DNA of 64,000 nucleotides from Nitrospira sp. (lineage in GTDB: Bacteria > Nitrospirota > Nitrospiria > Nitrospirales > Nitrospiraceae): positions 62,001 through 126,000 of the forward strand of contig JAFEBI010000023.1 of assembly GCA_018242725.1 (NCBI GenBank). Reading direction: 5' to 3'. Below, piece by piece: positions 1-64,000 of the stretch. Below the pieces are notes generated by a model that was not told the origin of the DNA, ran no database searches, and worked only from the letters and a program-made list of their open reading frames with translations. The position numbers were made by a program, and so were the translations under genes. Positions within the stretch are counted from its first letter, which is position 1. Each line of letters begins with the position of its first letter.

Positions 1-3000
1 ATATTGTTCGGCTCGACCTACCGCCTGATCAGATGACACGGCATCCGTCTTATAGTCCGTGATCCAGAGCTCCCCGTCGAATCGGTAGAGAAGATCTATG
101 ACCCCCTCCATGACCTGCCGTTCTCCCCAAGGCATGGTAAACGGAACTTCACGGCCCACGATCTGGGACGACCGAAGCCTGTCATAAAGGGGCGATCCGC
201 CGAATGCCATGAACAGATCATGAAGCGACTCCGTCACGGCTGGCAGCAGAAACTGTTCCTCCGATTGGAGCAGTGCCTGAAGGACCGGACCGATCTGCTC
301 AATCAATCCACTCGCCGGCGACAAAAAATTCCATCGCTCCAAGACCCGATGCGCGGCAATCCCTGTCAGTCGTCCCACGTCACGGAGCCGACCGTTCTGA
401 GCGGGAAGAGGTTTGCGCGGTTCTTCTTGTCGAATCAATGCGGTCGGTGTCACATGCCATTCGGTCTCCTCGACAGCACTCCACCGTTCTTTCCGCTGCT
501 CCCACAGTCTGGCAATTGACGACACATCGATCGAGATAACCGGATTCTCAGGTGAGAACGACTGACGCTGCCAGGTTCGCTCCGGCGCATGCACCACGCG
601 ATGGGGAATGATACTTGCCCCAATCGAGAGCTGCTGTGTGACCATTTCGCCAACCTGCCCGTCGCCAATTTGTTGCAGCCATTGGAATGTCGTTTCCCCG
701 ACCGACCGCGCCACTTTCCCACCAGACAACACCAATAGCTCCTTGGCCCTCGTCATCCCGACGTAGAATACTCGCCGTCGTTCGGCCTCTTCTCGTACCG
801 CAAATTTTGCCTGAGCCAGGACCGCCCCAATCGTTCGTTTTGACCCGATGGACAATCCATAGATGCCGCTCGACCAATCGTGCGCCACATGTGGTACAGT
901 GCGGTCCCGCCCTGTTCCCTGGTGCATTCCCGGCAAGACCACGATAGGGAACTCGAGTCCCTTGGCCTTGTGGATCGTCATGATTTGCACTGCATCGGAA
1001 GATGCTTCAGCCAAAGGGCTCTCTGCCTCTTCTGGTTGTTCGTCCAGTCGCGTCACCATCAACTCAATGAATGCGCTCAACGTCATCGTGGCTCGTTCGG
1101 CAAGTGAGGCGGCTGTGTGTTTCACTTTCAACAAATTAGCGACGGCCTGTTCACCATGCAGAGAAGCAGCGGCGGCCTCCAAGAGCGGGAGCCGATCAAA
1201 GATCAATTCGATCGCGTCAGCCAGTGGAACCGAGGGGACCGCCTGATGGAGCCACGCCAATTGTTCATAGAGGCGGCGAATCGCTGCAGCCTTCGGATGA
1301 TCGAACGAGTCGAGACTTGTCCAGAGCCTATACTCCAATTGGGAGGCCTCATGGAATTCAAACACTTCACGATCCGTCAAACCGCCTAACGGGGAACGCA
1401 GCAGTCCGGTCAGGGCAATGCGATCATGCGGATGGTCAAGCACTCGCAACACATTCACCAGATCGATCACTTCTTGGCGACGGTAAAAATGCTTTTCCCC
1501 TTCAATGACATAGGAAATGTTGTGTCGGCGCAGGGCGTCGAGGTAGGCATCGGCCTGGGTGAGCTTTCGAAAAAGCAACGCGACATGGCCGGCCACAGTA
1601 TGAGGGCGTGAGAGGATCTCATCTTTCAACCACCGTGCCAGTACCTCCCCTTCGGCTCGCACAGCAAGATCCGCATCAAACGGTTCATTCTCGTCTGCCG
1701 GGGTCGTCACCAAGAGTCGGACTCCCGCCTCCATCGTTGAAGGACGACGTTGTGGGCGCACGTCAAGCCGGACATTGGCCGGCTGCACGAGTGGGCGGTG
1801 GACAAAGAGTCGGTCAAAGATGTCGTTGATCGGGTTGAGCACGGCTGCGGCGCTGCGAAAATTCGTCGTGAGCGTTTGGATGACACCACCGCCTTGCGTG
1901 ATCTTGTCGACTACCCGATCGAAGGCTTCAATGTCTGCTCGACGAAACGCATAGATCGACTGTTTTGGGTCGCCGACAATAAAGAGCTTCCCGGGATCCA
2001 ACTTCATATCCTGCCATGCGGTCTCATGACAGCCGAGCTGCTCCGACACCGCAAGAATGATTTCATACTGAATCGGATCGGTATCCTGAAACTCATCGAC
2101 CAACACCGCCCGATACTCTCGCTTGATCCCTTCCCTGACTCTGGGATGCGCTTGCAGGAGACCCCTCGCCCTCGCCAACAGACCGTCAAATGACAACCAC
2201 CCTTTGTCCACGAAAGAAGAGCGGATCGACTCAACCAGTGGACCGAGAAGCTTCAGCAAATCACCAAACAGAAGATGATCGACATCTAAGAAAGACTGAC
2301 TGGCTTCAATAAGTCGTTTGGCTTCTTGGAACTCCGACTCATCCCAATCCTTGACCTTACTTCCGATGTCTTTACTGAGCCAGTCGCGAGTCGAGACATC
2401 CAGCCGTTGGAGAACGCACGGCCCCTCGTTCGCCACCTGAGTCAGCAACGAGAGACCGGCTCCAAGCATTTCCTCAATCTTTCGTCGCTTGGGGCGATCG
2501 TACGCCTTCAGTAACGTGTGCGCCTTGTCTGCTCGCTCACCAATCCACTGAACCACGTTCGGATTCAGAGAGTCCTGGGCCAGCTGTTGCCGCACAACCT
2601 TGAGATCGACCAACTCGCTACAGAGTGCATGGGCAAGGCTTCTGACCTCTTCGAGAGTCGTGACACTCAATAGCCTACGCCATCGCTCATGGTTCGAGCC
2701 TTGTCGGCTCAACTCCTGATCGATCCATACATCCCACGCTTGCGTAAAATGCTCGTCAAATCGTGACCCGTCGTCCTCTTGAAAGTCCGGATCAACGCCG
2801 CTCTCTAGGGGATGCAGCCGCAGCAGGTGCGCGGCAAAACTATGCAACGTTCCAATTTGAGCCTTCTCGATATCGGCCAACCCAGCACGGGCTCGTGCCG
2901 CGATCTCATTCCTCGTGAGTCCGTACCGTTCTTGCAGATCCTGAGCCGAGACGGCTCCACCGTCTTGTAGTCGTGCCCCATCGGTTTGAAGATCGGCCAG

Positions 3001-3243
3001 CCACGTCAGCCTCTCGCGCAAGCGCACCTTCATTTCCATCGCCGCTTTGTTCGTGAACGTGAGCGCAACGACCTGGGTGATGGGCACTGGGCGTGGATCT
3101 TTCATCACGAGATGCACCAGACGATTGACCAAAAGCGTCGTCTTCCCGGTTCCTGCCCCGGCAATCACCACCACGTTCCGGTCGAACGTCGTCTCCGCGC
3201 CCTCGCGGGCGGCATGATCAGAAATCTCGTGGTGATTACTCAT
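1..3243 (-). CDS. addA: AddA-type helicase/nuclease (3' end outside window)
   Basis: UvrD-family helicase with a C-terminal PD-(D/E)XK nuclease, the AddA subunit of a RecBCD-like end-resection machine. All SF1 motifs are readable in order: Walker A AGAGTGKTT near the N-terminus, then DEFQDTDPIQ, GDPKQSIYAFRR, TTNFRS, TIHKAKGLEFP and VGMTRAKELLVLSG. The nuclease core follows as GVIDLLYRFDG...WITDYKTD. The frame stays open to base 1, giving 1081 codons, so only the extreme C-terminus is missing. The start ATG (3241-3243) lies inside the last codons of addB, in ATGAGTAA, which indicates translational coupling. AddA is the main motor and one of the two nucleases of the complex. Confidence in the family is high; the exact C-terminus cannot be seen. 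Confidence 0.93.
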   Translation of the reverse strand, partial: MSNHHEISDHAAREGAETTFDRNVVVIAGAGTGKTTLLVNRLVHLVMKDPRPVPITQVVALTFTNKAAMEMKVRLRERLTWLADLQTDGARLQDGGAVSAQDLQERYGLTRNEIAARARAGLADIEKAQIGTLHSFAAHLLRLHPLESGVDPDFQEDDGSRFDEHFTQAWDVWIDQELSRQGSNHERWRRLLSVTTLEEVRSLAHALCSELVDLKVVRQQLAQDSLNPNVVQWIGERADKAHTLLKAYDRPKRRKIEEMLGAGLSLLTQVANEGPCVLQRLDVSTRDWLSKDIGSKVKDWDESEFQEAKRLIEASQSFLDVDHLLFGDLLKLLGPLVESIRSSFVDKGWLSFDGLLARARGLLQAHPRVREGIKREYRAVLVDEFQDTDPIQYEIILAVSEQLGCHETAWQDMKLDPGKLFIVGDPKQSIYAFRRADIEAFDRVVDKITQGGGVIQTLTTNFRSAAAVLNPINDIFDRLFVHRPLVQPANVRLDVRPQRRPSTMEAGVRLLVTTPADENEPFDADLAVRAEGEVLARWLKDEILSRPHTVAGHVALLFRKLTQADAYLDALRRHNISYVIEGEKHFYRRQEVIDLVNVLRVLDHPHDRIALTGLLRSPLGGLTDREVFEFHEASQLEYRLWTSLDSFDHPKAAAIRRLYEQLAWLHQAVPSVPLADAIELIFDRLPLLEAAAASLHGEQAVANLLKVKHTAASLAERATMTLSAFIELMVTRLDEQPEEAESPLAEASSDAVQIMTIHKAKGLEFPIVVLPGMHQGTGRDRTVPHVAHDWSSGIYGLSIGSKRTIGAVLAQAKFAVREEAERRRVFYVGMTRAKELLVLSGGKVARSVGETTFQWLQQIGDGQVGEMVTQQLSIGASIIPHRVVHAPERTWQRQSFSPENPVISIDVSSIARLWEQRKERWSAVEETEWHVTPTALIRQEEPRKPLPAQNGRLRDVGRLTGIAAHRVLERWNFLSPASGLIEQIGPVLQALLQSEEQFLLPAVTESLHDLFMAFGGSPLYDRLRSSQIVGREVPFTMPWGERQVMEGVIDLLYRFDGELWITDYKTDAVSSDQAVGRAEQY

Positions 3244-6200
3244 CCTGTACCTTGATCGTACGCAAGGATCGAAGATCTTTGGATTCCGGCGAACGATACG
3301 ACCGCCACCAGGTCAACTGATGTTCACACCGACAAGCCACCCGGTACTCGCAAGCCTCGCAATAGGTGCCCGGCAGGATAAAGAACTGGCCGGCCTTAAG
3401 GCCGACCACCAGACGCTCGATCGTGTCTTGGAGCAACGCGCCCGTGTTGCCGGACCAATCCCGTTTGGTGAACATTGAGCGATCGATTGCCTTTGACCAG
3501 TTTGGGGCCACAAAGAGCAGTTGAACTCCCTCGGTTGTTCCTAACTCACCCAGGTCTAGGCGAGCATAGAACGGCGGCTGCAACCGATAGCCTCGAACCG
3601 CCGACTGGCGAAGATTCCGGTCCTCCGTCTTCATGGCGCTGCCGGTCTTGTATTTGTAATCGATGATTCGCAGGGCACCACTGTCTCGATGTCGGTCGAG
3701 ACGGTCCAGACGGCCTTGAATCTTCAGACTGACTGATTCCTCCTTGACCACAAGCGACAACCTGCCGGTCGCTTCCTGCTCAAAGGCAATCGGCTGATAG
3801 GGCTGCTCCACATAGGCCGCTTGATCGGAAGAAATTGTTGAGAGCACTAGAGCAACGGCCTGTTCCTTCGCAAATTCCCACAAGAGAAAATGCCCGGGTG
3901 GATACTCGTTCTCGCACTCCGCAGCCGCCTGTACTACGGCCTCCTCAGCGACTCGACGAACGGTGTCGCCCGGCAAGGTGATAGCAGGCCAACCCTTTTC
4001 AACCAGCGATTCATACGCGCGACGCAGTGCCGAGTGGAGCAGGATACCGAGCACCAGAGCATCCGGTTCTTTCCCCATCGCCAAGCGAACCGGTTCAAGA
4101 TGTAGCACGTCCGTCCCGAAATACTGGAAAGGACAGCGGGCATACCGTTCAAGCGGGGTCGGAGCCACCCCTCGTCGCATCATCCGTGACCAGTGAGATG
4201 GAAGCGGCCCGGTCTGCCCATCGAACGCCGTGAGCGACGGCACATCCTGTTCGATGGCCGCCATGGCCGTTACCGCATGACTCCACAACTCACTATCTTC
4301 TCCCATGGCCTGGAAGAACGAAGCAGGATCCTGTCCTTGCAGTACCATCCATCTCGCTAGTTCTCTGGGAGGAAGATACTGGCGTATCGCAGGTCGATGG
4401 GCCACTCGATCTGTTAGGCGGCGCGGAACCGTCTCTACCGGACACTCAAGCTGACCGAGCTGCCGAGAGCCTTGCTCGACGTAGGGCGAGACCACGGATA
4501 TACGCCCATGTTCATCGGCCCGTTGATACGACAACGACAACCGCTGGGTTGCGGACTGACAGAGCAGGGTGAACAGCAACGTCTCCTCGTCGTAACCGGC
4601 TAGTTTTTCATCGATCTTAAACCCGAGCGTGCTATCGAGGACCGCACGATGACGATCGCGCAGAAAGGGATCCTCGCGAATATACCGGGGAAAGTGTTTT
4701 TCATTCAGTCCGATGACAAACAACGCCTTGAAGGGAATACCGCGGGCAGCCATCGCATCGAGTACGGTCACACCTTGATTGGAGACGGAACTCACCGGTA
4801 CAGCAGCACGCTCCAACGCATGCTGCAGCAGTTCGACGAATTCACCCCAGGACAGTTCTTCCCCCAGAACATCCAGCGACCGTAGCCCCTCCCAGGTCTG
4901 TTCGATAGCCTGCCAAATCGAATTGAATCTCGAATCACCAGGGCTTTCCATTTCTGAGCCCGCTGCCTCCTGACGAGACAGATGGCGAGCAGCCAGCTGT
5001 TCAAGCGCATCGACGTGTTCTCGGATCGTCGCCTGCCGGGGCGGCGCTTCACAGGATTGGAACAATTCCTCAACGACTTGCCAGCACAACGCTGCCACTT
5101 CCGGTGCCACATCCAGCGATCCTCCCTGGATCTCCTCACTCCTTTCATCTTGGAGCGTCAACATGAACTGGCTCGCCCGTTTCACCCGCTCCCATTCACC
5201 ACGACCATGGGTGATACGGAGAGCAGAAACTATGGCCTTCCATTGTTCAAGCCGATAGTGGGGGTTCCCTTCTAATAGCTCGGACGATCGATAGAGAGGC
5301 GAACCAATGACGTCGAGAACCGTCGTGCCATAGAAATCGTTGATCGGTAGGGAAGCCAGCTGCAAGAGAAGCTTGGAGAGCGGCTCGTGGATCAGCGGAG
5401 TGCCTCCATTCGTTACAAAAGGAATACAATGCCGATCGAACACATTTCTCAACAAGCCGCTGTAAGGATCCAAAGTCCTGGCCACGACGCCGATCTCATC
5501 AAATCGGTACCCGTTCGTCTCGACGAGGTCGAGGATCTGACGACAGGTGGAAGCCAATTCCTCTTCCGCCCCGATGACGCTGGAGATCGACAAGCTCACA
5601 GGGCTGCCACCAACATCCACATCTCGCCGCGGCAATGTGACACGGGGATGAGGACCTGCAACCAGCGGGTTGATATGCCGATCGAAGAAGCGTTGCGCGA
5701 ACGAGTAGACGCTATCCTGCTCAAGGGGAAAGAACAATGTGGTCTGGACCGTTGCACGCACGGCTTCAAGCAGCGAGAGTTGCACCTGCGTGAGATCGTA
5801 AAATCCGTAATAGAACAGGTGTGTGAGTGACGCAAGAAACGAAGACGATGGAACGAAGGAGATTAAGGACTCAGCAAAGTCATCATCCGTCCCCACTCCA
5901 AGCGTCATGCCCACCTCTTCCACGGCCGCGTACAAGGAGAAGAGGGCGTGGAGCTGATCGGAGTCATCTTGGCCGAAATACCCTTCCCTGGCACCTTGGA
6001 TGGCTGCAGCAGGATCAACTCCGGCGTCCTTCAGGTCACGAATGCTCGACCAGAGGGCCCCCCAAGTCCCGGAGGCGTGTCCGATCCGTTGAAGTGGTGC
6101 TAACCCTGAGGGGCGATTCCTTGTGAGATAACGGACGAGCTGCTCGAAAAACAGATCGTCAACACGACGAATTCTCGTCGCCCGATCCTGACCGGGGCTC

Positions 6201-6427
6201 TCATCCGCCAGGCGAAGCGCGAACTGGTGAAAGGTAAAAAAGTGCACATTGAGCAACGCGCAGTTCTGCTCGGCACTAAGGAGCCGTTTGAGGCGAGCGA
6301 GTAAGGTGCTTGATGGGACAAGAATCGCAACCGGGGCGAATGGATCGTCAGTCTGTGTCTGACGAAGCTGAGCAACCAGAGAGGACTCGAGGGATGGATG
6401 GAAGCGACCAGTGATAACCCGCAACAT
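3236..6427 (-). CDS. addB: AddB-type nuclease subunit
   Basis: 1063-residue partner of AddA in double-strand-break resection. The N-terminus (LRVITGRFHPSLE, then AILVPSSTLLARLKR) has the AddB/RexB layout but no Walker A GKT/S, so ATP-driven motor activity at this site is unlikely, as in RexB. The C-terminal nuclease shows RLDRLDRHRDSG...LRIIDYKYKTG, with the catalytic Asp and the D-x-K pair. A Cys in YARCPFQYF, together with CEACEYRVACRC near the C-terminus, matches the four-cysteine Fe-S staple of AddB. The stop overlaps the addA start. The upstream neighbours (zinc ribbon, thioredoxin-like) are on the same strand and close by, so they may be co-transcribed. Confidence 0.92.
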   Translation of the reverse strand: MLRVITGRFHPSLESSLVAQLRQTQTDDPFAPVAILVPSSTLLARLKRLLSAEQNCALLNVHFFTFHQFALRLADESPGQDRATRIRRVDDLFFEQLVRYLTRNRPSGLAPLQRIGHASGTWGALWSSIRDLKDAGVDPAAAIQGAREGYFGQDDSDQLHALFSLYAAVEEVGMTLGVGTDDDFAESLISFVPSSSFLASLTHLFYYGFYDLTQVQLSLLEAVRATVQTTLFFPLEQDSVYSFAQRFFDRHINPLVAGPHPRVTLPRRDVDVGGSPVSLSISSVIGAEEELASTCRQILDLVETNGYRFDEIGVVARTLDPYSGLLRNVFDRHCIPFVTNGGTPLIHEPLSKLLLQLASLPINDFYGTTVLDVIGSPLYRSSELLEGNPHYRLEQWKAIVSALRITHGRGEWERVKRASQFMLTLQDERSEEIQGGSLDVAPEVAALCWQVVEELFQSCEAPPRQATIREHVDALEQLAARHLSRQEAAGSEMESPGDSRFNSIWQAIEQTWEGLRSLDVLGEELSWGEFVELLQHALERAAVPVSSVSNQGVTVLDAMAARGIPFKALFVIGLNEKHFPRYIREDPFLRDRHRAVLDSTLGFKIDEKLAGYDEETLLFTLLCQSATQRLSLSYQRADEHGRISVVSPYVEQGSRQLGQLECPVETVPRRLTDRVAHRPAIRQYLPPRELARWMVLQGQDPASFFQAMGEDSELWSHAVTAMAAIEQDVPSLTAFDGQTGPLPSHWSRMMRRGVAPTPLERYARCPFQYFGTDVLHLEPVRLAMGKEPDALVLGILLHSALRRAYESLVEKGWPAITLPGDTVRRVAEEAVVQAAAECENEYPPGHFLLWEFAKEQAVALVLSTISSDQAAYVEQPYQPIAFEQEATGRLSLVVKEESVSLKIQGRLDRLDRHRDSGALRIIDYKYKTGSAMKTEDRNLRQSAVRGYRLQPPFYARLDLGELGTTEGVQLLFVAPNWSKAIDRSMFTKRDWSGNTGALLQDTIERLVVGLKAGQFFILPGTYCEACEYRVACRCEHQLTWWRSYRSPESKDLRSLRTIKVQDE

Positions 6428-6443
6428 AGCGGGTCATTGTACG

Positions 6444-6599
6444 CTACCCAGTCTCCGGGCCCAAGAGCTCTCCGTTGCAATCGACACAGGCCCAATCGCC
6501 GTCAATGAACGACATGGGGTCGCCGCAGATTGGACAGTCGGGAGGAGGTCCCTTATCAATCCTGGGAAGATCCGGCAGCTCAAAATCCTCTTCTTCCAT
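6444..6599 (-). CDS. small zinc-ribbon protein (51 aa)
   Basis: 51-residue ORF with an acidic N-terminus (MEEEDFELPDLP) and two CxxC pairs (CPIC...CVDC) separated by a short loop, the usual four-Cys zinc ribbon. It starts 7 nt after the thioredoxin-like gene ends and stops 16 nt before the addB start, so it sits inside an apparent minus-strand operon. The CxxC spacing suggests metal binding and a protein or nucleic-acid adaptor role. No specific function is recognised. The position between a redox protein and addB is seen directly; any link to Fe-S or zinc maintenance of AddAB is speculation. Confidence 0.7.
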   Translation of the reverse strand: MEEEDFELPDLPRIDKGPPPDCPICGDPMSFIDGDWACVDCNGELLGPETG

Positions 6600-6606
6600 G
6601 ACGCCT

Positions 6607-6876
6607 CTACCCTTCTTCCCGTTGTTTGATTTTTAATTGGATGGCCTTCTCTGCACTCTCCCGGCTCGGCACACCAACGAACGTCAGCCGCCCATCAATG
6701 ATCGTCGCAGGCACAGCCCGAACAGAATGCCGATCAGCCAACTCCTGCCCGTCTTTCGTGGTGATATCCACTTCCCGATAAGAAAAACTGTATTTCACCT
6801 TCAATTGCTTCCACAAGCTCTTCGCTGATGGGCAGGCCCCACAACTAGGCGACACAAGTAACGTAATGTTTGGCAT
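6607..6876 (-). CDS. thioredoxin/glutaredoxin-like small redox protein
   Basis: 89-residue thioredoxin-fold protein. The N-terminus has a beta strand followed by the active-site motif CGAC (SPSCGACPSAK). The central VRAVPATIIDGRLTFVG contains the cis-Pro loop (VPAT) typical of thioredoxin and glutaredoxin folds. There is no signal peptide, so it is cytoplasmic. It resembles the short thioredoxin-family proteins of bacteria and archaea that reduce disulfides or act with a dedicated reductase. It is the first gene of a close minus-strand series leading to the zinc ribbon and addB-addA. The substrate is unknown. Confidence 0.8.
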   Translation of the reverse strand: MPNITLLVSPSCGACPSAKSLWKQLKVKYSFSYREVDITTKDGQELADRHSVRAVPATIIDGRLTFVGVPSRESAEKAIQLKIKQREEG

Positions 6877-7115
6877 GATGTTCTCGTACAGATTTCAAAC
6901 TATTCTGATGCTTGGATCTTAGCACCTGCTCAAAAGTCTTCGCAAGGACGGTCCACTGTCGCATTCTGGAAATGCACTCGTGGTGGGTCATCCTAATTGG
7001 CTCACAACAGGCTTGTCGAAGCACCTTCTGGAGGCAGCGCGATTATCTTTCAGGCAGTCAAACGCCATCTTTGACCGCTGGAAAGCTTAATGGAATCGGC
7101 GTATGGTACTAAGAG

Positions 7116-8090
7116 ATGTTTCGCCACCGCTTCCATATCCTCTTCTGGCTTACCACCATACTTGGCCTATTCCCGTTGCAGTCAATGGCTGAACCAGGCC
7201 AAGATGCCTCGTCTCGACTGCGTGTCCTCACATACAATCTGCTGCACGATGGAGGATGGTCAGGATTTTTCGAGAGCGGCACGCATCTCGAAGAGCGGTT
7301 GGAGATGACGATTCAAGAATTGCGGCGGTTGCAGCCTGATATCATCGCGCTTCAAGAAGCTTCAGAGAGTCGGAAGCACGGCAATGTGCCGCAACGGATC
7401 GCCGAGGCACTGGGGTATCAGATGGTGTTCGCACCGGCTACCGAACGAATTTTCGGCCTCAGTCTGATCGATAAACTCATCACCGCAGCCATCGGCTTCA
7501 AGGAAGGATCGGTGATCTTAAGTCGATATCCGATCGCCACCTCTGAGGTCTACGACCTGCCCCGCTGTCAGCGTCGACTGGACCCTCGCATTCTCTTGCG
7601 GGCTGAGATCACCGCGCCGGATGGACCAGTCCAGATCTTTTCCGCCCACACCGCAAAGGGGGATGACTGCCAGCTCAAACGAGTCGGCGAGTTATTCCGT
7701 GAACATCAAGGAGCAGGACGCGCCATCCTCATGGGCGACTTGAATACGGGCGAGCAATCCCCGGTCCTCATGGGATGGCAAAAGGATCCGGGGCTCATCG
7801 ACGTCTTCCGGGCGGCAAATCCAGGCGTATCAGGCGGAACGGTCTGGCAAAACATTTACGTGGATTGGCCCACCACCGATCGTCGTGTCGATTTTATTTT
7901 CGTCCTGGACGAAGGCACAGGGAGCAGTCCCGTTGTGCACTCAAGCACGCTGGCCTTTGACCAACCAGGCCTCCTCCCGAATGGTGATGCCATCTGGCCA
8001 TCCGACCACCGCGGCGTGGTGGCTGAGATTGAGTTCCTCCCTCTCGACCGACCACGGATCAGTCTGCTCCCCGACAGAAGTGCTCGATAA
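7116..8090 (+). CDS. secreted endonuclease/exonuclease/phosphatase-family protein
   Basis: 324-residue protein with an N-terminal signal peptide (hydrophobic FWLTTILGLFPL, then SMA for cleavage). It carries the metal-dependent EEP fold: RVLTYNLL with the catalytic Asn, ALQEASE with the metal-binding Glu, AILMGDLNTG with the Asp/Asn pair, and WPSDHRGVVAEIE with the C-terminal Asp-His. This superfamily covers DNase I, sphingomyelinases and inositol-phosphate phosphatases, so the substrate cannot be assigned. Export suggests a periplasmic or extracellular phosphodiester or phosphate ester. It is monocistronic as far as can be seen. Confidence 0.85.
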   Translation: MFRHRFHILFWLTTILGLFPLQSMAEPGQDASSRLRVLTYNLLHDGGWSGFFESGTHLEERLEMTIQELRRLQPDIIALQEASESRKHGNVPQRIAEALGYQMVFAPATERIFGLSLIDKLITAAIGFKEGSVILSRYPIATSEVYDLPRCQRRLDPRILLRAEITAPDGPVQIFSAHTAKGDDCQLKRVGELFREHQGAGRAILMGDLNTGEQSPVLMGWQKDPGLIDVFRAANPGVSGGTVWQNIYVDWPTTDRRVDFIFVLDEGTGSSPVVHSSTLAFDQPGLLPNGDAIWPSDHRGVVAEIEFLPLDRPRISLLPDRSAR

Positions 8091-8190
8091 AAGACCGCGC
8101 AAGATGGCGCCTCATTGAGAGTTGATCAGAAGTCTCTGACAATGCCCATCTGCTATCTGCTGCCAATGGTGAAACGAAAGAGCGTCATTT

Positions 8191-8502
8191 ATGAGTGAAC
8201 TCCGAAGATTTAGGATGACCGCTTTGGCTGAAGGCAGTTCATTCCTCATACTGTTATTTATCGCAATGCCTATGAAGTACGTGATGGGGATGCCTAAAGT
8301 CGTAACTGTCGTGGGAGCGATCCACGGAATCTTGTTTCTGCTCTATGTCGCCCAGTTGGGTAAGTTACGGGTCGCCTATCAATGGGACAATACGTTTTCC
8401 TTCTATGCCTTTCTGGCTTCTCTTCTCCCATTCGGTCCCTTCGTATTCGATAAGCGCCTGCATGCAAAAGAAGTTGCCACAACGGTCAATAGCAATCAAT
8501 GA
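8191..8502 (+). CDS. DUF3817 small membrane protein
   Basis: 103-residue integral membrane protein. Its FRMTALAEGSSFLILLFIAMPMK start and GAIHGILFLLY segment are the hallmark of DUF3817, a domain also found near transporters and cytochrome assembly proteins. Three hydrophobic segments are visible. The conserved Glu in AEG and His in IHG are in place. Its 3' end overlaps that of the convergent HEPN-like gene by 17 nt. No function is established for the family. Confidence 0.82.
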   Translation: MSELRRFRMTALAEGSSFLILLFIAMPMKYVMGMPKVVTVVGAIHGILFLLYVAQLGKLRVAYQWDNTFSFYAFLASLLPFGPFVFDKRLHAKEVATTVNSNQ

Positions 8503-9421
8503 GATCTTGATTAACCACCCGCTCATATTTGGTGAACTCAGAGGACTCATCCAGGTCAGATATCACATCCGTAAGCTGTAACTTGGCGGACTCCTGGGCA
8601 CGAATAAAAGAGTGGCCGACATACTCACCAGAAGACGGGTGGCGCTGAGGGTTCACGACATGTTCATTAATTAAGTCCTTTTTAAGCACCTCCTTATTAA
8701 GATACCTCACGATTCTTTTATGGAGGAGATCCACATAGTTGCTATCGCTGTGCTCAGGTCCCAAATACCTACCGTGTGCGAGCCTATGTCGAAGAGCATC
8801 GCGACTGTTTCCCTCCTCACCCCAAAACTCCTTTTTCAGCTCAGGGCCAAGAATTTGAACCAGTTTGTCCCAATCCTTATCAGGTGTGCCTCTACCTTTA
8901 GACGCCTGCTTGTTAACCAACGCCTCGACGGCAATCAGCATCAGGATCAATTTAGATGTGTATCCGGTCGCATTGGTGGCGTCGTTCCAATACCAAAAGA
9001 ATTCATCTGGTATCTGGGAAGACGTCAAGAAGAAGTGAAGTGCTTTCAGCTCTTCCTCGGCAAAAGTCAACCCAACACCCTTGTGCTCTTGAACATATAC
9101 AAGAAAAGCTGTGTCGCAACCTTTTCGATGAATCAGCAAGGGCTGATGGATGTAATCAATATAACATTGACTTACTAAAGCTATTCTCGGAACAATAACC
9201 GCGAGTTTGTCCCAGAACAGCCGCCAAGCTTCCCAACGATTCTTCGCTTCAGTTTCCCACGTGGCCAACCAATATGGATGGGTTCTACACTCATCGCCAC
9301 CATTAACTCGCCATGGCGAAAGAGATACGCCTTCAGCGATAAATCCCGATTGGCCTTCCGATATAAAGTCAAGATCGTTATGAGCGAGCGTGTGAACCCT
9401 CTGCTCTAAGCTATAGCGCAT
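8486..9421 (-). CDS. HEPN-like domain protein of unknown function
   Basis: 311-residue soluble protein. Around residues 165-215 there is an all-alpha region (LILMLIAVEALVNK) followed by DALRHRLAHGRY, an Arg-x4-6-His arrangement typical of HEPN domains, particularly the Apea-like group. HEPN proteins are often RNases in toxin or defence systems, but many are inactive scaffolds. No antitoxin partner is adjacent: the neighbours are a convergent DUF3817 gene and a helicase 162 nt away. The gene looks visibly AT-richer than its surroundings, consistent with recent transfer. The domain assignment is by eye and moderate. Confidence 0.55.
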   Translation of the reverse strand: MRYSLEQRVHTLAHNDLDFISEGQSGFIAEGVSLSPWRVNGGDECRTHPYWLATWETEAKNRWEAWRLFWDKLAVIVPRIALVSQCYIDYIHQPLLIHRKGCDTAFLVYVQEHKGVGLTFAEEELKALHFFLTSSQIPDEFFWYWNDATNATGYTSKLILMLIAVEALVNKQASKGRGTPDKDWDKLVQILGPELKKEFWGEEGNSRDALRHRLAHGRYLGPEHSDSNYVDLLHKRIVRYLNKEVLKKDLINEHVVNPQRHPSSGEYVGHSFIRAQESAKLQLTDVISDLDESSEFTKYERVVNQDLIDCY

Positions 9422-9583
9422 GAGCGAACATCCTCAGAATTTCAGAGTGCGTTCAAAAATCTTTATTATGATACCTATTCCTTCTATTAAGCTCCCCTAT
9501 ACAACATAGGGTAGCCTGCGTTTCTGAGGCTGCAGAATAAATCGGGCACGCGCAGGAGTCGCATCTTGCGCTCATACCTCTCC

Positions 9584-11143
9584 TCACCGTTTCCCATCAT
9601 ATCCCCGCTCTTTCCACCTCTCGAGCAATTGAATGCGCTTCTTGAGCTGTTCGACCGTTGCTTGATCGACCCGGCTTCCCGTGCGGGCGATCAGTTCCGC
9701 ATTCAGACGGCGATGATCGATGCCGCTGGTTCTGGACACAGCGCTGACAAGCAAACGATGAAGATCTCGCAGGTCTTGTTTCTGTTCATAGAGTGAGACG
9801 GTCGGTTCTGGAATGACAGCCGTATCACCTTCCGCTCGCGTCTCCTCTTCTCCGATCAGGCTATCCATCCGAGCCACGGCCATCAAGGGAACGTACTCAT
9901 TCGTCGAGACCGTCACCCGCCCAAAGAGATCCCGCTGCCCTGCCGGCATGATCTCTTCCAACACATGATCGCGCTCCGCCTTGATCTGCTTGGCGTAGTG
10001 CACCAAGACAGGATCTTTCGGCAGATAGAGCCACGCCCGTTGCGGCTTGGGCAGCCCCTCCTGCATTCGAACGAACCGGCCCACGACTTGACGGAAATAC
10101 ATTTCCGTGATCACATTCGTGCCATACACCCCGACACGAAGCCTTGGGATGTCGACACCTTCACTAACCATGTTGACCGCTACCAGCCATTGTTGCTTCT
10201 TATGCGTGGCAAACTCTTCAATGGTATGCGAGGCAGCCGGATCATCCGACACCGCCACCTCTGCCTTCGTCCCGGTCACGCGGGCGACCAGTTCTGCCAC
10301 CCAGCGCGCATGGTCCTGATCCATACAGACAATCAGTCCACCGGCATCCGGTTGCTCTTCCTTCCGAAGGCGTGTCAATTGGGCATGGGCATCGGTGATG
10401 ACGGGGCCAAGCCAGGTGTCTTGCAGCAGCGCCGTTTTCAACCGTTCACGTTGTCGATTGAACTTTAACCCATCCTGGAACGTCGCCTGATGTTCACGGC
10501 CGTCGGACAGCCAGGTCAGTTCACCTTCATAACTCGGAAAGACGATCGGGCGACAGACATTGTCGCGAATCGCTTCGGTATACCCATAGGCAAAATCGGC
10601 CCGGCTTTCGTCATGCTCATATCGAATGAACGGGATCGGATTGTTATCCGACCGGAACGGCGTACCGGACAAAATCAATCGAAAGATTGCCGGGTCAAAC
10701 GCGGAACGGAGCGCCTTCCCCCAGTTCTTCCCGTCACCGGCATGATGTAACTCATCAAAGATGAGTAGGGTTTTCTTGCTCTTGCTGACCCGCTGGAAGA
10801 TCTCTGGAGCCAAACAAACTTGTTGGTAGGTGACCACCGCACCATGGTAATCGGAAGCTTCCGACGGCTGATCGTTGGTCAGAGTCGGATCGAGCTGCAG
10901 CCCGATCTTCCCCGCAGCCTCCGACCACTGTGTCCGTAGGTGGTTGGTCGGACAGACGACCAGCACCCGGACCGCCGCCTGCTTGGCCATAAACTCATGC
11001 GCGACGCGGAGGGCAAAGCGCGTCTTGCCGGCCGCTGGTGTGGCCATCGCCAGAAAGTCTTTCGATTGATGGGCACAGACAGCAGACAGCGCTCGTCGCT
11101 GCCAGTCACGAAGGGGCACGGTCCAGGCAGGTAATTGCTTCAT
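9584..11143 (-). CDS. DEAD/DEAH-box SF2 helicase next to topoisomerase VI
   Basis: 519-residue SF2 helicase resembling the restriction-subunit/ERCC3-like group. Visible motifs are LRDWQRRAL (Q-like), TPAAGKTRFAL (motif I), VVCPTNHLRTQW (Ia), IFDELHHAGD (motif II, DELH), ILSGTPFR (III), VNMVSEGVDIP (V) and FRQVVGRFVRM (VI). There is no nuclease or methylase partner, so it is not a complete restriction system. It lies 34 nt downstream of topoisomerase VI subunit A on the same strand and is probably co-transcribed with top6B-top6A. This context suggests a role in remodelling DNA at topoisomerase sites or in repair, which is inference only. Confidence 0.85.
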   Translation of the reverse strand: MKQLPAWTVPLRDWQRRALSAVCAHQSKDFLAMATPAAGKTRFALRVAHEFMAKQAAVRVLVVCPTNHLRTQWSEAAGKIGLQLDPTLTNDQPSEASDYHGAVVTYQQVCLAPEIFQRVSKSKKTLLIFDELHHAGDGKNWGKALRSAFDPAIFRLILSGTPFRSDNNPIPFIRYEHDESRADFAYGYTEAIRDNVCRPIVFPSYEGELTWLSDGREHQATFQDGLKFNRQRERLKTALLQDTWLGPVITDAHAQLTRLRKEEQPDAGGLIVCMDQDHARWVAELVARVTGTKAEVAVSDDPAASHTIEEFATHKKQQWLVAVNMVSEGVDIPRLRVGVYGTNVITEMYFRQVVGRFVRMQEGLPKPQRAWLYLPKDPVLVHYAKQIKAERDHVLEEIMPAGQRDLFGRVTVSTNEYVPLMAVARMDSLIGEEETRAEGDTAVIPEPTVSLYEQKQDLRDLHRLLVSAVSRTSGIDHRRLNAELIARTGSRVDQATVEQLKKRIQLLERWKERGYDGKR

Positions 11144-11177
11144 GGCCGATGCATCGTGGCCGGTTCGAAGAAGGAGG

Positions 11178-12281
11178 CTAGTCCAACCAATCTCGTTCCT
11201 GAAGCTTCTTCGGCAGATATTTCTTGGTCAGGTACTGGAAATCTTTGTTGGCCAACGCATCGAGCTCATACTTCAATCCACTGGCCAGCATGCGCTTGAT
11301 CTCCGCTTGCCAGGCCGGCTTCTTGAACCACTGGTAGTTCAACAATTCCTTCGCGCGGGCTATATCCTTGTCGTTGAGCTTGATGCCGACATTGCGCGGC
11401 AGTTCATAGTTCTCCGGATCGGCACTCGACAGGCCCACGAACTTGGCCTTGGGAATGGCCATCCGTTCGCTCTCGAAGGCCAGATTGATCGAGCCCTGTT
11501 TGACCACGGAATAGATGTAGTATCCCCAAGGGTCGTTATCGACCAGCACATAAACCGGCAGTCGATGTTCTTCGTGCAACCGACAGGCTAAGCGCCGCAC
11601 ACCCCGAGGAGGCTGACCGTTTCCGGTCAGGAGGATGCAATTATAGCGACGCCAGAACTTGTCCTCCGAGAGCCTGTTCCACTGCGTGCCCTTCTCAACG
11701 AGCAACACGAAATCCGCCGTACAGCGCCGAATCTCCAGATACTCCGGCTCGACGATCGAGGGGACGGAGTAACCGCCCTTGCCGAGCTTTGAACAATCGA
11801 CACGGTCACCGTCATCTCCGAAAATCACCGGCCCCACGATGCTGCCTCGATTTTCGGCACTGACATGGAGCTCCTCGCGAAGCGCGGCGAGCGATACCTC
11901 GAGATCCTCAATGACCGGATCCGATTCGTCCTGGGCATCAAAGGTATTCTCGTGGGAATCTTTGATCGTGTGTTTCGTGCGGTAGTAAATTTCTCGAAGC
12001 GACGTCGTGAGATCGGCGCGCTGCAACTCGGAGAGCGCATCCGCGACCAGCACCGTCTGCATGAATCGCTTTGCCATGCCGACGTTGAAGAACGACCGTT
12101 CCTGCTTCTTGTTCCCCATCTCGATGAGGCCCTTCCGTTCGTTGAAGGACACATTCGAGAGGGCACGAATCGGGATCTGAAGCGTTGGATCCTTCGACCG
12201 CTCGGCCGCTTGGATGACGATATCCGCCAGACTGATTAACTTTTTCTCGACCACGGTGGGCTGCTTTGTCTTGGTCGTCAT
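11178..12281 (-). CDS. top6A: DNA topoisomerase VI subunit A (Spo11-like)
   Basis: 367-residue catalytic subunit of the type IIB topoisomerase. The 5Y-CAP domain carries the DNA-cleaving tyrosine in LREIYYRTKH (Y99 or Y100). The TOPRIM domain supplies the metal ligands E196 (FVLLVEKGTQW) and D248/D250 (VLVDNDPWGYY). The enzyme cleaves both strands with a 2-nt overhang and passes another duplex, working with the B subunit as A2B2. The start is 6 nt after the top6B stop, a clear operon. Topoisomerase VI is typical of archaea and plants and occurs only in scattered bacteria. The length and all key residues suggest a working enzyme. Confidence 0.93.
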   Translation of the reverse strand: MTTKTKQPTVVEKKLISLADIVIQAAERSKDPTLQIPIRALSNVSFNERKGLIEMGNKKQERSFFNVGMAKRFMQTVLVADALSELQRADLTTSLREIYYRTKHTIKDSHENTFDAQDESDPVIEDLEVSLAALREELHVSAENRGSIVGPVIFGDDGDRVDCSKLGKGGYSVPSIVEPEYLEIRRCTADFVLLVEKGTQWNRLSEDKFWRRYNCILLTGNGQPPRGVRRLACRLHEEHRLPVYVLVDNDPWGYYIYSVVKQGSINLAFESERMAIPKAKFVGLSSADPENYELPRNVGIKLNDKDIARAKELLNYQWFKKPAWQAEIKRMLASGLKYELDALANKDFQYLTKKYLPKKLQERDWLD

Positions 12282-12287
12282 AATGTC

Positions 12288-14372
12288 CTATTTATGTTTG
12301 CGAGGAGCGGTAGATTTACCTGGCTTGGCTGGCTTTATGTTCGAACCAGACTTGCCCGCAAAGAGCATCGTCTGCTCAGACTTCACGGCTACTTTCCTCG
12401 GCGATTTCTCTGGAGGTCTCGCTTCGACCGCTTGGTTTTTTGAAGTCGGCTCATCGACAGACGGTGCCTCTCCTAGTAAATCGGACGTGGCCTTGGAGAC
12501 CGTTCCTGCTTGATCAGCCTCGACTTGACTGGCCACCGCCGTCTCGCCTTCGATGCCTTCGGCTGTGACGATGATGGAGTGCGGCAGCCCTTCAGGCCCA
12601 GCTCCGGTCTTACCCAAAGCCTGATCAGTTTTCTGGCCGCCGGTGCGGGTGGACGCGATCTTCTGAAGCTGCGCCTTCAATTTTTCTTTTGGTAACTTGC
12701 CTCCCTTGAGCCGATTGCATGCCTCAACGACTTCTTCGATATACAGCTCGAAGATATTGCGGCGACGAAACTCGCTCGCGGCCCGCTCGCGACGACGCAC
12801 GAAGAGGCCGAGCCTCCGGCCACACTCACGAAGCGCCAGCGTGATTTCTTTTTGAATCTCATCGTAGTCGGCGATCGCTTCTTTGGACTCGCTTGTAAAC
12901 GGCACCCACACCGAGGCCATATGCACGAAGATCACCATTGGCCCACCCGGCAAAGCTCCACGCGACTGGGTCAGCCCATAGTTCTTCCACGTCGTACTCA
13001 GTACGGCCTTGAAGGTGGAACAGGCCGATTGCTGATACAACAGGGGCACGCGATTCGCGTACCGAATCACGCGAGCAAGCTCTGAATCCTCCTCCTCGCC
13101 TTCACCCTCGGCTTTCGGCATGGTCGGCTGCTGTGGCTTGTTCTGATCTTGGGGCCTGTTGCCATAGGCCAGTCCGGCCTCGATGATGAAGGGGTTCCCA
13201 CGATAGACGGCCGGCGGTCGGCTGACGGCCGTATAAAACTCACCCTTAATTTGCTTATAGAGTCCTGAAAGAATGGCCTTCTCACCGATCGGTGAAATGC
13301 AATTGGTGGGCGGCGCCATGAGCTTTGTCTCTTGCAGCGTCTTGTAGAGGATTTCAGCCACCGGCCCCTTCAGCTCACGTGGTTTGGCTTCCGGTGATAC
13401 CTTCGCCGCCTTGCAAATCTCCTCGGCGATCTGCGTAGGCACCCGACAAAAATCGCTTTCGAGAAATCCGGCAACTGTGTGGCTCTTCGTATCCTGCAAC
13501 ATCTTGAGCAACATACCGAACTCAATCCCGTAGGGATGCGGCTTGATCTCGCGCGGTTGCGGCGGGAGCTCGTGATAGGTGCGCGCGTACTCTTTCGTCT
13601 CCCCTTCCGGCATATGGTAGATCAGCTTGACGTGGGGATTGGCGATCGAGGTCTGCTCCAGCCACTCATCGACCGATGCGCGCCCCTTCTGGTACTTACC
13701 TTCCACTTCCAACGTAACTTGCGTGCCGCGTGGCTGCTCCCAATCAATCTGCTTATTTTCGTGAACCAACGGCTCATTCTTTTTTGTATCGATCTGGACT
13801 TCGAAAAAATGCGCGGCGGCCTTCGGTCCGATGCGGGAAATAATCTTGACCGGTTTGCCGGTCGTCAGCTGCCCATACATGCCGGCTGCGGAAATTCCGA
13901 TACCCTGTTGCCCTCGGCTCATCCGTAGACGATGGAACTTCGACCCGTAGAGCAGCTTTGCGAAGATCCGAGGAATCTGTTGGCGAACGATGCCGGGGCC
14001 ATTGTCGGTCACCGTCACACGAAATCGGTTCGCTTGGCTCGCTGCAACCGGTTGCCCGTTTGAGACGACCTCAAGCCGGACCGTCACGTCGGGGAGAATT
14101 CCCGCCTCCTCACAGGCATCGAGCGCGTTGTCGACTGCTTCTTTCACGCAGGTCAACAGCGCTTTGCGTGGATTGTCGAAGCCGAGTAGGTGCCGGTTCT
14201 TCGTGAAAAATTCAGAAACGGAAATTTCCCGCTGGCGCGCGCCCATCTCCACCGCAGTAACCCGCTCCGCAGGTTTGGCTGCAGGTTTCCTGGTTACGAC
14301 TGGTTCGGGAGTGGACCGAGAAACGGAAGATTTCGATTCAGTCTCTGCTGCAGATGCTTTCTTAGTGGTCAT
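12288..14372 (-). CDS. top6B: DNA topoisomerase VI subunit B (GHKL ATPase)
   Basis: 694-residue ATPase subunit. The N-terminal GHKL fold shows KEAVDNALDACEEAG (N box, Mg/ATP Asn), VTDNGPGI (G1) and SRGQQGIGISAAGMYGQ (G2 lid). These are followed by the H2TH and transducer regions, including SPIGEKAIL and the switch-lysine region around TQSRGALPGGPMVIFVH. Before it, the N-terminal 40 residues are a Lys/Ala/Pro-rich linker. After about residue 560 there is a roughly 130-residue extension rich in Lys, Ala, Glu and Ser and probably disordered. The gene is the first of the top6B-top6A-helicase set and lies 118 nt downstream of the WD40 gene. Confidence 0.93.
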   Translation of the reverse strand: MTTKKASAAETESKSSVSRSTPEPVVTRKPAAKPAERVTAVEMGARQREISVSEFFTKNRHLLGFDNPRKALLTCVKEAVDNALDACEEAGILPDVTVRLEVVSNGQPVAASQANRFRVTVTDNGPGIVRQQIPRIFAKLLYGSKFHRLRMSRGQQGIGISAAGMYGQLTTGKPVKIISRIGPKAAAHFFEVQIDTKKNEPLVHENKQIDWEQPRGTQVTLEVEGKYQKGRASVDEWLEQTSIANPHVKLIYHMPEGETKEYARTYHELPPQPREIKPHPYGIEFGMLLKMLQDTKSHTVAGFLESDFCRVPTQIAEEICKAAKVSPEAKPRELKGPVAEILYKTLQETKLMAPPTNCISPIGEKAILSGLYKQIKGEFYTAVSRPPAVYRGNPFIIEAGLAYGNRPQDQNKPQQPTMPKAEGEGEEEDSELARVIRYANRVPLLYQQSACSTFKAVLSTTWKNYGLTQSRGALPGGPMVIFVHMASVWVPFTSESKEAIADYDEIQKEITLALRECGRRLGLFVRRRERAASEFRRRNIFELYIEEVVEACNRLKGGKLPKEKLKAQLQKIASTRTGGQKTDQALGKTGAGPEGLPHSIIVTAEGIEGETAVASQVEADQAGTVSKATSDLLGEAPSVDEPTSKNQAVEARPPEKSPRKVAVKSEQTMLFAGKSGSNIKPAKPGKSTAPRKHK

Positions 14373-14490
14373 TCACCCTCTCTTGAAGACAACCGTTGAT
14401 TGTGTGGTATCACAAAACTTATTCGGAAACAATGGGACCGGATGGTGAACGACCGAAACAGAAATAGACCTGTGCAGGAAACGAATTACC

Positions 14491-16728
14491 CTATCGGGTG
14501 ACGGTAGGATCTCGCAGATAATGGGACGGTCTCATCGTCTCAAGCGACCACACCAGAATTTTTCGAGTGAGAGTCGACACGATTAAGTGCTTCCCGTCAC
14601 TCGTCCAATGCAGATGGGATGGCATCATGACATGAAAGGTCGTTCGTTTGGCTTGCGCTGACAGGTCCCAGACGGAGATGTGTTCTCCCACGCGGGTCGC
14701 AGCCCATCGCTGTTGTGGATCGAGGGCCACTGATGTCCCCAATGCCACGGGTGGTCCGTGATCAACCTCTACATCCCGCTTGGTAAAGATATCCAGACCT
14801 GCCCACACGACGTTGCGTTTGGGATCCCAAATCGCAAGCATCATGGATTTCGGATCACGGGTTTGGGTGGTCGTCCAGATAAGGGGTTGATTCCATCCCA
14901 GGCTGGACCAGACTTCCGGAATACCGGCCGGTTTCTCTACCTCGCGCCAGGTCTCGCTGTCCCACACGACACGACCGGCTCGCGAGATTGTCATGAGCCA
15001 CGCCGTACCATCCAAGAAGCTCAACCCTTCGACGATCTCCCCCTGCACAGCTCTTTTCTTTGCACAGGCCTTTCCAACACAGGCTGGTGACCGGCTGCTA
15101 TGCACCAGCTCTTTCACAACTGTTCTGGTGACGAGATCCACGACCGACACGTGTGGCTGTTCCCCTGCAATGACCAGAACACGGTTACCTGGAAGAAATT
15201 GCAATGCCTTAATCTGTCCTTGTCCGCTTGCATACGAGGGAAACTCTCGCCAACTATGTGTCTCCCACAAACGAATCTCCCCTTGGGCGCTTCCTACCAC
15301 CAGGATGGCACCATCGGCACTGAAGGCGAGGGCGCTGGCCGGAACAGGCAGCTTCAGTTGACGCAAGAGCATGCCCTGTCCCGGGTCCCATATTTTCAGA
15401 AGTCCGTCATCACTGGTCGTCACCAGCAGGTTTGCATGGGGAGAAGTTGCCACTGCCCGTACCGCCATTCCATGAACAAACGCCGGCGCAGCAATCAGTG
15501 TAGGAGGTGCCACCGGGTCTTGTGACGCCGTTCGTTTTGCCAAGACCTTGGCCTGTGGCTGGCCTGAATCCAATACCAGCTCCGGAGAATGTGACGAGAC
15601 ATCCCAAACGGAGACCTTCCCATCCACGTCGGGATTTAGGCCTCCCTGCAGCACCACTATCACCTTGGCCCCGGTCGGCGACCATTTCAGCAATGCCGCG
15701 CGGGTACCCATGTGACGGCAATCGTGTCCACACAGATCCGGCAACATCGTTCCTGTCGACAAGTCCCAGATCTGGAGCGTGGAGAGATGGTCGGATTGTC
15801 CGACTAGATACTCCCCATCGGCTGAGATATCGACCGTATGCAGATGGCTCGACATCCGCACTCCCCTCTCATGGTCCTCATAGAGAAACTCCGTCAAGGC
15901 GACCAACTTGCCTGTGCTGACATCGACCAAGGCATAACTCGATTCGCCGTTCTCAGCGACCAGCCGCTGGCTGTCACGCGAGAAGAGCCGGAGCGTCACT
16001 TGCGCCCCTGTTCCCTCTGCACTCGGCAACGTCGCACGAGCCGAGACCGTCGCTCCGTTCGTCTCAATGAAGAACACGGCACGACTCATGTTCACAGCAA
16101 GAGTGGCGCTGTTCGGCGCAAAGAGAAGCTCTCGCACAATGCCGTCCACGGTCACATCTCGGATGGTCGTCCCGCTTAGGTCATACAGATGGATGCTATG
16201 ACCTTGCGCAATGGCCAATTGCCTGGCATCGGGAGAAGCCGCGACCGAGGACAGATCTTTCTTCTGATCCAGCGCGATATGTTTCAGCGGTATGAGCTTT
16301 TTGCCCAGCTGCCAGACCGAGACCGCCTCGTTCCCATGCCGGAGAATCAGCTGATCGGTCTCACTCGAGTAGGCAAGCAACTGATAGGGTTCGCGCGATT
16401 CTGATGGGATCGTAGCCACGGCGGTACGATTCTTCCAGTCGTAAAGGGTAACGCTGTGTCCCACGCACAGTACCCACCCGTCTTGCTTCATCAAGACGAT
16501 CTGCAAACAGGGAAGGTCCGGGATCTTCGCCAGAAGTGTCTTTGTCTCCAGATTCCACACCGCTAACTCCTCCATCTGGACTACGAGGAGACGGCCGTCA
16601 TCAGAGAATGCAGCAGAGGCTCTGGAGACAGCCCCAGGCGCATTCTTCGGGGACAACACGAGAAGGAACAAAACGGTCGCCCATGCAACATTTCTGATCT
16701 TCTGCCCTGTCCACCCATCCATCATCAT
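14491..16728 (-). CDS. secreted WD40-repeat protein
   Basis: 745-residue protein with a signal peptide (IRNVAWATVLFLLVLSPKNAPGA) and many WD40-type blades, for example LLKIWDPGQG, EIRLWETHSW, LQIWDLSTG and HISVWDLSAQ. Enough repeats are present for two propellers. A Cys-containing insert (CVGKACAKK) interrupts one late blade. I chose the first of three consecutive ATGs at 16728: AAGGAG lies 12 nt upstream, and the start is 4 nt after the stop of the DUF4124 gene. The frame stays open further upstream but would lie inside that gene. It is probably a periplasmic scaffold; no catalytic motif is seen. Confidence 0.83.
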   Translation of the reverse strand: MMMDGWTGQKIRNVAWATVLFLLVLSPKNAPGAVSRASAAFSDDGRLLVVQMEELAVWNLETKTLLAKIPDLPCLQIVLMKQDGWVLCVGHSVTLYDWKNRTAVATIPSESREPYQLLAYSSETDQLILRHGNEAVSVWQLGKKLIPLKHIALDQKKDLSSVAASPDARQLAIAQGHSIHLYDLSGTTIRDVTVDGIVRELLFAPNSATLAVNMSRAVFFIETNGATVSARATLPSAEGTGAQVTLRLFSRDSQRLVAENGESSYALVDVSTGKLVALTEFLYEDHERGVRMSSHLHTVDISADGEYLVGQSDHLSTLQIWDLSTGTMLPDLCGHDCRHMGTRAALLKWSPTGAKVIVVLQGGLNPDVDGKVSVWDVSSHSPELVLDSGQPQAKVLAKRTASQDPVAPPTLIAAPAFVHGMAVRAVATSPHANLLVTTSDDGLLKIWDPGQGMLLRQLKLPVPASALAFSADGAILVVGSAQGEIRLWETHSWREFPSYASGQGQIKALQFLPGNRVLVIAGEQPHVSVVDLVTRTVVKELVHSSRSPACVGKACAKKRAVQGEIVEGLSFLDGTAWLMTISRAGRVVWDSETWREVEKPAGIPEVWSSLGWNQPLIWTTTQTRDPKSMMLAIWDPKRNVVWAGLDIFTKRDVEVDHGPPVALGTSVALDPQQRWAATRVGEHISVWDLSAQAKRTTFHVMMPSHLHWTSDGKHLIVSTLTRKILVWSLETMRPSHYLRDPTVTR

Positions 16729-16732
16729 GGCT

Positions 16733-17305
16733 TCATTCTGCTCCTTGGCGACCGGAGCGCAAGACGCCCGCAGCTTGCTCCTTACCCTTGCGCGTGGGGC
16801 CTGAGAGAGACGGGTCTTTCGTTTTGGTCCCCGCTTCTGCACTTCCCTTCGTAATCGGCAACACGTCGACGAAGTGATCAAGCCCCTGTTTATCCTTCCA
16901 CGATTGGACTGGCGCTTTGGCATCTCTCTCACTGTTGTCGAAAACTTGCCAAGGACTGGTCAACATGGCTTCAAAGGGGTTGAGCCCTTCGATAGTCAGC
17001 TGAATAGGGAGTTCTTCACTGGCTGGAGAGGTCACGTTTGGGGACGGAAGCGGGTGAGCCTCCGCACGAGGCGGCTCGGGTGCGATTGGACGAACCCTGG
17101 TCTTCTTCGGCAAGGCAGATTGTGGAGTCTGCCCCCCAGCCAAATTGGATTTCTTGTGCGTGCCGGCAGGCGGTGCATCAGTAATATGGAGATGCCCCTG
17201 TTCATCGGTCCATTTATAGAGCTCGGCAAGGCTCACGACCGGGGATAAGAGCAGGCCAGCCACTATGCTCAGGAGAAACATGTTCATGATGGAGGAGGAC
17301 CGCAT
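16733..17305 (-). CDS. DUF4124-containing exported protein
   Basis: 190-residue protein with an N-terminal signal sequence (MFLLSIVAGLLLSPVVSLA) followed directly by the DUF4124 motif LYKWTDEQGHLHITDAPP. The rest is Pro/Ser/Lys-rich and probably disordered, apart from a short segment (WKDKQGLDHFVDVLP) that echoes the DUF4124 pattern in imperfect form. Family members are small envelope proteins of unknown function. It ends 4 nt before the WD40 gene starts, so the two are very likely co-expressed. Confidence 0.8.
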   Translation of the reverse strand: MRSSSIMNMFLLSIVAGLLLSPVVSLAELYKWTDEQGHLHITDAPPAGTHKKSNLAGGQTPQSALPKKTRVRPIAPEPPRAEAHPLPSPNVTSPASEELPIQLTIEGLNPFEAMLTSPWQVFDNSERDAKAPVQSWKDKQGLDHFVDVLPITKGSAEAGTKTKDPSLSGPTRKGKEQAAGVLRSGRQGAE

Positions 17306-17753
17306 AACCCACAGGGTGCATCAACCGAACAAAGTATAGCAGCTGATTTCAGTTGTGCACGTAACTTCGCGTAATTGGATAGAGGTCAATTACGAAAATA
17401 CTGGCTTGGAAGGAGGAGGGCACAGAAGAGCGCATAGGGTGGGAGGAGCACGCACCTAACCGAGGACGATCAGGTACGGCGGAGATCTTGGGAGGACTTT
17501 AGGCTTCCCAGTCAACGCTGGGCTTGCACACCATCCTCTTTCACTCGACCCCCTTTTGAACCATATTCCCTCGGGGCGTTATCTCCTCCCACTCTGGTAC
17601 CATAGGCCTCACACGGAGGTGAGTCAAGAGGCGAATGGAATTCGCCGCGATACGAGTGACGCTGTGGTGATTCCTACTGACGGATGGTATGGTGATTGAC
17701 GCTCAGCTGTACGATACGCCTTACAGTATTCAGAACCAGAAGGACCATTGCCC
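17306..17753. other. intergenic region with a short inverted repeat
   Basis: 448 nt between divergent genes. No coding sequence is convincing. A perfect 7-bp inverted repeat, GTAATTG (17371-17377) and CAATTAC (17387-17393) separated by 9 nt, could be an operator for either gene. No clear promoter match or RNA gene is seen. Confidence 0.5.
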
Positions 17754-18272
17754 ATGGCAAGCACGTTGACCAGCGAGAATGTTCACGATGCATGGTCGGC
17801 ACTGGCGGAAGAGGTACGCACTGCCGTGCTGCTCACAATGCGAGCGGGACGACCATTTGGATCACATGTGCCCTATGTGTTCGGATCCGACTGGACCAGA
17901 GCGTATCTCCATCTCAGCCGCCTGGCACTCCATACACAACATCTGTTAGCCGATCCACAAGTGTCGCTGTTCATCGCCGAACCAGACGGGCCCGAGAAAA
18001 ACCCTCTGGCATTACGACGGATCAACCTTCAGGGCGAAGCGACCATCCTCTCGCCCGATACACCACTCTATAATGGAATCAAGGCACGGTACTTGGAACG
18101 GTTTCCGCAAGCTGAAATGATATTTGGGTTTGGCGACTTCGCTCTCTGGGAATTGCGACTCGACGACGCCCACTTCGTACTCGGCTTCGGCCAAGCCTTC
18201 ATCTCAAATGCCGCCACCCACTTGAGATGGGTGCATCAGAAAGTGGATCGGCTGTCGCCGCAGAAAAGCTGA
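17754..18272 (+). CDS. pyridoxamine 5'-phosphate oxidase-family (HugZ-like) protein
   Basis: 172-residue FMN-binding split-barrel protein. The N-terminal barrel strands include VLLTMRAGRPFGSHVPYVF and a Leu-rich LALHTQHLLADPQVSLFIAEP, and the C-terminal part is ALWELRLDDAHFVLGFGQAF. The family includes PNP oxidase, HugZ-type heme-degrading proteins and F420/FMN reductases, and the substrate is not predictable. ATG 17754 is preferred over TTG 17748 because AGAAGGA ends 9 nt before it. The last 33 codons reappear as a remnant at 22146-22245, marking it as the left end of a tandem duplication. Confidence 0.82.
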   Translation: MASTLTSENVHDAWSALAEEVRTAVLLTMRAGRPFGSHVPYVFGSDWTRAYLHLSRLALHTQHLLADPQVSLFIAEPDGPEKNPLALRRINLQGEATILSPDTPLYNGIKARYLERFPQAEMIFGFGDFALWELRLDDAHFVLGFGQAFISNAATHLRWVHQKVDRLSPQKS

Positions 18273-18690
18273 ACGACGAAAGAGCCGCACTACACCTTCA
18301 CAGGCTGGACTGACTCAACCTTAAGGAACTCACAAGAACCAGTGAAGCCCGCACTTCGCTTTCAACGACTGTCATCGATGTCACTTATAGATAATATCTA
18401 GGTATTCACTGGCACCAGACCAGAGGAAACCGCGTTCCCAGAAGAGAATTTTTCATTATGGATATCAGCCGGAAAGCACATCTTGAACCCATTCCGGTTA
18501 CTACTTATTGAAAGAAGAGGCACATGAGTGACTCAGGAGTCAGTAATTTTCAGCGCACGACATCGAAACAGCCTGCGAGTTCCACACCCACTACCATTTG
18601 ATGATTTCTGAGTACTAGCGACTGTGCTACTTGTACTCGTTTGATCGCATTCGTCATTATTGTCAAATCCTGTCGTATGGAGAGAATGGA
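18273..18690 (+). other. intergenic region upstream of S8 module 1
   Basis: 418 nt without a recognisable gene, AT-richer than its neighbours. It should hold the promoter of the prodomain-peptidase module. I see no strong -35/-10 pair, no RNA gene and no clear repeat. Its counterpart upstream of module 2 (22246-22616) is not obviously similar. Confidence 0.4.
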
Positions 18691-19065
18691 ATGAGCTATT
18701 TGCACACTCGCTCTAACTGGATAGGCCAACTGGTCACAATCTTTACCTGCCTGTCGACTGTCTGGCTATCGACGTCCTGTGACGCAACAGAGCTAGGCAT
18801 CTTAGAACCCACTGCAAAATCCCCCATGCTTCGATTCGCTCCCCAGGAAATTTTGATCAAATTCAAGAGTGGAGTATCACAAGAGCGTATCGCGTCCATC
18901 CTAAGGCATAACCAAATCAAGGTGATTGCGGAAATCCAAAGAGGCCATCTCTACCACGTCAGAGTCTTGGACAATCGATCGGTTGAATCCGCAATCACCC
19001 AATTCACTTCATATCAGGAGATCGAGTATGCAGAGCCCAACTATCGGTACGAAACGGAAAAGTAG
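18691..19065 (+). CDS. stand-alone secreted S8 prodomain (inhibitor-like), copy 1
   Basis: 124-residue exported protein. After a hydrophobic signal (IGQLVTIFTCLSTVWLSTSC) almost the whole mature chain is one prodomain of the fervidolysin/subtilisin type: APQEILIKFKSGVSQERI, a ferredoxin-like middle, and the hallmark end IEYAEPNYRYE. The Cys at the signal end could be a lipidation site, but the -3 residue is not typical. ATG 18691 is chosen because GGAGAG lies just upstream and the second copy starts with the same MSYL. The 3' end overlaps the S8 gene by 38 nt in the +1 frame. Free prodomains can act as chaperones or tight inhibitors; either role here is inference. Confidence 0.75.
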   Translation: MSYLHTRSNWIGQLVTIFTCLSTVWLSTSCDATELGILEPTAKSPMLRFAPQEILIKFKSGVSQERIASILRHNQIKVIAEIQRGHLYHVRVLDNRSVESAITQFTSYQEIEYAEPNYRYETEK

Positions 19066-21373
19066 CATCACGCCAATTACGCTCTGGTGGAGCGGCACCA
19101 TTCTAGTACTGACAGTGTTGGGGGTTGCATTGTCAGCGCTTATGCCTGGAGACCGCTTGGTTTATGCGAAGCAGAAACAGACAGCCGACGGAATGACTCA
19201 GCGCTCATCGGATCTGCGCCACCATCCAAGCAAGTATGTACGGGGAGAGGTGCTCGTCAAATTCAAGGATGAGGCATCCTCATTAGGAATCAAGTCCATC
19301 AATGTAGATGGTGAGAACCATGAAATTAAAGCGTTCTCCGTGAATAGTAGAGCCATCCACCGATATAAGTTGGATGGGACCTTATCGGTCGATGAAGCCG
19401 TTTCGAAGTACCGAAATAATCCAGCCATTGAGTATGCTGAACCGAACTATCTTTACTGGACAAAAACCATTCCCAGCGACGCCAAATTTGAGACGCTATG
19501 GGGTCTCCATAACACCGGTCAAACCGTCGACGGAACAGCCGGCACACCGGATGCCGACATTGATGCGCCGGAAGCCTGGGACATCAGCACGGGAAGCTCA
19601 AACGTTGTCATCGCCGTTATTGACTCGGGTATCGCCTACGATCATCCGGATCTGGCACCTAATATTTGGACAAACCCTAGAGAGATTGCGGGAGATGGTA
19701 TTGACAATGATGGGAATGGATTAGTCGACGATGTACATGGATGGGATTTTCTCATGAATGATAATGACCCGATGGACCCCATCGATCTCAATCCTGGCGG
19801 TAACCCAGGACATGGTACTCATGTCGCAGGAATCATCGCAGGAGCTGGAAACAACGGAAGCGGAATCACCGGTGTTATGTGGACAGCCAAACTGATGGCG
19901 CTGAAAGCCGGAGGAGTGAACGGATCTCTGTCCACAGCCGCCATTGTCAGTGCGATTCACTATGGCATCGCTAATGGCGCACGCGTGATCAACCTGAGCT
20001 TTACCGCAGCCGAATGTAGTCAGGCCTTGTACGATGCGGTGAGTGCCGCCAATGCAGCCGGCGTGCTTCTTGTCGCCGCAGCAGGAAATGAAGAAACGGA
20101 TAATGACAACGCACCTAGTTTTCCCGCAAACTTTGGTTCCCCCTCAGTATGTGATGGACAACAGAAGGCAGCACTGCCAAACGTAATCGCGGTGGCCGCC
20201 ACAGACGCGAACGACCGATTGATCAGCCTCTCCAATTTCGGATCCACAACAGTCCACGTGGCTGCGCCAGGAGTCAGGATCAACAGCACAAAGCCCACAT
20301 CAAACATTACGAGTGTGCTTCGGCACAACTTCGATTCAAACCCAATCGCACTCGGGTATACGTTCGGAGGAATTAATAACACCTGGGGATTCACTAATTC
20401 CGCATCATTCAGCCCAACAAACAGTCTCACCGACAGTCCAAGCGGCAACTACCTGAATGGCACCGATTCCTTTGCAGCCGGACCAGTGTTCACAACTCAA
20501 GGACGACGGGGATGCCGCCTTGACAGTCGCATTCGCCTGCAAACCGAGCAAGACATTGACGGAGTTCTAACAGAAGTATCACGAGACAGCGGAACTAACT
20601 GGGAGCCAATCCGTACAATCACAGGAAATACCAACGACCAATTTGAGCCGTTTACCCTGGGAGACATCGCGGATGGTATGGCCAATTCTCAGTTTCGATT
20701 TCGATTCGAATCGGATGATCGCCAGGTCTTCGACGGTGTCTATTTAGACGATGTCCGTGTCGCCTGCGTTGCGGGTCAGCCTTCGGAGGCAACGGACTAT
20801 CAGTTTCTGCTTGGCACTTCGATGGCTGCTCCGCATGTCACAGGACTTGCGGGTCTTCTACTCTCGGTTAACTCTAACCTGACCGTATCCGAACTCAGAA
20901 ATGCAATCCTCAACACAGTTGATCGAAAACCGTCCTTGGTTGGAAAGGTTTCGACCGGTGGGCGAATCAATGCCCGAGCCGCGTTGGCCAGCGTCGTGAC
21001 AACATTTTCCGTTACCGTCAACAAATCGGGTGCCGGCGCCGGCACAATTACGTCAAGCGCTGCCGGGATCGCCTGCGGAGCGACATGCACCGGCCAATTT
21101 CTCCAAGGTAGCACCGTAAGTCTTACCGCAGCCCCCAATCCTCAATCTGTCTTCACCGGATGGAGTGGAGATTGTGCAGGAACCGGTTCCTGCTCGCTTA
21201 CCAATAACGCAACTGTCACCGCAACCTTCGACATTGCACCAACCCCTCCGTCTCCTATCGAAAATAGCGGAGGAGGCTGTACTCTTGCCTCTGGTGCAAC
21301 TGGAGACCTGTTGTTACCTACCATACTACTCCTATCTCTGACAGCCTTATTGCGAGGGAGAAAACACCGATGA
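19028..21373 (+). CDS. S8 subtilisin-like peptidase with C-terminal sorting tail, copy 1
   Basis: 781-residue secreted serine peptidase. Order: membrane-crossing signal, prodomain (about 70-142, ending IEYAEPNYLY), catalytic domain with D199 (AVIDSGIAYDHPDL), H262 (GHGTHVAG), oxyanion N354 (AAAGNEE) and S598 (GTSMAAPH). A beta-sandwich insert resembling MAM/immune-inhibitor-A modules (about 424-583) sits between Asn and Ser. After the catalytic domain comes an InlB-like repeat domain (about 663-735, WSGDCAGTGSC). The tail is GGGC, GDLLLP, a hydrophobic stretch and RGRKHR, resembling JDVT-CTERM. ATG 19028 has AGGAG 7 nt upstream, inside the prodomain gene. Its TGA overlaps the next ATG. The prodomain and catalytic core are intact. 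Confidence 0.9.
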   Translation: MQSPTIGTKRKSSITPITLWWSGTILVLTVLGVALSALMPGDRLVYAKQKQTADGMTQRSSDLRHHPSKYVRGEVLVKFKDEASSLGIKSINVDGENHEIKAFSVNSRAIHRYKLDGTLSVDEAVSKYRNNPAIEYAEPNYLYWTKTIPSDAKFETLWGLHNTGQTVDGTAGTPDADIDAPEAWDISTGSSNVVIAVIDSGIAYDHPDLAPNIWTNPREIAGDGIDNDGNGLVDDVHGWDFLMNDNDPMDPIDLNPGGNPGHGTHVAGIIAGAGNNGSGITGVMWTAKLMALKAGGVNGSLSTAAIVSAIHYGIANGARVINLSFTAAECSQALYDAVSAANAAGVLLVAAAGNEETDNDNAPSFPANFGSPSVCDGQQKAALPNVIAVAATDANDRLISLSNFGSTTVHVAAPGVRINSTKPTSNITSVLRHNFDSNPIALGYTFGGINNTWGFTNSASFSPTNSLTDSPSGNYLNGTDSFAAGPVFTTQGRRGCRLDSRIRLQTEQDIDGVLTEVSRDSGTNWEPIRTITGNTNDQFEPFTLGDIADGMANSQFRFRFESDDRQVFDGVYLDDVRVACVAGQPSEATDYQFLLGTSMAAPHVTGLAGLLLSVNSNLTVSELRNAILNTVDRKPSLVGKVSTGGRINARAALASVVTTFSVTVNKSGAGAGTITSSAAGIACGATCTGQFLQGSTVSLTAAPNPQSVFTGWSGDCAGTGSCSLTNNATVTATFDIAPTPPSPIENSGGGCTLASGATGDLLLPTILLLSLTALLRGRKHR

Positions 21374-22018
21374 GGGGGAGTAGGGATACGTCCTCACAAT
21401 GGCAGTTGCACCCCAAACATCTAGCTGAAGCGAAGGCTGTTTCCATTAATGGACTTCCCATGACAAGCCACTCTACACAAATCCTGGCATCACTAGGACT
21501 TCACTACCATCGTTCCTTCCATCGGAATTCTGTATTTCTCTTGGCCCTTGGCCCGACACTATGGATGGCCATGGTAGGATTCGCGGCGTTTCAACCACTA
21601 ACTTGGCATGCCATATGGTCACCGGTTTTTCTATCCGTTGCCCTCTGGCAACCGATGGTCGAAAAACTGTTGTTCCGCAGTATCATCCAAGGGCATTTGA
21701 TGCAAGCCCCTGTGGGGGCGGAAGACATGGGTTGGCCTCTCCATGTCCAATTTCGTGGTGTCTCTGCTGTTCGTATTGGCCCATCTGGTTAGCCATTCCA
21801 TCTCATGGTCTTTGCTCGTGTTTGCTTCTTCTCTCTGTTTCGGCTTCGTACGAGATCGCTTTGGATCCATCTATCCCGCCATTGCGCTCCATGCCTTCTA
21901 TAACACCGGCTACTTCCTTCTCGTCGGCGGAGCCAGCCCTTCCCAGTTCTCGTTAAGGACCTCACTGTATGACTCTCCGAGGATACCCGATCAGATACGC
22001 CGTCCAGGAAATGCGTAG
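21370..22018 (+). pseudogene. broken CPBP intramembrane protease, copy 1
   Basis: This follows S8 copy 1 with an ATGA overlap. Upstream of the break it reads LALGPTLWMAMVGF and VEKLLFRSIIQG; the EExxxR motif has become E-K. The frame then shifts, and the remainder (MSNFVVSLLFVLAHLV, FGFVRDRFGS, ALHAFYN) is read one frame over and keeps the second and third CPBP motifs. Copy 2 has one C fewer in the C run at 21707-21710. Removing one C restores a continuous protein collinear with the intact gene at 42.0 kb. A single-base sequencing error could explain the shift but not the Glu to Lys change, so loss of function is likely. Confidence 0.8.
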
Positions 22019-22145
22019 CCCCCGGATCTATTGGTACGGATATTACCGCTTTATCGAGGAAAGTTCTGGAAGAGGGGAGCAAGTTCACTTCCTAATCGAT
22101 CCCTGCCCTCGTAAGGCTTGCACACAGATCACTCCAAAATGGAAA

Positions 22146-22245
22146 CTTCGTGCTCGGCTTCGGCCAAGCTTTCGTCTCCACGGCAGCCGCTCCAACTAAA
22201 TGGGTCCATCAGAAAGTTGAGCGAGTGACTATTGGGAAAGACTGA
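22146..22245 (+). pseudogene. 3'-end remnant of a PPOX-family gene
   Basis: The last 32 codons of the PPOX gene at 17754-18272 recur here: FVLGFGQAFVS, then KWVHQKVER and a stop, closely matching FVLGFGQAFIS and RWVHQKVDR in the full gene. Similarity ends abruptly on the 5' side at CTTCGT. With no start and no N-terminal three quarters, this is not a gene. It is the scar of a tandem duplication. Confidence 0.85.
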
Positions 22246-22616
22246 CCATCCAGCGGGGCAACGTTCCCTAGTATAGAGAGCTCAGTTCATTCTACCGAAC
22301 AGCTCGACACTGATCGAGTACTTATCCGACACACCATCGAAATTACCGCCACGCGACTCGTACATATCTGAGGGCAGTGCGCTCGCACATGTTCGGTCTT
22401 CCTGAATTCCAGGTCAAACACAATGCCTTCATCCTCTATCAGATCTTATACCTGCCAGTTCTCAACCCCAGTGCTTTCTACTCCAAAGATTGATATATCA
22501 CTTTATGCCAACTATTCCCCTCGGAAGGTGGGTATATGAATGAAGGTCGGTGCTAGTACATGTAACGCCTGGTCGGATGAACCAGCGTGACCAGTCTGCT
22601 GGACACCAAGAAGGCA
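22246..22616 (+). other. intergenic region upstream of S8 module 2
   Basis: 371 nt. It contains a 34-codon open stretch from about 22388 (MFGLPEFQVKH...) that faintly recalls DnaJ-related N-terminal proteins but is too short to call. No promoter, terminator or RNA gene is clear. The spacer is AT-rich like the one before module 1. Confidence 0.35.
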
Positions 22617-23006
22617 ATGTCTTACTTACCCCATCTCTCTCATCGCATAGCACAATTTGTCACAATCACGACGTGTGTGTCGGTTGTGTGGCTTTCCACA
22701 TCCTGCCACGCCACTGATCATCATGTGACACCGTCTCACGCCTCGGATCTCCCTATGCCCCTCCCTCTCCCTCGATTCGCACCAAAGGAAGTGCTGGTCA
22801 AGTTCAAAGACGGAGTTTCATCCGAGCGAATTGCGGCGATCCTGAAAGACAACCAGACCGATGTGATCGCTGAACTCCAGCGGGGACGTCTTTATCACAT
22901 CCGTATTTTGGAAGATCGGTCGGTTGAACTTGCGATCGCTCAGCTCACTTCATATCGAGAGATTGAGTATGCAGAGCCCAATTATCGGTACGAGACGCAG
23001 AAGTAA
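22617..23006 (+). CDS. stand-alone secreted S8 prodomain (inhibitor-like), copy 2
   Basis: 129-residue paralogue of the protein at 18691. It has the same MSYL start, a hydrophobic signal ending WLSTSC, then a His/Pro-rich linker and one prodomain (APKEVLVKFKDGVSSERI to IEYAEPNYRYE). The Shine-Dalgarno AAGG sits very close to the ATG (2 nt), so the in-frame GTG at 22587 is an alternative start. The last 38 nt overlap the S8 gene in the +1 frame, exactly as in copy 1. Preservation of an intact frame in both copies argues that the free prodomain is used. Confidence 0.75.
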   Translation: MSYLPHLSHRIAQFVTITTCVSVVWLSTSCHATDHHVTPSHASDLPMPLPLPRFAPKEVLVKFKDGVSSERIAAILKDNQTDVIAELQRGRLYHIRILEDRSVELAIAQLTSYREIEYAEPNYRYETQK

Positions 23007-25317
23007 CATGACAAGAATTGTGTTCTATGGGATCGGAGCTATCGTCAGCGTTACAACAGTCGTCGTCACATTGTCGGGGCTCATACCCGGTGATCGCTTG
23101 GTCTACGCGAAGCAGAAACAAACATCCGGTGGCAAAACGGCGTTATCAGGGGTCGCGCGTGGGCCTGCGCACTATGTTCCTGGAGAGATACTCGTCAAGT
23201 TCAGAGATGAGGCGTCTTTATCGGGAATCGCCTCGTTGAATGTCGATACGGGAGCTAAAGAACTCAAACCAGTTACGGTGCAGGCTGGAGTAATTCACCA
23301 GTACAAGTTGGACGGTGCTTTATCGGTGGACGAAGCCGTCTTGAAGTACCAAAATAATCCTGCCGTTCAGTACGCCGAGCCCAACTACCTCTACCAGCTG
23401 CAAGCTATTCCCAACGATACGCGGTTCGGAACATTATGGGGCCTCCACAACACCGGTCAAACCGTAGATGGAACGGCAGGGAAAGCGGATGCCGACATTG
23501 ATGCCCCTGAAGCCTGGGAGATCAGCACAGGAAGCCCAAACGTGATTATTGCCGTTATTGACTCGGGTATCGCTTACGATCACCCTGATCTCACACCCAA
23601 TATCTGGACGAACCCGGGAGAGATTGCGGGGGACGGCGTTGATAATGATGGGAATGGATTGGTCGACGATGTGCATGGATGGGATTTCCTCATGAACGAT
23701 CGCGACCCGATGGACCCTGTCGATCTCAATCCTGGAGGTAACCCGGGGCATGGCACCCATGTCGCCGGAACCATCGCGGGAGCAGGAAACAATGGAACTG
23801 GAATCACGGGGGTCATGTGGACAGCCAAACTGATGGCGCTGAAAGCCGGAGGTGTGAATCGATCCCTATCCACCACTGCGCTTGTCAGCGCGATCCACTA
23901 TGCCATTGCCAAAGGTGCGCGTGTCATCAATGCCAGCTTTGCTGGATCTGCGTGTAGCTTGGCCTTCTATGATGCCGTGAGTGCCGCAAATGATGCGGGG
24001 ATCCTGATTATTGCAGCGGCAGGCAACGGTGGAGATGATGGGATCGGCGACGATAACAATAGCACCCCAAGCTTTCCTTCAAATTTTAGCGCTCCCTCGG
24101 TATGTAATGGACAACAAAAAGCCGCACTGACAAACGTGATCGCGGTCGCCGCAACGGACCAAACTGATCAATTGGCGACCTTTTCGAATTTCGGGTCTAC
24201 GACCGTTCAAGTAGCCGCCCCGGGAGTCAGAATCAACAGCACCATCCCCACCTCAAACGTCACGACGGTTCTCCTGCATCACTTTGATTCCAACCCCATC
24301 GAACTCGGGTATGTCTTTGGAGGAACCAGGAGTACCTGGGGTTTCACCGATTCCACATCATCCAGCCAACCAAACAGTCTGACAGACAGTCCGACCGGAA
24401 ACTATCAGAACAATACCGATTCCTTCGCGATGGGACCGGTATTCTCAACCGTGGGACAGCGGGGTTGCCGGTTAGACAGTCGCGTTCGCTACCAAACCGA
24501 GCTTGATATCGACGAAGTTCTTGCAGATGTATCAAAGAACAACGGAACCAGTTGGCAAGTCAGTCAGGGAATTTCTGGAGACAGCAACGGCCGATTTCAT
24601 CCCATTACCTGGGGAGACATCGCAGATGGCTCGGCTGGTTCACAGTTCCGGTTCCGATTTGTATCGGATGAGAGTCTGACCTTCGATGGCGCATATTTGG
24701 ACGACGTCCGCGTCGCCTGCGTGGCAGATGCCCCATCGGGAACGACGGACTACCAGTTTTTTCACGGCACTTCGATGGCCACTCCGCATGTGGCAGGACT
24801 TGCTGGGTTATTACTCTCGGCCAATCCTCATCTCTCGGTCACCGAACTCAGGAGCGCAATCTTGAGTACCGTGGATCGGAACGCGTCCCTGAATGGAAAA
24901 GTGTCGAGCGGCGGACGTATCAATGCCCGCGCCGCGTTGTCCAGCGTGGTGGCTAGTTCCACCATCATCGTCAACAAATCCGGTGCCGGCACCGGTACGG
25001 TGACGTCCGATCCTGCTGGGCTTAACTGTCGAGCAACCTGCAACGGAAAGTTCCCTCTGGGTAGCACAGTCCATCTCTCTGCAGCACCCGATCCAGGATC
25101 GACATTTGCTGGGTGGAGCGGAGATTGCTCAGGAACGGGGCCCTGCTCGATTTCCCCGAATGCAACGGTCACTGCCACCTTCAGCATCGCCCCACCACCC
25201 ACCAATAGTGGCGGCGGAGGCTGCACCGTTGCCCCTGGCACCACTGGAGACATGGTCCTGCCCACCATGTTCCTCATATCTCTAGCTGCCTTGTTGCGGA
25301 AGGCATGCCGTCGATGA
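22969..25317 (+). CDS. S8 subtilisin-like peptidase with C-terminal sorting tail, copy 2
   Basis: 782 residues with the same layout as the first copy: signal, prodomain, catalytic Asp (AVIDSGIAYDHPDL), His (GHGTHVAG), Asn (AAAGNGG), beta-sandwich insert, Ser (GTSMATPH), InlB-like domain (WSGDCSGTGPC), then GGGGC, GDMVLP, a hydrophobic stretch and RKACRR. Start choice is uncertain. ATG 22969 matches copy 1, but that stretch is constrained by the overlapping prodomain gene. ATG 23008, one base after the prodomain stop, would also give a good signal peptide (MTRIVFYGIGAIVSV). The cognate CPBP gene has been cut to a fragment by a deletion starting 3 nt after this stop. Confidence 0.88.
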   Translation: MQSPIIGTRRRSNMTRIVFYGIGAIVSVTTVVVTLSGLIPGDRLVYAKQKQTSGGKTALSGVARGPAHYVPGEILVKFRDEASLSGIASLNVDTGAKELKPVTVQAGVIHQYKLDGALSVDEAVLKYQNNPAVQYAEPNYLYQLQAIPNDTRFGTLWGLHNTGQTVDGTAGKADADIDAPEAWEISTGSPNVIIAVIDSGIAYDHPDLTPNIWTNPGEIAGDGVDNDGNGLVDDVHGWDFLMNDRDPMDPVDLNPGGNPGHGTHVAGTIAGAGNNGTGITGVMWTAKLMALKAGGVNRSLSTTALVSAIHYAIAKGARVINASFAGSACSLAFYDAVSAANDAGILIIAAAGNGGDDGIGDDNNSTPSFPSNFSAPSVCNGQQKAALTNVIAVAATDQTDQLATFSNFGSTTVQVAAPGVRINSTIPTSNVTTVLLHHFDSNPIELGYVFGGTRSTWGFTDSTSSSQPNSLTDSPTGNYQNNTDSFAMGPVFSTVGQRGCRLDSRVRYQTELDIDEVLADVSKNNGTSWQVSQGISGDSNGRFHPITWGDIADGSAGSQFRFRFVSDESLTFDGAYLDDVRVACVADAPSGTTDYQFFHGTSMATPHVAGLAGLLLSANPHLSVTELRSAILSTVDRNASLNGKVSSGGRINARAALSSVVASSTIIVNKSGAGTGTVTSDPAGLNCRATCNGKFPLGSTVHLSAAPDPGSTFAGWSGDCSGTGPCSISPNATVTATFSIAPPPTNSGGGGCTVAPGTTGDMVLPTMFLISLAALLRKACRR

Positions 25318-25673
25318 AATTTGGCATGCCATATGGTCACCAGTTTTTCTATCCGTTGCCTTCTGCCAACCGATGTCAAGAATTGTTGTTCCGCGGTATC
25401 ATCCAAAAGCATTTGATATAAACCCTGTGGGAACGGAAGATATGGTCTGGCCTCTCAATGTCCAACTTCGTCGTGCCTCTAATATTCATGTCGGCGCATC
25501 TCGTCACCACCCATTTCACCCCATGGTCCTTGCTCGTGTTTGCTCCTTCTTTCTGTTTCGGCTTCGTACGAGATCGCTTTGGATCCGTGTATCCCGCCAT
25601 TGCGCTCCATGTCTTCTATAATGCTGGCTACGTTCTCCTCACCGGTGGGGTCACTTCTCTCAACTTTCGCTAA
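25318..25673 (+). pseudogene. truncated CPBP intramembrane protease, copy 2
   Basis: Compared with copy 1, about 227 nt are missing between the S8 stop and the TTGGCATGCC block, removing the start and first membrane segment. What remains reads QELLFRGIIQKHLI, then an in-frame TAA, then SMSNFVVPLIFMSAHLV, FGFVRDRFGS and ALHVFYN. The first motif is Q-E instead of E-E. Missing start, motif damage and an internal stop leave no doubt that it is dead. It is most similar to the copy at 21370. Confidence 0.88.
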
Positions 25674-26205
25674 CGTGCCTGCTCTGACTAAGTCTTGATG
25701 GTGTGACTTCCTTAATACGGCGTATGCGCGGCGTGAGCATCATGAATAAGAAGACTCATGATCGAATAATCAGTCAGCGCTCGAGAGGCGCCCCACCGAT
25801 AGACCATAGATTTCGTTCAATTGCCGAAGAAGTCAACCAAGATGAGGCTTATGTCGTATTCATCGCCCCTGCTGGATCAATCACCAGAAAACGAAGTCAT
25901 TGTCTGCCTGTAGACAACCAGGACTGTACCACTTACTGAAACGGCAAGTGCTGTACGCACAATATTTGAAAGCAAATCCTCTCGTTCTATTCTTTATTGT
26001 TAGGGCGAATGGATCAGAAAAACTCGAACGTTGGCCGGATACGGACTGTGTGCAGGCATCGCTACGCTGCGTGACTCAAGACTCGAATTCCCCAACCACC
26101 TGATTCAAGAGAGTGATGGAGTCTTTGTCGATGTGAATGTTATCTTCATCGGAAACGGCAACACGAGGTATTCACTGCAGGACTTTCTCTCCCTGGAATT
26201 GAATC
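25674..26205 (+). other. region with possible decayed coding sequence
   Basis: 532 nt with no intact gene. Protein-like stretches occur in different plus-strand frames: EEVNQDEAYVVFIAPAGS around 25830-25875, LLKRQVLYAQYLKANPLVLFF around 25932-25990, and GVFVDVNVIFIGNGNTRYSLQDF around 26120-26190. This pattern suggests one gene broken by indels. I do not recognise the family. Confidence 0.35.
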
Positions 26206-26856
26206 ATGCTCAATCACGGCTATGTCATATTATTCTCACTGGCACTCAGTTCGCTTTTCCCTCTCATTAACCCGATCGGCATTGCGTTAATCGTACAAAA
26301 TGAGTTTTCTACGTCGGGGAAGAGTCGCGTCGGTGATTGTTTCATGACCTGCACCTACTCCTTTGTACTGGGACTATTGGCACTGACCTTTGGCCGATCG
26401 TTTTTTTCCTTCATGGGCATCTCGGTGCCGTCTACGCAGATCGCAGGTGGAATTCTGCTTTCCATCATGGGCATTTCCCTTCTCAACTCCAATGCGAAGG
26501 AAAATAAGCACGACGTACCACGCACGCACAGCATGAGCGATCGACTTTTTTATCCGATTGCGTTTCCGCTCACGATGGGGCCTGGCAGCATCTCAGCTCT
26601 TATCTTGTTGAACGCACATGCCCATGCGGATAACATGCACACCTACCTGGTCAACCTCTCGATTATCGCTCTTGCCTTACTTGTGATTATGGTCATCACG
26701 TTTTTTTGCTTTACTTACTCCAGTTTGATTGTCGATCGAATCGGTCAATCGGGAAGCATCGTGATCAATAAATTTATGTCCTTCATTGTGTTCACCATCG
26801 GGGTACAAATGACGATTGCTGGGCTCAAGGCTCAATTCCCCTCCCTCCTACAGTAG
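26206..26856 (+). CDS. MarC-family integral membrane protein
   Basis: 216-residue protein with six hydrophobic segments in the MarC (NAAT) arrangement: FPLINPIGIALI in helix 1, GGILLSIMGISLL, then FPLTMGPGSISALI after a polar loop, and a C-terminal FIVFTIGVQMTIAGL. The conserved NP and GPG turns are present. The MarC name came from a supposed antibiotic-resistance link that was not upheld, and the substrate is unknown. Length matches the family. A dead transposase begins directly after its stop. Confidence 0.88.
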   Translation: MLNHGYVILFSLALSSLFPLINPIGIALIVQNEFSTSGKSRVGDCFMTCTYSFVLGLLALTFGRSFFSFMGISVPSTQIAGGILLSIMGISLLNSNAKENKHDVPRTHSMSDRLFYPIAFPLTMGPGSISALILLNAHAHADNMHTYLVNLSIIALALLVIMVITFFCFTYSSLIVDRIGQSGSIVINKFMSFIVFTIGVQMTIAGLKAQFPSLLQ

Positions 26857-27342
26857 TGGACGGCAGCCGGATGACCGACATCACATACATCCCCACCGCA
26901 GAACGGTAGTTGTATCTGACCGTGCTACTGGATCTGTACTCACGTAGCGTCATCGTTTGAGCAGTGGCCCGCGTATGACCGGGGGCTAAACCAAGCAGGC
27001 ACTCCACATGGCGCTCGCCACTCGTCAACCCAAACGGGAGTCCTGCATCGTTCCGATTGCGGAGGTCAGTATGCTGCAGGGCCACACCAGGAGCTGCTGA
27101 CCACGCATGGCATCACGGCGATGCATAAGTCGCCAAGGCAACTGTTGGTACAACGCGTACGTCGAAAGTTTCTTCGAGACGCTCAAGCGGGAGCTCGTCG
27201 ATCATCGGCTCTATGCTAGCCGAGACGAAGCCAAACGGGACATCTTCGAATACATCAAGGCGTTCTACACTCGGCAGCGCCGACACTCAACCTCGGCTAT
27301 TACACCCCAACCGAGTACGAAGCGAGGACAGTAATCCTATAA
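26857..27342 (+). mobile_element. IS3-type transposase remnant
   Basis: Degenerate orfB integrase. Fragments DITYIPTAE and LYLTVLLDLYSRSVI (first catalytic Asp region) are followed by stops and frameshifts. A clean stretch then reads SRQGNCWYNAYVESFFETLKRELVDHRLY, with the catalytic Glu, and RRHST, after which the frame shifts to LGYYTPTEYEA. The sequence after the stop (TGGTGTCCACCAAATCAGGGG, about 27345-27365) looks like an IS3-family terminal repeat. No left end or orfA is seen, so it cannot move by itself. Confidence 0.85.
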
Positions 27343-27457
27343 TCTGGTGTCCACCAAATCAGGGGAAGGTCACCAGTTCAGGCAGCATAAGCACGGACAT
27401 TGTCCTATAAACCTAAGTCTACAGGGTGAAAGGAGCTACTTTCCCTGGAGATAGACG

Positions 27458-27673
27458 CTATTTGTTCTTACCCCGACAAAGTAATCCCACAGAGCTGCCC
27501 AGCGCAAAACCACCAAAGAAGGTCAGTCCAAGGATGACGCCGAACAGAGAGGGCGACGGGCCCGCTTGACGGCGGATATAGCGGCGAGCCTGGGATCCGA
27601 CGGTGGCTTCCCCACCGATCCAGTTACGAGGATCGTCCTGCTGTGTTTCGCTCAGATGGTTCAAGGACTTCAT
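27458..27673 (-). CDS. small single-span membrane protein
   Basis: 71 residues: a polar N-terminal half (HLSETQQDDPRNWIGG) and one C-terminal hydrophobic, Gly-rich helix (LFGVILGLTFFGGFALGSSVGLL) ending in basic residues. The ATG overlaps the PilZ gene stop as ATGA, so the two are translationally coupled. The family is not recognised. A role with the PilZ protein in c-di-GMP signalling is possible from context only. Confidence 0.6.
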   Translation of the reverse strand: MKSLNHLSETQQDDPRNWIGGEATVGSQARRYIRRQAGPSPSLFGVILGLTFFGGFALGSSVGLLCRGKNK

Positions 27674-28011
27674 GACTGCCTTTCGTCATCCAACATGATA
27701 CTGTCGTTGATGAGCTGTTCCAATTCATTCAACTCCTGGGGTTGGAGATCGACAAATCGTACCCCAAACGTTCGATCAACATTCCATTGCACACGGGCTT
27801 GTTCAATCAGGATCGGGGTGTCGTCTCCTGGAACAACCAATTTGACGGCGATTTGCCTCCCTGGTTGAATCACAATGGAGCTTTCGATCCGGGCACCGCT
27901 CAGTGACAAATCTCTGGTCTCACCTTCCACCTCGTGCGAGTTCACCCGGACCAGGCTTTTCACATGAGCGGGAACTCGACGGTGCTGACGACGCTCCATA
28001 TAACTGAGCAT
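27670..28011 (-). CDS. PilZ-domain protein
   Basis: 113-residue single PilZ domain. It begins with the c-di-GMP-binding arginine motif (MERRQHRRVP, RxxxR type) and the second motif is DLSLSGARI (D/NxSxxG). The C-terminal strand pattern is VQWNVDRTFGVRFVDL. It probably binds cyclic di-GMP and acts as a small cytoplasmic effector or adaptor. The start may be the first Met or the Met four codons later. It is divergent from lnt with about 100 nt between them. Confidence 0.85.
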   Translation of the reverse strand: MLSYMERRQHRRVPAHVKSLVRVNSHEVEGETRDLSLSGARIESSIVIQPGRQIAVKLVVPGDDTPILIEQARVQWNVDRTFGVRFVDLQPQELNELEQLINDSIMLDDERQS

Positions 28012-28112
28012 ACCCCATCCAGACCGGGGAAAGCACCCGATATCCGCTCAAGTTGCTGATTGTTCGGGCATTCTCTTGCAAGTCATCGGAGCTTTCGTTA
28101 AGGTACGGCACA

Positions 28113-29729
28113 ATGGACGGGGCTCGTTCGCGCCAACTCATCTTTGCCTGCGCGAGTGGAATATTTCTACCCTTCTGCTTTCCCAAGTTCGATCTGGGTT
28201 TGCTGGCCTGGATCGTCCTTATCCCGCTTCACCTCGCGCTCGACCAATGTTCCAAGTTGCGAGCATTTTGGCTCGGCTGGCTGAGCGGACTGATCGGGTT
28301 CACCGGTATCATGGCCTGGGTCGTCACCGCCATGACCACGTACGGCAAGGTCCCGGAACCGGTAAGCTACGCCATCCTCTTATTGTTGACCACGTACCTT
28401 GGGCTCTACACCGGTCTCTACAGTCTGGCCGTCGTCTGGCTACGCGATCTCATCCCACGCTACGGAATTTTCTTTGCGCCATGCTTCTGGGTTGCCCTTG
28501 AACTGCTCCGCACCTATCTTCTCTCAGGCCTTCCCTGGTGCCTCTTGGGCTACTCACAATACCACGAATTGGAATTGATCCAGATCGCAGACCATACAGG
28601 CGTGTACGGCATTTCATTCCTCATTGTGCTGGTGAATCTGGCGCTAGCAGAGCTGGTCCTGTGGGTGATGCCCTTCTTCCGGGGAGTTCATCCGGTCAAG
28701 CTTCCCTGGGAGCTCCTCACAACCGCAGCCGCCTGCATGGTGCTCTCATGGGTCTATAGCTCGGCGGTCTTGAGCGATCGAAATACAAAGGATCCGAAGA
28801 CCTCCGTTATCATCGGAGTCGTCCAGCCGAACATCGATCAAGCGGTGAAGTGGGACAAGGCCTTTCGTGATGAAACAATGCAGCGTTTCGATCGGCTGAC
28901 CGCCGAACTGGGTACCGGCACCGATTTGGTCGTGTGGCCGGAAGCCGCGACCCCGTTCATCTTGGAGCGTGAAAAAGAGTATCAGTTGCAACTGGGCGCC
29001 TGGGCAGAACGGGCCCAGGCGCCCATTCTCCTCGGGAGTCCGGCCTTGCGCTTCTATCCCGATCGCCGCCCGTTTCTGTTGAACAGCGCGTATTTACTGG
29101 AACGAGACGGTACGGTCCTCGGTCGATACGACAAACACCATCTTGTGCCCTTCGGCGAATATATTCCGCTCAAATCGTCGCTGTTGTTTTTCCTGGACAA
29201 ACTCGTTGAAGGAATCGGGGACTTCGAAGCAGGCCCGGGAGCGACCACACTCTCCTTTACACCAAAGTCATGGGGACCAGAAGGTTCCCAGGGTTCAAGA
29301 CCCGTCAAGTTCGGGGTGGCAATCTGTTACGAAGTGATTTTCCCGGATTTGGTCCGTCAGTTCACCGCAAACGGCGCGGAGTTTTTGGTGACCATCACAA
29401 ACGACGGATGGTTCGGACCGTCCTCAGCCCCTGCCCAGCACTTTGCCATGGTCGTCTTTCGCTCCGTGGAAAATCATGTCGCCTTCGCACGAGCCGCCAA
29501 CACGGGCATCTCCGGGTTTATCGACCCCTTCGGCCACATCATCCACGCAACACCTCTGTTCACGAAGCAGGCCTCCCATGCCATGATCCCGATCAGGCAA
29601 ATCCCTACCTTTTACAGTTATTACGGCGATGTGTTTGCCTACGCCTGTGTTATACTCTGCGCGTTTTTGTGTCTGTTTGGGTATTTTCGCGGCAAAGAAC
29701 CAGCCATGACGGCCGTTACGCCGGCATGA
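28113..29729 (+). CDS. lnt: apolipoprotein N-acyltransferase
   Basis: 538-residue inner-membrane enzyme that adds the third acyl chain to lipoproteins. The N-terminal half has multiple membrane helices (GIFLPFCFPKFDLGLLAWI and onward). The C-terminal nitrilase-like domain has the catalytic triad: Glu in VVWPEAATPF, Lys in GRYDKHHLVPFGEY and Cys in AICYEVIFPD. It also carries NDGWFG and HFAMVVFRSVEN, standard for Lnt. ATG 28113 has AAGG 9 nt upstream, and the open frame upstream of it is rejected. It begins a plus-strand series leading into prfB, lysS and Lol genes. Confidence 0.95.
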   Translation: MDGARSRQLIFACASGIFLPFCFPKFDLGLLAWIVLIPLHLALDQCSKLRAFWLGWLSGLIGFTGIMAWVVTAMTTYGKVPEPVSYAILLLLTTYLGLYTGLYSLAVVWLRDLIPRYGIFFAPCFWVALELLRTYLLSGLPWCLLGYSQYHELELIQIADHTGVYGISFLIVLVNLALAELVLWVMPFFRGVHPVKLPWELLTTAAACMVLSWVYSSAVLSDRNTKDPKTSVIIGVVQPNIDQAVKWDKAFRDETMQRFDRLTAELGTGTDLVVWPEAATPFILEREKEYQLQLGAWAERAQAPILLGSPALRFYPDRRPFLLNSAYLLERDGTVLGRYDKHHLVPFGEYIPLKSSLLFFLDKLVEGIGDFEAGPGATTLSFTPKSWGPEGSQGSRPVKFGVAICYEVIFPDLVRQFTANGAEFLVTITNDGWFGPSSAPAQHFAMVVFRSVENHVAFARAANTGISGFIDPFGHIIHATPLFTKQASHAMIPIRQIPTFYSYYGDVFAYACVILCAFLCLFGYFRGKEPAMTAVTPA

Positions 29730-29750
29730 TCGAAGAAGGAGGATCGTGGC

Positions 29751-30897
29751 ATGTTAGAAGAAGTAGACGCTCGAGTTCGGGTCCTGGCGGATCAGGTCTC
29801 GGAATTACGGGGGCATCTTTGACTTCGCTCACATGACCTCCGAGCTGCAAGAACTCGAAGCGCAAATGGGCCAGCCGCACTTCTGGAATGACGCCCGTGC
29901 CGCGGCGGCGGTAAGCCGAAAGAAAACCACGATCGAACGGGAGCTGCAGCAGTGGCGAGAGCTCGAAACGAAGATGGACGATGTGGGTGCGTTGCTGGAA
30001 CTTGCACGCGAGAGCGGTGACACTGCCCTGGAGACCGAGCTCACGACAGAATTGAACCGGTTGGAGCCACACTTAGCCACGCTGCGAGTCGAGTTGCTCC
30101 TGTCCGGTGAGCTGGACCCCAATAACGCGATTCTGGCGATTCATCCCGGTGCCGGCGGCACTGAATCGCAGGATTGGGCACAAATGCTCCTCCGCATGTA
30201 TGTGCGATGGGCAGAACAGAAAAAATTCAAAGTAGACACGCTGGACTTGCTGCCCGGCGACGAGGCGGGTATCAAAAGCGTGACGATCTCACTCACCGGG
30301 CCCTATGCCTACGGATACCTCAAAGCGGAAGCCGGCGTCCATCGCTTGGTGCGTATTTCCCCGTTCGACTCCAACAAGCGGCGGCACACCTCGTTTGCGT
30401 CCGTCTTTGTGTATCCTGAGCTGAGCGAAGATATCGACGTCGTGGTCGAAGACAAGGATCTGCGGATCGATACCTTCCGCGCGGGAGGAGCCGGAGGCCA
30501 GAACGTCAACAAGGTGGAAACCGCTATCCGCATCACCCACCTCCCAAGCGGGATCGTGGTGCAGTGCCAGAACGAACGTTCGCAACTTCAGAATAGAAAC
30601 GGGGCGATGAAAATCTTAAAGGCGCGTCTCTTTGAACTGGAGCAAAAAAAGAAAGAAGCCGAATTCAACGCCATCGTCGGAGAAAAGAAAGATATCGCGT
30701 GGGGCAGCCAGATTCGATCGTACGTCTTCCAGCCCTACCAAATGGTGAAAGATCACCGGACCGGCCACCAAACCAGCGTGGTGTCGTCCGTCATGGATGG
30801 CGATCTTGATGGCTTTATCGAGGCCTATCTGACCAAAAAGCTCACAAAAGGGAGCAGCCAGTCGTCCGCGAGCAACGAGCTGGACGACGATCTCTAG
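29751..30897 (+). CDS. prfB: peptide chain release factor 2, programmed +1 frameshift
   Basis: RF2, which releases peptides at UGA and UAA. The gene is in two frames. ATG 29751 opens a 23-codon stretch ending in CTT TGA at 29817-29822. Skipping T29820 continues as GAC TTC GCT in the +1 frame to 30897, giving 381 residues. The anticodon-like SPF motif (RISPFDS) and the catalytic GGQ ([11 protein letters not shown]) are present. AAGGAGG precedes the ATG. The C-terminus has a short Ser/Asp-rich extension. It lies 21 nt after lnt and 38 nt before lysS. Confidence 0.95.
29807..29823 (+). promoter_or_regulatory. prfB autoregulatory +1 frameshift site
   Basis: A run of G (29809-29813) acts as the internal Shine-Dalgarno element, 3 nt before the slippery CTTTGAC (29817-29823). 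The arrangement is the same as in the known E. coli prfB site. When RF2 is low, ribosomes pause at UGA and slip +1 to make RF2. Confidence 0.92.
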
Positions 30898-30935
30898 GAG
30901 CTGATGGTTCAACACTCAAGACTTAGAGCGACTCA

Positions 30936-32420
30936 ATGGATGAACTGAACGAACAGCGGCAGCAACGGATAAAGAAACTTGACCTCCTGCGAGAGGCTGG
31001 CATCGCACCCTACGGGACCCGGTTCGAGGTAAAAGACCGGGCCGGACAGCTCATCAAGTCTCATGGTGAGAAAACCAAGGACACGCTTGAACAGGAAAAG
31101 ATCTCTTGTACCTTTGCCGGGCGTGTGATTGCCCTTCGTCGTTTCGGCAAGGCCGGATTCGCCGTGTTACAGGACGGATCCGACCGCCTCCAGGTCTACC
31201 TCAAGAAAGATCTCCTGTCGAATCAGGCCTATACCGTTGTCGAGCAACTCGATCTCGGCGACTGGGTCGGCGTTACCGGAACGTTGTTTCGTACCAAGAC
31301 GGACGAATTCACGGTTGAAGTTCGTCACCTGACGTTTCTCAGTAAGGCCCTTCGCCCGCTGCCAGAAAAATGGCATGGGCTGACCGACGTCGAAACGAGA
31401 TATCGGCAGCGCTACGTGGATTTGATCGCCAATCCTCAAGTCCACCAGATCTTCGCCACTCGAAGCCGCATCATCGCCGGAATCAGATCATTTCTCATCG
31501 AACGAGGATTCCTGGAGGTAGAGACCCCGATGATGCACCCCATTCCCGGTGGCGCAGCCGCGAAACCTTTCGTAACGCATCACAATGCGCTCGGCGTGGA
31601 TCTCTATCTGCGTATCGCACCAGAGCTCTATCTGAAGCGGCTGATCGTCGGGGGATTCCCACGAGTCTTTGAGATCAACCGCAACTTTAGGAATGAAGGC
31701 ATCTCAACGATTCACAATCCAGAATTTACGATGCTGGAATTCTACATGTCCTATGCGGACTATCAGGATCTGATCGCCCTCACCGAGGAATTGATCTCCG
31801 GCTTGGCTCAGCAGGTCTTGGGGACGACGGTGATTCAATACCAGGGCAAGGAGATCATCCTCACGCCACCCTGGCGGCGATGGTCCTACCACCAGGCCAT
31901 CATGGAGATGAATGGTCTTGACCCGTCGGTACTCCAAGATCGTGACAAGGCCTTGGCAGCAGCCAAACAGCTGAATGTTCACGTAGACCCCACATCCACC
32001 TTGTTCGCGATCCTCAACGAGATCTTCGAGGAAACCGTTGAGCCGAACCTTCAACAGCCGACCTTTATCACCGACTACCCAATTGAAATTTCCCCGCTCG
32101 CGAGACGGAAGGATACTGATCCAGCCTTGACCGATCGATTCGAGCTGTACATCGCCGGCAGAGAGATTGCGAACGCATTCTCCGAGTTGAATGATCCGCT
32201 GGACCAACGTGAGCGGTTTGAAGGCCAGGCCGCTCAGCGTGAAGCGGGCGATGAGGAAGCCCATCTTGTCGATGAAGATTTCTTGCGCGCCCTCGAATTC
32301 GGCATGCCCCCGACCGCCGGAGAGGGGATCGGGATCGACCGTCTGATCATGCTGTTGACCGACCAGGCATCTATTCGAGACGTCGTCCTCTTTCCTCAGC
32401 TCCGACCGGAGAAATCGTAA
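30936..32420 (+). CDS. lysS: lysyl-tRNA synthetase, class II
   Basis: 494 residues, the usual length. The N-terminal OB-fold anticodon domain (FAGRVIALRRFGKAGFAVLQDGS) is followed by the class II core: motif 1 around FLEVETPMMHPIPGGAAAKPF, motif 2 FEINRNFRNEGISTIHNPEFTMLE (read in parts) and motif 3 GEGIGIDRLIMLL. It charges tRNA-Lys with lysine in the cytoplasm. The prfB-lysS order is the same as in enterobacteria, where the pair is also adjacent. Confidence 0.96.
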   Translation: MDELNEQRQQRIKKLDLLREAGIAPYGTRFEVKDRAGQLIKSHGEKTKDTLEQEKISCTFAGRVIALRRFGKAGFAVLQDGSDRLQVYLKKDLLSNQAYTVVEQLDLGDWVGVTGTLFRTKTDEFTVEVRHLTFLSKALRPLPEKWHGLTDVETRYRQRYVDLIANPQVHQIFATRSRIIAGIRSFLIERGFLEVETPMMHPIPGGAAAKPFVTHHNALGVDLYLRIAPELYLKRLIVGGFPRVFEINRNFRNEGISTIHNPEFTMLEFYMSYADYQDLIALTEELISGLAQQVLGTTVIQYQGKEIILTPPWRRWSYHQAIMEMNGLDPSVLQDRDKALAAAKQLNVHVDPTSTLFAILNEIFEETVEPNLQQPTFITDYPIEISPLARRKDTDPALTDRFELYIAGREIANAFSELNDPLDQRERFEGQAAQREAGDEEAHLVDEDFLRALEFGMPPTAGEGIGIDRLIMLLTDQASIRDVVLFPQLRPEKS

Positions 32421-32422
32421 GA

Positions 32423-33700
32423 GTGACCCTTCCCTTTGAAATCTTCGTTGGGCTCCGCTATCTACGCGCCAAGCGCCGGAACCGGACCATTTCGCTGAAC
32501 ACCTTCGTATCGATCGCCGGCATTACATTGGGCGTCGCGGCACTGATCGGAACAGTCGGCATCATGACGGGATTCAGGGAGGACATCCAGAGCAAGATTC
32601 TCGGCACCACCGCTCATATCATTGTTCAAGAACGCATGAAAGAGAATATGACCGACTATGAGCGCTTGGCCGATACGGTTCAGACGGTACCCGACGTAGT
32701 GGCCGCGACACCGTTTGTCCTGAGACAGGTGCTCCTCACCACACCATCAGGCGTACAGGGGATCGTCCTTCGCGGGATCGACCCACAACGAGAAGCGAAT
32801 GTGACAGAGCTCGCCAAAAACATTACGACAGGGCAGTTAGGCGACCTCCTCACACCGATCAAGGTGATGCAGGCTCCTGCCGACGACCCTCAAGGGGAAC
32901 CACGTCCCGTTGAAAAACCAGGCATCATTCTAGGCAAGGAGCTGGCTCTCAGATTGGGAGTGTTTATCGGCGATACTGTGAATGTGGTCTCTCCCGTCGG
33001 ACCGATCAGCGCGATGGGCATGGTTCCCAAGATTCGAACCTTTGCCGTCGTCGCCCTCTTTCATTCCGGCATGTACGAGTACGATTCGTCTCTGGCCTAT
33101 ATCGAACTCGGTGAAGCCCAGAAGTTTTTCAACATGGCCGCCAGCGTGACCGGCGTGGAAGTCAAAGTCACCGATGTGTTCCGTGCCGCGGATATCGCTC
33201 GCACTATTGAACAGGAGTTAGGATTCAGTCATGGGGCGAGAGATTGGATGCAGATGAATCGCAATCTTTTTTCGGCGCTTAAGCTGGAGAAGACGATGAT
33301 GTTTCTCCTCCTGGTCCTGATCACGATTGTAGCCTCCTTCAACATCGTCAGCACATTGACCATGATCGTCACGGAGAAGCAGAAGGAAATTGCGATCCTC
33401 AAGGCAATGGGCGCGACGAAGCAGAGCATTCGCCGTATCTTCATGCTCAACGGATTGATCATCGGATTCACCGGAACCGGCATCGGAATCCCGTTAGGCT
33501 ATGCGTTTCTCTGGCTGATTCAAACGTTTTGGACCTTCGACCCGAGCGTGTATTACATCTCAACCATTCCCGTGCACGTGTTGGCAGAGGACGTGTTGCT
33601 CGTGGCGGGATCGGCCATTTTGATCAGTTTTGTCGCAACGGTCCACCCGGCCAATCAGGCCGCAAAACTGGAACCAGTGGCGGCGTTGCGATATGAGTAG
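32423..33700 (+). CDS. LolC/LolE-type lipoprotein-releasing ABC permease
   Basis: 425-residue MacB/FtsX-type permease. N-terminal cytoplasmic segment FEIFVGLRYLRAKRRNR, first helix ITLGVAALIGTVGIMTGF, large periplasmic domain, then three C-terminal helices (MFLLLVLITIVASFNIVSTLTMI onward). The coupling segment is EKQKEIAILKAMGATKQSI. It works with LolD to extract lipoproteins from the inner membrane. Only one LolC/E gene is seen, so the transporter may be a LolF-like homodimer. GTG start at 32423, 2 nt after the lysS stop, with GGAG about 11 nt upstream. Confidence 0.92.
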   Translation: MTLPFEIFVGLRYLRAKRRNRTISLNTFVSIAGITLGVAALIGTVGIMTGFREDIQSKILGTTAHIIVQERMKENMTDYERLADTVQTVPDVVAATPFVLRQVLLTTPSGVQGIVLRGIDPQREANVTELAKNITTGQLGDLLTPIKVMQAPADDPQGEPRPVEKPGIILGKELALRLGVFIGDTVNVVSPVGPISAMGMVPKIRTFAVVALFHSGMYEYDSSLAYIELGEAQKFFNMAASVTGVEVKVTDVFRAADIARTIEQELGFSHGARDWMQMNRNLFSALKLEKTMMFLLLVLITIVASFNIVSTLTMIVTEKQKEIAILKAMGATKQSIRRIFMLNGLIIGFTGTGIGIPLGYAFLWLIQTFWTFDPSVYYISTIPVHVLAEDVLLVAGSAILISFVATVHPANQAAKLEPVAALRYE

Positions 33701-33726
33701 ACTCACAAGACTCAGCATTGAGGACC

Positions 33727-33782
33727 GAGGACTGAATCGTCATTACCCATCCCAATATTTTGAGCTTCAGCCTTCAGTCCTC
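33727..33782 (+). repeat. inverted repeat between lolC/E and lolD
   Basis: Perfect 10-bp arms, GAGGACTGAA (33727-33736) and TTCAGTCCTC (33773-33782), separated by 36 nt. It falls in the 92-nt gap before the lolD start, with the right arm ending 10 nt before the ATG. Folding could mask or expose the lolD start; it could also be a dispersed repeat. Confidence 0.55.
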
Positions 33783-33792
33783 ATCGCGGAAC

Positions 33793-34455
33793 ATGATTAA
33801 CGTCACCAATCTATATAAGTCCTTCTCGATGGGATCCTACGAAGTACCCGTGCTCAAGGGAATCAACCTTGAGATACAGCGCGGCGAGCTGGTCGCCATT
33901 GTAGGCGCCTCCGGGGCCGGGAAAAGCACCTTGCTCCACATTATTGGCACCCTCGATAACCCGAGCAGTGGGACCGTCACGTTCGATGGGCAAGACCTCT
34001 TTCGCATGACCGAGGCGCAACAAGCGGAGTTCCGTAATCGACGGATCGGGTTTGTCTTCCAATTCCATCACTTACTCGCTGAATTCACTGCTCTGGAAAA
34101 TGCCTGCATGCCGGCGTTCGTGCAACGTCGCGACCCCACCGTTGTTAAGGCAGAAGCCACCACCATCCTCACGGAAGTTGGATTGGGTCATCGGTTGCAT
34201 CACAAGCCCGGAGAACTATCAGGAGGAGAACAGCAGCGAGTCGCCATGGCTCGCGCGCTCATGCAAAAACCGAATGTGGTCTTGGCTGATGAACCAACCG
34301 GCAACCTCGATACCCACAGCGGAGACGGGTTGTTTGGATTGATGCGCATGTTGAGCAAGACGCGCGGCACGACCTTCGTGATCGTCACGCATAACGACAA
34401 GCTCTCCGCCCAGTCCGACCGAATTATCCACATGCAGGACGGACAAATCGTCTGA
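33793..34455 (+). CDS. lolD: LolD-type ATPase of the lipoprotein exporter
   Basis: 220-residue ABC ATPase: Walker A GASGAGKST, signature LSGGEQQRVAMARAL, Walker B VVLADEPTGNLD, H-loop VIVTHN. The N-terminal INVTNLYKSFSMGSYEVPVLKGI is standard for LolD/MacB-type ATPases. ATG 33793 is preferred; an upstream TTG would add 11 residues lying in the inverted repeat. The adjacent permease makes LolD far more likely than a MacB-type drug or antimicrobial-peptide pump. Confidence 0.92.
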   Translation: MINVTNLYKSFSMGSYEVPVLKGINLEIQRGELVAIVGASGAGKSTLLHIIGTLDNPSSGTVTFDGQDLFRMTEAQQAEFRNRRIGFVFQFHHLLAEFTALENACMPAFVQRRDPTVVKAEATTILTEVGLGHRLHHKPGELSGGEQQRVAMARALMQKPNVVLADEPTGNLDTHSGDGLFGLMRMLSKTRGTTFVIVTHNDKLSAQSDRIIHMQDGQIV

Positions 34456-34473
34456 AGGTAACTCGCCATCCGA

Positions 34474-34524
34474 CGAGATGGCTCACCTCTTTCGCATTTC
34501 TTCTGTATCTTGGGAGCCATCTCG
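34474..34524 (+). repeat. inverted repeat after lolD
   Basis: Perfect 11-bp arms, CGAGATGGCTC (34474-34484) and GAGCCATCTCG (34514-34524), with a 29-nt loop, starting 18 nt after the lolD stop. It could reduce read-through or protect the 3' end. The loop is long and no T run follows, so it is not a typical terminator. Confidence 0.5.
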
Positions 34525-34633
34525 CGTCGGACACCCCCCTCCTACCCTCACGCTGACCGGTGAGCAACCTGCGATTCCTTGACGAACATTTGATCCTTCT
34601 CTAGACTCGCGTAGATTCCCATTTGCTCTAGAG

Positions 34634-35785
34634 ATGAACATGCACTGCCCATCGCCGTTTCGCATAGGCCTGTTGTTGGCCCTGTCTGCATGGCCTTCAC
34701 TCGCAGCGGCGGCGGAATTCGTCATCTCAGGCCCTCGTGCCATGGGCATGGGCGGAGCCGGGGTTGCCGTCACAACCAATGCGCTCGCCACCTACTGGAA
34801 CCCCGCCGGCCTGGCCATGACTCAAACCGTAGACATTCGTCTTCAGGGTGGTGGACAGGCGACGGATCGGCAGGGCATCGGGGATGCCCTGCATGACCTG
34901 GAGAACTTCGATCGTAACGATACATCTCTAGCCAACCAAGCTAAAGCCCAGTCGATTGCCGACCGTATCAATCGACCAGGCGCCACGGTTTCAGTCAACG
35001 GATCGGCCGGCCTCTATTTCAAAGGACACATTGGTGAACATGCATTCGGATTCAACGTATCGGACGTTGCTACCGGTGGAGGATTCGTTTCAACACCCGT
35101 GACAGTCACTCCACCTAGTAGCCCAGGATCACCCATCACCGCAACTGGTCAAATGGCGCTTCGCGGCCTGGAAGCCAGGCAACTAGCTTTTTCCTATGCC
35201 TATGCCTTCGCCGACAAGATGTTTTCCATCGGAATAACGGCAAAGGTCATTCAAGGCGCGTCGTACAATGGCTCCACTGAACTTCACGGGGGAAGTGGGG
35301 TCAGCACAACCGATCACTTCGGTAAACCGAACATCTCCACGACCTACGGAATTGACGTCGGAGCAATCTATCGGCCATCCTCGTGGATTAGAATGGGGGT
35401 CGTCGCAAAGGATATCAACACACCAACGTTCGATGCCGCCGGCGGAGGCACGCTGAAGTTAGAGCCTCAAGTTCGAGTCGGTCTTGCATTGAACCCTTAT
35501 TCGACTCTCACCTTAACAGCCGATGTAGACGCGACATCGAACAAGACCTTTGTCCCAGGTGTGAAGAGCCAGCTGCTGAGTTTGGGACTCGAACAGACAA
35601 TTTTGTCGGAATTCCTTTCGTTTCGGATCGGAACATTCAAAAATATGCAGGATGCATCAACTCCCTTTGTCCCGACAGCAGGCTTAGGCATCCGGTGGTT
35701 TAATTTCCGAGCCGATGCCGGTGGAGGATATGACTTTCGTGAAAAAGGCGCGCTCGTGTCCGCTTCTATTTCCTTGACCTTCTAA
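34634..35785 (+). CDS. TraF-like outer-membrane beta-barrel protein
   Basis: 383 residues with a signal peptide (IGLLLALSAWPSLAAA). The mature start is AEFVISGPRAMGMGGAGVAVTTNALATYWNPAGLA, read in pieces, the motif common to TraF_2 and FadL/PorV-type barrels. The rest alternates polar and hydrophobic residues as in beta strands and ends in an aromatic residue (SASISLTF), as expected for BAM-dependent barrels. No conjugation genes are near, so the 'conjugal transfer' label of the family should not be taken as function. Confidence 0.8.
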   Translation: MNMHCPSPFRIGLLLALSAWPSLAAAAEFVISGPRAMGMGGAGVAVTTNALATYWNPAGLAMTQTVDIRLQGGGQATDRQGIGDALHDLENFDRNDTSLANQAKAQSIADRINRPGATVSVNGSAGLYFKGHIGEHAFGFNVSDVATGGGFVSTPVTVTPPSSPGSPITATGQMALRGLEARQLAFSYAYAFADKMFSIGITAKVIQGASYNGSTELHGGSGVSTTDHFGKPNISTTYGIDVGAIYRPSSWIRMGVVAKDINTPTFDAAGGGTLKLEPQVRVGLALNPYSTLTLTADVDATSNKTFVPGVKSQLLSLGLEQTILSEFLSFRIGTFKNMQDASTPFVPTAGLGIRWFNFRADAGGGYDFREKGALVSASISLTF

Positions 35786-35800
35786 TGGTATACTAAACCC

Positions 35801-36406
35801 ATGCTGACTCGATCATCTACGCACATCCTATCTCTCGCATTATTTGTTGTATTACTCAACGGCTGCGGTGGGTTACAGGAGGTGTGGGAGGGCCCTGGCG
35901 CCAGGGTGTTTCGCCCCCAGACCATCGCCGTACTGCCACCGATGGCCAGCCAGTACGACAGCGCTCGCGAAGACATTCAGGATGTCCTGGTGGGAGCCTT
36001 AAATCGGCAAGGCAATATCGAGCGGGTCGTCTCGCCTGAAAATGTCACGGATATCTTTCAAGCTTCAAAAGAGGCGTTTGATTCACTGGTGTTCTACTTT
36101 TCTCGCCTAGAGATGACCGGACAATCCGACAAAGATTCGGCCATCAAGCTTGGGAAAGCGCTGAACGTCGACTCATTCCTCGTCGTGCGAGTCAACTCAT
36201 GGGAATACGTCCGCAAGGAAGGCGATAACGTCGGGCGAGTGGGTCTGAGCCTTCGACTGATCGATGCCGCCACCGGCACGACAGTCTGGAAAGCACGTCA
36301 CGAACGGTCAGACAGTTATATGTTCATCAAGCCGAGCCTCAAGGACATTGCACGAGAGCTCGCCAGCGAGATGATCCGATACATGCCCCCGACAGCCAAG
36401 AAGTAA
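35801..36406 (+). CDS. GNA1162-like lipoprotein (DUF799-like)
   Basis: 201-residue lipoprotein. The lipobox LLNGC ends a short signal. The mature part begins with FRPQTIAVLPPMASQYDSAREDIQDVL, an alpha/beta fold like the CsgG/GNA1162 group, and the middle reads LNVDSFLVVRVNSWEYV with GLSLRLIDAATGTTVWKARH. It starts 15 nt after the barrel gene ends, so they form a pair. The role may be assembly of an envelope complex; not proven. Confidence 0.72.
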   Translation: MLTRSSTHILSLALFVVLLNGCGGLQEVWEGPGARVFRPQTIAVLPPMASQYDSAREDIQDVLVGALNRQGNIERVVSPENVTDIFQASKEAFDSLVFYFSRLEMTGQSDKDSAIKLGKALNVDSFLVVRVNSWEYVRKEGDNVGRVGLSLRLIDAATGTTVWKARHERSDSYMFIKPSLKDIARELASEMIRYMPPTAKK

Positions 36407-36889
36407 GACTCCCTCGTCGTCTCCCTAATCCGTATTGCACACTTGTCCTATATCACAAGCTTCATTCTTACCACCTTGTTCCACATTGCATCCCGTGTTT
36501 CCTACCTGCGTTGAGCCTTGTCGAGCATTGGGAGAGCAAAGTTGATGCAGTAGTGACTCTCCGTATGTCTGGAGTCACTGACCGGATGTCTGGTATCTCA
36601 CGAGACTGGGCCCAAAGCCATCGCGCACGAAATGACGTGACGATCGACAATCTATGAACTGAACGAAATAATAACCGGGTATCTCTTGGAACAATTGTTG
36701 AGGTGATCCGCCCTACAACGGGGTTATCAGATATCCACAAGGGAGTCCCTGATCATGCGCGTGTTGGGTTTGAACGAGAACGGCCGGCCTCTTGCAAGGC
36801 CGACCGTTACAGAACCCGCAGATTTGGCTTCTGAGCAGTCTTGCAAGCCTGTTCAGGAGCACCAACTGTTCCCTTTCAAAGAAGGGAAC
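36407..36889. other. intergenic region between convergent genes
   Basis: 483 nt. It holds a 10-bp GC-rich inverted repeat (36781-36790 and 36797-36806, one mismatch, 6-nt loop) without a T run, and a second stem-loop next to the propeller gene. A short ORF (36755-36895) begins here. The rest shows direct short repeats of ATGTCTGG (around 36565 and 36588) but no gene. Confidence 0.45.
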
Positions 36890-36895
36890 TCATAG
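36755..36895 (+). CDS. possible 46-residue protein
   Basis: Small ORF with a good Shine-Dalgarno (GGGAG, 9 nt before ATG). The protein begins MRVLGLNENGRPLARPT and ends QLFPFKEGNS. It contains both stem-loops of this intergenic region, which may mean that it is chance or that the hairpins lie in its mRNA. Its end overlaps the stop of the convergent propeller gene. No family is recognised. Confidence 0.3.
   Translation: MRVLGLNENGRPLARPTVTEPADLASEQSCKPVQEHQLFPFKEGNS
36868..36889 (-). terminator. stem-loop after the propeller gene
   Basis: Perfect 8-bp arms GTTCCCTT (36868-36875) and AAGGGAAC (36882-36889) with a 6-nt loop, directly after the TGA of the minus-strand propeller gene. There is no clear U tract, so it may be a weak terminator or 3'-end stabiliser. 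Confidence 0.5.
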
Positions 36896-38026
36896 TGGAA
36901 CACGGGATAGAAACGTCAACGCCCCGGTGATCGTATCACTGATGCTATAGGCTGAGATATCACTCGAAGCGCGATTCACCGAATAGACAAATTTCCCCGT
37001 CGGATCGACCGCGATACCTTCTGGGTCGCCGCTTGCGGAAAACTTTGGCCCCGCTGTCAACAAGCCGGTTGCCGCGTCGACCGTATAAGTCGAGATAGTG
37101 TTCGCTTGGCCATCAGCTACATACGCAAGCTTCCCAGACGGATCGACGGTCACACCCTCCGGGCCAATACCCGTCGAAAATGGCGAACCCAACAATGATG
37201 CCAGTCCCCCTGTTGAATTAATGCTATACGCCGAGACAGTATTCGATTCCTCATTCGTGACATAGAGGAATGATCCGGTTGGGTGTATCGCGATCGCATT
37301 CGGACCTTTAGCAGTTGTTAAAGGCAGGTTTGGCACCGTCACATCCTCCAATTTTCCCGTTGTCGCGTTAATCCCATAAGTTGAGATAGTATCTGCTCTA
37401 AAATTCGCGACATAGGCCCGTGTTCCCGTGCTATTGATGGCGACGGCATCAGGACCTCCACCTGTAAGCTTGTGCTCCACCAATTCCAACAACCCGTTTG
37501 CGACTATCTTATAGACCGAGACAGTATCCGAATTAAAATTCGTGACATACACGAAGTTGCGTGTCCAATCCACGGTGATAGAACCAGGTCCATCCCCTGC
37601 TGAAACTGGAGAACCCAGCGATGCCAGCCCCCCGTCCGTCCCAATCGTATAGGCCGATACTGTATTTGAACTATAATTTGTCACATATGCCAACTTCCGT
37701 GTGCTGTTCGCCGCAATGAACGTCGGCTGAAATCCCGCGCAGATTTCCCCTCTCCTTGTCAAAACTCCCGAGCTCTCGACCTTATACCAAACGACCCTAT
37801 GCCCAGGAGTATGCACCGCATAGGCAAAGCCCCCAGTGATGGCCGGCGGTCCCTGGGGAACAGGAAAGGCTGTAACCGAGGAAGTAGGGGCGCAAGGATT
37901 TCCGGAAGCATTATTATTACTAGTGCTATTGCTCGCGGAACATCCGGCTCCGATTGCCACCAAAAGGCTAACGGACAGCCCTGACGCCAGTAAACGAGAA
38001 CGTTGCTGCGCAATAGATAAATACAT
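36890..38026 (-). CDS. YVTN/lactonase-like beta-propeller lipoprotein
   Basis: 378 residues. The signal ends in a lipobox-like IGAGC. The mature protein has about seven repeats of roughly 45 residues of the form KLAYVTNYSSNTVSAYTIG, GGLASLGSPVSAGDGPGSI and FLYVTNEESNTVSAYSI. This matches YVTN/PgL-type (6-phosphogluconolactonase-like) seven-bladed propellers. In lipoproteins of this kind catalytic activity is usually unproven, so a binding role is as likely. The low-complexity Ser/Asn linker after the Cys is typical of surface or periplasmic tethering. Confidence 0.82.
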   Translation of the reverse strand: MYLSIAQQRSRLLASGLSVSLLVAIGAGCSASNSTSNNNASGNPCAPTSSVTAFPVPQGPPAITGGFAYAVHTPGHRVVWYKVESSGVLTRRGEICAGFQPTFIAANSTRKLAYVTNYSSNTVSAYTIGTDGGLASLGSPVSAGDGPGSITVDWTRNFVYVTNFNSDTVSVYKIVANGLLELVEHKLTGGGPDAVAINSTGTRAYVANFRADTISTYGINATTGKLEDVTVPNLPLTTAKGPNAIAIHPTGSFLYVTNEESNTVSAYSINSTGGLASLLGSPFSTGIGPEGVTVDPSGKLAYVADGQANTISTYTVDAATGLLTAGPKFSASGDPEGIAVDPTGKFVYSVNRASSDISAYSISDTITGALTFLSRVPL

Positions 38027-39575
38027 AAGATCCTTTCCTCTATAATGTTAATAAGCCATCTTCTATTTACACGCTTTGTAAGCTACCGAATTGTCGAAGT
38101 TGGTTCAAGGCACACGGGCGTATAAATGTCCCTACAGAAGATGGGAGAGCACGTAACTACTATTATGTGTGAATGGTGCAGAGAGCAGAACTCGTTCTCC
38201 ATAGGCCTTTCATTTAATGAGCATCATCCGACCGAGTCTTGTCTGTATAAGTATGAACCCGATCACAAACCAGTCGTTCCTAGCGGTTAGTCCATAGGAA
38301 TCGATGGACGCGTTAAACACGGCCAGACTGAACGCCTGATCATTTGTTGAGAATAAGATCTACGGATACATGCAGAACATTACACTGACAAGCATCAGAA
38401 AAATAAACATACTGGATGCAGAAATACGGAGGCGTTGGGATGGCGAAGCCGGAAATACAGGCCGTACCTAGTCTGATAGAACCGATCAATGAAATATGGC
38501 ATACTGTACGACTTCGGGAAAAGTTGAGAGCCGGGCTCGACTGAACCATAGGCACGACGATGACAGTCAGCACCGTGCACCCTGCTGACACTTACCAGAG
38601 AATCTTGATAGCCTCGACGGCCTGTTGATACAGAATACCTTCAATTTCCACGGCGAGGCAATTCGCTCTGTGAAACGCCAGGAGCACCACACTGGTCAGT
38701 CCCAGCAACACGGTAAACCAATCGAGAATCCCTGATATCGATCCCGGCTGAAAAATAGGTCGAGTGCGAAACGAAGAAATTTTTTCTCTTGATTTTAAAG
38801 AGACTCCACGAATCAATTTGCCAACTTCGTACCGAAGACCATCGCCAGGGAAGCTACTGATGGTAAAGGCTGCATCCCAAGCCTGCCTCCACAGCAGATG
38901 ATCGACCTACGCTCGCAATTCCACCGCCAGGCCTCGAAAGATGAGCTGCCACAGCACCACGATCATGGCTAAATGGAAACCGGTGAATCCATCGCGTAGG
39001 CCTTGGATTAGGCGAAAAACAAAGCGTTGCCAGTAGCGACAGCCACACCTTGTTGGCGATCCATACCAGACCGATAGAGGTCAACGCCGTTCTCCGTTTT
39101 GGTTCGAGCGATGAGCTGAGAGAGCATCTCGATGCCGAAATCAAACTCATCCAAGACCACATGTATGGCGAACTTCAACGTGACCATGACACACCTTTCG
39201 TCCTGACCGGTTGCTAAGCCAACTCCTGCATATGGTCGCGTACGACATCCTAAACCTGAATCAGACTCCTAGGCATTACTCCTTCCCAGTGCAATCTCTT
39301 TACCGGACAAGAAGACCTCCGGTGAAGTATGATCATTCAAAGAGACTCCTTACGACATTATAATTTTTATTCCTAATATTATAGCTAATGCGTCTACTTT
39401 AGGAGGGATTGATTTATTGTCCGAGACAAGTTACCTACTACTTCGGCCACTCTAACCTCCAAAGAGAGGAAAAGAGATGGAGAAGCTGGATTTCTGTTTT
39501 GGTCCGGACAGCACCCAACGCTTAATTATGAATTTGGTGCGTTTTGACGGTTACGGCAAATCGATGGGAGAAAAG
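38027..39575. other. 1.5-kb gene-poor region with decayed fragments
   Basis: No intact gene is convincing. Contents: a 34-codon plus-strand ORF at 38440-38544 (MAKPEIQAVPSLIEP...) with GGAGG upstream; a cydB fragment (38592-38765, minus); and a start-less plus-strand open stretch ending at about 39217 (VNAVLRFGSSDELREHLDAE) of unknown family. The last 100 nt are AT-rich and should carry the promoter of the dehydrogenase gene. Confidence 0.45.
38592..38765 (-). pseudogene. fragment of cytochrome bd oxidase subunit II (cydB-like)
   Basis: About 55 codons read RPIFQPGSISGILDWFTVLLG, then LTSVVLLAFHRANCLAVEIEG (given in two parts), matching the conserved internal region of CydB (ILDWYTVLVGL, HGA..LA.KTEG). 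A stop follows, and no other part of CydB is found nearby. The His-Gly-Ala motif is altered to His-Arg-Ala. This is a relic, not a functional subunit. No cydA is present. Confidence 0.6.
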
Positions 39576-42008
39576 ATGAAAAAGAAAGAGATTCTTGTTT
39601 GGATTGGAGCTGGGCTCTGTGCAGCATTCGCATGCTTCATCAATCCCACACCTGCTCTCGTAGAAGGCGCCACGTTGCCGCCAGGGTTCTCCGAGTCCGT
39701 TGTCTTCTCAGGGTTATCGAATCCGACCGTGGTCCGCTTTTCGACGGATGGGCGGGTCTTCGTTGCAGAAAAAAGTGGCCTCATCAAGGTTTTCTCCAGT
39801 CTCTCTGCCACCTCGCCCACGGTGTTTCATGATTTACGGAAAAACGTGCATAATTTTTGGGACCGAGGGTTGCTCGGCTTGGAACTTCACCCCAACTTCC
39901 CCACGGTGCCGGATGTCTATGTTCTCTACACTTATGACAAAGACCCCAATAATGCCCAGTTCCCTCGGTGGGGCAGCCCCAGTAATAACTACACCTCTGA
40001 AGGGTGCCCGGATCCTCCGGGTGCAAATACTGACGGGTGCGTGGTAAGCGGCCGACTATCACGATTGAAAGCCACCTCCGGTAGCAACGTATCAGACGGC
40101 TCCGAAGTCGTGTTGATTGAAGGGTGGGATATGCAGTATCCCAGCCACTCAGTGGGCACCGTGCAGTTCGGTCCTGACGGGGCGCTCTACGCCTCAGGTG
40201 GTGAGGGGGCCGGTTTTGCGTTTGCTGATTATGGACAGAAAGGGATACCAGTCAATCCGTTAGGCGATCCGCCGTCTGGCATCGGGGGCACGCAGACCCC
40301 ACCAACGGCAGAAGGCGGAGCCACGCGAGCACAGAGTCTACGTCGAGTGAGTGGTCCGGCATTGTTAAGTGGCACGATCATTCGGGTGGATCCAGTCACT
40401 GGCGAGGGGCTCTCCGACAATCCCCTCCATGATAGCAGTGACGCCAACGCTCGCCGCATCGTGGGGTATGGGTTCCGCAATCCCTTTCGGTTTACTTTTC
40501 GGCCAGGCACCACCGAACTGTGGGTCGGGGACGTGGGATGGAATAGTTGGGAGGAAATCAACCGACTCCCCAATCCCTTGGCATCCTCAGTGCGCAACTT
40601 TGGCTGGCCTTGCTATGAAGGCCTTAACCGACAGAACGGCTACGATTCGCTGAACTTGAATATCTGTGAGAGCCTGTACGCCCAGGCTGGGGGACACACC
40701 CCTCCTTACTTTACTTATGAGCATGGGGCGCCAGTCGTGGCAGGAGAAACCTGTCCCAGCAACGGTAGTTCGTCTGTCACAGGACTGGCTTTCGGCCGAG
40801 GGAGTACCTTTCCCGCCGCGTACCAGGGCGCGCTGTTCTTCGCCGATTATTCCCGCGGTTGTATTTGGACCATGTTCGCCGGAGCGAATGGCTTGCCCGA
40901 TCCAGCGACCCGCACCCCGTTTGTGGCTGGAGCTGCTAGCCCGGTTTACCTGCAGATCGGACCAGGAGGTGACCTGTTCTATGTGGACTTGGTAGGCGGG
41001 ACCATCCGACGAATTCACTTCACTAGCGGCAATCAGCCTCCGCAGGCAATCATGACGCCTACACCCACGTCTGGGCCAGCCCCTCTGACCGTGACCTTCT
41101 CATCGGCTGGCTCCTCGGATCCGGACGGCGATCCAATTACCTATGGTTGGAACTTTGGGGATGGCGGGACCTCAACTGATGCAAATCCAAGTCATACTTA
41201 TACAAGAAAAGGACCATTTACTGCGGTGCTGACCGTCACTGACTCAAAAGGTGCATCCGGCACAGCCTCAGCCGTCATTTCACCGGGCAATAGCAAACCC
41301 ACTGCAGTTATTGACACGCCTGCTTCGACGACCCAGTGGAAGGTCGGCCAACGGATTACATTTACTGGCCACGCCACCGATCCGGATGATGGCACGCTCC
41401 CGCCTTCGGCGTTTAAGTGGGAGATTATCCTTCATCATTGTCCATCAGACTGTCATACCCATCCTCTGGAGAGTTTCGACAACGTTACCACCGAATCGTT
41501 TCCAGCTCCCGATCACGACTACCCGTCACATCTCGAGATCAAACTGACCGTGACGGATACGGATGGGCTCATAGATACCAAAAGTGTACTTCTGGATCCA
41601 CAAACTGTCGCACTGAACTTTAAATCCACGCCGTCAGGGTTACAGCTTGTTGTAGGAAGCAGCAAATCCCCCACACCGTTTACAAGAACCGTCATCCAGG
41701 GGTCCGGTAATTCTATCAGTGCTGTCTCCCCTCAGGCTCTGGGTGCTACAAACTATAAGTTTGTGTCTTGGTCTGATGGAGGCAACCAATCGCATGACAT
41801 CAACGCAACTGCTGCTGCGACCTATACGGCCACTTACGAGGTCACAACCGATCCCATTCCTTCCCCCCCGCCACCTAGCGATAATAGCGGAGGCGGCGGT
41901 TGTACGCTCAGTAGATCAGGAACAGTTGATGCCTTACTACCATTACTGTTCCTTGCTGTCGTTGGCCTGTTGCTCATGAGAGGGAAACGGCGTGTGAATA
42001 AACGCTGA
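39576..42008 (+). CDS. glucose/sorbosone dehydrogenase-PKD protein with C-terminal sorting tail
   Basis: 810-residue secreted protein. Signal peptide (ILVWIGAGLCAAFACF), then a six-bladed GSDH/PQQ-type propeller (about 28-490): LPPGFSESVVFSGLSNPT, RGLLGLELHPNF, GYGFRNPFRFTF and LWVGDVGWNSWEEINRL. A PKD domain follows (PTSGPAPLTVTFSSAGSSDP, WNFGDGGTSTDANPSHTYT), then further Ig-like segments. The tail is GGGGC, VDALLP, a hydrophobic stretch and RGKRRVNKR, matching the S8 proteins. Start ATG 39576 has GGGAG 5 nt upstream; ATG 39477, also with a purine-rich leader, would add 33 residues. It may oxidise sugars with PQQ, but the cofactor is not proven. Confidence 0.85.
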   Translation: MKKKEILVWIGAGLCAAFACFINPTPALVEGATLPPGFSESVVFSGLSNPTVVRFSTDGRVFVAEKSGLIKVFSSLSATSPTVFHDLRKNVHNFWDRGLLGLELHPNFPTVPDVYVLYTYDKDPNNAQFPRWGSPSNNYTSEGCPDPPGANTDGCVVSGRLSRLKATSGSNVSDGSEVVLIEGWDMQYPSHSVGTVQFGPDGALYASGGEGAGFAFADYGQKGIPVNPLGDPPSGIGGTQTPPTAEGGATRAQSLRRVSGPALLSGTIIRVDPVTGEGLSDNPLHDSSDANARRIVGYGFRNPFRFTFRPGTTELWVGDVGWNSWEEINRLPNPLASSVRNFGWPCYEGLNRQNGYDSLNLNICESLYAQAGGHTPPYFTYEHGAPVVAGETCPSNGSSSVTGLAFGRGSTFPAAYQGALFFADYSRGCIWTMFAGANGLPDPATRTPFVAGAASPVYLQIGPGGDLFYVDLVGGTIRRIHFTSGNQPPQAIMTPTPTSGPAPLTVTFSSAGSSDPDGDPITYGWNFGDGGTSTDANPSHTYTRKGPFTAVLTVTDSKGASGTASAVISPGNSKPTAVIDTPASTTQWKVGQRITFTGHATDPDDGTLPPSAFKWEIILHHCPSDCHTHPLESFDNVTTESFPAPDHDYPSHLEIKLTVTDTDGLIDTKSVLLDPQTVALNFKSTPSGLQLVVGSSKSPTPFTRTVIQGSGNSISAVSPQALGATNYKFVSWSDGGNQSHDINATAAATYTATYEVTTDPIPSPPPPSDNSGGGGCTLSRSGTVDALLPLLFLAVVGLLLMRGKRRVNKR

Positions 42009-42037
42009 TCGCATAGGAACCTGTACACATTGCCCAT

Positions 42038-42589
42038 GTGAGGGTTATGAATCGTCCTGTTGTGCCGGCGACAACTGCGGCGAAGGTCGATTGGCATCAC
42101 ACACTTGGTCGATTAGGGCTTTGCTGGCCGCGCGCATTCTATGCCAGCAAAGCCTTTCTTTTTTGTGCAGGGGCTGCTCCGTTGGTCTGGGCCATCATGG
42201 CATGGGGCGTTCCGGTTCATTCAATGTCCCTGGCCCAAGTATGGTCGCTGGGCTTTGCCTCGGTGGTTCTATGGTATCCGCTATGGGAAGAGCTGCTGTT
42301 TAGAGGATTGTTGCAGGGCGAACTCATCGCGCGTGGTTGGACACGATGCTGGGTCTATGGTTTGAGCGGAGCAAATATTGCGGTTTCTCTCCTGTTTACA
42401 GTCTTTCATTTCTGGAGCCATAGCCCAATCTGGGCCGCCCTGGTATTCTTCCCCTCGCTGATATTTGGCTATCTTCGCGATCGGTTCGACTCCACGATGC
42501 CCTCGATTTTGATGCACATGTGGTACAACGGCGGGTATTTTTTCTTCATCGATTCATCGAAGCTTCCCACACAGTTCGACCTCCAGTGA
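42038..42589 (+). CDS. intact CPBP glutamic intramembrane protease (sorting-type)
   Basis: 183-residue membrane protease. All three CPBP motifs are present: EELLFRG (EExxxR), FTVFH (FxxxH) and HMWYN (HxxxN), within at least four hydrophobic segments. It lies 29 nt after the dehydrogenase stop, and its degraded relatives lie directly after the two S8 genes. Paired CPBP proteases of this size are known for C-terminal sorting signals (JDVT-CTERM type), where they are thought to cut the tail in the membrane. GTG 42038 or ATG 42047 could be the start. It is the only working copy visible, so it may process all three tailed proteins. Confidence 0.85.
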   Translation: MRVMNRPVVPATTAAKVDWHHTLGRLGLCWPRAFYASKAFLFCAGAAPLVWAIMAWGVPVHSMSLAQVWSLGFASVVLWYPLWEELLFRGLLQGELIARGWTRCWVYGLSGANIAVSLLFTVFHFWSHSPIWAALVFFPSLIFGYLRDRFDSTMPSILMHMWYNGGYFFFIDSSKLPTQFDLQ

Positions 42590-43133
42590 AAGTTCCTCGC
42601 CGCAGCATGTACGAAACAGCTGGACCGAAACCAGCCTGGTGTGGATCTTAACTGAGCCCCCTATTCTCATGAGCCAGAAGCCTTATGACAAAATCGCGCG
42701 GCGCTGGCTAGAATCTCCTCAGCAGCTTTCCCACCAAGAGGCGTAGGCCACAGAAATCCCAAAGCACATAACGATACCGATTAATGAGGCAAGTTGCCTG
42801 CCTCCGTTACGAGCGATGTCGTTCAGTAATCTCTGAATCAGATACCGCGTAGTTCCATGCATACGAAGAACCGCGGTTGTTCGTATGCATGGACGCCCTA
42901 GAATTGGATAGCTGGTTGGCACGCCACACATTGCAATGTACCCACGCCACTATCGCCTCCTAAGACGAGTTTTTGGCCCACAATAGTCTTCAAAATCAAG
43001 CAGACTAAAGGGCAATGCTAACCACAGTGTTCCACTTTTCATCATCGCGTTGGGGGTAATGAGCAGCACCTGCTTGGACTTATGAGGCCACGTCACAGCA
43101 GAGGAGGGGGAAGGGATCTATGGAGATGGATGG
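42590..43133. other. intergenic region between convergent CPBP and trpA
   Basis: 544 nt. The notable feature is the long palindrome at 42855-42892. A minus-strand 70-codon open frame covers the palindrome but has no ribosome-binding site or family. Nothing else is recognised. Confidence 0.5.
42855..42892. repeat. 38-bp near-perfect palindrome
   Basis: Arms CCATGCATACGAA (42855-42867) and TTCGTATGCATGG (42880-42892) are perfect 13-bp inverted repeats. The 12-nt centre contains the palindrome AACCGCGGTT, so only two positions break the symmetry of the full 38 bp. It lies between convergent genes. It could be a bidirectional transcription stop, a protein-binding site or a recombination site. 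No T run is adjacent. Confidence 0.85.
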
Positions 43134-43937
43134 TTAGCCGACGACCATCGCCGCCTTCAATGATTGCACGAACGTGGCAACATGCTTGACCATACCAGGA
43201 TCTTGCTGATGCGCGGCAATCTGTTTCACGATGGCACTACCGACGATCACCCCATCAGCCATTTTCGACACCCGTGCCGCATCCTCCGGTGTCGCCACAC
43301 CAAACCCAACGGCGACGGGAGCCGCAGAAACCTTTCGAAGTTTCTCGATATTTTGCTGGATGTCTGTAGCATTGCTCAGTTTCGCCCCAGTGATGCCTGT
43401 CAACGAGACATAGTAGACAAACCCATGCGACTCTTTGGCCACCAGTTTCCGGCGGTCTGTCGTGCTGGTCGGGGCGAGCAAGAAGATCAACGATAGCCCC
43501 ACCGCATCCGCAGGACCCTTGAGCGGCCCCGCTTCATCCGGCGGCATATCGGGCACGATCAATCCATCCACTCCAGCGTCGCTTGCCGCTTTGCAAAACT
43601 CTTCACAGCCCATGGCATGGATGGAGTTGTAATACAGCATGAGGATAATTGGGATCTCTGTGCGCTGCCTCAGCGAGGTGACCGCTGCAAGGATCAGGCG
43701 AAGCGATGTGCCGTTCTTCAAGGCCCGTTCCGCCGCCTGTTGAATCACTGGACCGTCGGCGATCGGATCGGAAAAGGGCACGCCCAACTCAATGATATCG
43801 GCGCCAGCTTGTTCCAACGCCACGACCAGTTGTTCGGTTTCAGCCAGCCCCGGGTCTCCAGCCATGAGATAGGCGATGAGGGCTTTCTCCTTGTTCTGAC
43901 GAAGGCGTGAAAACGTGCTGTCCAATCGCCCGCTCAT
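43134..43937 (-). CDS. trpA: tryptophan synthase alpha subunit
   Basis: 267 residues, TIM barrel. [21 protein letters not shown] contains the catalytic Glu (first of the ELGVPFSD motif) and the Asp in [17 protein letters not shown] and [10 protein letters not shown] bind indole-glycerol phosphate, and [10 protein letters not shown] with GVIVGSAIV binds the phosphate. It cleaves indole-glycerol phosphate and channels indole to TrpB. Its ATG overlaps the trpB stop by 4 nt (ATGA). It is the last gene of the operon. Confidence 0.96.
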
Positions 43938-45133
43938 AGTGTGACTCCTCGCATTCTAGCCACTTGCTGAACGTCTTTATCCCCACGCCCTGAAAGATTC
44001 GCGATAATAAGTTGTGACTTCTTGAGCGTGGGCGCCAGCTTGACCACATGGGCAATCGCATGGGCACTCTCCAACGCAGGGACGATGCCCTCTTCACGGG
44101 CCAAGAGGTCAAAGGCCGCCATCGCTTCACTATCTGTCGCGTAGGTGTAGTCGATCCGGCCCAGATCGTGATAGAGGCTATGCTCTGGCCCAACCGCCGC
44201 ATAATCCAGACCCGCTGAGACGGAATGGGTCAAATTGATCTGTCCATTGTCGTCCTGCAGCAGATAGGTCATCGTGCCTTGTAGGACCCCTGGCTTTCCA
44301 CCTGAAAATCGGGCTGCATGTTTTCCGCTCGTGATTCCGGTTCCCCCGGCCTCAACCCCGATCATCTTGACCTTCGGGTCTTTCAGAAAGGCATGGAAGA
44401 GCCCAATTGAATTGCTTCCACCCCCGACACAGGCCACAAGATAGTTCGGCAACTTGCCCTCTGCAGCCAAAATCTGCTTCCGTGCTTCCCGTCCGATAAT
44501 CGCCTGAAAATCGCGAATCATCATCGGATAGGGATGCGCCCCAAGCACCGAACCAAGGATGTAATGGGTCGTTCGCACGTTCGTCGTCCAATCGCGCATG
44601 GCTTCACTGATGGCATCTTTCAGTGTTCGACTTCCAGCATCCACCCCAGTCACCTTGGCCCCCAACAGACGCATGCGGAAGACGTTCAATGCTTGCCGTT
44701 CCATGTCTTCCGTACCCATGTAGATTTCACACTCAAGCCCGAACATGGCTGCCGCTGTTGCCGTTGCGACGCCGTGTTGGCCTGCTCCGGTTTCAGCGAT
44801 CACTCGGGGCTTCTTCATGCGTACCGCGAGCAATGCTTGTCCGATCGCATTGTTAATCTTATGAGCGCCCGTGTGACACAAGTCCTCCCGTTTCAGATAA
44901 ATCTTGGCGCCACCCAGTCTTTTGATCAGCCGATCGGCACGATACAGGCTGGTCGGACGCCCGACATACTGCTTGAGGTAATAGGCCAGGTCTGCCTGGA
45001 ACCGACGGTCTTTCTTGACCTTGGCATACTCCTCTTCCAACTCAAGCAGGGCCGGCATGAGAGTTTCTGGCACATACCGCCCACCATAGGGTCCAAAGCG
45101 GCCACGGTTATCGGGAAGCGTCGGCGTCGGCAT
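43934..45133 (-). CDS. trpB: tryptophan synthase beta subunit
   Basis: 399-residue PLP enzyme joining indole and serine. Start region [25 protein letters not shown] (standard TrpB N-terminus). The PLP lysine is in [27 protein letters not shown] and [14 protein letters not shown] bind the cofactor. ATG 45133 has AGGAGG 10 nt upstream and is preferred over an upstream ATG at 45193. There is a 174-nt gap from trpF, the largest in the operon, so an internal promoter is possible. Confidence 0.96.
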
Positions 45134-45307
45134 GTAATCAGTTCCTCCTGAATGGCAGGACGTTGAAAAAAATTCCCAGCGCTGTTCTCGCATCGCTCAG
45201 TGGCTCGCCATACGGCTCAGAGTATGCTTCGTCACTTCGCTCGAGGCGGCCTAGCTGGAAGGACTCTTGAACATCCTGCAGCGTCTGCACGAGTATAACG
45301 ATGACCA

Positions 45308-45937
45308 TCAAACGTGCACAAGTCTGGCGGCTTCGATAAACGTCCTTACCTTATCGTGGTCCTTTTTTCCAGGGCTCAACTCCACCCCGCTACTCACATC
45401 GACCCCATAGGGACGGACACGGGCGATGGCCTCAGCCACATTCGCCGGAGTGAGTCCCCCAGCTAGAACGACAGGTGTAGATCGGGCCGCTTCTTGTGCC
45501 AACGTCCAATCCACGGTTTGACCTGTGCCCCCATAGGCCTGATTAGAAAAGGCATCGATAAGCACCCCTCGCACATTGGCCCGCCCTTGGAATTCCGCCA
45601 ACGCAAGAAAGGTCCCCCGATTTTTGAGGCGAAGGGCTTTCAGTACGGGACGTCCAAGATCCTGACAATACGATGCGGGTTCATCTCCATGCAGCTGCGC
45701 CAATGCCAGTCCACAGTCATCCAAAATCGACCGAACCAGGCTCGGCTCTTCATTCACAAACACGCCCACCGGCAACACAAAAGGTGGAAGTCCTGCCACA
45801 ATACGTCTCACCATCGCCGCCTCGACAAAACGAGGACTTTTTCGATACAGCACAAAACCCAAGGCATCCGCACCGGCTGCTACTGCAACCTTTGCATCCT
45901 CCACATTCGTAATGCCGCAAATCTTAATCTTCACCAT
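45308..45937 (-). CDS. trpF: phosphoribosylanthranilate isomerase
   Basis: 209 residues, TIM barrel. KICGITNVEDA contains the catalytic Cys, and ALGFVLYRKSPRFV is the standard second motif. LIDAFSNQAYGGTGQTVDW carries the catalytic Asp, and VVLAGGLTPANV with GVDVSSGVE binds the phosphate. It converts PRA to CdRP. It lies 14 nt after trpC, as part of the operon. Confidence 0.95.
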   Translation of the reverse strand: MVKIKICGITNVEDAKVAVAAGADALGFVLYRKSPRFVEAAMVRRIVAGLPPFVLPVGVFVNEEPSLVRSILDDCGLALAQLHGDEPASYCQDLGRPVLKALRLKNRGTFLALAEFQGRANVRGVLIDAFSNQAYGGTGQTVDWTLAQEAARSTPVVLAGGLTPANVAEAIARVRPYGVDVSSGVELSPGKKDHDKVRTFIEAARLVHV

Positions 45938-45951
45938 ATCGACATCATTAT

Positions 45952-46779
45952 CTACGCGGATCGGCCACTATGCGCTGTGGTTCCGAGCAATTCGCGAACC
46001 TTGTCTGCCGTGCTATCCGCACGAATGAGCGACTCTCCGATCAGCATGGCGTGAATACCAGACTCACTCAGTTTGAGCACATCCTCACGTTTGTGAATCC
46101 CGCTCTCGCTGATGATCAGTTTGTCCGATGGAATCCGTTTTGCCAGGCGAAACGTCACATTGAGGTCCGTCGTGAACGTCTTCAAATCTCGGTTGTTGAT
46201 CCCGATCATCCGCGCAGTCGGAATCCACTCCAGTACCGTGTCCAGCTCCCGCTCGTGGTGCGTTTCGAACAGGCTATCCATCCCCAGTTCTGTCGCCAAG
46301 GCATGGAAATCGATCAATTGCCGCTTCTCCAATGCCGCGACAATCAACAGAATCGCATCGGCGCCGTGAGCCCGCGCCTCATAGAACTGGATGTCCCCGA
46401 CCATGAATTCTTTATTGAGTGCCGGAATAGGCAAGGCTTGTTTAATCTCTTTCAGATACCGGAGGTCGCCCTGGAAAAAATCCTTGTCGGTCAAGACCGA
46501 AACAGCCGAAGCGCCTTGTTCTCGATAGATCCGTGCCAACCCCAGATGATCAAACTTCTCCGCGAACTCTTCCCGCAAGAGTCCCAGACTCGGTGAGGCC
46601 TTCTTGACCTCAGCAATAAGCGAGGGACTGACCGGAGGTTTCGTCGCATCCAGTGTAACGGCAAACCCAAGGGTGGGCGGCGCGTCACGGATTGCCGCCT
46701 TGAGATCAGCAAGATAGGCGCGGCTTTGCTTATGCCGTAGTTCCGCCTTTTTATGCTCCAAAATGCGGTCGAGAATCAT
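45952..46779 (-). CDS. trpC: indole-3-glycerol-phosphate synthase
   Basis: 275 residues. ILDRILEHKKAELRH is the usual start. LIAEVKKASPSLGLLRE has the catalytic Lys of the KxSPS motif, VLTDKDFFQGDLRYL carries another Lys, and NKEFMVGDIQFYEA and IGINNRDLKTFTTD complete the active site. ATG 46779, 7 nt after trpD, is chosen over an upstream frame extension that would lie inside trpD. It closes the indole ring from CdRP. Confidence 0.96.
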   Translation of the reverse strand: MILDRILEHKKAELRHKQSRAYLADLKAAIRDAPPTLGFAVTLDATKPPVSPSLIAEVKKASPSLGLLREEFAEKFDHLGLARIYREQGASAVSVLTDKDFFQGDLRYLKEIKQALPIPALNKEFMVGDIQFYEARAHGADAILLIVAALEKRQLIDFHALATELGMDSLFETHHERELDTVLEWIPTARMIGINNRDLKTFTTDLNVTFRLAKRIPSDKLIISESGIHKREDVLKLSESGIHAMLIGESLIRADSTADKVRELLGTTAHSGRSA

Positions 46780-46786
46780 TATCCCA

Positions 46787-47806
46787 TCAGGCTTTCGTAG
46801 TAAATGCGATGAGCCGATCGAGTTTCTCCGCGGCGGCTCCCGAGTCGATGGTCTGCTGGGCAAGGCGGAATCCGTCTTTGAGTGTTTTCGCCTGCTGGCC
46901 TGCAACCATGGCTGGTGCTGCATTCAGGCAGACGATATCCCGCTTCGATCCCTTACGGCCTTGCAAAATCTCTTTCACAATTCGCGCATTGTCCTCCGGC
47001 GAGCCACCGGCAAACTCTTTCCTGTGCACACGAGACAGACCGAATTCCTCCGGCGCAATAAAGTAGCTTGAGACAACCCCACTTTTGCCCTCGGAGACTT
47101 TTGTCCGGTCCGACAAAGTCATCTCATCCAGTCCATCCATGCCGTGAATCACAAAGCAATGCTGCGCCCCCAGCTCCATTAGAACCCGTCCCAGAATTTC
47201 TGTCTTCTGCGCCTCATACACGCCAAGCACTTGGTGCGTCGCCCCGGCCGGATTCGTCAACGGTCCGAGCACATTCAACATGGTCCGGATGCCCATCTCC
47301 TGCCTCGGCCCGGCACAATGCTTCATCGCACTGTGGTAATGCGGGGCGAATAAAAATCCGATGCCGACTTCGTCGATGCAGTCGACCATGCGACTTGGTT
47401 CCAGATCGATCTTGACTCCCAGAGCGCTTAACACATCGGCACTTCCACTCCTTGAAGATACGGAACGATTGCCATGTTTCGCCACAGTGATGCCAGCCCC
47501 CGCCACGACAAATGCCGCCGTCGTGGAGATATTAAACGTATTCGCTCCATCGCCGCCGGTGCCACAGGTATCCACCACGATGGACGCCCCGACTCTGATA
47601 CGAGCGGCCCGTGACCGCATTGCCCTGGCCGAACCGACGATCTCATCGACGGTTTCACCTTTTTGCCTAAGCCCCATCAAGTAGGCGGCAATCTGCGCCG
47701 AAGTGGCCATTCCATTCATGACCTCATCCATGACCGTTTCGGCCTCCTGCGCGGAGAGATCGACTCGATCGGCTAGCTTGACGAGTACGTCTTTGATCAT
47801 GGTCAC
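46787..47806 (-). CDS. trpD: anthranilate phosphoribosyltransferase
   Basis: 339 residues. VDTCGTGGDGANTFNIST is the PRPP-binding CGTGGD motif, KHGNRSVSSRSGSADVLSALG binds anthranilate/PRPP (read in two parts), and FLFAPHYHSAMKH and NVLGPLTNPAG are also standard. It transfers phosphoribosyl to anthranilate. It lies 16 nt downstream of trpG and is not fused to it, unlike in enterobacteria. Confidence 0.96.
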   Translation of the reverse strand: MTMIKDVLVKLADRVDLSAQEAETVMDEVMNGMATSAQIAAYLMGLRQKGETVDEIVGSARAMRSRAARIRVGASIVVDTCGTGGDGANTFNISTTAAFVVAGAGITVAKHGNRSVSSRSGSADVLSALGVKIDLEPSRMVDCIDEVGIGFLFAPHYHSAMKHCAGPRQEMGIRTMLNVLGPLTNPAGATHQVLGVYEAQKTEILGRVLMELGAQHCFVIHGMDGLDEMTLSDRTKVSEGKSGVVSSYFIAPEEFGLSRVHRKEFAGGSPEDNARIVKEILQGRKGSKRDIVCLNAAPAMVAGQQAKTLKDGFRLAQQTIDSGAAAEKLDRLIAFTTKA

Positions 47807-47822
47807 ACAGCGGATGAACCGG

Positions 47823-48386
47823 CTAGAGCTTGAGGAAGTTGCTGAGGAGATCTTTCCCGGCCCTGGTCAGAATCGATTCCGGATGGAATTGCACGCCTTC
47901 AACGCCCAGCGTTTTATGACGAAGCCCCATAATCTCACCTTCGGCAGTCTCCGCGGATATCTCGCAGCAGTCCGGCAGATTCGCTCGGTTGACGATCAGC
48001 GAGTGGTAGCGAGTCGCTTCGAATGGGTTGGGTAACGAGCGAAAGATCGTCTTGCCGTCGTGCTGGATCTGTGACGTCTTTCCATGCATCAGCCGAGATG
48101 CACGGATCACTTCCCCTCCGTAGGCCACGGCCATCGACTGATGCCCCAAACAGACGCCAAGAACAGGGATCTTCCCTCCGAATCGTCTGATCGCATCGAC
48201 TGATATCCCTGCTTCCTTCGGCGTACAGGGCCCAGGAGAAATGACCAGACGCTCCGGACGCAACTCGTCAATCTGATCCAGGGTAATCTTGTCATTTCGA
48301 ATGACCTGAACATCTTCGCCTAGCTCACCCAAATACTGAACGAGGTTGTAGGTGAAGGAATCGTAGTTGTCGATGACGAGTAGCAT
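47823..48386 (-). CDS. trpG: anthranilate synthase component II (glutamine amidotransferase)
   Basis: 187 residues, class I glutamine amidotransferase: [19 protein letters not shown] at the start, [12 protein letters not shown] for the oxyanion loop, nucleophile Cys in [11 protein letters not shown], and the His/Glu pair in [10 protein letters not shown]. It feeds ammonia to TrpE. In some bacteria this subunit also serves p-aminobenzoate synthesis (PabA); the operon context points to tryptophan, though dual use is possible. Confidence 0.94.
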
Positions 48387-48489
48387 AATTGCAACGTGAG
48401 CTTATGGGTGATGGCTGATGGCATAAGCAAGAGCAACGACCATCCGTCCTCTTGCTACCGGCCATAGGCCATGTACCATACGCACTTTC

Positions 48490-49986
48490 CTACTCCAGCC
48501 CCTGCTCCGCCAATTCGATGGCCTTCATCATTGCCCGAGCCTTGTTACAAGTTTCTTCATACTCATGGACCGGATTGGAATCAGCCACAATACCGGCGCC
48601 GGCTTGGATGAACGCCCGGTGGCGTGAGACCACAACAGTACGAATATTGATGCACATATCCATGTTTCCCGAAAAACTGATGTATCCGACCGCCCCGGCG
48701 TACGGACCACGCTTCGTGGGTTCCAATTCCTCGATGATTTCCATCGCCCGGATCTTCGGTGCCCCAGACACCGTGCCCGCTGGAAAACAGGCCTTGAGCA
48801 CATCATAGACGGTCTTATCCTTGCTCAATTTTCCGGTAACGTTCGACACGATATGCATGACATGGGAATACCGCTCGACATTCATCAAGGATTCGACACA
48901 AACCGACCCTTGTTCGGAAACACGACCGATATCGTTCCGCCCAAGATCCACCAACATGATGTGTTCCGCTCGCTCTTTGGGGTCGGCCAACAACCGTCGC
49001 TCGAGTTCCACATCTTCTTCGACTGTCGCTCCACGCCGCCTGGTCCCCGCAATCGGTCTCAGCGACACAAGACCGTCCTCGCAACGCACGAGAATTTCGG
49101 GGGATGAGCCAACCAGTTCCACCCCCCCGATACGCAGGTAATACATGTACGGCGATGGATTCACGACACGAAGCGCTCGATAGAGCTGAAAGGGCGGCGC
49201 CTGCAGATTTGCTTCCCATCGTTGCGACAGAACGCACTGGAAGATATCTCCGGCCTTGATATACTCTTTCGCGCCTGAGACCATTTTCTCAAAATCCGCC
49301 TTGTTCATATTGGAGGTAAAGCGGAGAGGAGACCGCCGACGTTGTGGCTTGACTCGGCAAAGTGGCCGACGAATTCTGGCAATCATCTTTTCAATGCGGG
49401 TGGTCGCTTCTCGATAGGCCGTGCGAATGTCCCGGTCCGATCCGGACTTCACATGTGCATTGGCGACAACCTTTATTTTTTGCGACACATTGTCGAAGAT
49501 CAACAGCGTCTCGGTCAGGAGAAAGGCGAACTGCGGAAGGTTGAGGTCGTCCTTTCGGCGAGAAGGAAGGTCCTCAAACGTCCTCACAATGTCATAGCCG
49601 AGAAACCCCACAGCTCCGCCGACAAAGCGAGGCAACTCCGGCACCGTCACCGGGCGATAGGCCTCCAAAATCTCCCGCAGACGATCTAAGGGGGCACCTC
49701 GGCTGGGAATACGACGAACACGACCCCCTTTTTTCACACATAAGGCTCCCCGGTCTTCGTAGATGACGAGCGGGGATCCGCTGCCGAGAAAAGAGTAGCG
49801 CGCCCATTTCTCCCCTCCTTGAATGCTTTCCAGCAAATAGGCGGAGGGGCCATGGTCGATCTTGGCAAAAGCCGATACGGGGGTATCCTGATCCGCCAGG
49901 ATTTCGCGAAACAGAGGAATGAGATTACCTTGTTTTGCGTAGGAACGAAACTCATTCAGGCTGAGCGAATAGGTCACAGACCGCAT
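48490..49986 (-). CDS. trpE: anthranilate synthase component I
   Basis: 498 residues, chorismate-using enzyme. The N-terminal half carries the LLES element (YLLESIQGGEKWARYSFLG) of the tryptophan feedback site. The C-terminal catalytic half has FQCVLSQRW, SPEILVR, RPIAGTRRRGAT, ERAEHIMLVDLGRNDIGRV, FPAGTVSGAPKIRAMEII and YAGAVGYISF. It produces anthranilate with TrpG and is probably inhibited by tryptophan. It starts 10 nt after the LysM gene, so that gene and the trp operon may share a transcript. Confidence 0.95.
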   Translation of the reverse strand: MRSVTYSLSLNEFRSYAKQGNLIPLFREILADQDTPVSAFAKIDHGPSAYLLESIQGGEKWARYSFLGSGSPLVIYEDRGALCVKKGGRVRRIPSRGAPLDRLREILEAYRPVTVPELPRFVGGAVGFLGYDIVRTFEDLPSRRKDDLNLPQFAFLLTETLLIFDNVSQKIKVVANAHVKSGSDRDIRTAYREATTRIEKMIARIRRPLCRVKPQRRRSPLRFTSNMNKADFEKMVSGAKEYIKAGDIFQCVLSQRWEANLQAPPFQLYRALRVVNPSPYMYYLRIGGVELVGSSPEILVRCEDGLVSLRPIAGTRRRGATVEEDVELERRLLADPKERAEHIMLVDLGRNDIGRVSEQGSVCVESLMNVERYSHVMHIVSNVTGKLSKDKTVYDVLKACFPAGTVSGAPKIRAMEIIEELEPTKRGPYAGAVGYISFSGNMDMCINIRTVVVSRHRAFIQAGAGIVADSNPVHEYEETCNKARAMMKAIELAEQGLE

Positions 49987-49995
49987 CTCGTCTCG

Positions 49996-52931
<2,936 letters not shown>

Positions 52932-52933
52932 GC

Positions 52934-54202
52934 TCACACGGAGGCTTCGACCGGAACCGCCACCTTCTCATCCTTGAAAATAGTGACGCTGCGTATCGAG
53001 CGAGGATCGGCCTCATGAACGACTAATCGGCAGTTCTCGATGCGGAGTTCTTCGCCCGCCTTGGGGATTCGACCGAGATTTTCTTGAACCAATCCTCCGA
53101 TCGTCAGGGCTTCATCTCCCCCGAGCTCGACCTTGAGAAAGTCATTTACTTTCCGCACCTCAGTCCGTCCATGGACCAAGATCTGGCTCTTCCCGATACG
53201 TTTAATGAGTTCTTCCGTGATGTCCGTTTCGTCGACAATTTCACCGACCACCTCTTCAAGGAGATCCTCGAGGGTCACGAGCCCCATAACACCGCCGAAC
53301 TCGTTCACAACCACGCCCATATGTCGTTTTTCCTGCTGAAACTGCTTCATCAAATCATCCGCCGTCTTCCCGGCTGGAACAAAGAGTGGGGAATGAGCAA
53401 TATCCCGCAACCGTAAATCAGTCCGCCCTTTCGCCAGTTCCGTCAGTGCCTTGGTCTTGTAGAGAATGCCCGTGATGTTATCAAGCGTACCGTCATAGAG
53501 TGGAATGCGGGAGTATTTCGAATTATAGAGCTGCTCTTGTGCCTCCTTGAGGCAAAGATTTCCGTCCAAAGCAAACACATAGATACGAGGGGTCATCGCA
53601 TCTTCGGCTGTAATTCCCTTCAGTTGGAACACATTCTTGATCATCTTCACTTCTTCAGATTCGATCTCGCCCGCCTTTCCTCCCTGATCGAGCATAATCT
53701 TGAGTTCTTCCTCCGTGACCAGGGGATGCGTGAGTCCCTTTCCTCCCGTCAAACTGTAGATCAGCGGCACCATCAAAAACAGGAGCGGCCGGAGCATCAC
53801 CTGAACCCCATAGATCGGGTAGGCCAGATTCAGAGTCACAGGCACAGAAAATTTCGCCGCCAAGGTCTTCGGCACCACGTCCACACAGACCAACAGAACG
53901 AAGGTGAGGATCCCGACCATGACGGCGATGGCCTCTTCCAAAATGGTCTTCTCACCATACGCATTCAACGTGATAAAGGTGGCAAACATCGGAATCGCCG
54001 TACTCACCAAGCGATCTCCCACAAGAATGGCTGAAAAGAGTCTCTGAGGGTCACTGCGGAGCTGAAGGGCTTTCTCCGCTCGCTTACTGCCAGTCTGAGC
54101 CAACGCCCTCAACTTGGTTTCGTTGACCGAGAAAAAACCGATCTCGGCAGTGGAAATAATAGCGGATAACCCTATCAACCCTAGAAGGATGAGGATGTCC
54201 AT
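52934..54202 (-). CDS. CNNM/CorC-type membrane protein with CBS domains
   Basis: 422 residues. The N-terminal DUF21/CNNM membrane domain has four hydrophobic segments, beginning LILLGLIGLSAIISTAEIGFF, with VDVVPKTLAAKF at the membrane-juxtaposed turn. Two CBS domains follow (MTPRIYVFALDG, YSRIPLYDGTLDNITGILY, and GVVVNEFGGVMGLVTLEDLLEE read in parts). The last 80 residues are the CorC/HlyC transporter-associated domain. The family includes Mg/Co efflux and so-called hemolysin C proteins; Mg export or Mg-linked regulation is the best guess. Confidence 0.9.
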   Translation of the reverse strand: MDILILLGLIGLSAIISTAEIGFFSVNETKLRALAQTGSKRAEKALQLRSDPQRLFSAILVGDRLVSTAIPMFATFITLNAYGEKTILEEAIAVMVGILTFVLLVCVDVVPKTLAAKFSVPVTLNLAYPIYGVQVMLRPLLFLMVPLIYSLTGGKGLTHPLVTEEELKIMLDQGGKAGEIESEEVKMIKNVFQLKGITAEDAMTPRIYVFALDGNLCLKEAQEQLYNSKYSRIPLYDGTLDNITGILYKTKALTELAKGRTDLRLRDIAHSPLFVPAGKTADDLMKQFQQEKRHMGVVVNEFGGVMGLVTLEDLLEEVVGEIVDETDITEELIKRIGKSQILVHGRTEVRKVNDFLKVELGGDEALTIGGLVQENLGRIPKAGEELRIENCRLVVHEADPRSIRSVTIFKDEKVAVPVEASV

Positions 54203-54476
54203 GTAATCATCTAGTTAAGGACGTTGGACCAGTTTGGCTGGCCTGATGAGAAGCCGGGTGTCTCCCAGAGGATACCTCTTGGTCCACCCTTCAGAGGATC
54301 GTACGATTAGAATACCGCAACCGCTTAATATAGGGTCCACAGCCGATACATCTATCACAGGGATCACAAGCAGGCAAGTAATTCAGAAATTCATGCTGAA
54401 AAATCAATCAGTTCTAAATCGACCAACGGATAACGACGGTCTGACCTCGCTACCTTCTGCTGTCGCCCTTCAACAT

Positions 54477-55154
54477 CTACCCATCATCTCGCACCACAAA
54501 TGATTGGAGGCGAAACATTCGGTCAAGGCTCGTGGAAGCCTTGTGAGCATCTGGCTCGACCAAGAACCGGCCGACCTGGACTCGGTACCGACGCCCTTCA
54601 GGAAGATCCGTGTCGACAATACGCCCATCGATAAAGTCTCGTTGGATCCGTGCAAGTAGAGCTTGTGCATTGCGAAGATCTGCAAAGGAGCCGGCTTGAA
54701 CTCTTAGAGCCCCCATCCCTTCTGGTCGAGGCTCATAGCGTACGACTCGAAGCTCAACCTGGTCGGTTCCATTGCCGATCATCCCAAGAGCTTGGGCACC
54801 GGCCAATGACAGGTCCAAGATTCTTCCCTTGGCAAAGGGTCCTCGATCATTGATTCTGACCATGACGTGCCGGCCTGACGTTAATGAATGGATAACCGCG
54901 ACGGATCCCAGCGGCAACGTTCGATGAGCCGCCGTCAACGCATACATGTCGTACCGCTCCCCATTGGCGGTCTTATTCCCATGAAACCCTGGGCCATACC
55001 ACGAGGCCACCCCTCGCTCGACGAATCCAACAGGATAATGTACGAAACGCTCGACTTGACGAACGGATGTGGCGCAACCTTGAGACAGGACAGCCCCAAG
55101 CCCAACGGCAGTGATGAGGAAAGGCCAAGGGCCTGTGAGCGACCTTAGCCTCAT
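54477..55154 (-). CDS. rlpA: RlpA-like lytic transglycosylase lipoprotein with SPOR domain
   Basis: 225 residues. Signal with lipobox LSQGC. The RlpA double-psi beta barrel reads ERGVASWYGPGFHGNKTANGERYD (in parts), ALTAAHRTLPLGS, and VMVRINDRGPFAKGRILDLS, with the catalytic-type Glu/Asp pair present. A C-terminal SPOR domain (LRVQAGSFADLRNAQALLARI, RYRVQVGRFL) should bind denuded glycan at the septum. It lies 3 nt after the ACT-domain gene. Confidence 0.92.
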   Translation of the reverse strand: MRLRSLTGPWPFLITAVGLGAVLSQGCATSVRQVERFVHYPVGFVERGVASWYGPGFHGNKTANGERYDMYALTAAHRTLPLGSVAVIHSLTSGRHVMVRINDRGPFAKGRILDLSLAGAQALGMIGNGTDQVELRVVRYEPRPEGMGALRVQAGSFADLRNAQALLARIQRDFIDGRIVDTDLPEGRRYRVQVGRFLVEPDAHKASTSLDRMFRLQSFVVRDDG

Positions 55155-55157
55155 GGG

Positions 55158-55568
55158 TTAGAACTCGTCGAGCGATTGATTGCGGAGGATTGTGAGCGCC
55201 TTTTCGGTCTTAGAAACGGTCAGGACCACAATGGCCCGTTTCCCTTCCCGTGATGGTGTGCAATAGCCGCACTTGATATTGATCCGGCTCCTCATCAGCG
55301 TGTCCGCCACTTTTCTCAACGCTCCAGGCTTGTTTTCAAGGCTCAAGACAAGGGCGGTCTCCTCCCGGAATTTGATTTTGGCCGCCCGCAAGGCAGCGCG
55401 TGCCCCGTCGAGATCAGCCACGAGCAACCGCAACTTGCCTGTCCCCATGACCTCCGGAGCTGAAAACGCCTTGATATTCACTCCCGCTGCGCCAAGCACT
55501 GCCGTCACTCCTGCAAGCGTGCCTGGCTTACTCTGTCCGCTGATGACGAGCTGTGTTGTAGTCGGCAT
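55158..55568 (-). CDS. tandem ACT-domain protein
   Basis: 136 residues with two ACT domains: TQLVISGQSKPGTLAGVTAVL near residues 5-25 and LVLSLENKPGALRKVADTLM near residues 73-92, each with the Gly at the ligand-binding turn. No catalytic domain is attached, so it is probably a stand-alone amino-acid sensor or regulator. It is directly upstream of rlpA. The ligand is unknown. Confidence 0.82.
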   Translation of the reverse strand: MPTTTQLVISGQSKPGTLAGVTAVLGAAGVNIKAFSAPEVMGTGKLRLLVADLDGARAALRAAKIKFREETALVLSLENKPGALRKVADTLMRSRINIKCGYCTPSREGKRAIVVLTVSKTEKALTILRNQSLDEF

Positions 55569-55818
55569 ATGGATACTCCCCGTAGCTAGCTGATATCACA
55601 ACCTTCTTCGCCTTGTTGAACGAGCCGCCTGTAATGGAGTCCAGGCTCCATGATGATTCATCTGAGTCCCCCACGGCGACAGGGCGCAACAGGACTTTCC
55701 AACCCTGGTTCGCTTGCTTGAGCGTCCCTTGGCTCCAGCACGAGTCCGCAGGACACGTCGCTTTCGATGCCCGGAACAGGATGAAGGCCGCTTACTTTGC
55801 ATGATAGTGGAACATCCT

Positions 55819-58800
55819 TTATGAGCATCCGCTCGTCGAGCCGCAACTCACGCATTTCAGGCACGTACCGTTCCGAACCATCGTGAACTGCTTGCACTCA
55901 GGACAAGGATCACCTTCGTATCCCTTCACCTTGGCATCTTTGGCGTTTTGGACTTCGGTCAATGTCAGCGTTTCCCGCATGATTTCGACTTGCCTGGCAA
56001 CGCCATGTCCGTTCCCATGACTATGGCCATTTCCTTTTCCGCCGTTCCGACGGATCGGAAGGTGTTCGGTGACAACGGAAGACTTGGCCAGTGTCTCAAG
56101 GTCCGCTTCTTCTTCGAAGCATTCGGGATCCATGTCATCTTTTTTCATCGAATCCATGCGCAGATCTTCTTCTTTGACCTGGGCAAGATCATATCGATCG
56201 AGATACGTGACCGCCAACTCACGGAAGATGTAATCGATAATCGACGTCGACATCTTGATTCGATCATTCAGCTTCACCGGGCCGTTCGGTTCAAATCTGG
56301 TGAAGACGAAGGCCTCCACGAATTCTTCGAGCGGCACGCCATGCTGAAGTCCAAGAGAGATGGCGATGGCAAAGCAGTTCATCAGGCTCCTGAACGCCGC
56401 GCCTTCCTTGTGCATGTCCAAAAATATTTCTCCGACCGTCCCATCCTCGTACTCACCTGTTCGGAGATAGAGTTTGTGCCCCCCGACGATGGCTTTTTGC
56501 GTGTACCCGTTACGCCGACTGGGAAGCGGACGCCGCTTGGCGAGATACCGAACGAGCACACGTTCGGTCACTTTTTCGGCCATTTCTAACACACCAGGAA
56601 CCGCCTCCAAATCCTTCCCGCTATCGGACGAGGCGCTCAAAGGTTGACTCAGCTTGGACCCGTCTCGATACAACGCCACCGCCTTCACCATGCTCTTCCA
56701 GGCGAGGAAATACGACGCCTTGACGTCTTCAATCGTCGCTTCGGACGGCATATTGATGGTCTTGCTGATCGCACCACTGATGAAGGGTTGCGCCGCAGCC
56801 ATCATGCGGATGTGGGCGTCGACGGCGATGGAGCGTTGCCCGATACGACCACATCGATTTGCGCAGTCGAAGACTGCCAGGTGCTCGGCTTTCACATGTG
56901 GCGCGCCCTCGACGGTCATCGTCCCGCAGCAGAAATCGTTCGCGGCAGCGACTTCCTCCTGCGTAAAGCCGAGCGCCTTCAACATATTGAAGTTCTTCTC
57001 GTTCAGCTGCACCTCGGTCAGACCAAGTTGCTCGATACAAAAGGTCTCCCCAAGCGTATATTTATTGAACGCGAATTGAATTTCGAATGCTTGCGACAAG
57101 CTGCGTTCCAAACGATCGAGCGCGGCGTCATCGAACCCCTTCCGTTGAAGCGTGTCGTGATTGATGAACGGGGCGCCTTTGAGGGTCTGGGCCCCGACGC
57201 AGTAATGGACGATGTCCCGCACTTGTTGATCTGTATAACCGAGATTGGTGAGGGCGAGTGGAATACTTTGATTGATAATCTTGAAATACCCTCCACCGGC
57301 CAATTTCTTGAATTTCACCAGCGCAAAATCCGGCTCAATCCCGGTGGTATCGCAATCCATGACCAACCCGATGGTCCCGGTCGGAGCGATCACCGTCACT
57401 TGAGCATTGCGATACCCGTACGCAGTCCCGAGTTCAAGCGCATGGTCCCAGGCTCTCCGGGCGGCTAAGAGCAATTCCGGGGGGCAATGTTCAGGACGGA
57501 TTCCCCCAGGCGCAATGGTCAGTCGTTCGTACTCCTCGTGAGGCGCCTGGTAGGCTGCCCGTCGATGGTTGCGAATGACGCGCAACATGTGTTCCCGATT
57601 ATTTGCATAGCCGGGGAAAGCCGACAGTTCAGCCGCCATTTCCGCCGATGCGCTATACGCTTCCCCCGTCATGATGGACGTGATGGCACCGCAGATCGCT
57701 AGCGCCTTGGGCGAGTCGTAGGGAATGCCCTGGCGCATGAGCACCGTCCCCAGATTCGCATACCCCAACCCCAGCGTCCGGAACTGATAGCTTTTCTCGG
57801 CGATCGATTGGCTCGGGAAAGACGCCATCAAGACACTGATCTCCAACGCGATCGTCCACAACCGAACAGCGTGGCGGAACTCTTCAAGTTCGAACTGCCC
57901 GTCGGCGCTGTAGAACTTCGTCAGATTGAGCGACGCAAGATTACAGGCCGTGTCATCCAAGAACATGTATTCCGAACAAGGATTTGAGGCGTTGATCCGC
58001 CCATCCTCCGGACACGTGTGCCATTCATTGATGGTGGTATCGTACTGTGTCCCTGGATCGGCGCAGGTCCAGGCCGCCCACGCGATTCGATCCCACAACT
58101 CTCTGGCCTTGATCGTCTTGCAGACTTTGCCGTTGGTCCGTCGCTTCAGGTGCCAGTCACCATCGGCTTCAAGCGCGGCAAAAAACTCATTGGGAATCCT
58201 GACACTGTTGTTCGAATTCTGACCGGAGACCGTTTGATAGGCCTTCCCGTCCCAATTGGTATCGTATTCGTGAAAAACGAAATGTGTAAACCCCTGCTGC
58301 GCGTAGGAGAACATCCGCTGGATATAGGCCTCCGGCACCATTTCGCGACGGGCTGACGCCAGAGCCTCGCGCAGGACCGAATTCGTCTTCCGATCGAGGT
58401 CCAGCCGAAGCGCACCAGTATCATCGACGGTATGACAGGCCTTCAGGAGGGCATTGAGGCGCTGCGCGCAGATCTTCGATCCCGTGACCATCGCCGCCAC
58501 TTTTTGTTCCTCAATGACTTTCCAATCGATGAATTCTTCGATGTCAGGATGGTCCAAATCCAAACAGACCATTTTGGCGGCGCGACGCGTCGTACCGCCG
58601 GATTTGATCGCCCCGGCCGCTCGATCACCGATCTTCAGGAAAGACATGAGCCCGGAAGATCGCCCCCCGCCGGACAGTCCTTCGCCATCACCGCGCAGTC
58701 TCGAAAAGTTTGTTCCGGTTCCGGAGCCGTACTTAAACAATCGCGCTTCCCGAACCCACAAGTCCATAATGCCGTTTTCATTCACAAGATCATCCTCGAT

Positions 58801-59361
58801 CGATTGAATGAAACAGGCATGAGGCTGCGGATGTTCGAATGCATTCGTCGCCTTCACTACCTCCTGCGTTTTCGGATCGACGTAATAGTGTCCCTGGGCC
58901 GGTCCCGATAATCCATAGGCGTAATGCAGGCCGGTGTTGAACCACTGGGGAGAATTCGGCGCAGCCATTTGGTGCGCCAGCATGTAGCACATCTCATCAT
59001 GAAAGGACTCCGCCTCTTCCGGAGTTTTGAAATATCCGTAGGCCCTGCCCCAATGGGTCCAACACCCGGCCATACGCTCAAAGACTTGTCGGGCATCCCG
59101 TTCACCGCCAAGCACCGGCTTGCCGTCGGCATCGGCCAGCGGATGGCCGTTCTGATCGCACTGCGGCACTCCGGCCTTCCGGAAATACTTTTGCGCCAAA
59201 ATGTCGACCGCCAGCTGAGACCAGGGTTCAGGAACATCGATATGCTCAAGTTTGAAGACGGTCGATCCGTCGGGGTTCCGAATCTCGGACGACCGTTTGA
59301 CGAACGCCAATCCCTCATATGGACTCACTCCACGACGGGTAAATTTCCGATCAATTCTCAC
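55819..59361 (-). CDS. nrdJ: vitamin B12-dependent ribonucleotide reductase (class II)
   Basis: 1180 residues. The N-terminal [15 protein letters not shown] region is standard for class II Nrd[22 protein letters not shown] and [23 protein letters not shown] mark substrate binding. [21 protein letters not shown] carries the active-site Cys/Glu, and [25 protein letters not shown] (in parts) is also typical. The C-terminus ends in a [23 protein letters not shown] metal/redox module. It makes dNTPs using adenosylcobalamin and needs no oxygen or radical activase. No other nrd gene is in the window. Confidence 0.96.
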
Positions 59362-59454
59362 AGGTAGCCCTCCTAGGAGAGGAAAAGGGTTATGACGATG
59401 CGTTGGTTAAGAGCCATCAGGTATGTGACCTTGTGTAATTTCAAGCGACGACTC

Positions 59455-59483
59455 TACATATAGCTAGCATGTTTTTTTGTCAA
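59455..59483 (-). promoter_or_regulatory. sigma70-type promoter of nrdJ
   Basis: On the minus strand, a perfect -35 TTGACA (59478-59483) is followed after 17 nt by TATGTA (59455-59460), a half match to -10; TATATG with a 15-nt spacer is an alternative. It lies about 95 nt upstream of the nrdJ ATG. Confidence 0.55.
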
Positions 59484-59498
59484 CACCAAGTATTGTGG
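59483..59498. promoter_or_regulatory. NrdR-box-like site upstream of nrdJ
   Basis: ACACCAAGTATTGTGG resembles the NrdR palindrome (ACAC, AT-rich core, GTGT). It abuts the -35 element, where NrdR binding would repress. A second box at the usual three-turn spacing is not clear, so the call is tentative. Confidence 0.4.
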
Positions 59499-59578
59499 AT
59501 GTTTGGGAAATGAGGGGACAGGCTGTGAATAGCCGAGACGTGAGTTGCAGAGCCTATTTCGATGACGTAGGAACGAGG

Positions 59579-59587
59579 TTATCCACA
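59579..59587 (+). promoter_or_regulatory. consensus DnaA box upstream of nrdJ
   Basis: TTATCCACA matches the strong DnaA box exactly. It is between nrdJ and the DUF4359-like gene. DnaA regulates nrd genes in E. coli; a similar role here is inference. A single box is not an origin. Confidence 0.5.
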
Positions 59588-59640
59588 GAAAACTTGCTCA
59601 AAACAGCCACGCAGCAGATGACCCCAGCCATTTTTTATCA

Positions 59641-60012
59641 TTAAAAGGCCATTCGTCCGATTTTTAACGTGGCCTCTTCAACGCCCCGAAGAGGGATGAA
59701 TCGACCACCGATCCCAATCACCACAATGTTCGTGCCCGCCACCTGTGTTTCATACTGACTGACGAGTCCCCAGTTGTGTCGCGCCGTATTGGGCCGAACG
59801 ATTGACTCGAGAAGCTTTCGACTCTGTGACTGGAATACCTGCCGAATAAACTGTTGCTCCCGAGACGATGTGCCCTGATCCATTCGGTCTATCGCTTTCC
59901 CCAATTCCTGTTCCACAAAACGCAAATAGTCCTCCATGGTCGGGTTCGACCATACCAGACCGACGGCTCCGGCGAGGGTAACGACGAGCACGCTCAAGCG
60001 AAGGAGACTCAT
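59641..60012 (-). CDS. DUF4359-like exported protein
   Basis: 123 residues with an N-terminal hydrophobic anchor or signal (LSVLVVTLAGAVGLVW) and the following NPTMEDYLRFVEQELGKAI, the N-terminal motif of DUF4359. The middle has a helical region, and the end has WGLVSQYETQVAG and GIGGRFIPL, a short beta part. No function is known. It is divergent from the small gene at 60111. Confidence 0.7.
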   Translation of the reverse strand: MSLLRLSVLVVTLAGAVGLVWSNPTMEDYLRFVEQELGKAIDRMDQGTSSREQQFIRQVFQSQSRKLLESIVRPNTARHNWGLVSQYETQVAGTNIVVIGIGGRFIPLRGVEEATLKIGRMAF

Positions 60013-60110
60013 GACGTTCTGAGAAACCAGCTCCGTTTGACAAATAATTATCGGGCCGATTAGTTTAGCCCAGATTCAGCATACACCGTCTTATCCAGTC
60101 TGGAGGAGCT

Positions 60111-60404
60111 ATGTTCGTCTGGAGCAAGAAACTCGTTGGAGTCCTGTTAGGCATCTTCGTGCTGCTATTAGGTGTGTTCCTCTTCCAGGGTTCCTCGGAT
60201 ACCACCAGCATCCTCAAGACGCACACCACCCAATGGATCATTTTGAACTATGCCTGCCTGTTGGTCTGGCTCTTCGTCTGGATGTTCGACCAAGCGCACG
60301 TCCGCGGCAAGAATGTCTGGCTCTGGCTCGTGCCGTTCATTCTCGCCCCACTACCCACGCTCCTAATCTTCGTCCTTTTCCTCCAACGGCGATTGTCTTC
60401 GTAA
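60111..60404 (+). CDS. small membrane protein (97 aa)
   Basis: 97 residues with three hydrophobic segments: LVGVLLGIFVLLLGVFLF, WIILNYACLLVWLFVWMF and VWLWLVPFILAPLPTLLIFVL. A GGAGG-type site precedes the ATG. The fold recalls small DUF membrane proteins of unknown role. Its 3' end overlaps the convergent gene by 42 nt. Confidence 0.7.
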   Translation: MFVWSKKLVGVLLGIFVLLLGVFLFQGSSDTTSILKTHTTQWIILNYACLLVWLFVWMFDQAHVRGKNVWLWLVPFILAPLPTLLIFVLFLQRRLSS

Positions 60405-60752
60405 ACAATGCAGGAGAATACATACAGCGCTCATTGGGAACCTAGACTCTCCTCCTTCTTCTCCGCAACTTGCCCATATTTCTTTTTCTGTGTGAAAAGA
60501 GCAAGCCGTTACTTCAAGAACATCACCCGACTGCATCTCAACCGAGAGTTGCTTAAGATTCCCAACATCCATAGGACCTAGAACTTCATTGACGGACTCG
60601 CTAGAGCCCCACTCCTGAATGCGTGGAATTCGTAAAGACCTCACATCCTCTCCGACGAGAGTCACCACTTGAGAGCTCGGATCTCGGAATACCAGTCTGA
60701 CCGTCCCAGGCTTCCAAGTGAAAGAAATAGATACAAGAGTCCAATCATGCAT
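60363..60752 (-). CDS. conserved hypothetical small protein
   Basis: About 129 residues beginning MHDWTLVSISFTWKPGTVRLVF. A beta-rich middle includes LRIPRIQEWGSSESVNEVLGP and LSVEMQSGDVLEVTA. This pattern looks like a small globular conserved protein seen in diverse bacteria, without known function. The Met at 60752 is preferred; the frame also extends to 60791. After the EMQSGD region the C-terminus runs into the convergent gene and may be less certain. Confidence 0.6.
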   Translation of the reverse strand: MHDWTLVSISFTWKPGTVRLVFRDPSSQVVTLVGEDVRSLRIPRIQEWGSSESVNEVLGPMDVGNLKQLSVEMQSGDVLEVTACSFHTEKEIWASCGEEGGESRFPMSAVCILLHCLRRQSPLEEKDED

Positions 60753-60793
60753 TGAAAGGCCTCCATCTTGGAGGGAAGCGGTTGTCCTCATAG

Positions 60794-62080
60794 CTATTTA
60801 GGGACCGGTGAGGCTGTGGGTTCCATAACAGCGGTCTGTGACACAATATTCTGTTCCGGCTCGATGGAACGTCGGATTCGCCAGACGGCCCAGAGGCCCG
60901 GTAAGGCTGCTACCGCCGTCAGGACATAGAATTGCGCCCACCCCACGACCTCAACGAGATCAGCAGAGGGACGCCCGACGAACACGCGGCCCAACGCCTC
61001 GAGCGAGGACAACAGTGCGAACTGTGTCGCCGTGTATCGGGCGTCGCAGAGCGACATGACTAACGCCACGAACGCGGCCGTACCCATCCCGCCCGTCACG
61101 TTCTCGATCACGACCGCCGCCGTCAGCGCACCGGCATGTTTCCCCATCAAGGCCAATAGGACAAAACCCAGGTTCGACACAGCCTGCAAGACGCCGAAGA
61201 TCAGCAACGACCGGACCAGTCCGGACTTTGTCATCAAGAGTCCACCGATAAAGGCACCGACCAAGGTTGCACCAATCCCAAGCCCCTTTGCGGCGCCGAC
61301 CTCAGTCGCAGAAAACCCCAATCCTCCGATTAGAAAGGCCGTCTGCAGTGCGGATGCAAAGGCATCTCCCAGCTTGTAGAAGACGATCACAGCCAAGAAT
61401 CCCAGCGCCGTTGGTCGAGAAAAGAATTCCGCCAGCGGGGCACCAACCGCCTCCTTCAGACTCTTAGGAGCAGCTGCCACCAGCGTAGGATCAGGGCTGA
61501 TCAAGACAACAATCACCCCGACGACCATGACGGTTGCCATCGCCAGGTACGTCATCTGCCAGCCAACATAATCGGCAAGCGCCAGTGCACCGGCTCCGGA
61601 GGCCAGGAGGGCAACTCGATAGCCATTCACCCAGACGGCGGCACCCAATCCCCGTTCGTGGGGCTGGAGCGTGTCCGTGCGATAGGCATCGAAGACAATG
61701 TCCAGCGACGCGGCCAGGAATGCGCCGAGCACGGCATAGGCCGCAAGCCACCCAGGGTGAATCTTTGGATTAGTCATGGCCATCAGCCCGAGAGCAACCG
61801 CCACACACAGTTGCGTCAGGACCATCCAGCCACGACGCCGCCCCAGCCAAGGAGGAACGATTCGATCCATCACCGGCGCCCAGAGGAATTTCAGCGTATA
61901 GGGCAGGCCGACCAACGTGAAAATGCCGATGGTCTTGAGATCGACTCCCTCGACCGTCAGCCAGGCTTGTAACGTCCCAGACGTGAGCGCGAGCGGAAGC
62001 CCGGAGAGAAACCCCAAGGGCAGCATCACGAGGAGACGCCGATTCAATAATGCGCCGAAATTGGCTGAACTTTGTGTCAC
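60794..62080 (-). CDS. AmpG-like MFS permease
   Basis: 428 residues, 12 hydrophobic segments. GFLSGLPLALTSGTLQAWL in helix 1, FTLVGLPYTLKFLWAPVMDRI in helix 2, RRRGWMVLTQ and the middle FDAYRTDTLQPHERGLGAA match AmpG, the anhydromuropeptide importer. YKLGDAFASALQTAFLI begins the second half. AmpG returns cell-wall fragments for recycling. Related MFS members are possible, but the early motifs favour AmpG. Its stop is close to the start of the hypothetical gene, so they may be co-transcribed. Confidence 0.85.
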   Translation of the reverse strand: MTQSSANFGALLNRRLLVMLPLGFLSGLPLALTSGTLQAWLTVEGVDLKTIGIFTLVGLPYTLKFLWAPVMDRIVPPWLGRRRGWMVLTQLCVAVALGLMAMTNPKIHPGWLAAYAVLGAFLAASLDIVFDAYRTDTLQPHERGLGAAVWVNGYRVALLASGAGALALADYVGWQMTYLAMATVMVVGVIVVLISPDPTLVAAAPKSLKEAVGAPLAEFFSRPTALGFLAVIVFYKLGDAFASALQTAFLIGGLGFSATEVGAAKGLGIGATLVGAFIGGLLMTKSGLVRSLLIFGVLQAVSNLGFVLLALMGKHAGALTAAVVIENVTGGMGTAAFVALVMSLCDARYTATQFALLSSLEALGRVFVGRPSADLVEVVGWAQFYVLTAVAALPGLWAVWRIRRSIEPEQNIVSQTAVMEPTASPVPK

Positions 62081-62202
62081 AGGAGCGTACCCAGACCAGA
62101 ATGGATCGAATCAGATTGGTCTATCAGTAGCAACCAGACCTCAGTGGAACGCAGGATACCATCGCCTCTCGTTGTGACTTAGCAGAATCTCAAAACACGC
62201 GC

Positions 62203-62234
62203 CCTTCGACAGGCCTGCTCTGAGCAAGTCGAAG
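62203..62234. repeat. dispersed-type palindromic repeat
   Basis: CTTCGAC (62204-62210) and GTCGAAG (62228-62234) form 7-bp arms inside CCCTTCGACAGGCCTG...GTCGAAGAGCTGAGG. This resembles the short palindromic repeat scattered in many environmental genomes. It lies between the ampG-like gene and the next gene. Confidence 0.6.
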
Positions 62235-62300
62235 AGCTGAGGGTGAACGGACTCCGACTAAGAACTTTTGAAACGCAACACTATCCGGCTGGCATTGAAA

Positions 62301-62705
62301 TCAACAGGGCTGTCCGTTGAATAGACAAGGCTTATAACGAGACAGATCGAACTCGGTATTTTCCTGGTAGACTCGCTCATTGCCGTTCACCCCGTCTTGC
62401 TCGGGATCGCTCCACATCGTGTGGTTCCACCAATAGAACAACGGCTGGACTTCTGTCTGGTACACAGGATTGCCGTACACGCTGCGCGAATACTCCTGCA
62501 CCAGTCGACCTGTCACATAATCGATCTGCCCGTTGCCTTTTAGAGAATAAAGGAGAATGAACAGGCGGGCTTCATGGTCATAAAGTTCATCGATGCGAGA
62601 GTTCAGATCAGGTTCAGTCGGAAGGGCATCTTTCCCCCACCCTGCCGCAAGAGGGCCAGCGAGAAGCCAAAGAATAACCGACAGAATGGCAAGCAGTCGC
62701 ACCAT
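62301..62705 (-). CDS. exported hypothetical protein
   Basis: 134 residues with a signal peptide (LLAILSVILWLLAGPLAAG). The mature part is rich in aromatic residues (FYWWNHTMWSDPEQDG) and ends with two Cys (CLFNGQPC) that could form a disulfide. A helix-like LNSRIDELYDHEARLFILLYSL follows the signal. No family is recognised. Confidence 0.65.
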   Translation of the reverse strand: MVRLLAILSVILWLLAGPLAAGWGKDALPTEPDLNSRIDELYDHEARLFILLYSLKGNGQIDYVTGRLVQEYSRSVYGNPVYQTEVQPLFYWWNHTMWSDPEQDGVNGNERVYQENTEFDLSRYKPCLFNGQPC

Positions 62706-62830
62706 CCTTTACACCCACACGAGACGACTCTCTCTCATTTGTTCAGCTATTTGAGAGCCGTGGCAGAAGCGGTCTCGATAGCGAGGCAACCTTGCCGGAT
62801 TACGCATGACCTCCCTATAATGCCGGTCCT

Positions 62831-64000
62831 ATGGGAACAACCCGTGCCTCTCTACATACGCTCGGCTGCCGTCTGAATCAAGCTGAAACCGCGATCCTTG
62901 GGGAAGGACTCAAGCGAAAGGGGTTTGAGCTCGTCGAGTTCGGCCAACCGACGGATGTGCTGATCCTCAATACCTGTTCCGTGACGGAAGACGCTGAGCG
63001 GACCTCGCGCTACCTCATTCGGAAAACGCTGAAACATTCTCCCCATGCCTTCATTGCTGTGACCGGCTGCTACGCCCAGACAGGCATGGAGAGCCTCACG
63101 CAACAAACCGGGATCGATCTCATTGTCGGCCAACAGTTTAAACTGGACCTGCCGGCGTACCTTCCTTCTCCCCATGAGCTTCGAAAACGGCCGGTCACAG
63201 AAGTTCACCACACGAAGACGATCTCGCGCGGAGACTTTGATCTGCCCTACTTCGCCGAGCCTGACTCGACTCGCGCCTTACTCAAAATACAGGACGGCTG
63301 CAGCGCCATGTGCAGCTTCTGCATCATTCCATTCGCACGAGGACATGAGCGCAGCAGGAACCTTGACGATATTCTGAGCGAAGTACAGAACCTGACGACC
63401 GGAGGCTACAAGGAGGTTGTCCTGACGGGTGTGAATATCGGCCAATACATTCAGCAAGGCCTCGACTTTTGTGCGCTGCTTCGCCGTCTCGATCAGATCT
63501 CGAACCTTGAACGAATTCGTATTTCATCGATCGAACCCACAACCGTCACCGACGAATTGCTCGACCTCCTTGCCTCGTCCAAGAAATTCTGTCCCTATCT
63601 ACATATTCCGCTGCAAAGCGGAGATGACCAGATCTTACAAGCCATGCATCGACGTCATACGGTCAAGGAATACAGCGTGCTGGTCGAGAAGGCACTCGCC
63701 AAGATTCCCGACCTCGGCCTCGGAACAGATCTGATGGTGGGGTTCCCGGGAGAGCATGAAGCCGCATTTCGGAATACAGTAGCCGTCGCATCGGATCTCC
63801 CTTTCTCCTATCTCCACGTCTTTCCCTACTCCCCTCGGCCAGGGACCGCAGCGCTGCGATTGAAACAGCAGGTGCCTTCAGCCTCAGTCAAGAAGCGCAC
63901 CAACCTTCTCCTGGATCTTGATCGCGCCAAACGACTGACGTTTCATAACAAATACATCGGGCAGACTCTGTCGGTCCTTTTCGAATCCGGCACGAGCGGG
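62831..64000 (+). CDS. mtaB: tRNA t6A37 methylthiotransferase (3' end outside window)
   Basis: 390 codons are visible and the frame is open at the window end. The N-terminal UPF0004 domain has SLHTLGCRLNQAET, LNTCSVTEDAERTSR and AVTGCYAQTG with the Cys triad for the auxiliary cluster. The radical-SAM core has GCSAMCSFCIIPFARGHERSR (read as CxxxCxxC) and EVVLTGVNIGQY. PLQSGDDQILQAMHRRHT and LMVGFPGE are also typical. It turns t6A into ms2t6A at position 37 of tRNAs reading ANN codons. MtaB is favoured over MiaB by the early motifs and by GVNIGQY. Confidence 0.93.
   Translation, partial: MGTTRASLHTLGCRLNQAETAILGEGLKRKGFELVEFGQPTDVLILNTCSVTEDAERTSRYLIRKTLKHSPHAFIAVTGCYAQTGMESLTQQTGIDLIVGQQFKLDLPAYLPSPHELRKRPVTEVHHTKTISRGDFDLPYFAEPDSTRALLKIQDGCSAMCSFCIIPFARGHERSRNLDDILSEVQNLTTGGYKEVVLTGVNIGQYIQQGLDFCALLRRLDQISNLERIRISSIEPTTVTDELLDLLASSKKFCPYLHIPLQSGDDQILQAMHRRHTVKEYSVLVEKALAKIPDLGLGTDLMVGFPGEHEAAFRNTVAVASDLPFSYLHVFPYSPRPGTAALRLKQQVPSASVKKRTNLLLDLDRAKRLTFHNKYIGQTLSVLFESGTSG

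Follow-up and report, generated by a model that had tools for sequence, protein, structure and literature searches.

Rhombosortase of Vibrio cholerae is a rhomboid serine protease whose partner, the GlyGly-CTERM tail, is carried by secreted proteases that are exported by the type II secretion system (T2SS). In Myxococcus xanthus, the CPBP protease MrtX has 35 clients with MYXO-CTERM tails; these leave by Sec, are anchored by their C-termini, are cleaved in the membrane in a Cys-dependent manner and are displayed at the cell surface in a T2SS-dependent manner, and lipidation of the Cys has been proposed; MrtX also works in laboratory E. coli (PMC11980579). The JDVT-CTERM tail and its protease MrtJ, as the description by Haft (2024) is relayed in PMC11980579, occur sporadically in beta- and gammaproteobacteria, with MrtJ next to a single JDVT-CTERM protein.

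The window, the whole 64,000-nt stretch of DNA that was analysed, belongs to a Nitrospira genome of 4.0 Mb in 34 contigs (G000), and contains a tailed client gene followed directly by an intact mrtJ. Client 1 (39576-42008, + strand) is an exported protein with GSDH (Pfam, 78.6 bits) and PKD (PKD_4, 76.8 bits) domains, GSDH being a glucose/sorbosone dehydrogenase-like beta-propeller. Its ORF is open from 39477 and its stop codon ends at 42008; ATG 39576 is the likely start, giving a protein that begins MKKKEILVWIGAGLCAAF and has the C-terminus SDNSGGGGCTLSRSGTVDALLPLLFLAVVGLLLMRGKRRVNKR. The His of the segment HSVGTVQFGPDG is aligned with the His of a GSDH-family protein of known structure. The tail, SGGGGCTLSRSGTVDALLPLLFLAVVGLLLMRGKRRVNKR, is encoded by 41886-41990 (+ strand), with the codon of the invariant Cys at 41901-41903. 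Against the JDVT-CTERM model NF033191, which has a curated cut-off of 27 bits, it scores 28.5 bits in a genome search, 29.7 bits alone and 23.4 bits, below the cut-off, within the whole protein. Upstream of the GSDH gene, 36890-38026 (- strand) encodes a beta-propeller-like secreted protein whose start has a lipobox-like GAGCSAS, and G007 has a similar gene in the same place (L074:1019-2170). Elsewhere in the window, two adjoining ORFs (11178-14372, - strand) resemble, by eye only, subunits A and B of DNA topoisomerase VI, which are unusual in a bacterium, and lie beside a helicase-like ORF (9584-11143).

The downstream gene (42047-42589, + strand), assigned below to lineage B, encodes a predicted CPBP glutamic-type intramembrane protease that scores 100.3 bits with the MrtJ model NF033192 (curated cut-off 75 bits) and 56.2 bits with the Pfam Rce1-like model, and falls well under the cut-offs of the other myxosortase models. 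EELLFRG, FTVFH and HMWYN are all present in the ORF at 42038-42589, which provides the full set of CPBP catalytic motifs, EExxxR, H and HxxxN (EELLFR, H124 and HMWYN; E84-E85, R89, H124, H160 and N164 when numbered from 42038), and alignments of relatives have these residues invariant or almost so. A structure model (pLDDT 83.6) had no match at E≤0.001 in a fold search of the PDB, and PDB sequence searches with MrtJ or an MrtJ profile gave nothing useful, so the CPBP/Rce1 fold assignment is based on the Pfam and NCBIfam models. The pair of tailed secreted protein and CPBP protease that the sequence-only reading had proposed here is real, as tail and motifs are confirmed and both models are exceeded, the tail model in the genome search. 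The 29-nt gap that it placed between the two genes holds if GTG 42038 is the start, but becomes 38 nt with ATG 42047, which appears the likelier start because GAGG lies just upstream and the position aligns with the start of the G035 gene. The same genome encodes a further CPBP-domain protein of ~500 aa (C32:174391-174645, L119), which scores ~42 bits with the MrtJ model, under its cut-off; this paralogue is found in most of the 79 Nitrospira genomes compared, irrespective of tails, and so provides an internal negative control.

Two S8 peptidases in the window were also said to carry the same tail, and this was borne out. Both have a fervidolysin-type prodomain, the catalytic motifs DSG, HGTH and GTSMA, an uncertain start codon and a JDVT-CTERM tail. 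Client 2 (18926-21373, + strand; Peptidase_S8, 174 bits) has its tail at 21266-21364 (+ strand) and client 3 (22924-25317, + strand; Peptidase_S8, 184 bits) at 25207-25299 (+ strand), with NF033191 scores of 33.7 and 34.7 bits, respectively, in the genome search and 27.4 and 28.1 bits within the whole proteins. Directly 3′ of each S8 gene is a decayed mrtJ, overlooked in the sequence-only reading and recognized here by tblastn and DNA alignment, for the first copy with intact lineage-A genes. The first remnant (~21481-21955, + strand), found by tblastn in pieces, lacks 6 nt of the first helix, has Lys in place of a catalytic Glu and carries a +1 frameshift; a search for a lesion in common with its counterpart in G075 found none. 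In the second (~25319-25673, + strand), the 5′ part is gone, 2 nt are deleted at the EExxxR motif and a TAA interrupts the frame. With a dead mrtJ behind each S8 gene, the window once had three pairs of client and protease, of which the three clients and a single intact protease are left.

A search of the complete genome found exactly three tails above the NF033191 cut-off, those of the window (28.5, 33.7 and 34.7 bits), and no fourth; the next match, at 14.4 bits, is at a level also reached in control genomes, and at E≤0.01 there was no tail match in any of 14 control genomes. Assignment to the JDVT-CTERM kind is thus upheld by all three tails in the genome search and by a protease above the cut-off of the named partner of JDVT-CTERM. 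Tails that match no sorting model, or tails that are ordinary anchors in a genome with no other pairing of a tail with a CPBP gene, had been named as results that would speak against the proposal, and neither was found. The earlier proposal can be refined to exactly three clients above cut-off, each formerly with a protease of its own.

We regard it as probable that this is a JDVT-CTERM/MrtJ sorting system in which one working protease has three clients, with the S8 clients served in trans. The clients would leave the cytoplasm by Sec and stay in the inner membrane by means of their tails, in which GGGC ... D..LLP is followed by a hydrophobic span and then by basic residues at the end. As in the model for MrtX and MYXO-CTERM, the invariant Cys would then be modified, probably by lipidation, MrtJ would cut the span away beyond the Cys, and the T2SS would take the cut protein to the cell surface. 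The protease of the window would serve the adjacent GSDH client and also the two S8 clients, which have lost their own lineage-A proteases to decay. A T2SS operon is present in the genome, with GspE, GspF, GspG and GspK above cut-off and GspL- and GspM-like proteins below it, and a GspD-like secretin, just below cut-off, is encoded apart from the operon. T2SS-type secretins were considered as a discriminating marker and set aside because they are present in 77 of the 79 genomes.

The fate of local mrtJ genes across the genus provides a natural complementation experiment. For 40 S8 clients, scored from the DNA around tails and mrtJ genes, the local mrtJ is broken, truncated or absent in 11 (G000 twice, G021, G031a, G035, G051b, G052, G054, G055, G056 and G075a), and in each such genome there is another intact mrtJ; the damaged copy in G052 lacks only the first helix and keeps its catalytic motifs, and estimated contamination of G035 is 6%. 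Where the genome offers no other intact mrtJ, all 22 S8 clients have kept the local copy, as have 7 despite a spare (Fisher p = 1.4e-5, kinship ignored). The losses, small in number and in part concentrated in genomes that are related, correspond to five changes on the S8 tree, four of them forced by strongly supported branches. Together with G021, G054 and G056, described below, these losses are evolutionary evidence for MrtJ working in trans and on clients of another lineage. They also give indirect support to the earlier suggestion of a single sorting machine for three or more clients, two S8 proteases and an enzyme among them, in that the S8-linked mrtJ copies are dead and losses in the genus occur only with an intact spare.

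Three MrtJ lineages are resolved in the tree: A, associated with the S8 clients (support 97), B, which includes the MrtJ of the window (99), and C, associated with a longer S8 type (99). MrtJ-B is ~45% identical to lineage A and lies outside it rather than nested within it. The GSDH client was detected in four genomes only (G000, G035, G052 and G055). G021, G054 and G056 have no tail other than an A-type S8 tail and no MrtJ other than an intact B. Directly upstream of MrtJ-B in these three genomes, in the place occupied elsewhere by the GSDH client, is an ORF for a ~500-aa protein that has no Pfam match and no tail (L116:4523-6190; similar in L114 and L107). MrtJ-B is under purifying selection in most comparisons, with dN/dS of 0.33 (0.19-0.56) for G054-G056 and 0.18 (0.11-0.28) for G035-G075, and 0.59 for G021-G054 with an interval that extends past 1 (0.34-1.11); part of this signal may be older than the loss of the GSDH client.

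That MrtJ serves the adjacent GSDH client alone, and that the S8 tails in G000 are now plain membrane anchors or leftovers, is consistent with the death of both S8-linked mrtJ copies and with tail dN/dS values near or above 1 in some pairs from the decoupled clade, values that, over 35 codons, are too noisy to be used alone. Against this, scores do not differ between orphan and paired tails (39.8 vs 39.9 bits), and the orphans retain GGGC, the Asp/Glu and the Pro, six codons that would persist under neutrality in the decoupled clade of four genomes with a roughly estimated probability of ~0.001. In addition, an intact mrtJ is present in every tail-bearing genome, whether or not there is a GSDH client; we consider this alternative unlikely. 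Two separately evolved cassettes, S8 with MrtJ-A and GSDH with MrtJ-B, might have met in one Nitrospira lineage, where MrtJ-B then displaced the resident MrtJ-A, an account that we consider about as likely as not and put forward tentatively.

Tail and protease occur together throughout the genus. Among the 79 Nitrospira genomes, all MAGs and many of them fragmented, an MrtJ above cut-off is present in all 33 with tails and in 2 of the 46 without (Fisher's exact p = 3e-20, kinship of genomes ignored). Both exceptional copies are damaged, by an internal stop in G005 and in G065 by the absence of the first helix, with the client also missing. G064 has a near-identical mrtJ (L095, compared with L094 in G065) that is intact and accompanied by an S8 client; in G065, client and first helix are gone as if through one deletion. 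In a draw of 396 genomes from the phylum, MrtJ was likewise present in all 30 with a tail above cut-off. A search for tail-less S8 orthologues in genomes without mrtJ gave two candidates (G028 and G034), both cut off at contig ends. MrtJ relatives near similar tails are found also in Sulfurovum (Campylobacterota) and Rhodocyclaceae; JDVT-like tails (L136:2924-4846, L137:2951-4858 and L131:3390-4946) lie by MrtJ relatives in Sulfurovum and are also carried, in a Salinisphaerales MAG, by a protein that weakly resembles reprolysin. The tails are short and hydrophobic with basic residues after the span, as in many ordinary C-terminal membrane anchors, and the neighbouring CPBP gene could then be a coincidence. 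The distribution of MrtJ between genomes with and without tails speaks against such a coincidence, the CPBP paralogue common to most genomes has no link to tails, and the Cys and GGG are present in every true tail collected from the genus, in which the Pro is also invariant, making this explanation very improbable. That errors in assembly or sequencing account for the broken mrtJ copies, and three private pairs are really present, is scarcely credible: single-base indels are frequent artefacts in draft genomes, but the lesions of the first copy are of three different kinds, a lost catalytic Glu among them, the second combines a missing 5′ part, a 2-nt deletion and an in-frame stop, and relatives have other lesions, as in G075 compared with G000, or in some cases lack the local copy altogether.

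If one MrtJ has several clients, and a diverged MrtJ can adopt those of another lineage, then the tail would be a general code, and one genus would suffice to trace how a two-gene cassette becomes a sorting system that is shared. Were the two cassettes indeed to have met as proposed, proteases that have diverged widely would read the JDVT tail, making it a portable code, and cassettes that began as private could fuse into a system of one protease and many clients, as in the myxobacteria. For Nitrospira, an ecologically important nitrifier, the proposal predicts subtilases and a GSDH-type protein anchored at the surface, and the natural swaps in G021, G054 and G056 offer ready substrate-protease pairs for studies of specificity and for finding the Cys-modifying enzyme.

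Like rhombosortase and GlyGly-CTERM, the system proposed here combines an intramembrane protease, a C-terminal tail on secreted proteases and export by a T2SS, but the protease is a CPBP glutamic protease rather than a rhomboid serine protease; GlyGly-CTERM was not among the matches listed for the tail in the model search. With MrtX and MYXO-CTERM it shares a CPBP protease, an invariant tail Cys, a T2SS and, as far as we infer, one protease for many clients, and differs in having few clients that are encoded in cassettes. Identity with that system was rejected, as the tail scores 9.3 bits against TIGR03901 (cut-off 20) and the protease 27 bits against NF040593 (cut-off 180). The closest system is JDVT-CTERM/MrtJ, both curated models of which (NF033191 and NF033192) are matched above cut-off. 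The two-gene neighbourhood, with mrtJ directly after the client gene, is seen in the GSDH pair, and the S8 clients adjoin decayed copies. Whereas that system is described with a single client per genome, there are three in G000, from two unrelated enzyme classes, with one intact and two decayed proteases, and in Nitrospirota; because the models are matched, the three-client genome is treated here as a variation of JDVT-CTERM/MrtJ. A limited literature search, which did not extend to the original 2024 description, found no report of JDVT-CTERM in Nitrospira, although sequences of this kind from Nitrospira may be known to the NCBIfam curators. Publications or predictions already cover the family and the mechanism expected of it, with Cys modification, intramembrane cleavage and T2SS export; what is new is the arrangement of several clients in Nitrospirota, together with the lineage swap and the private proteases that have died.
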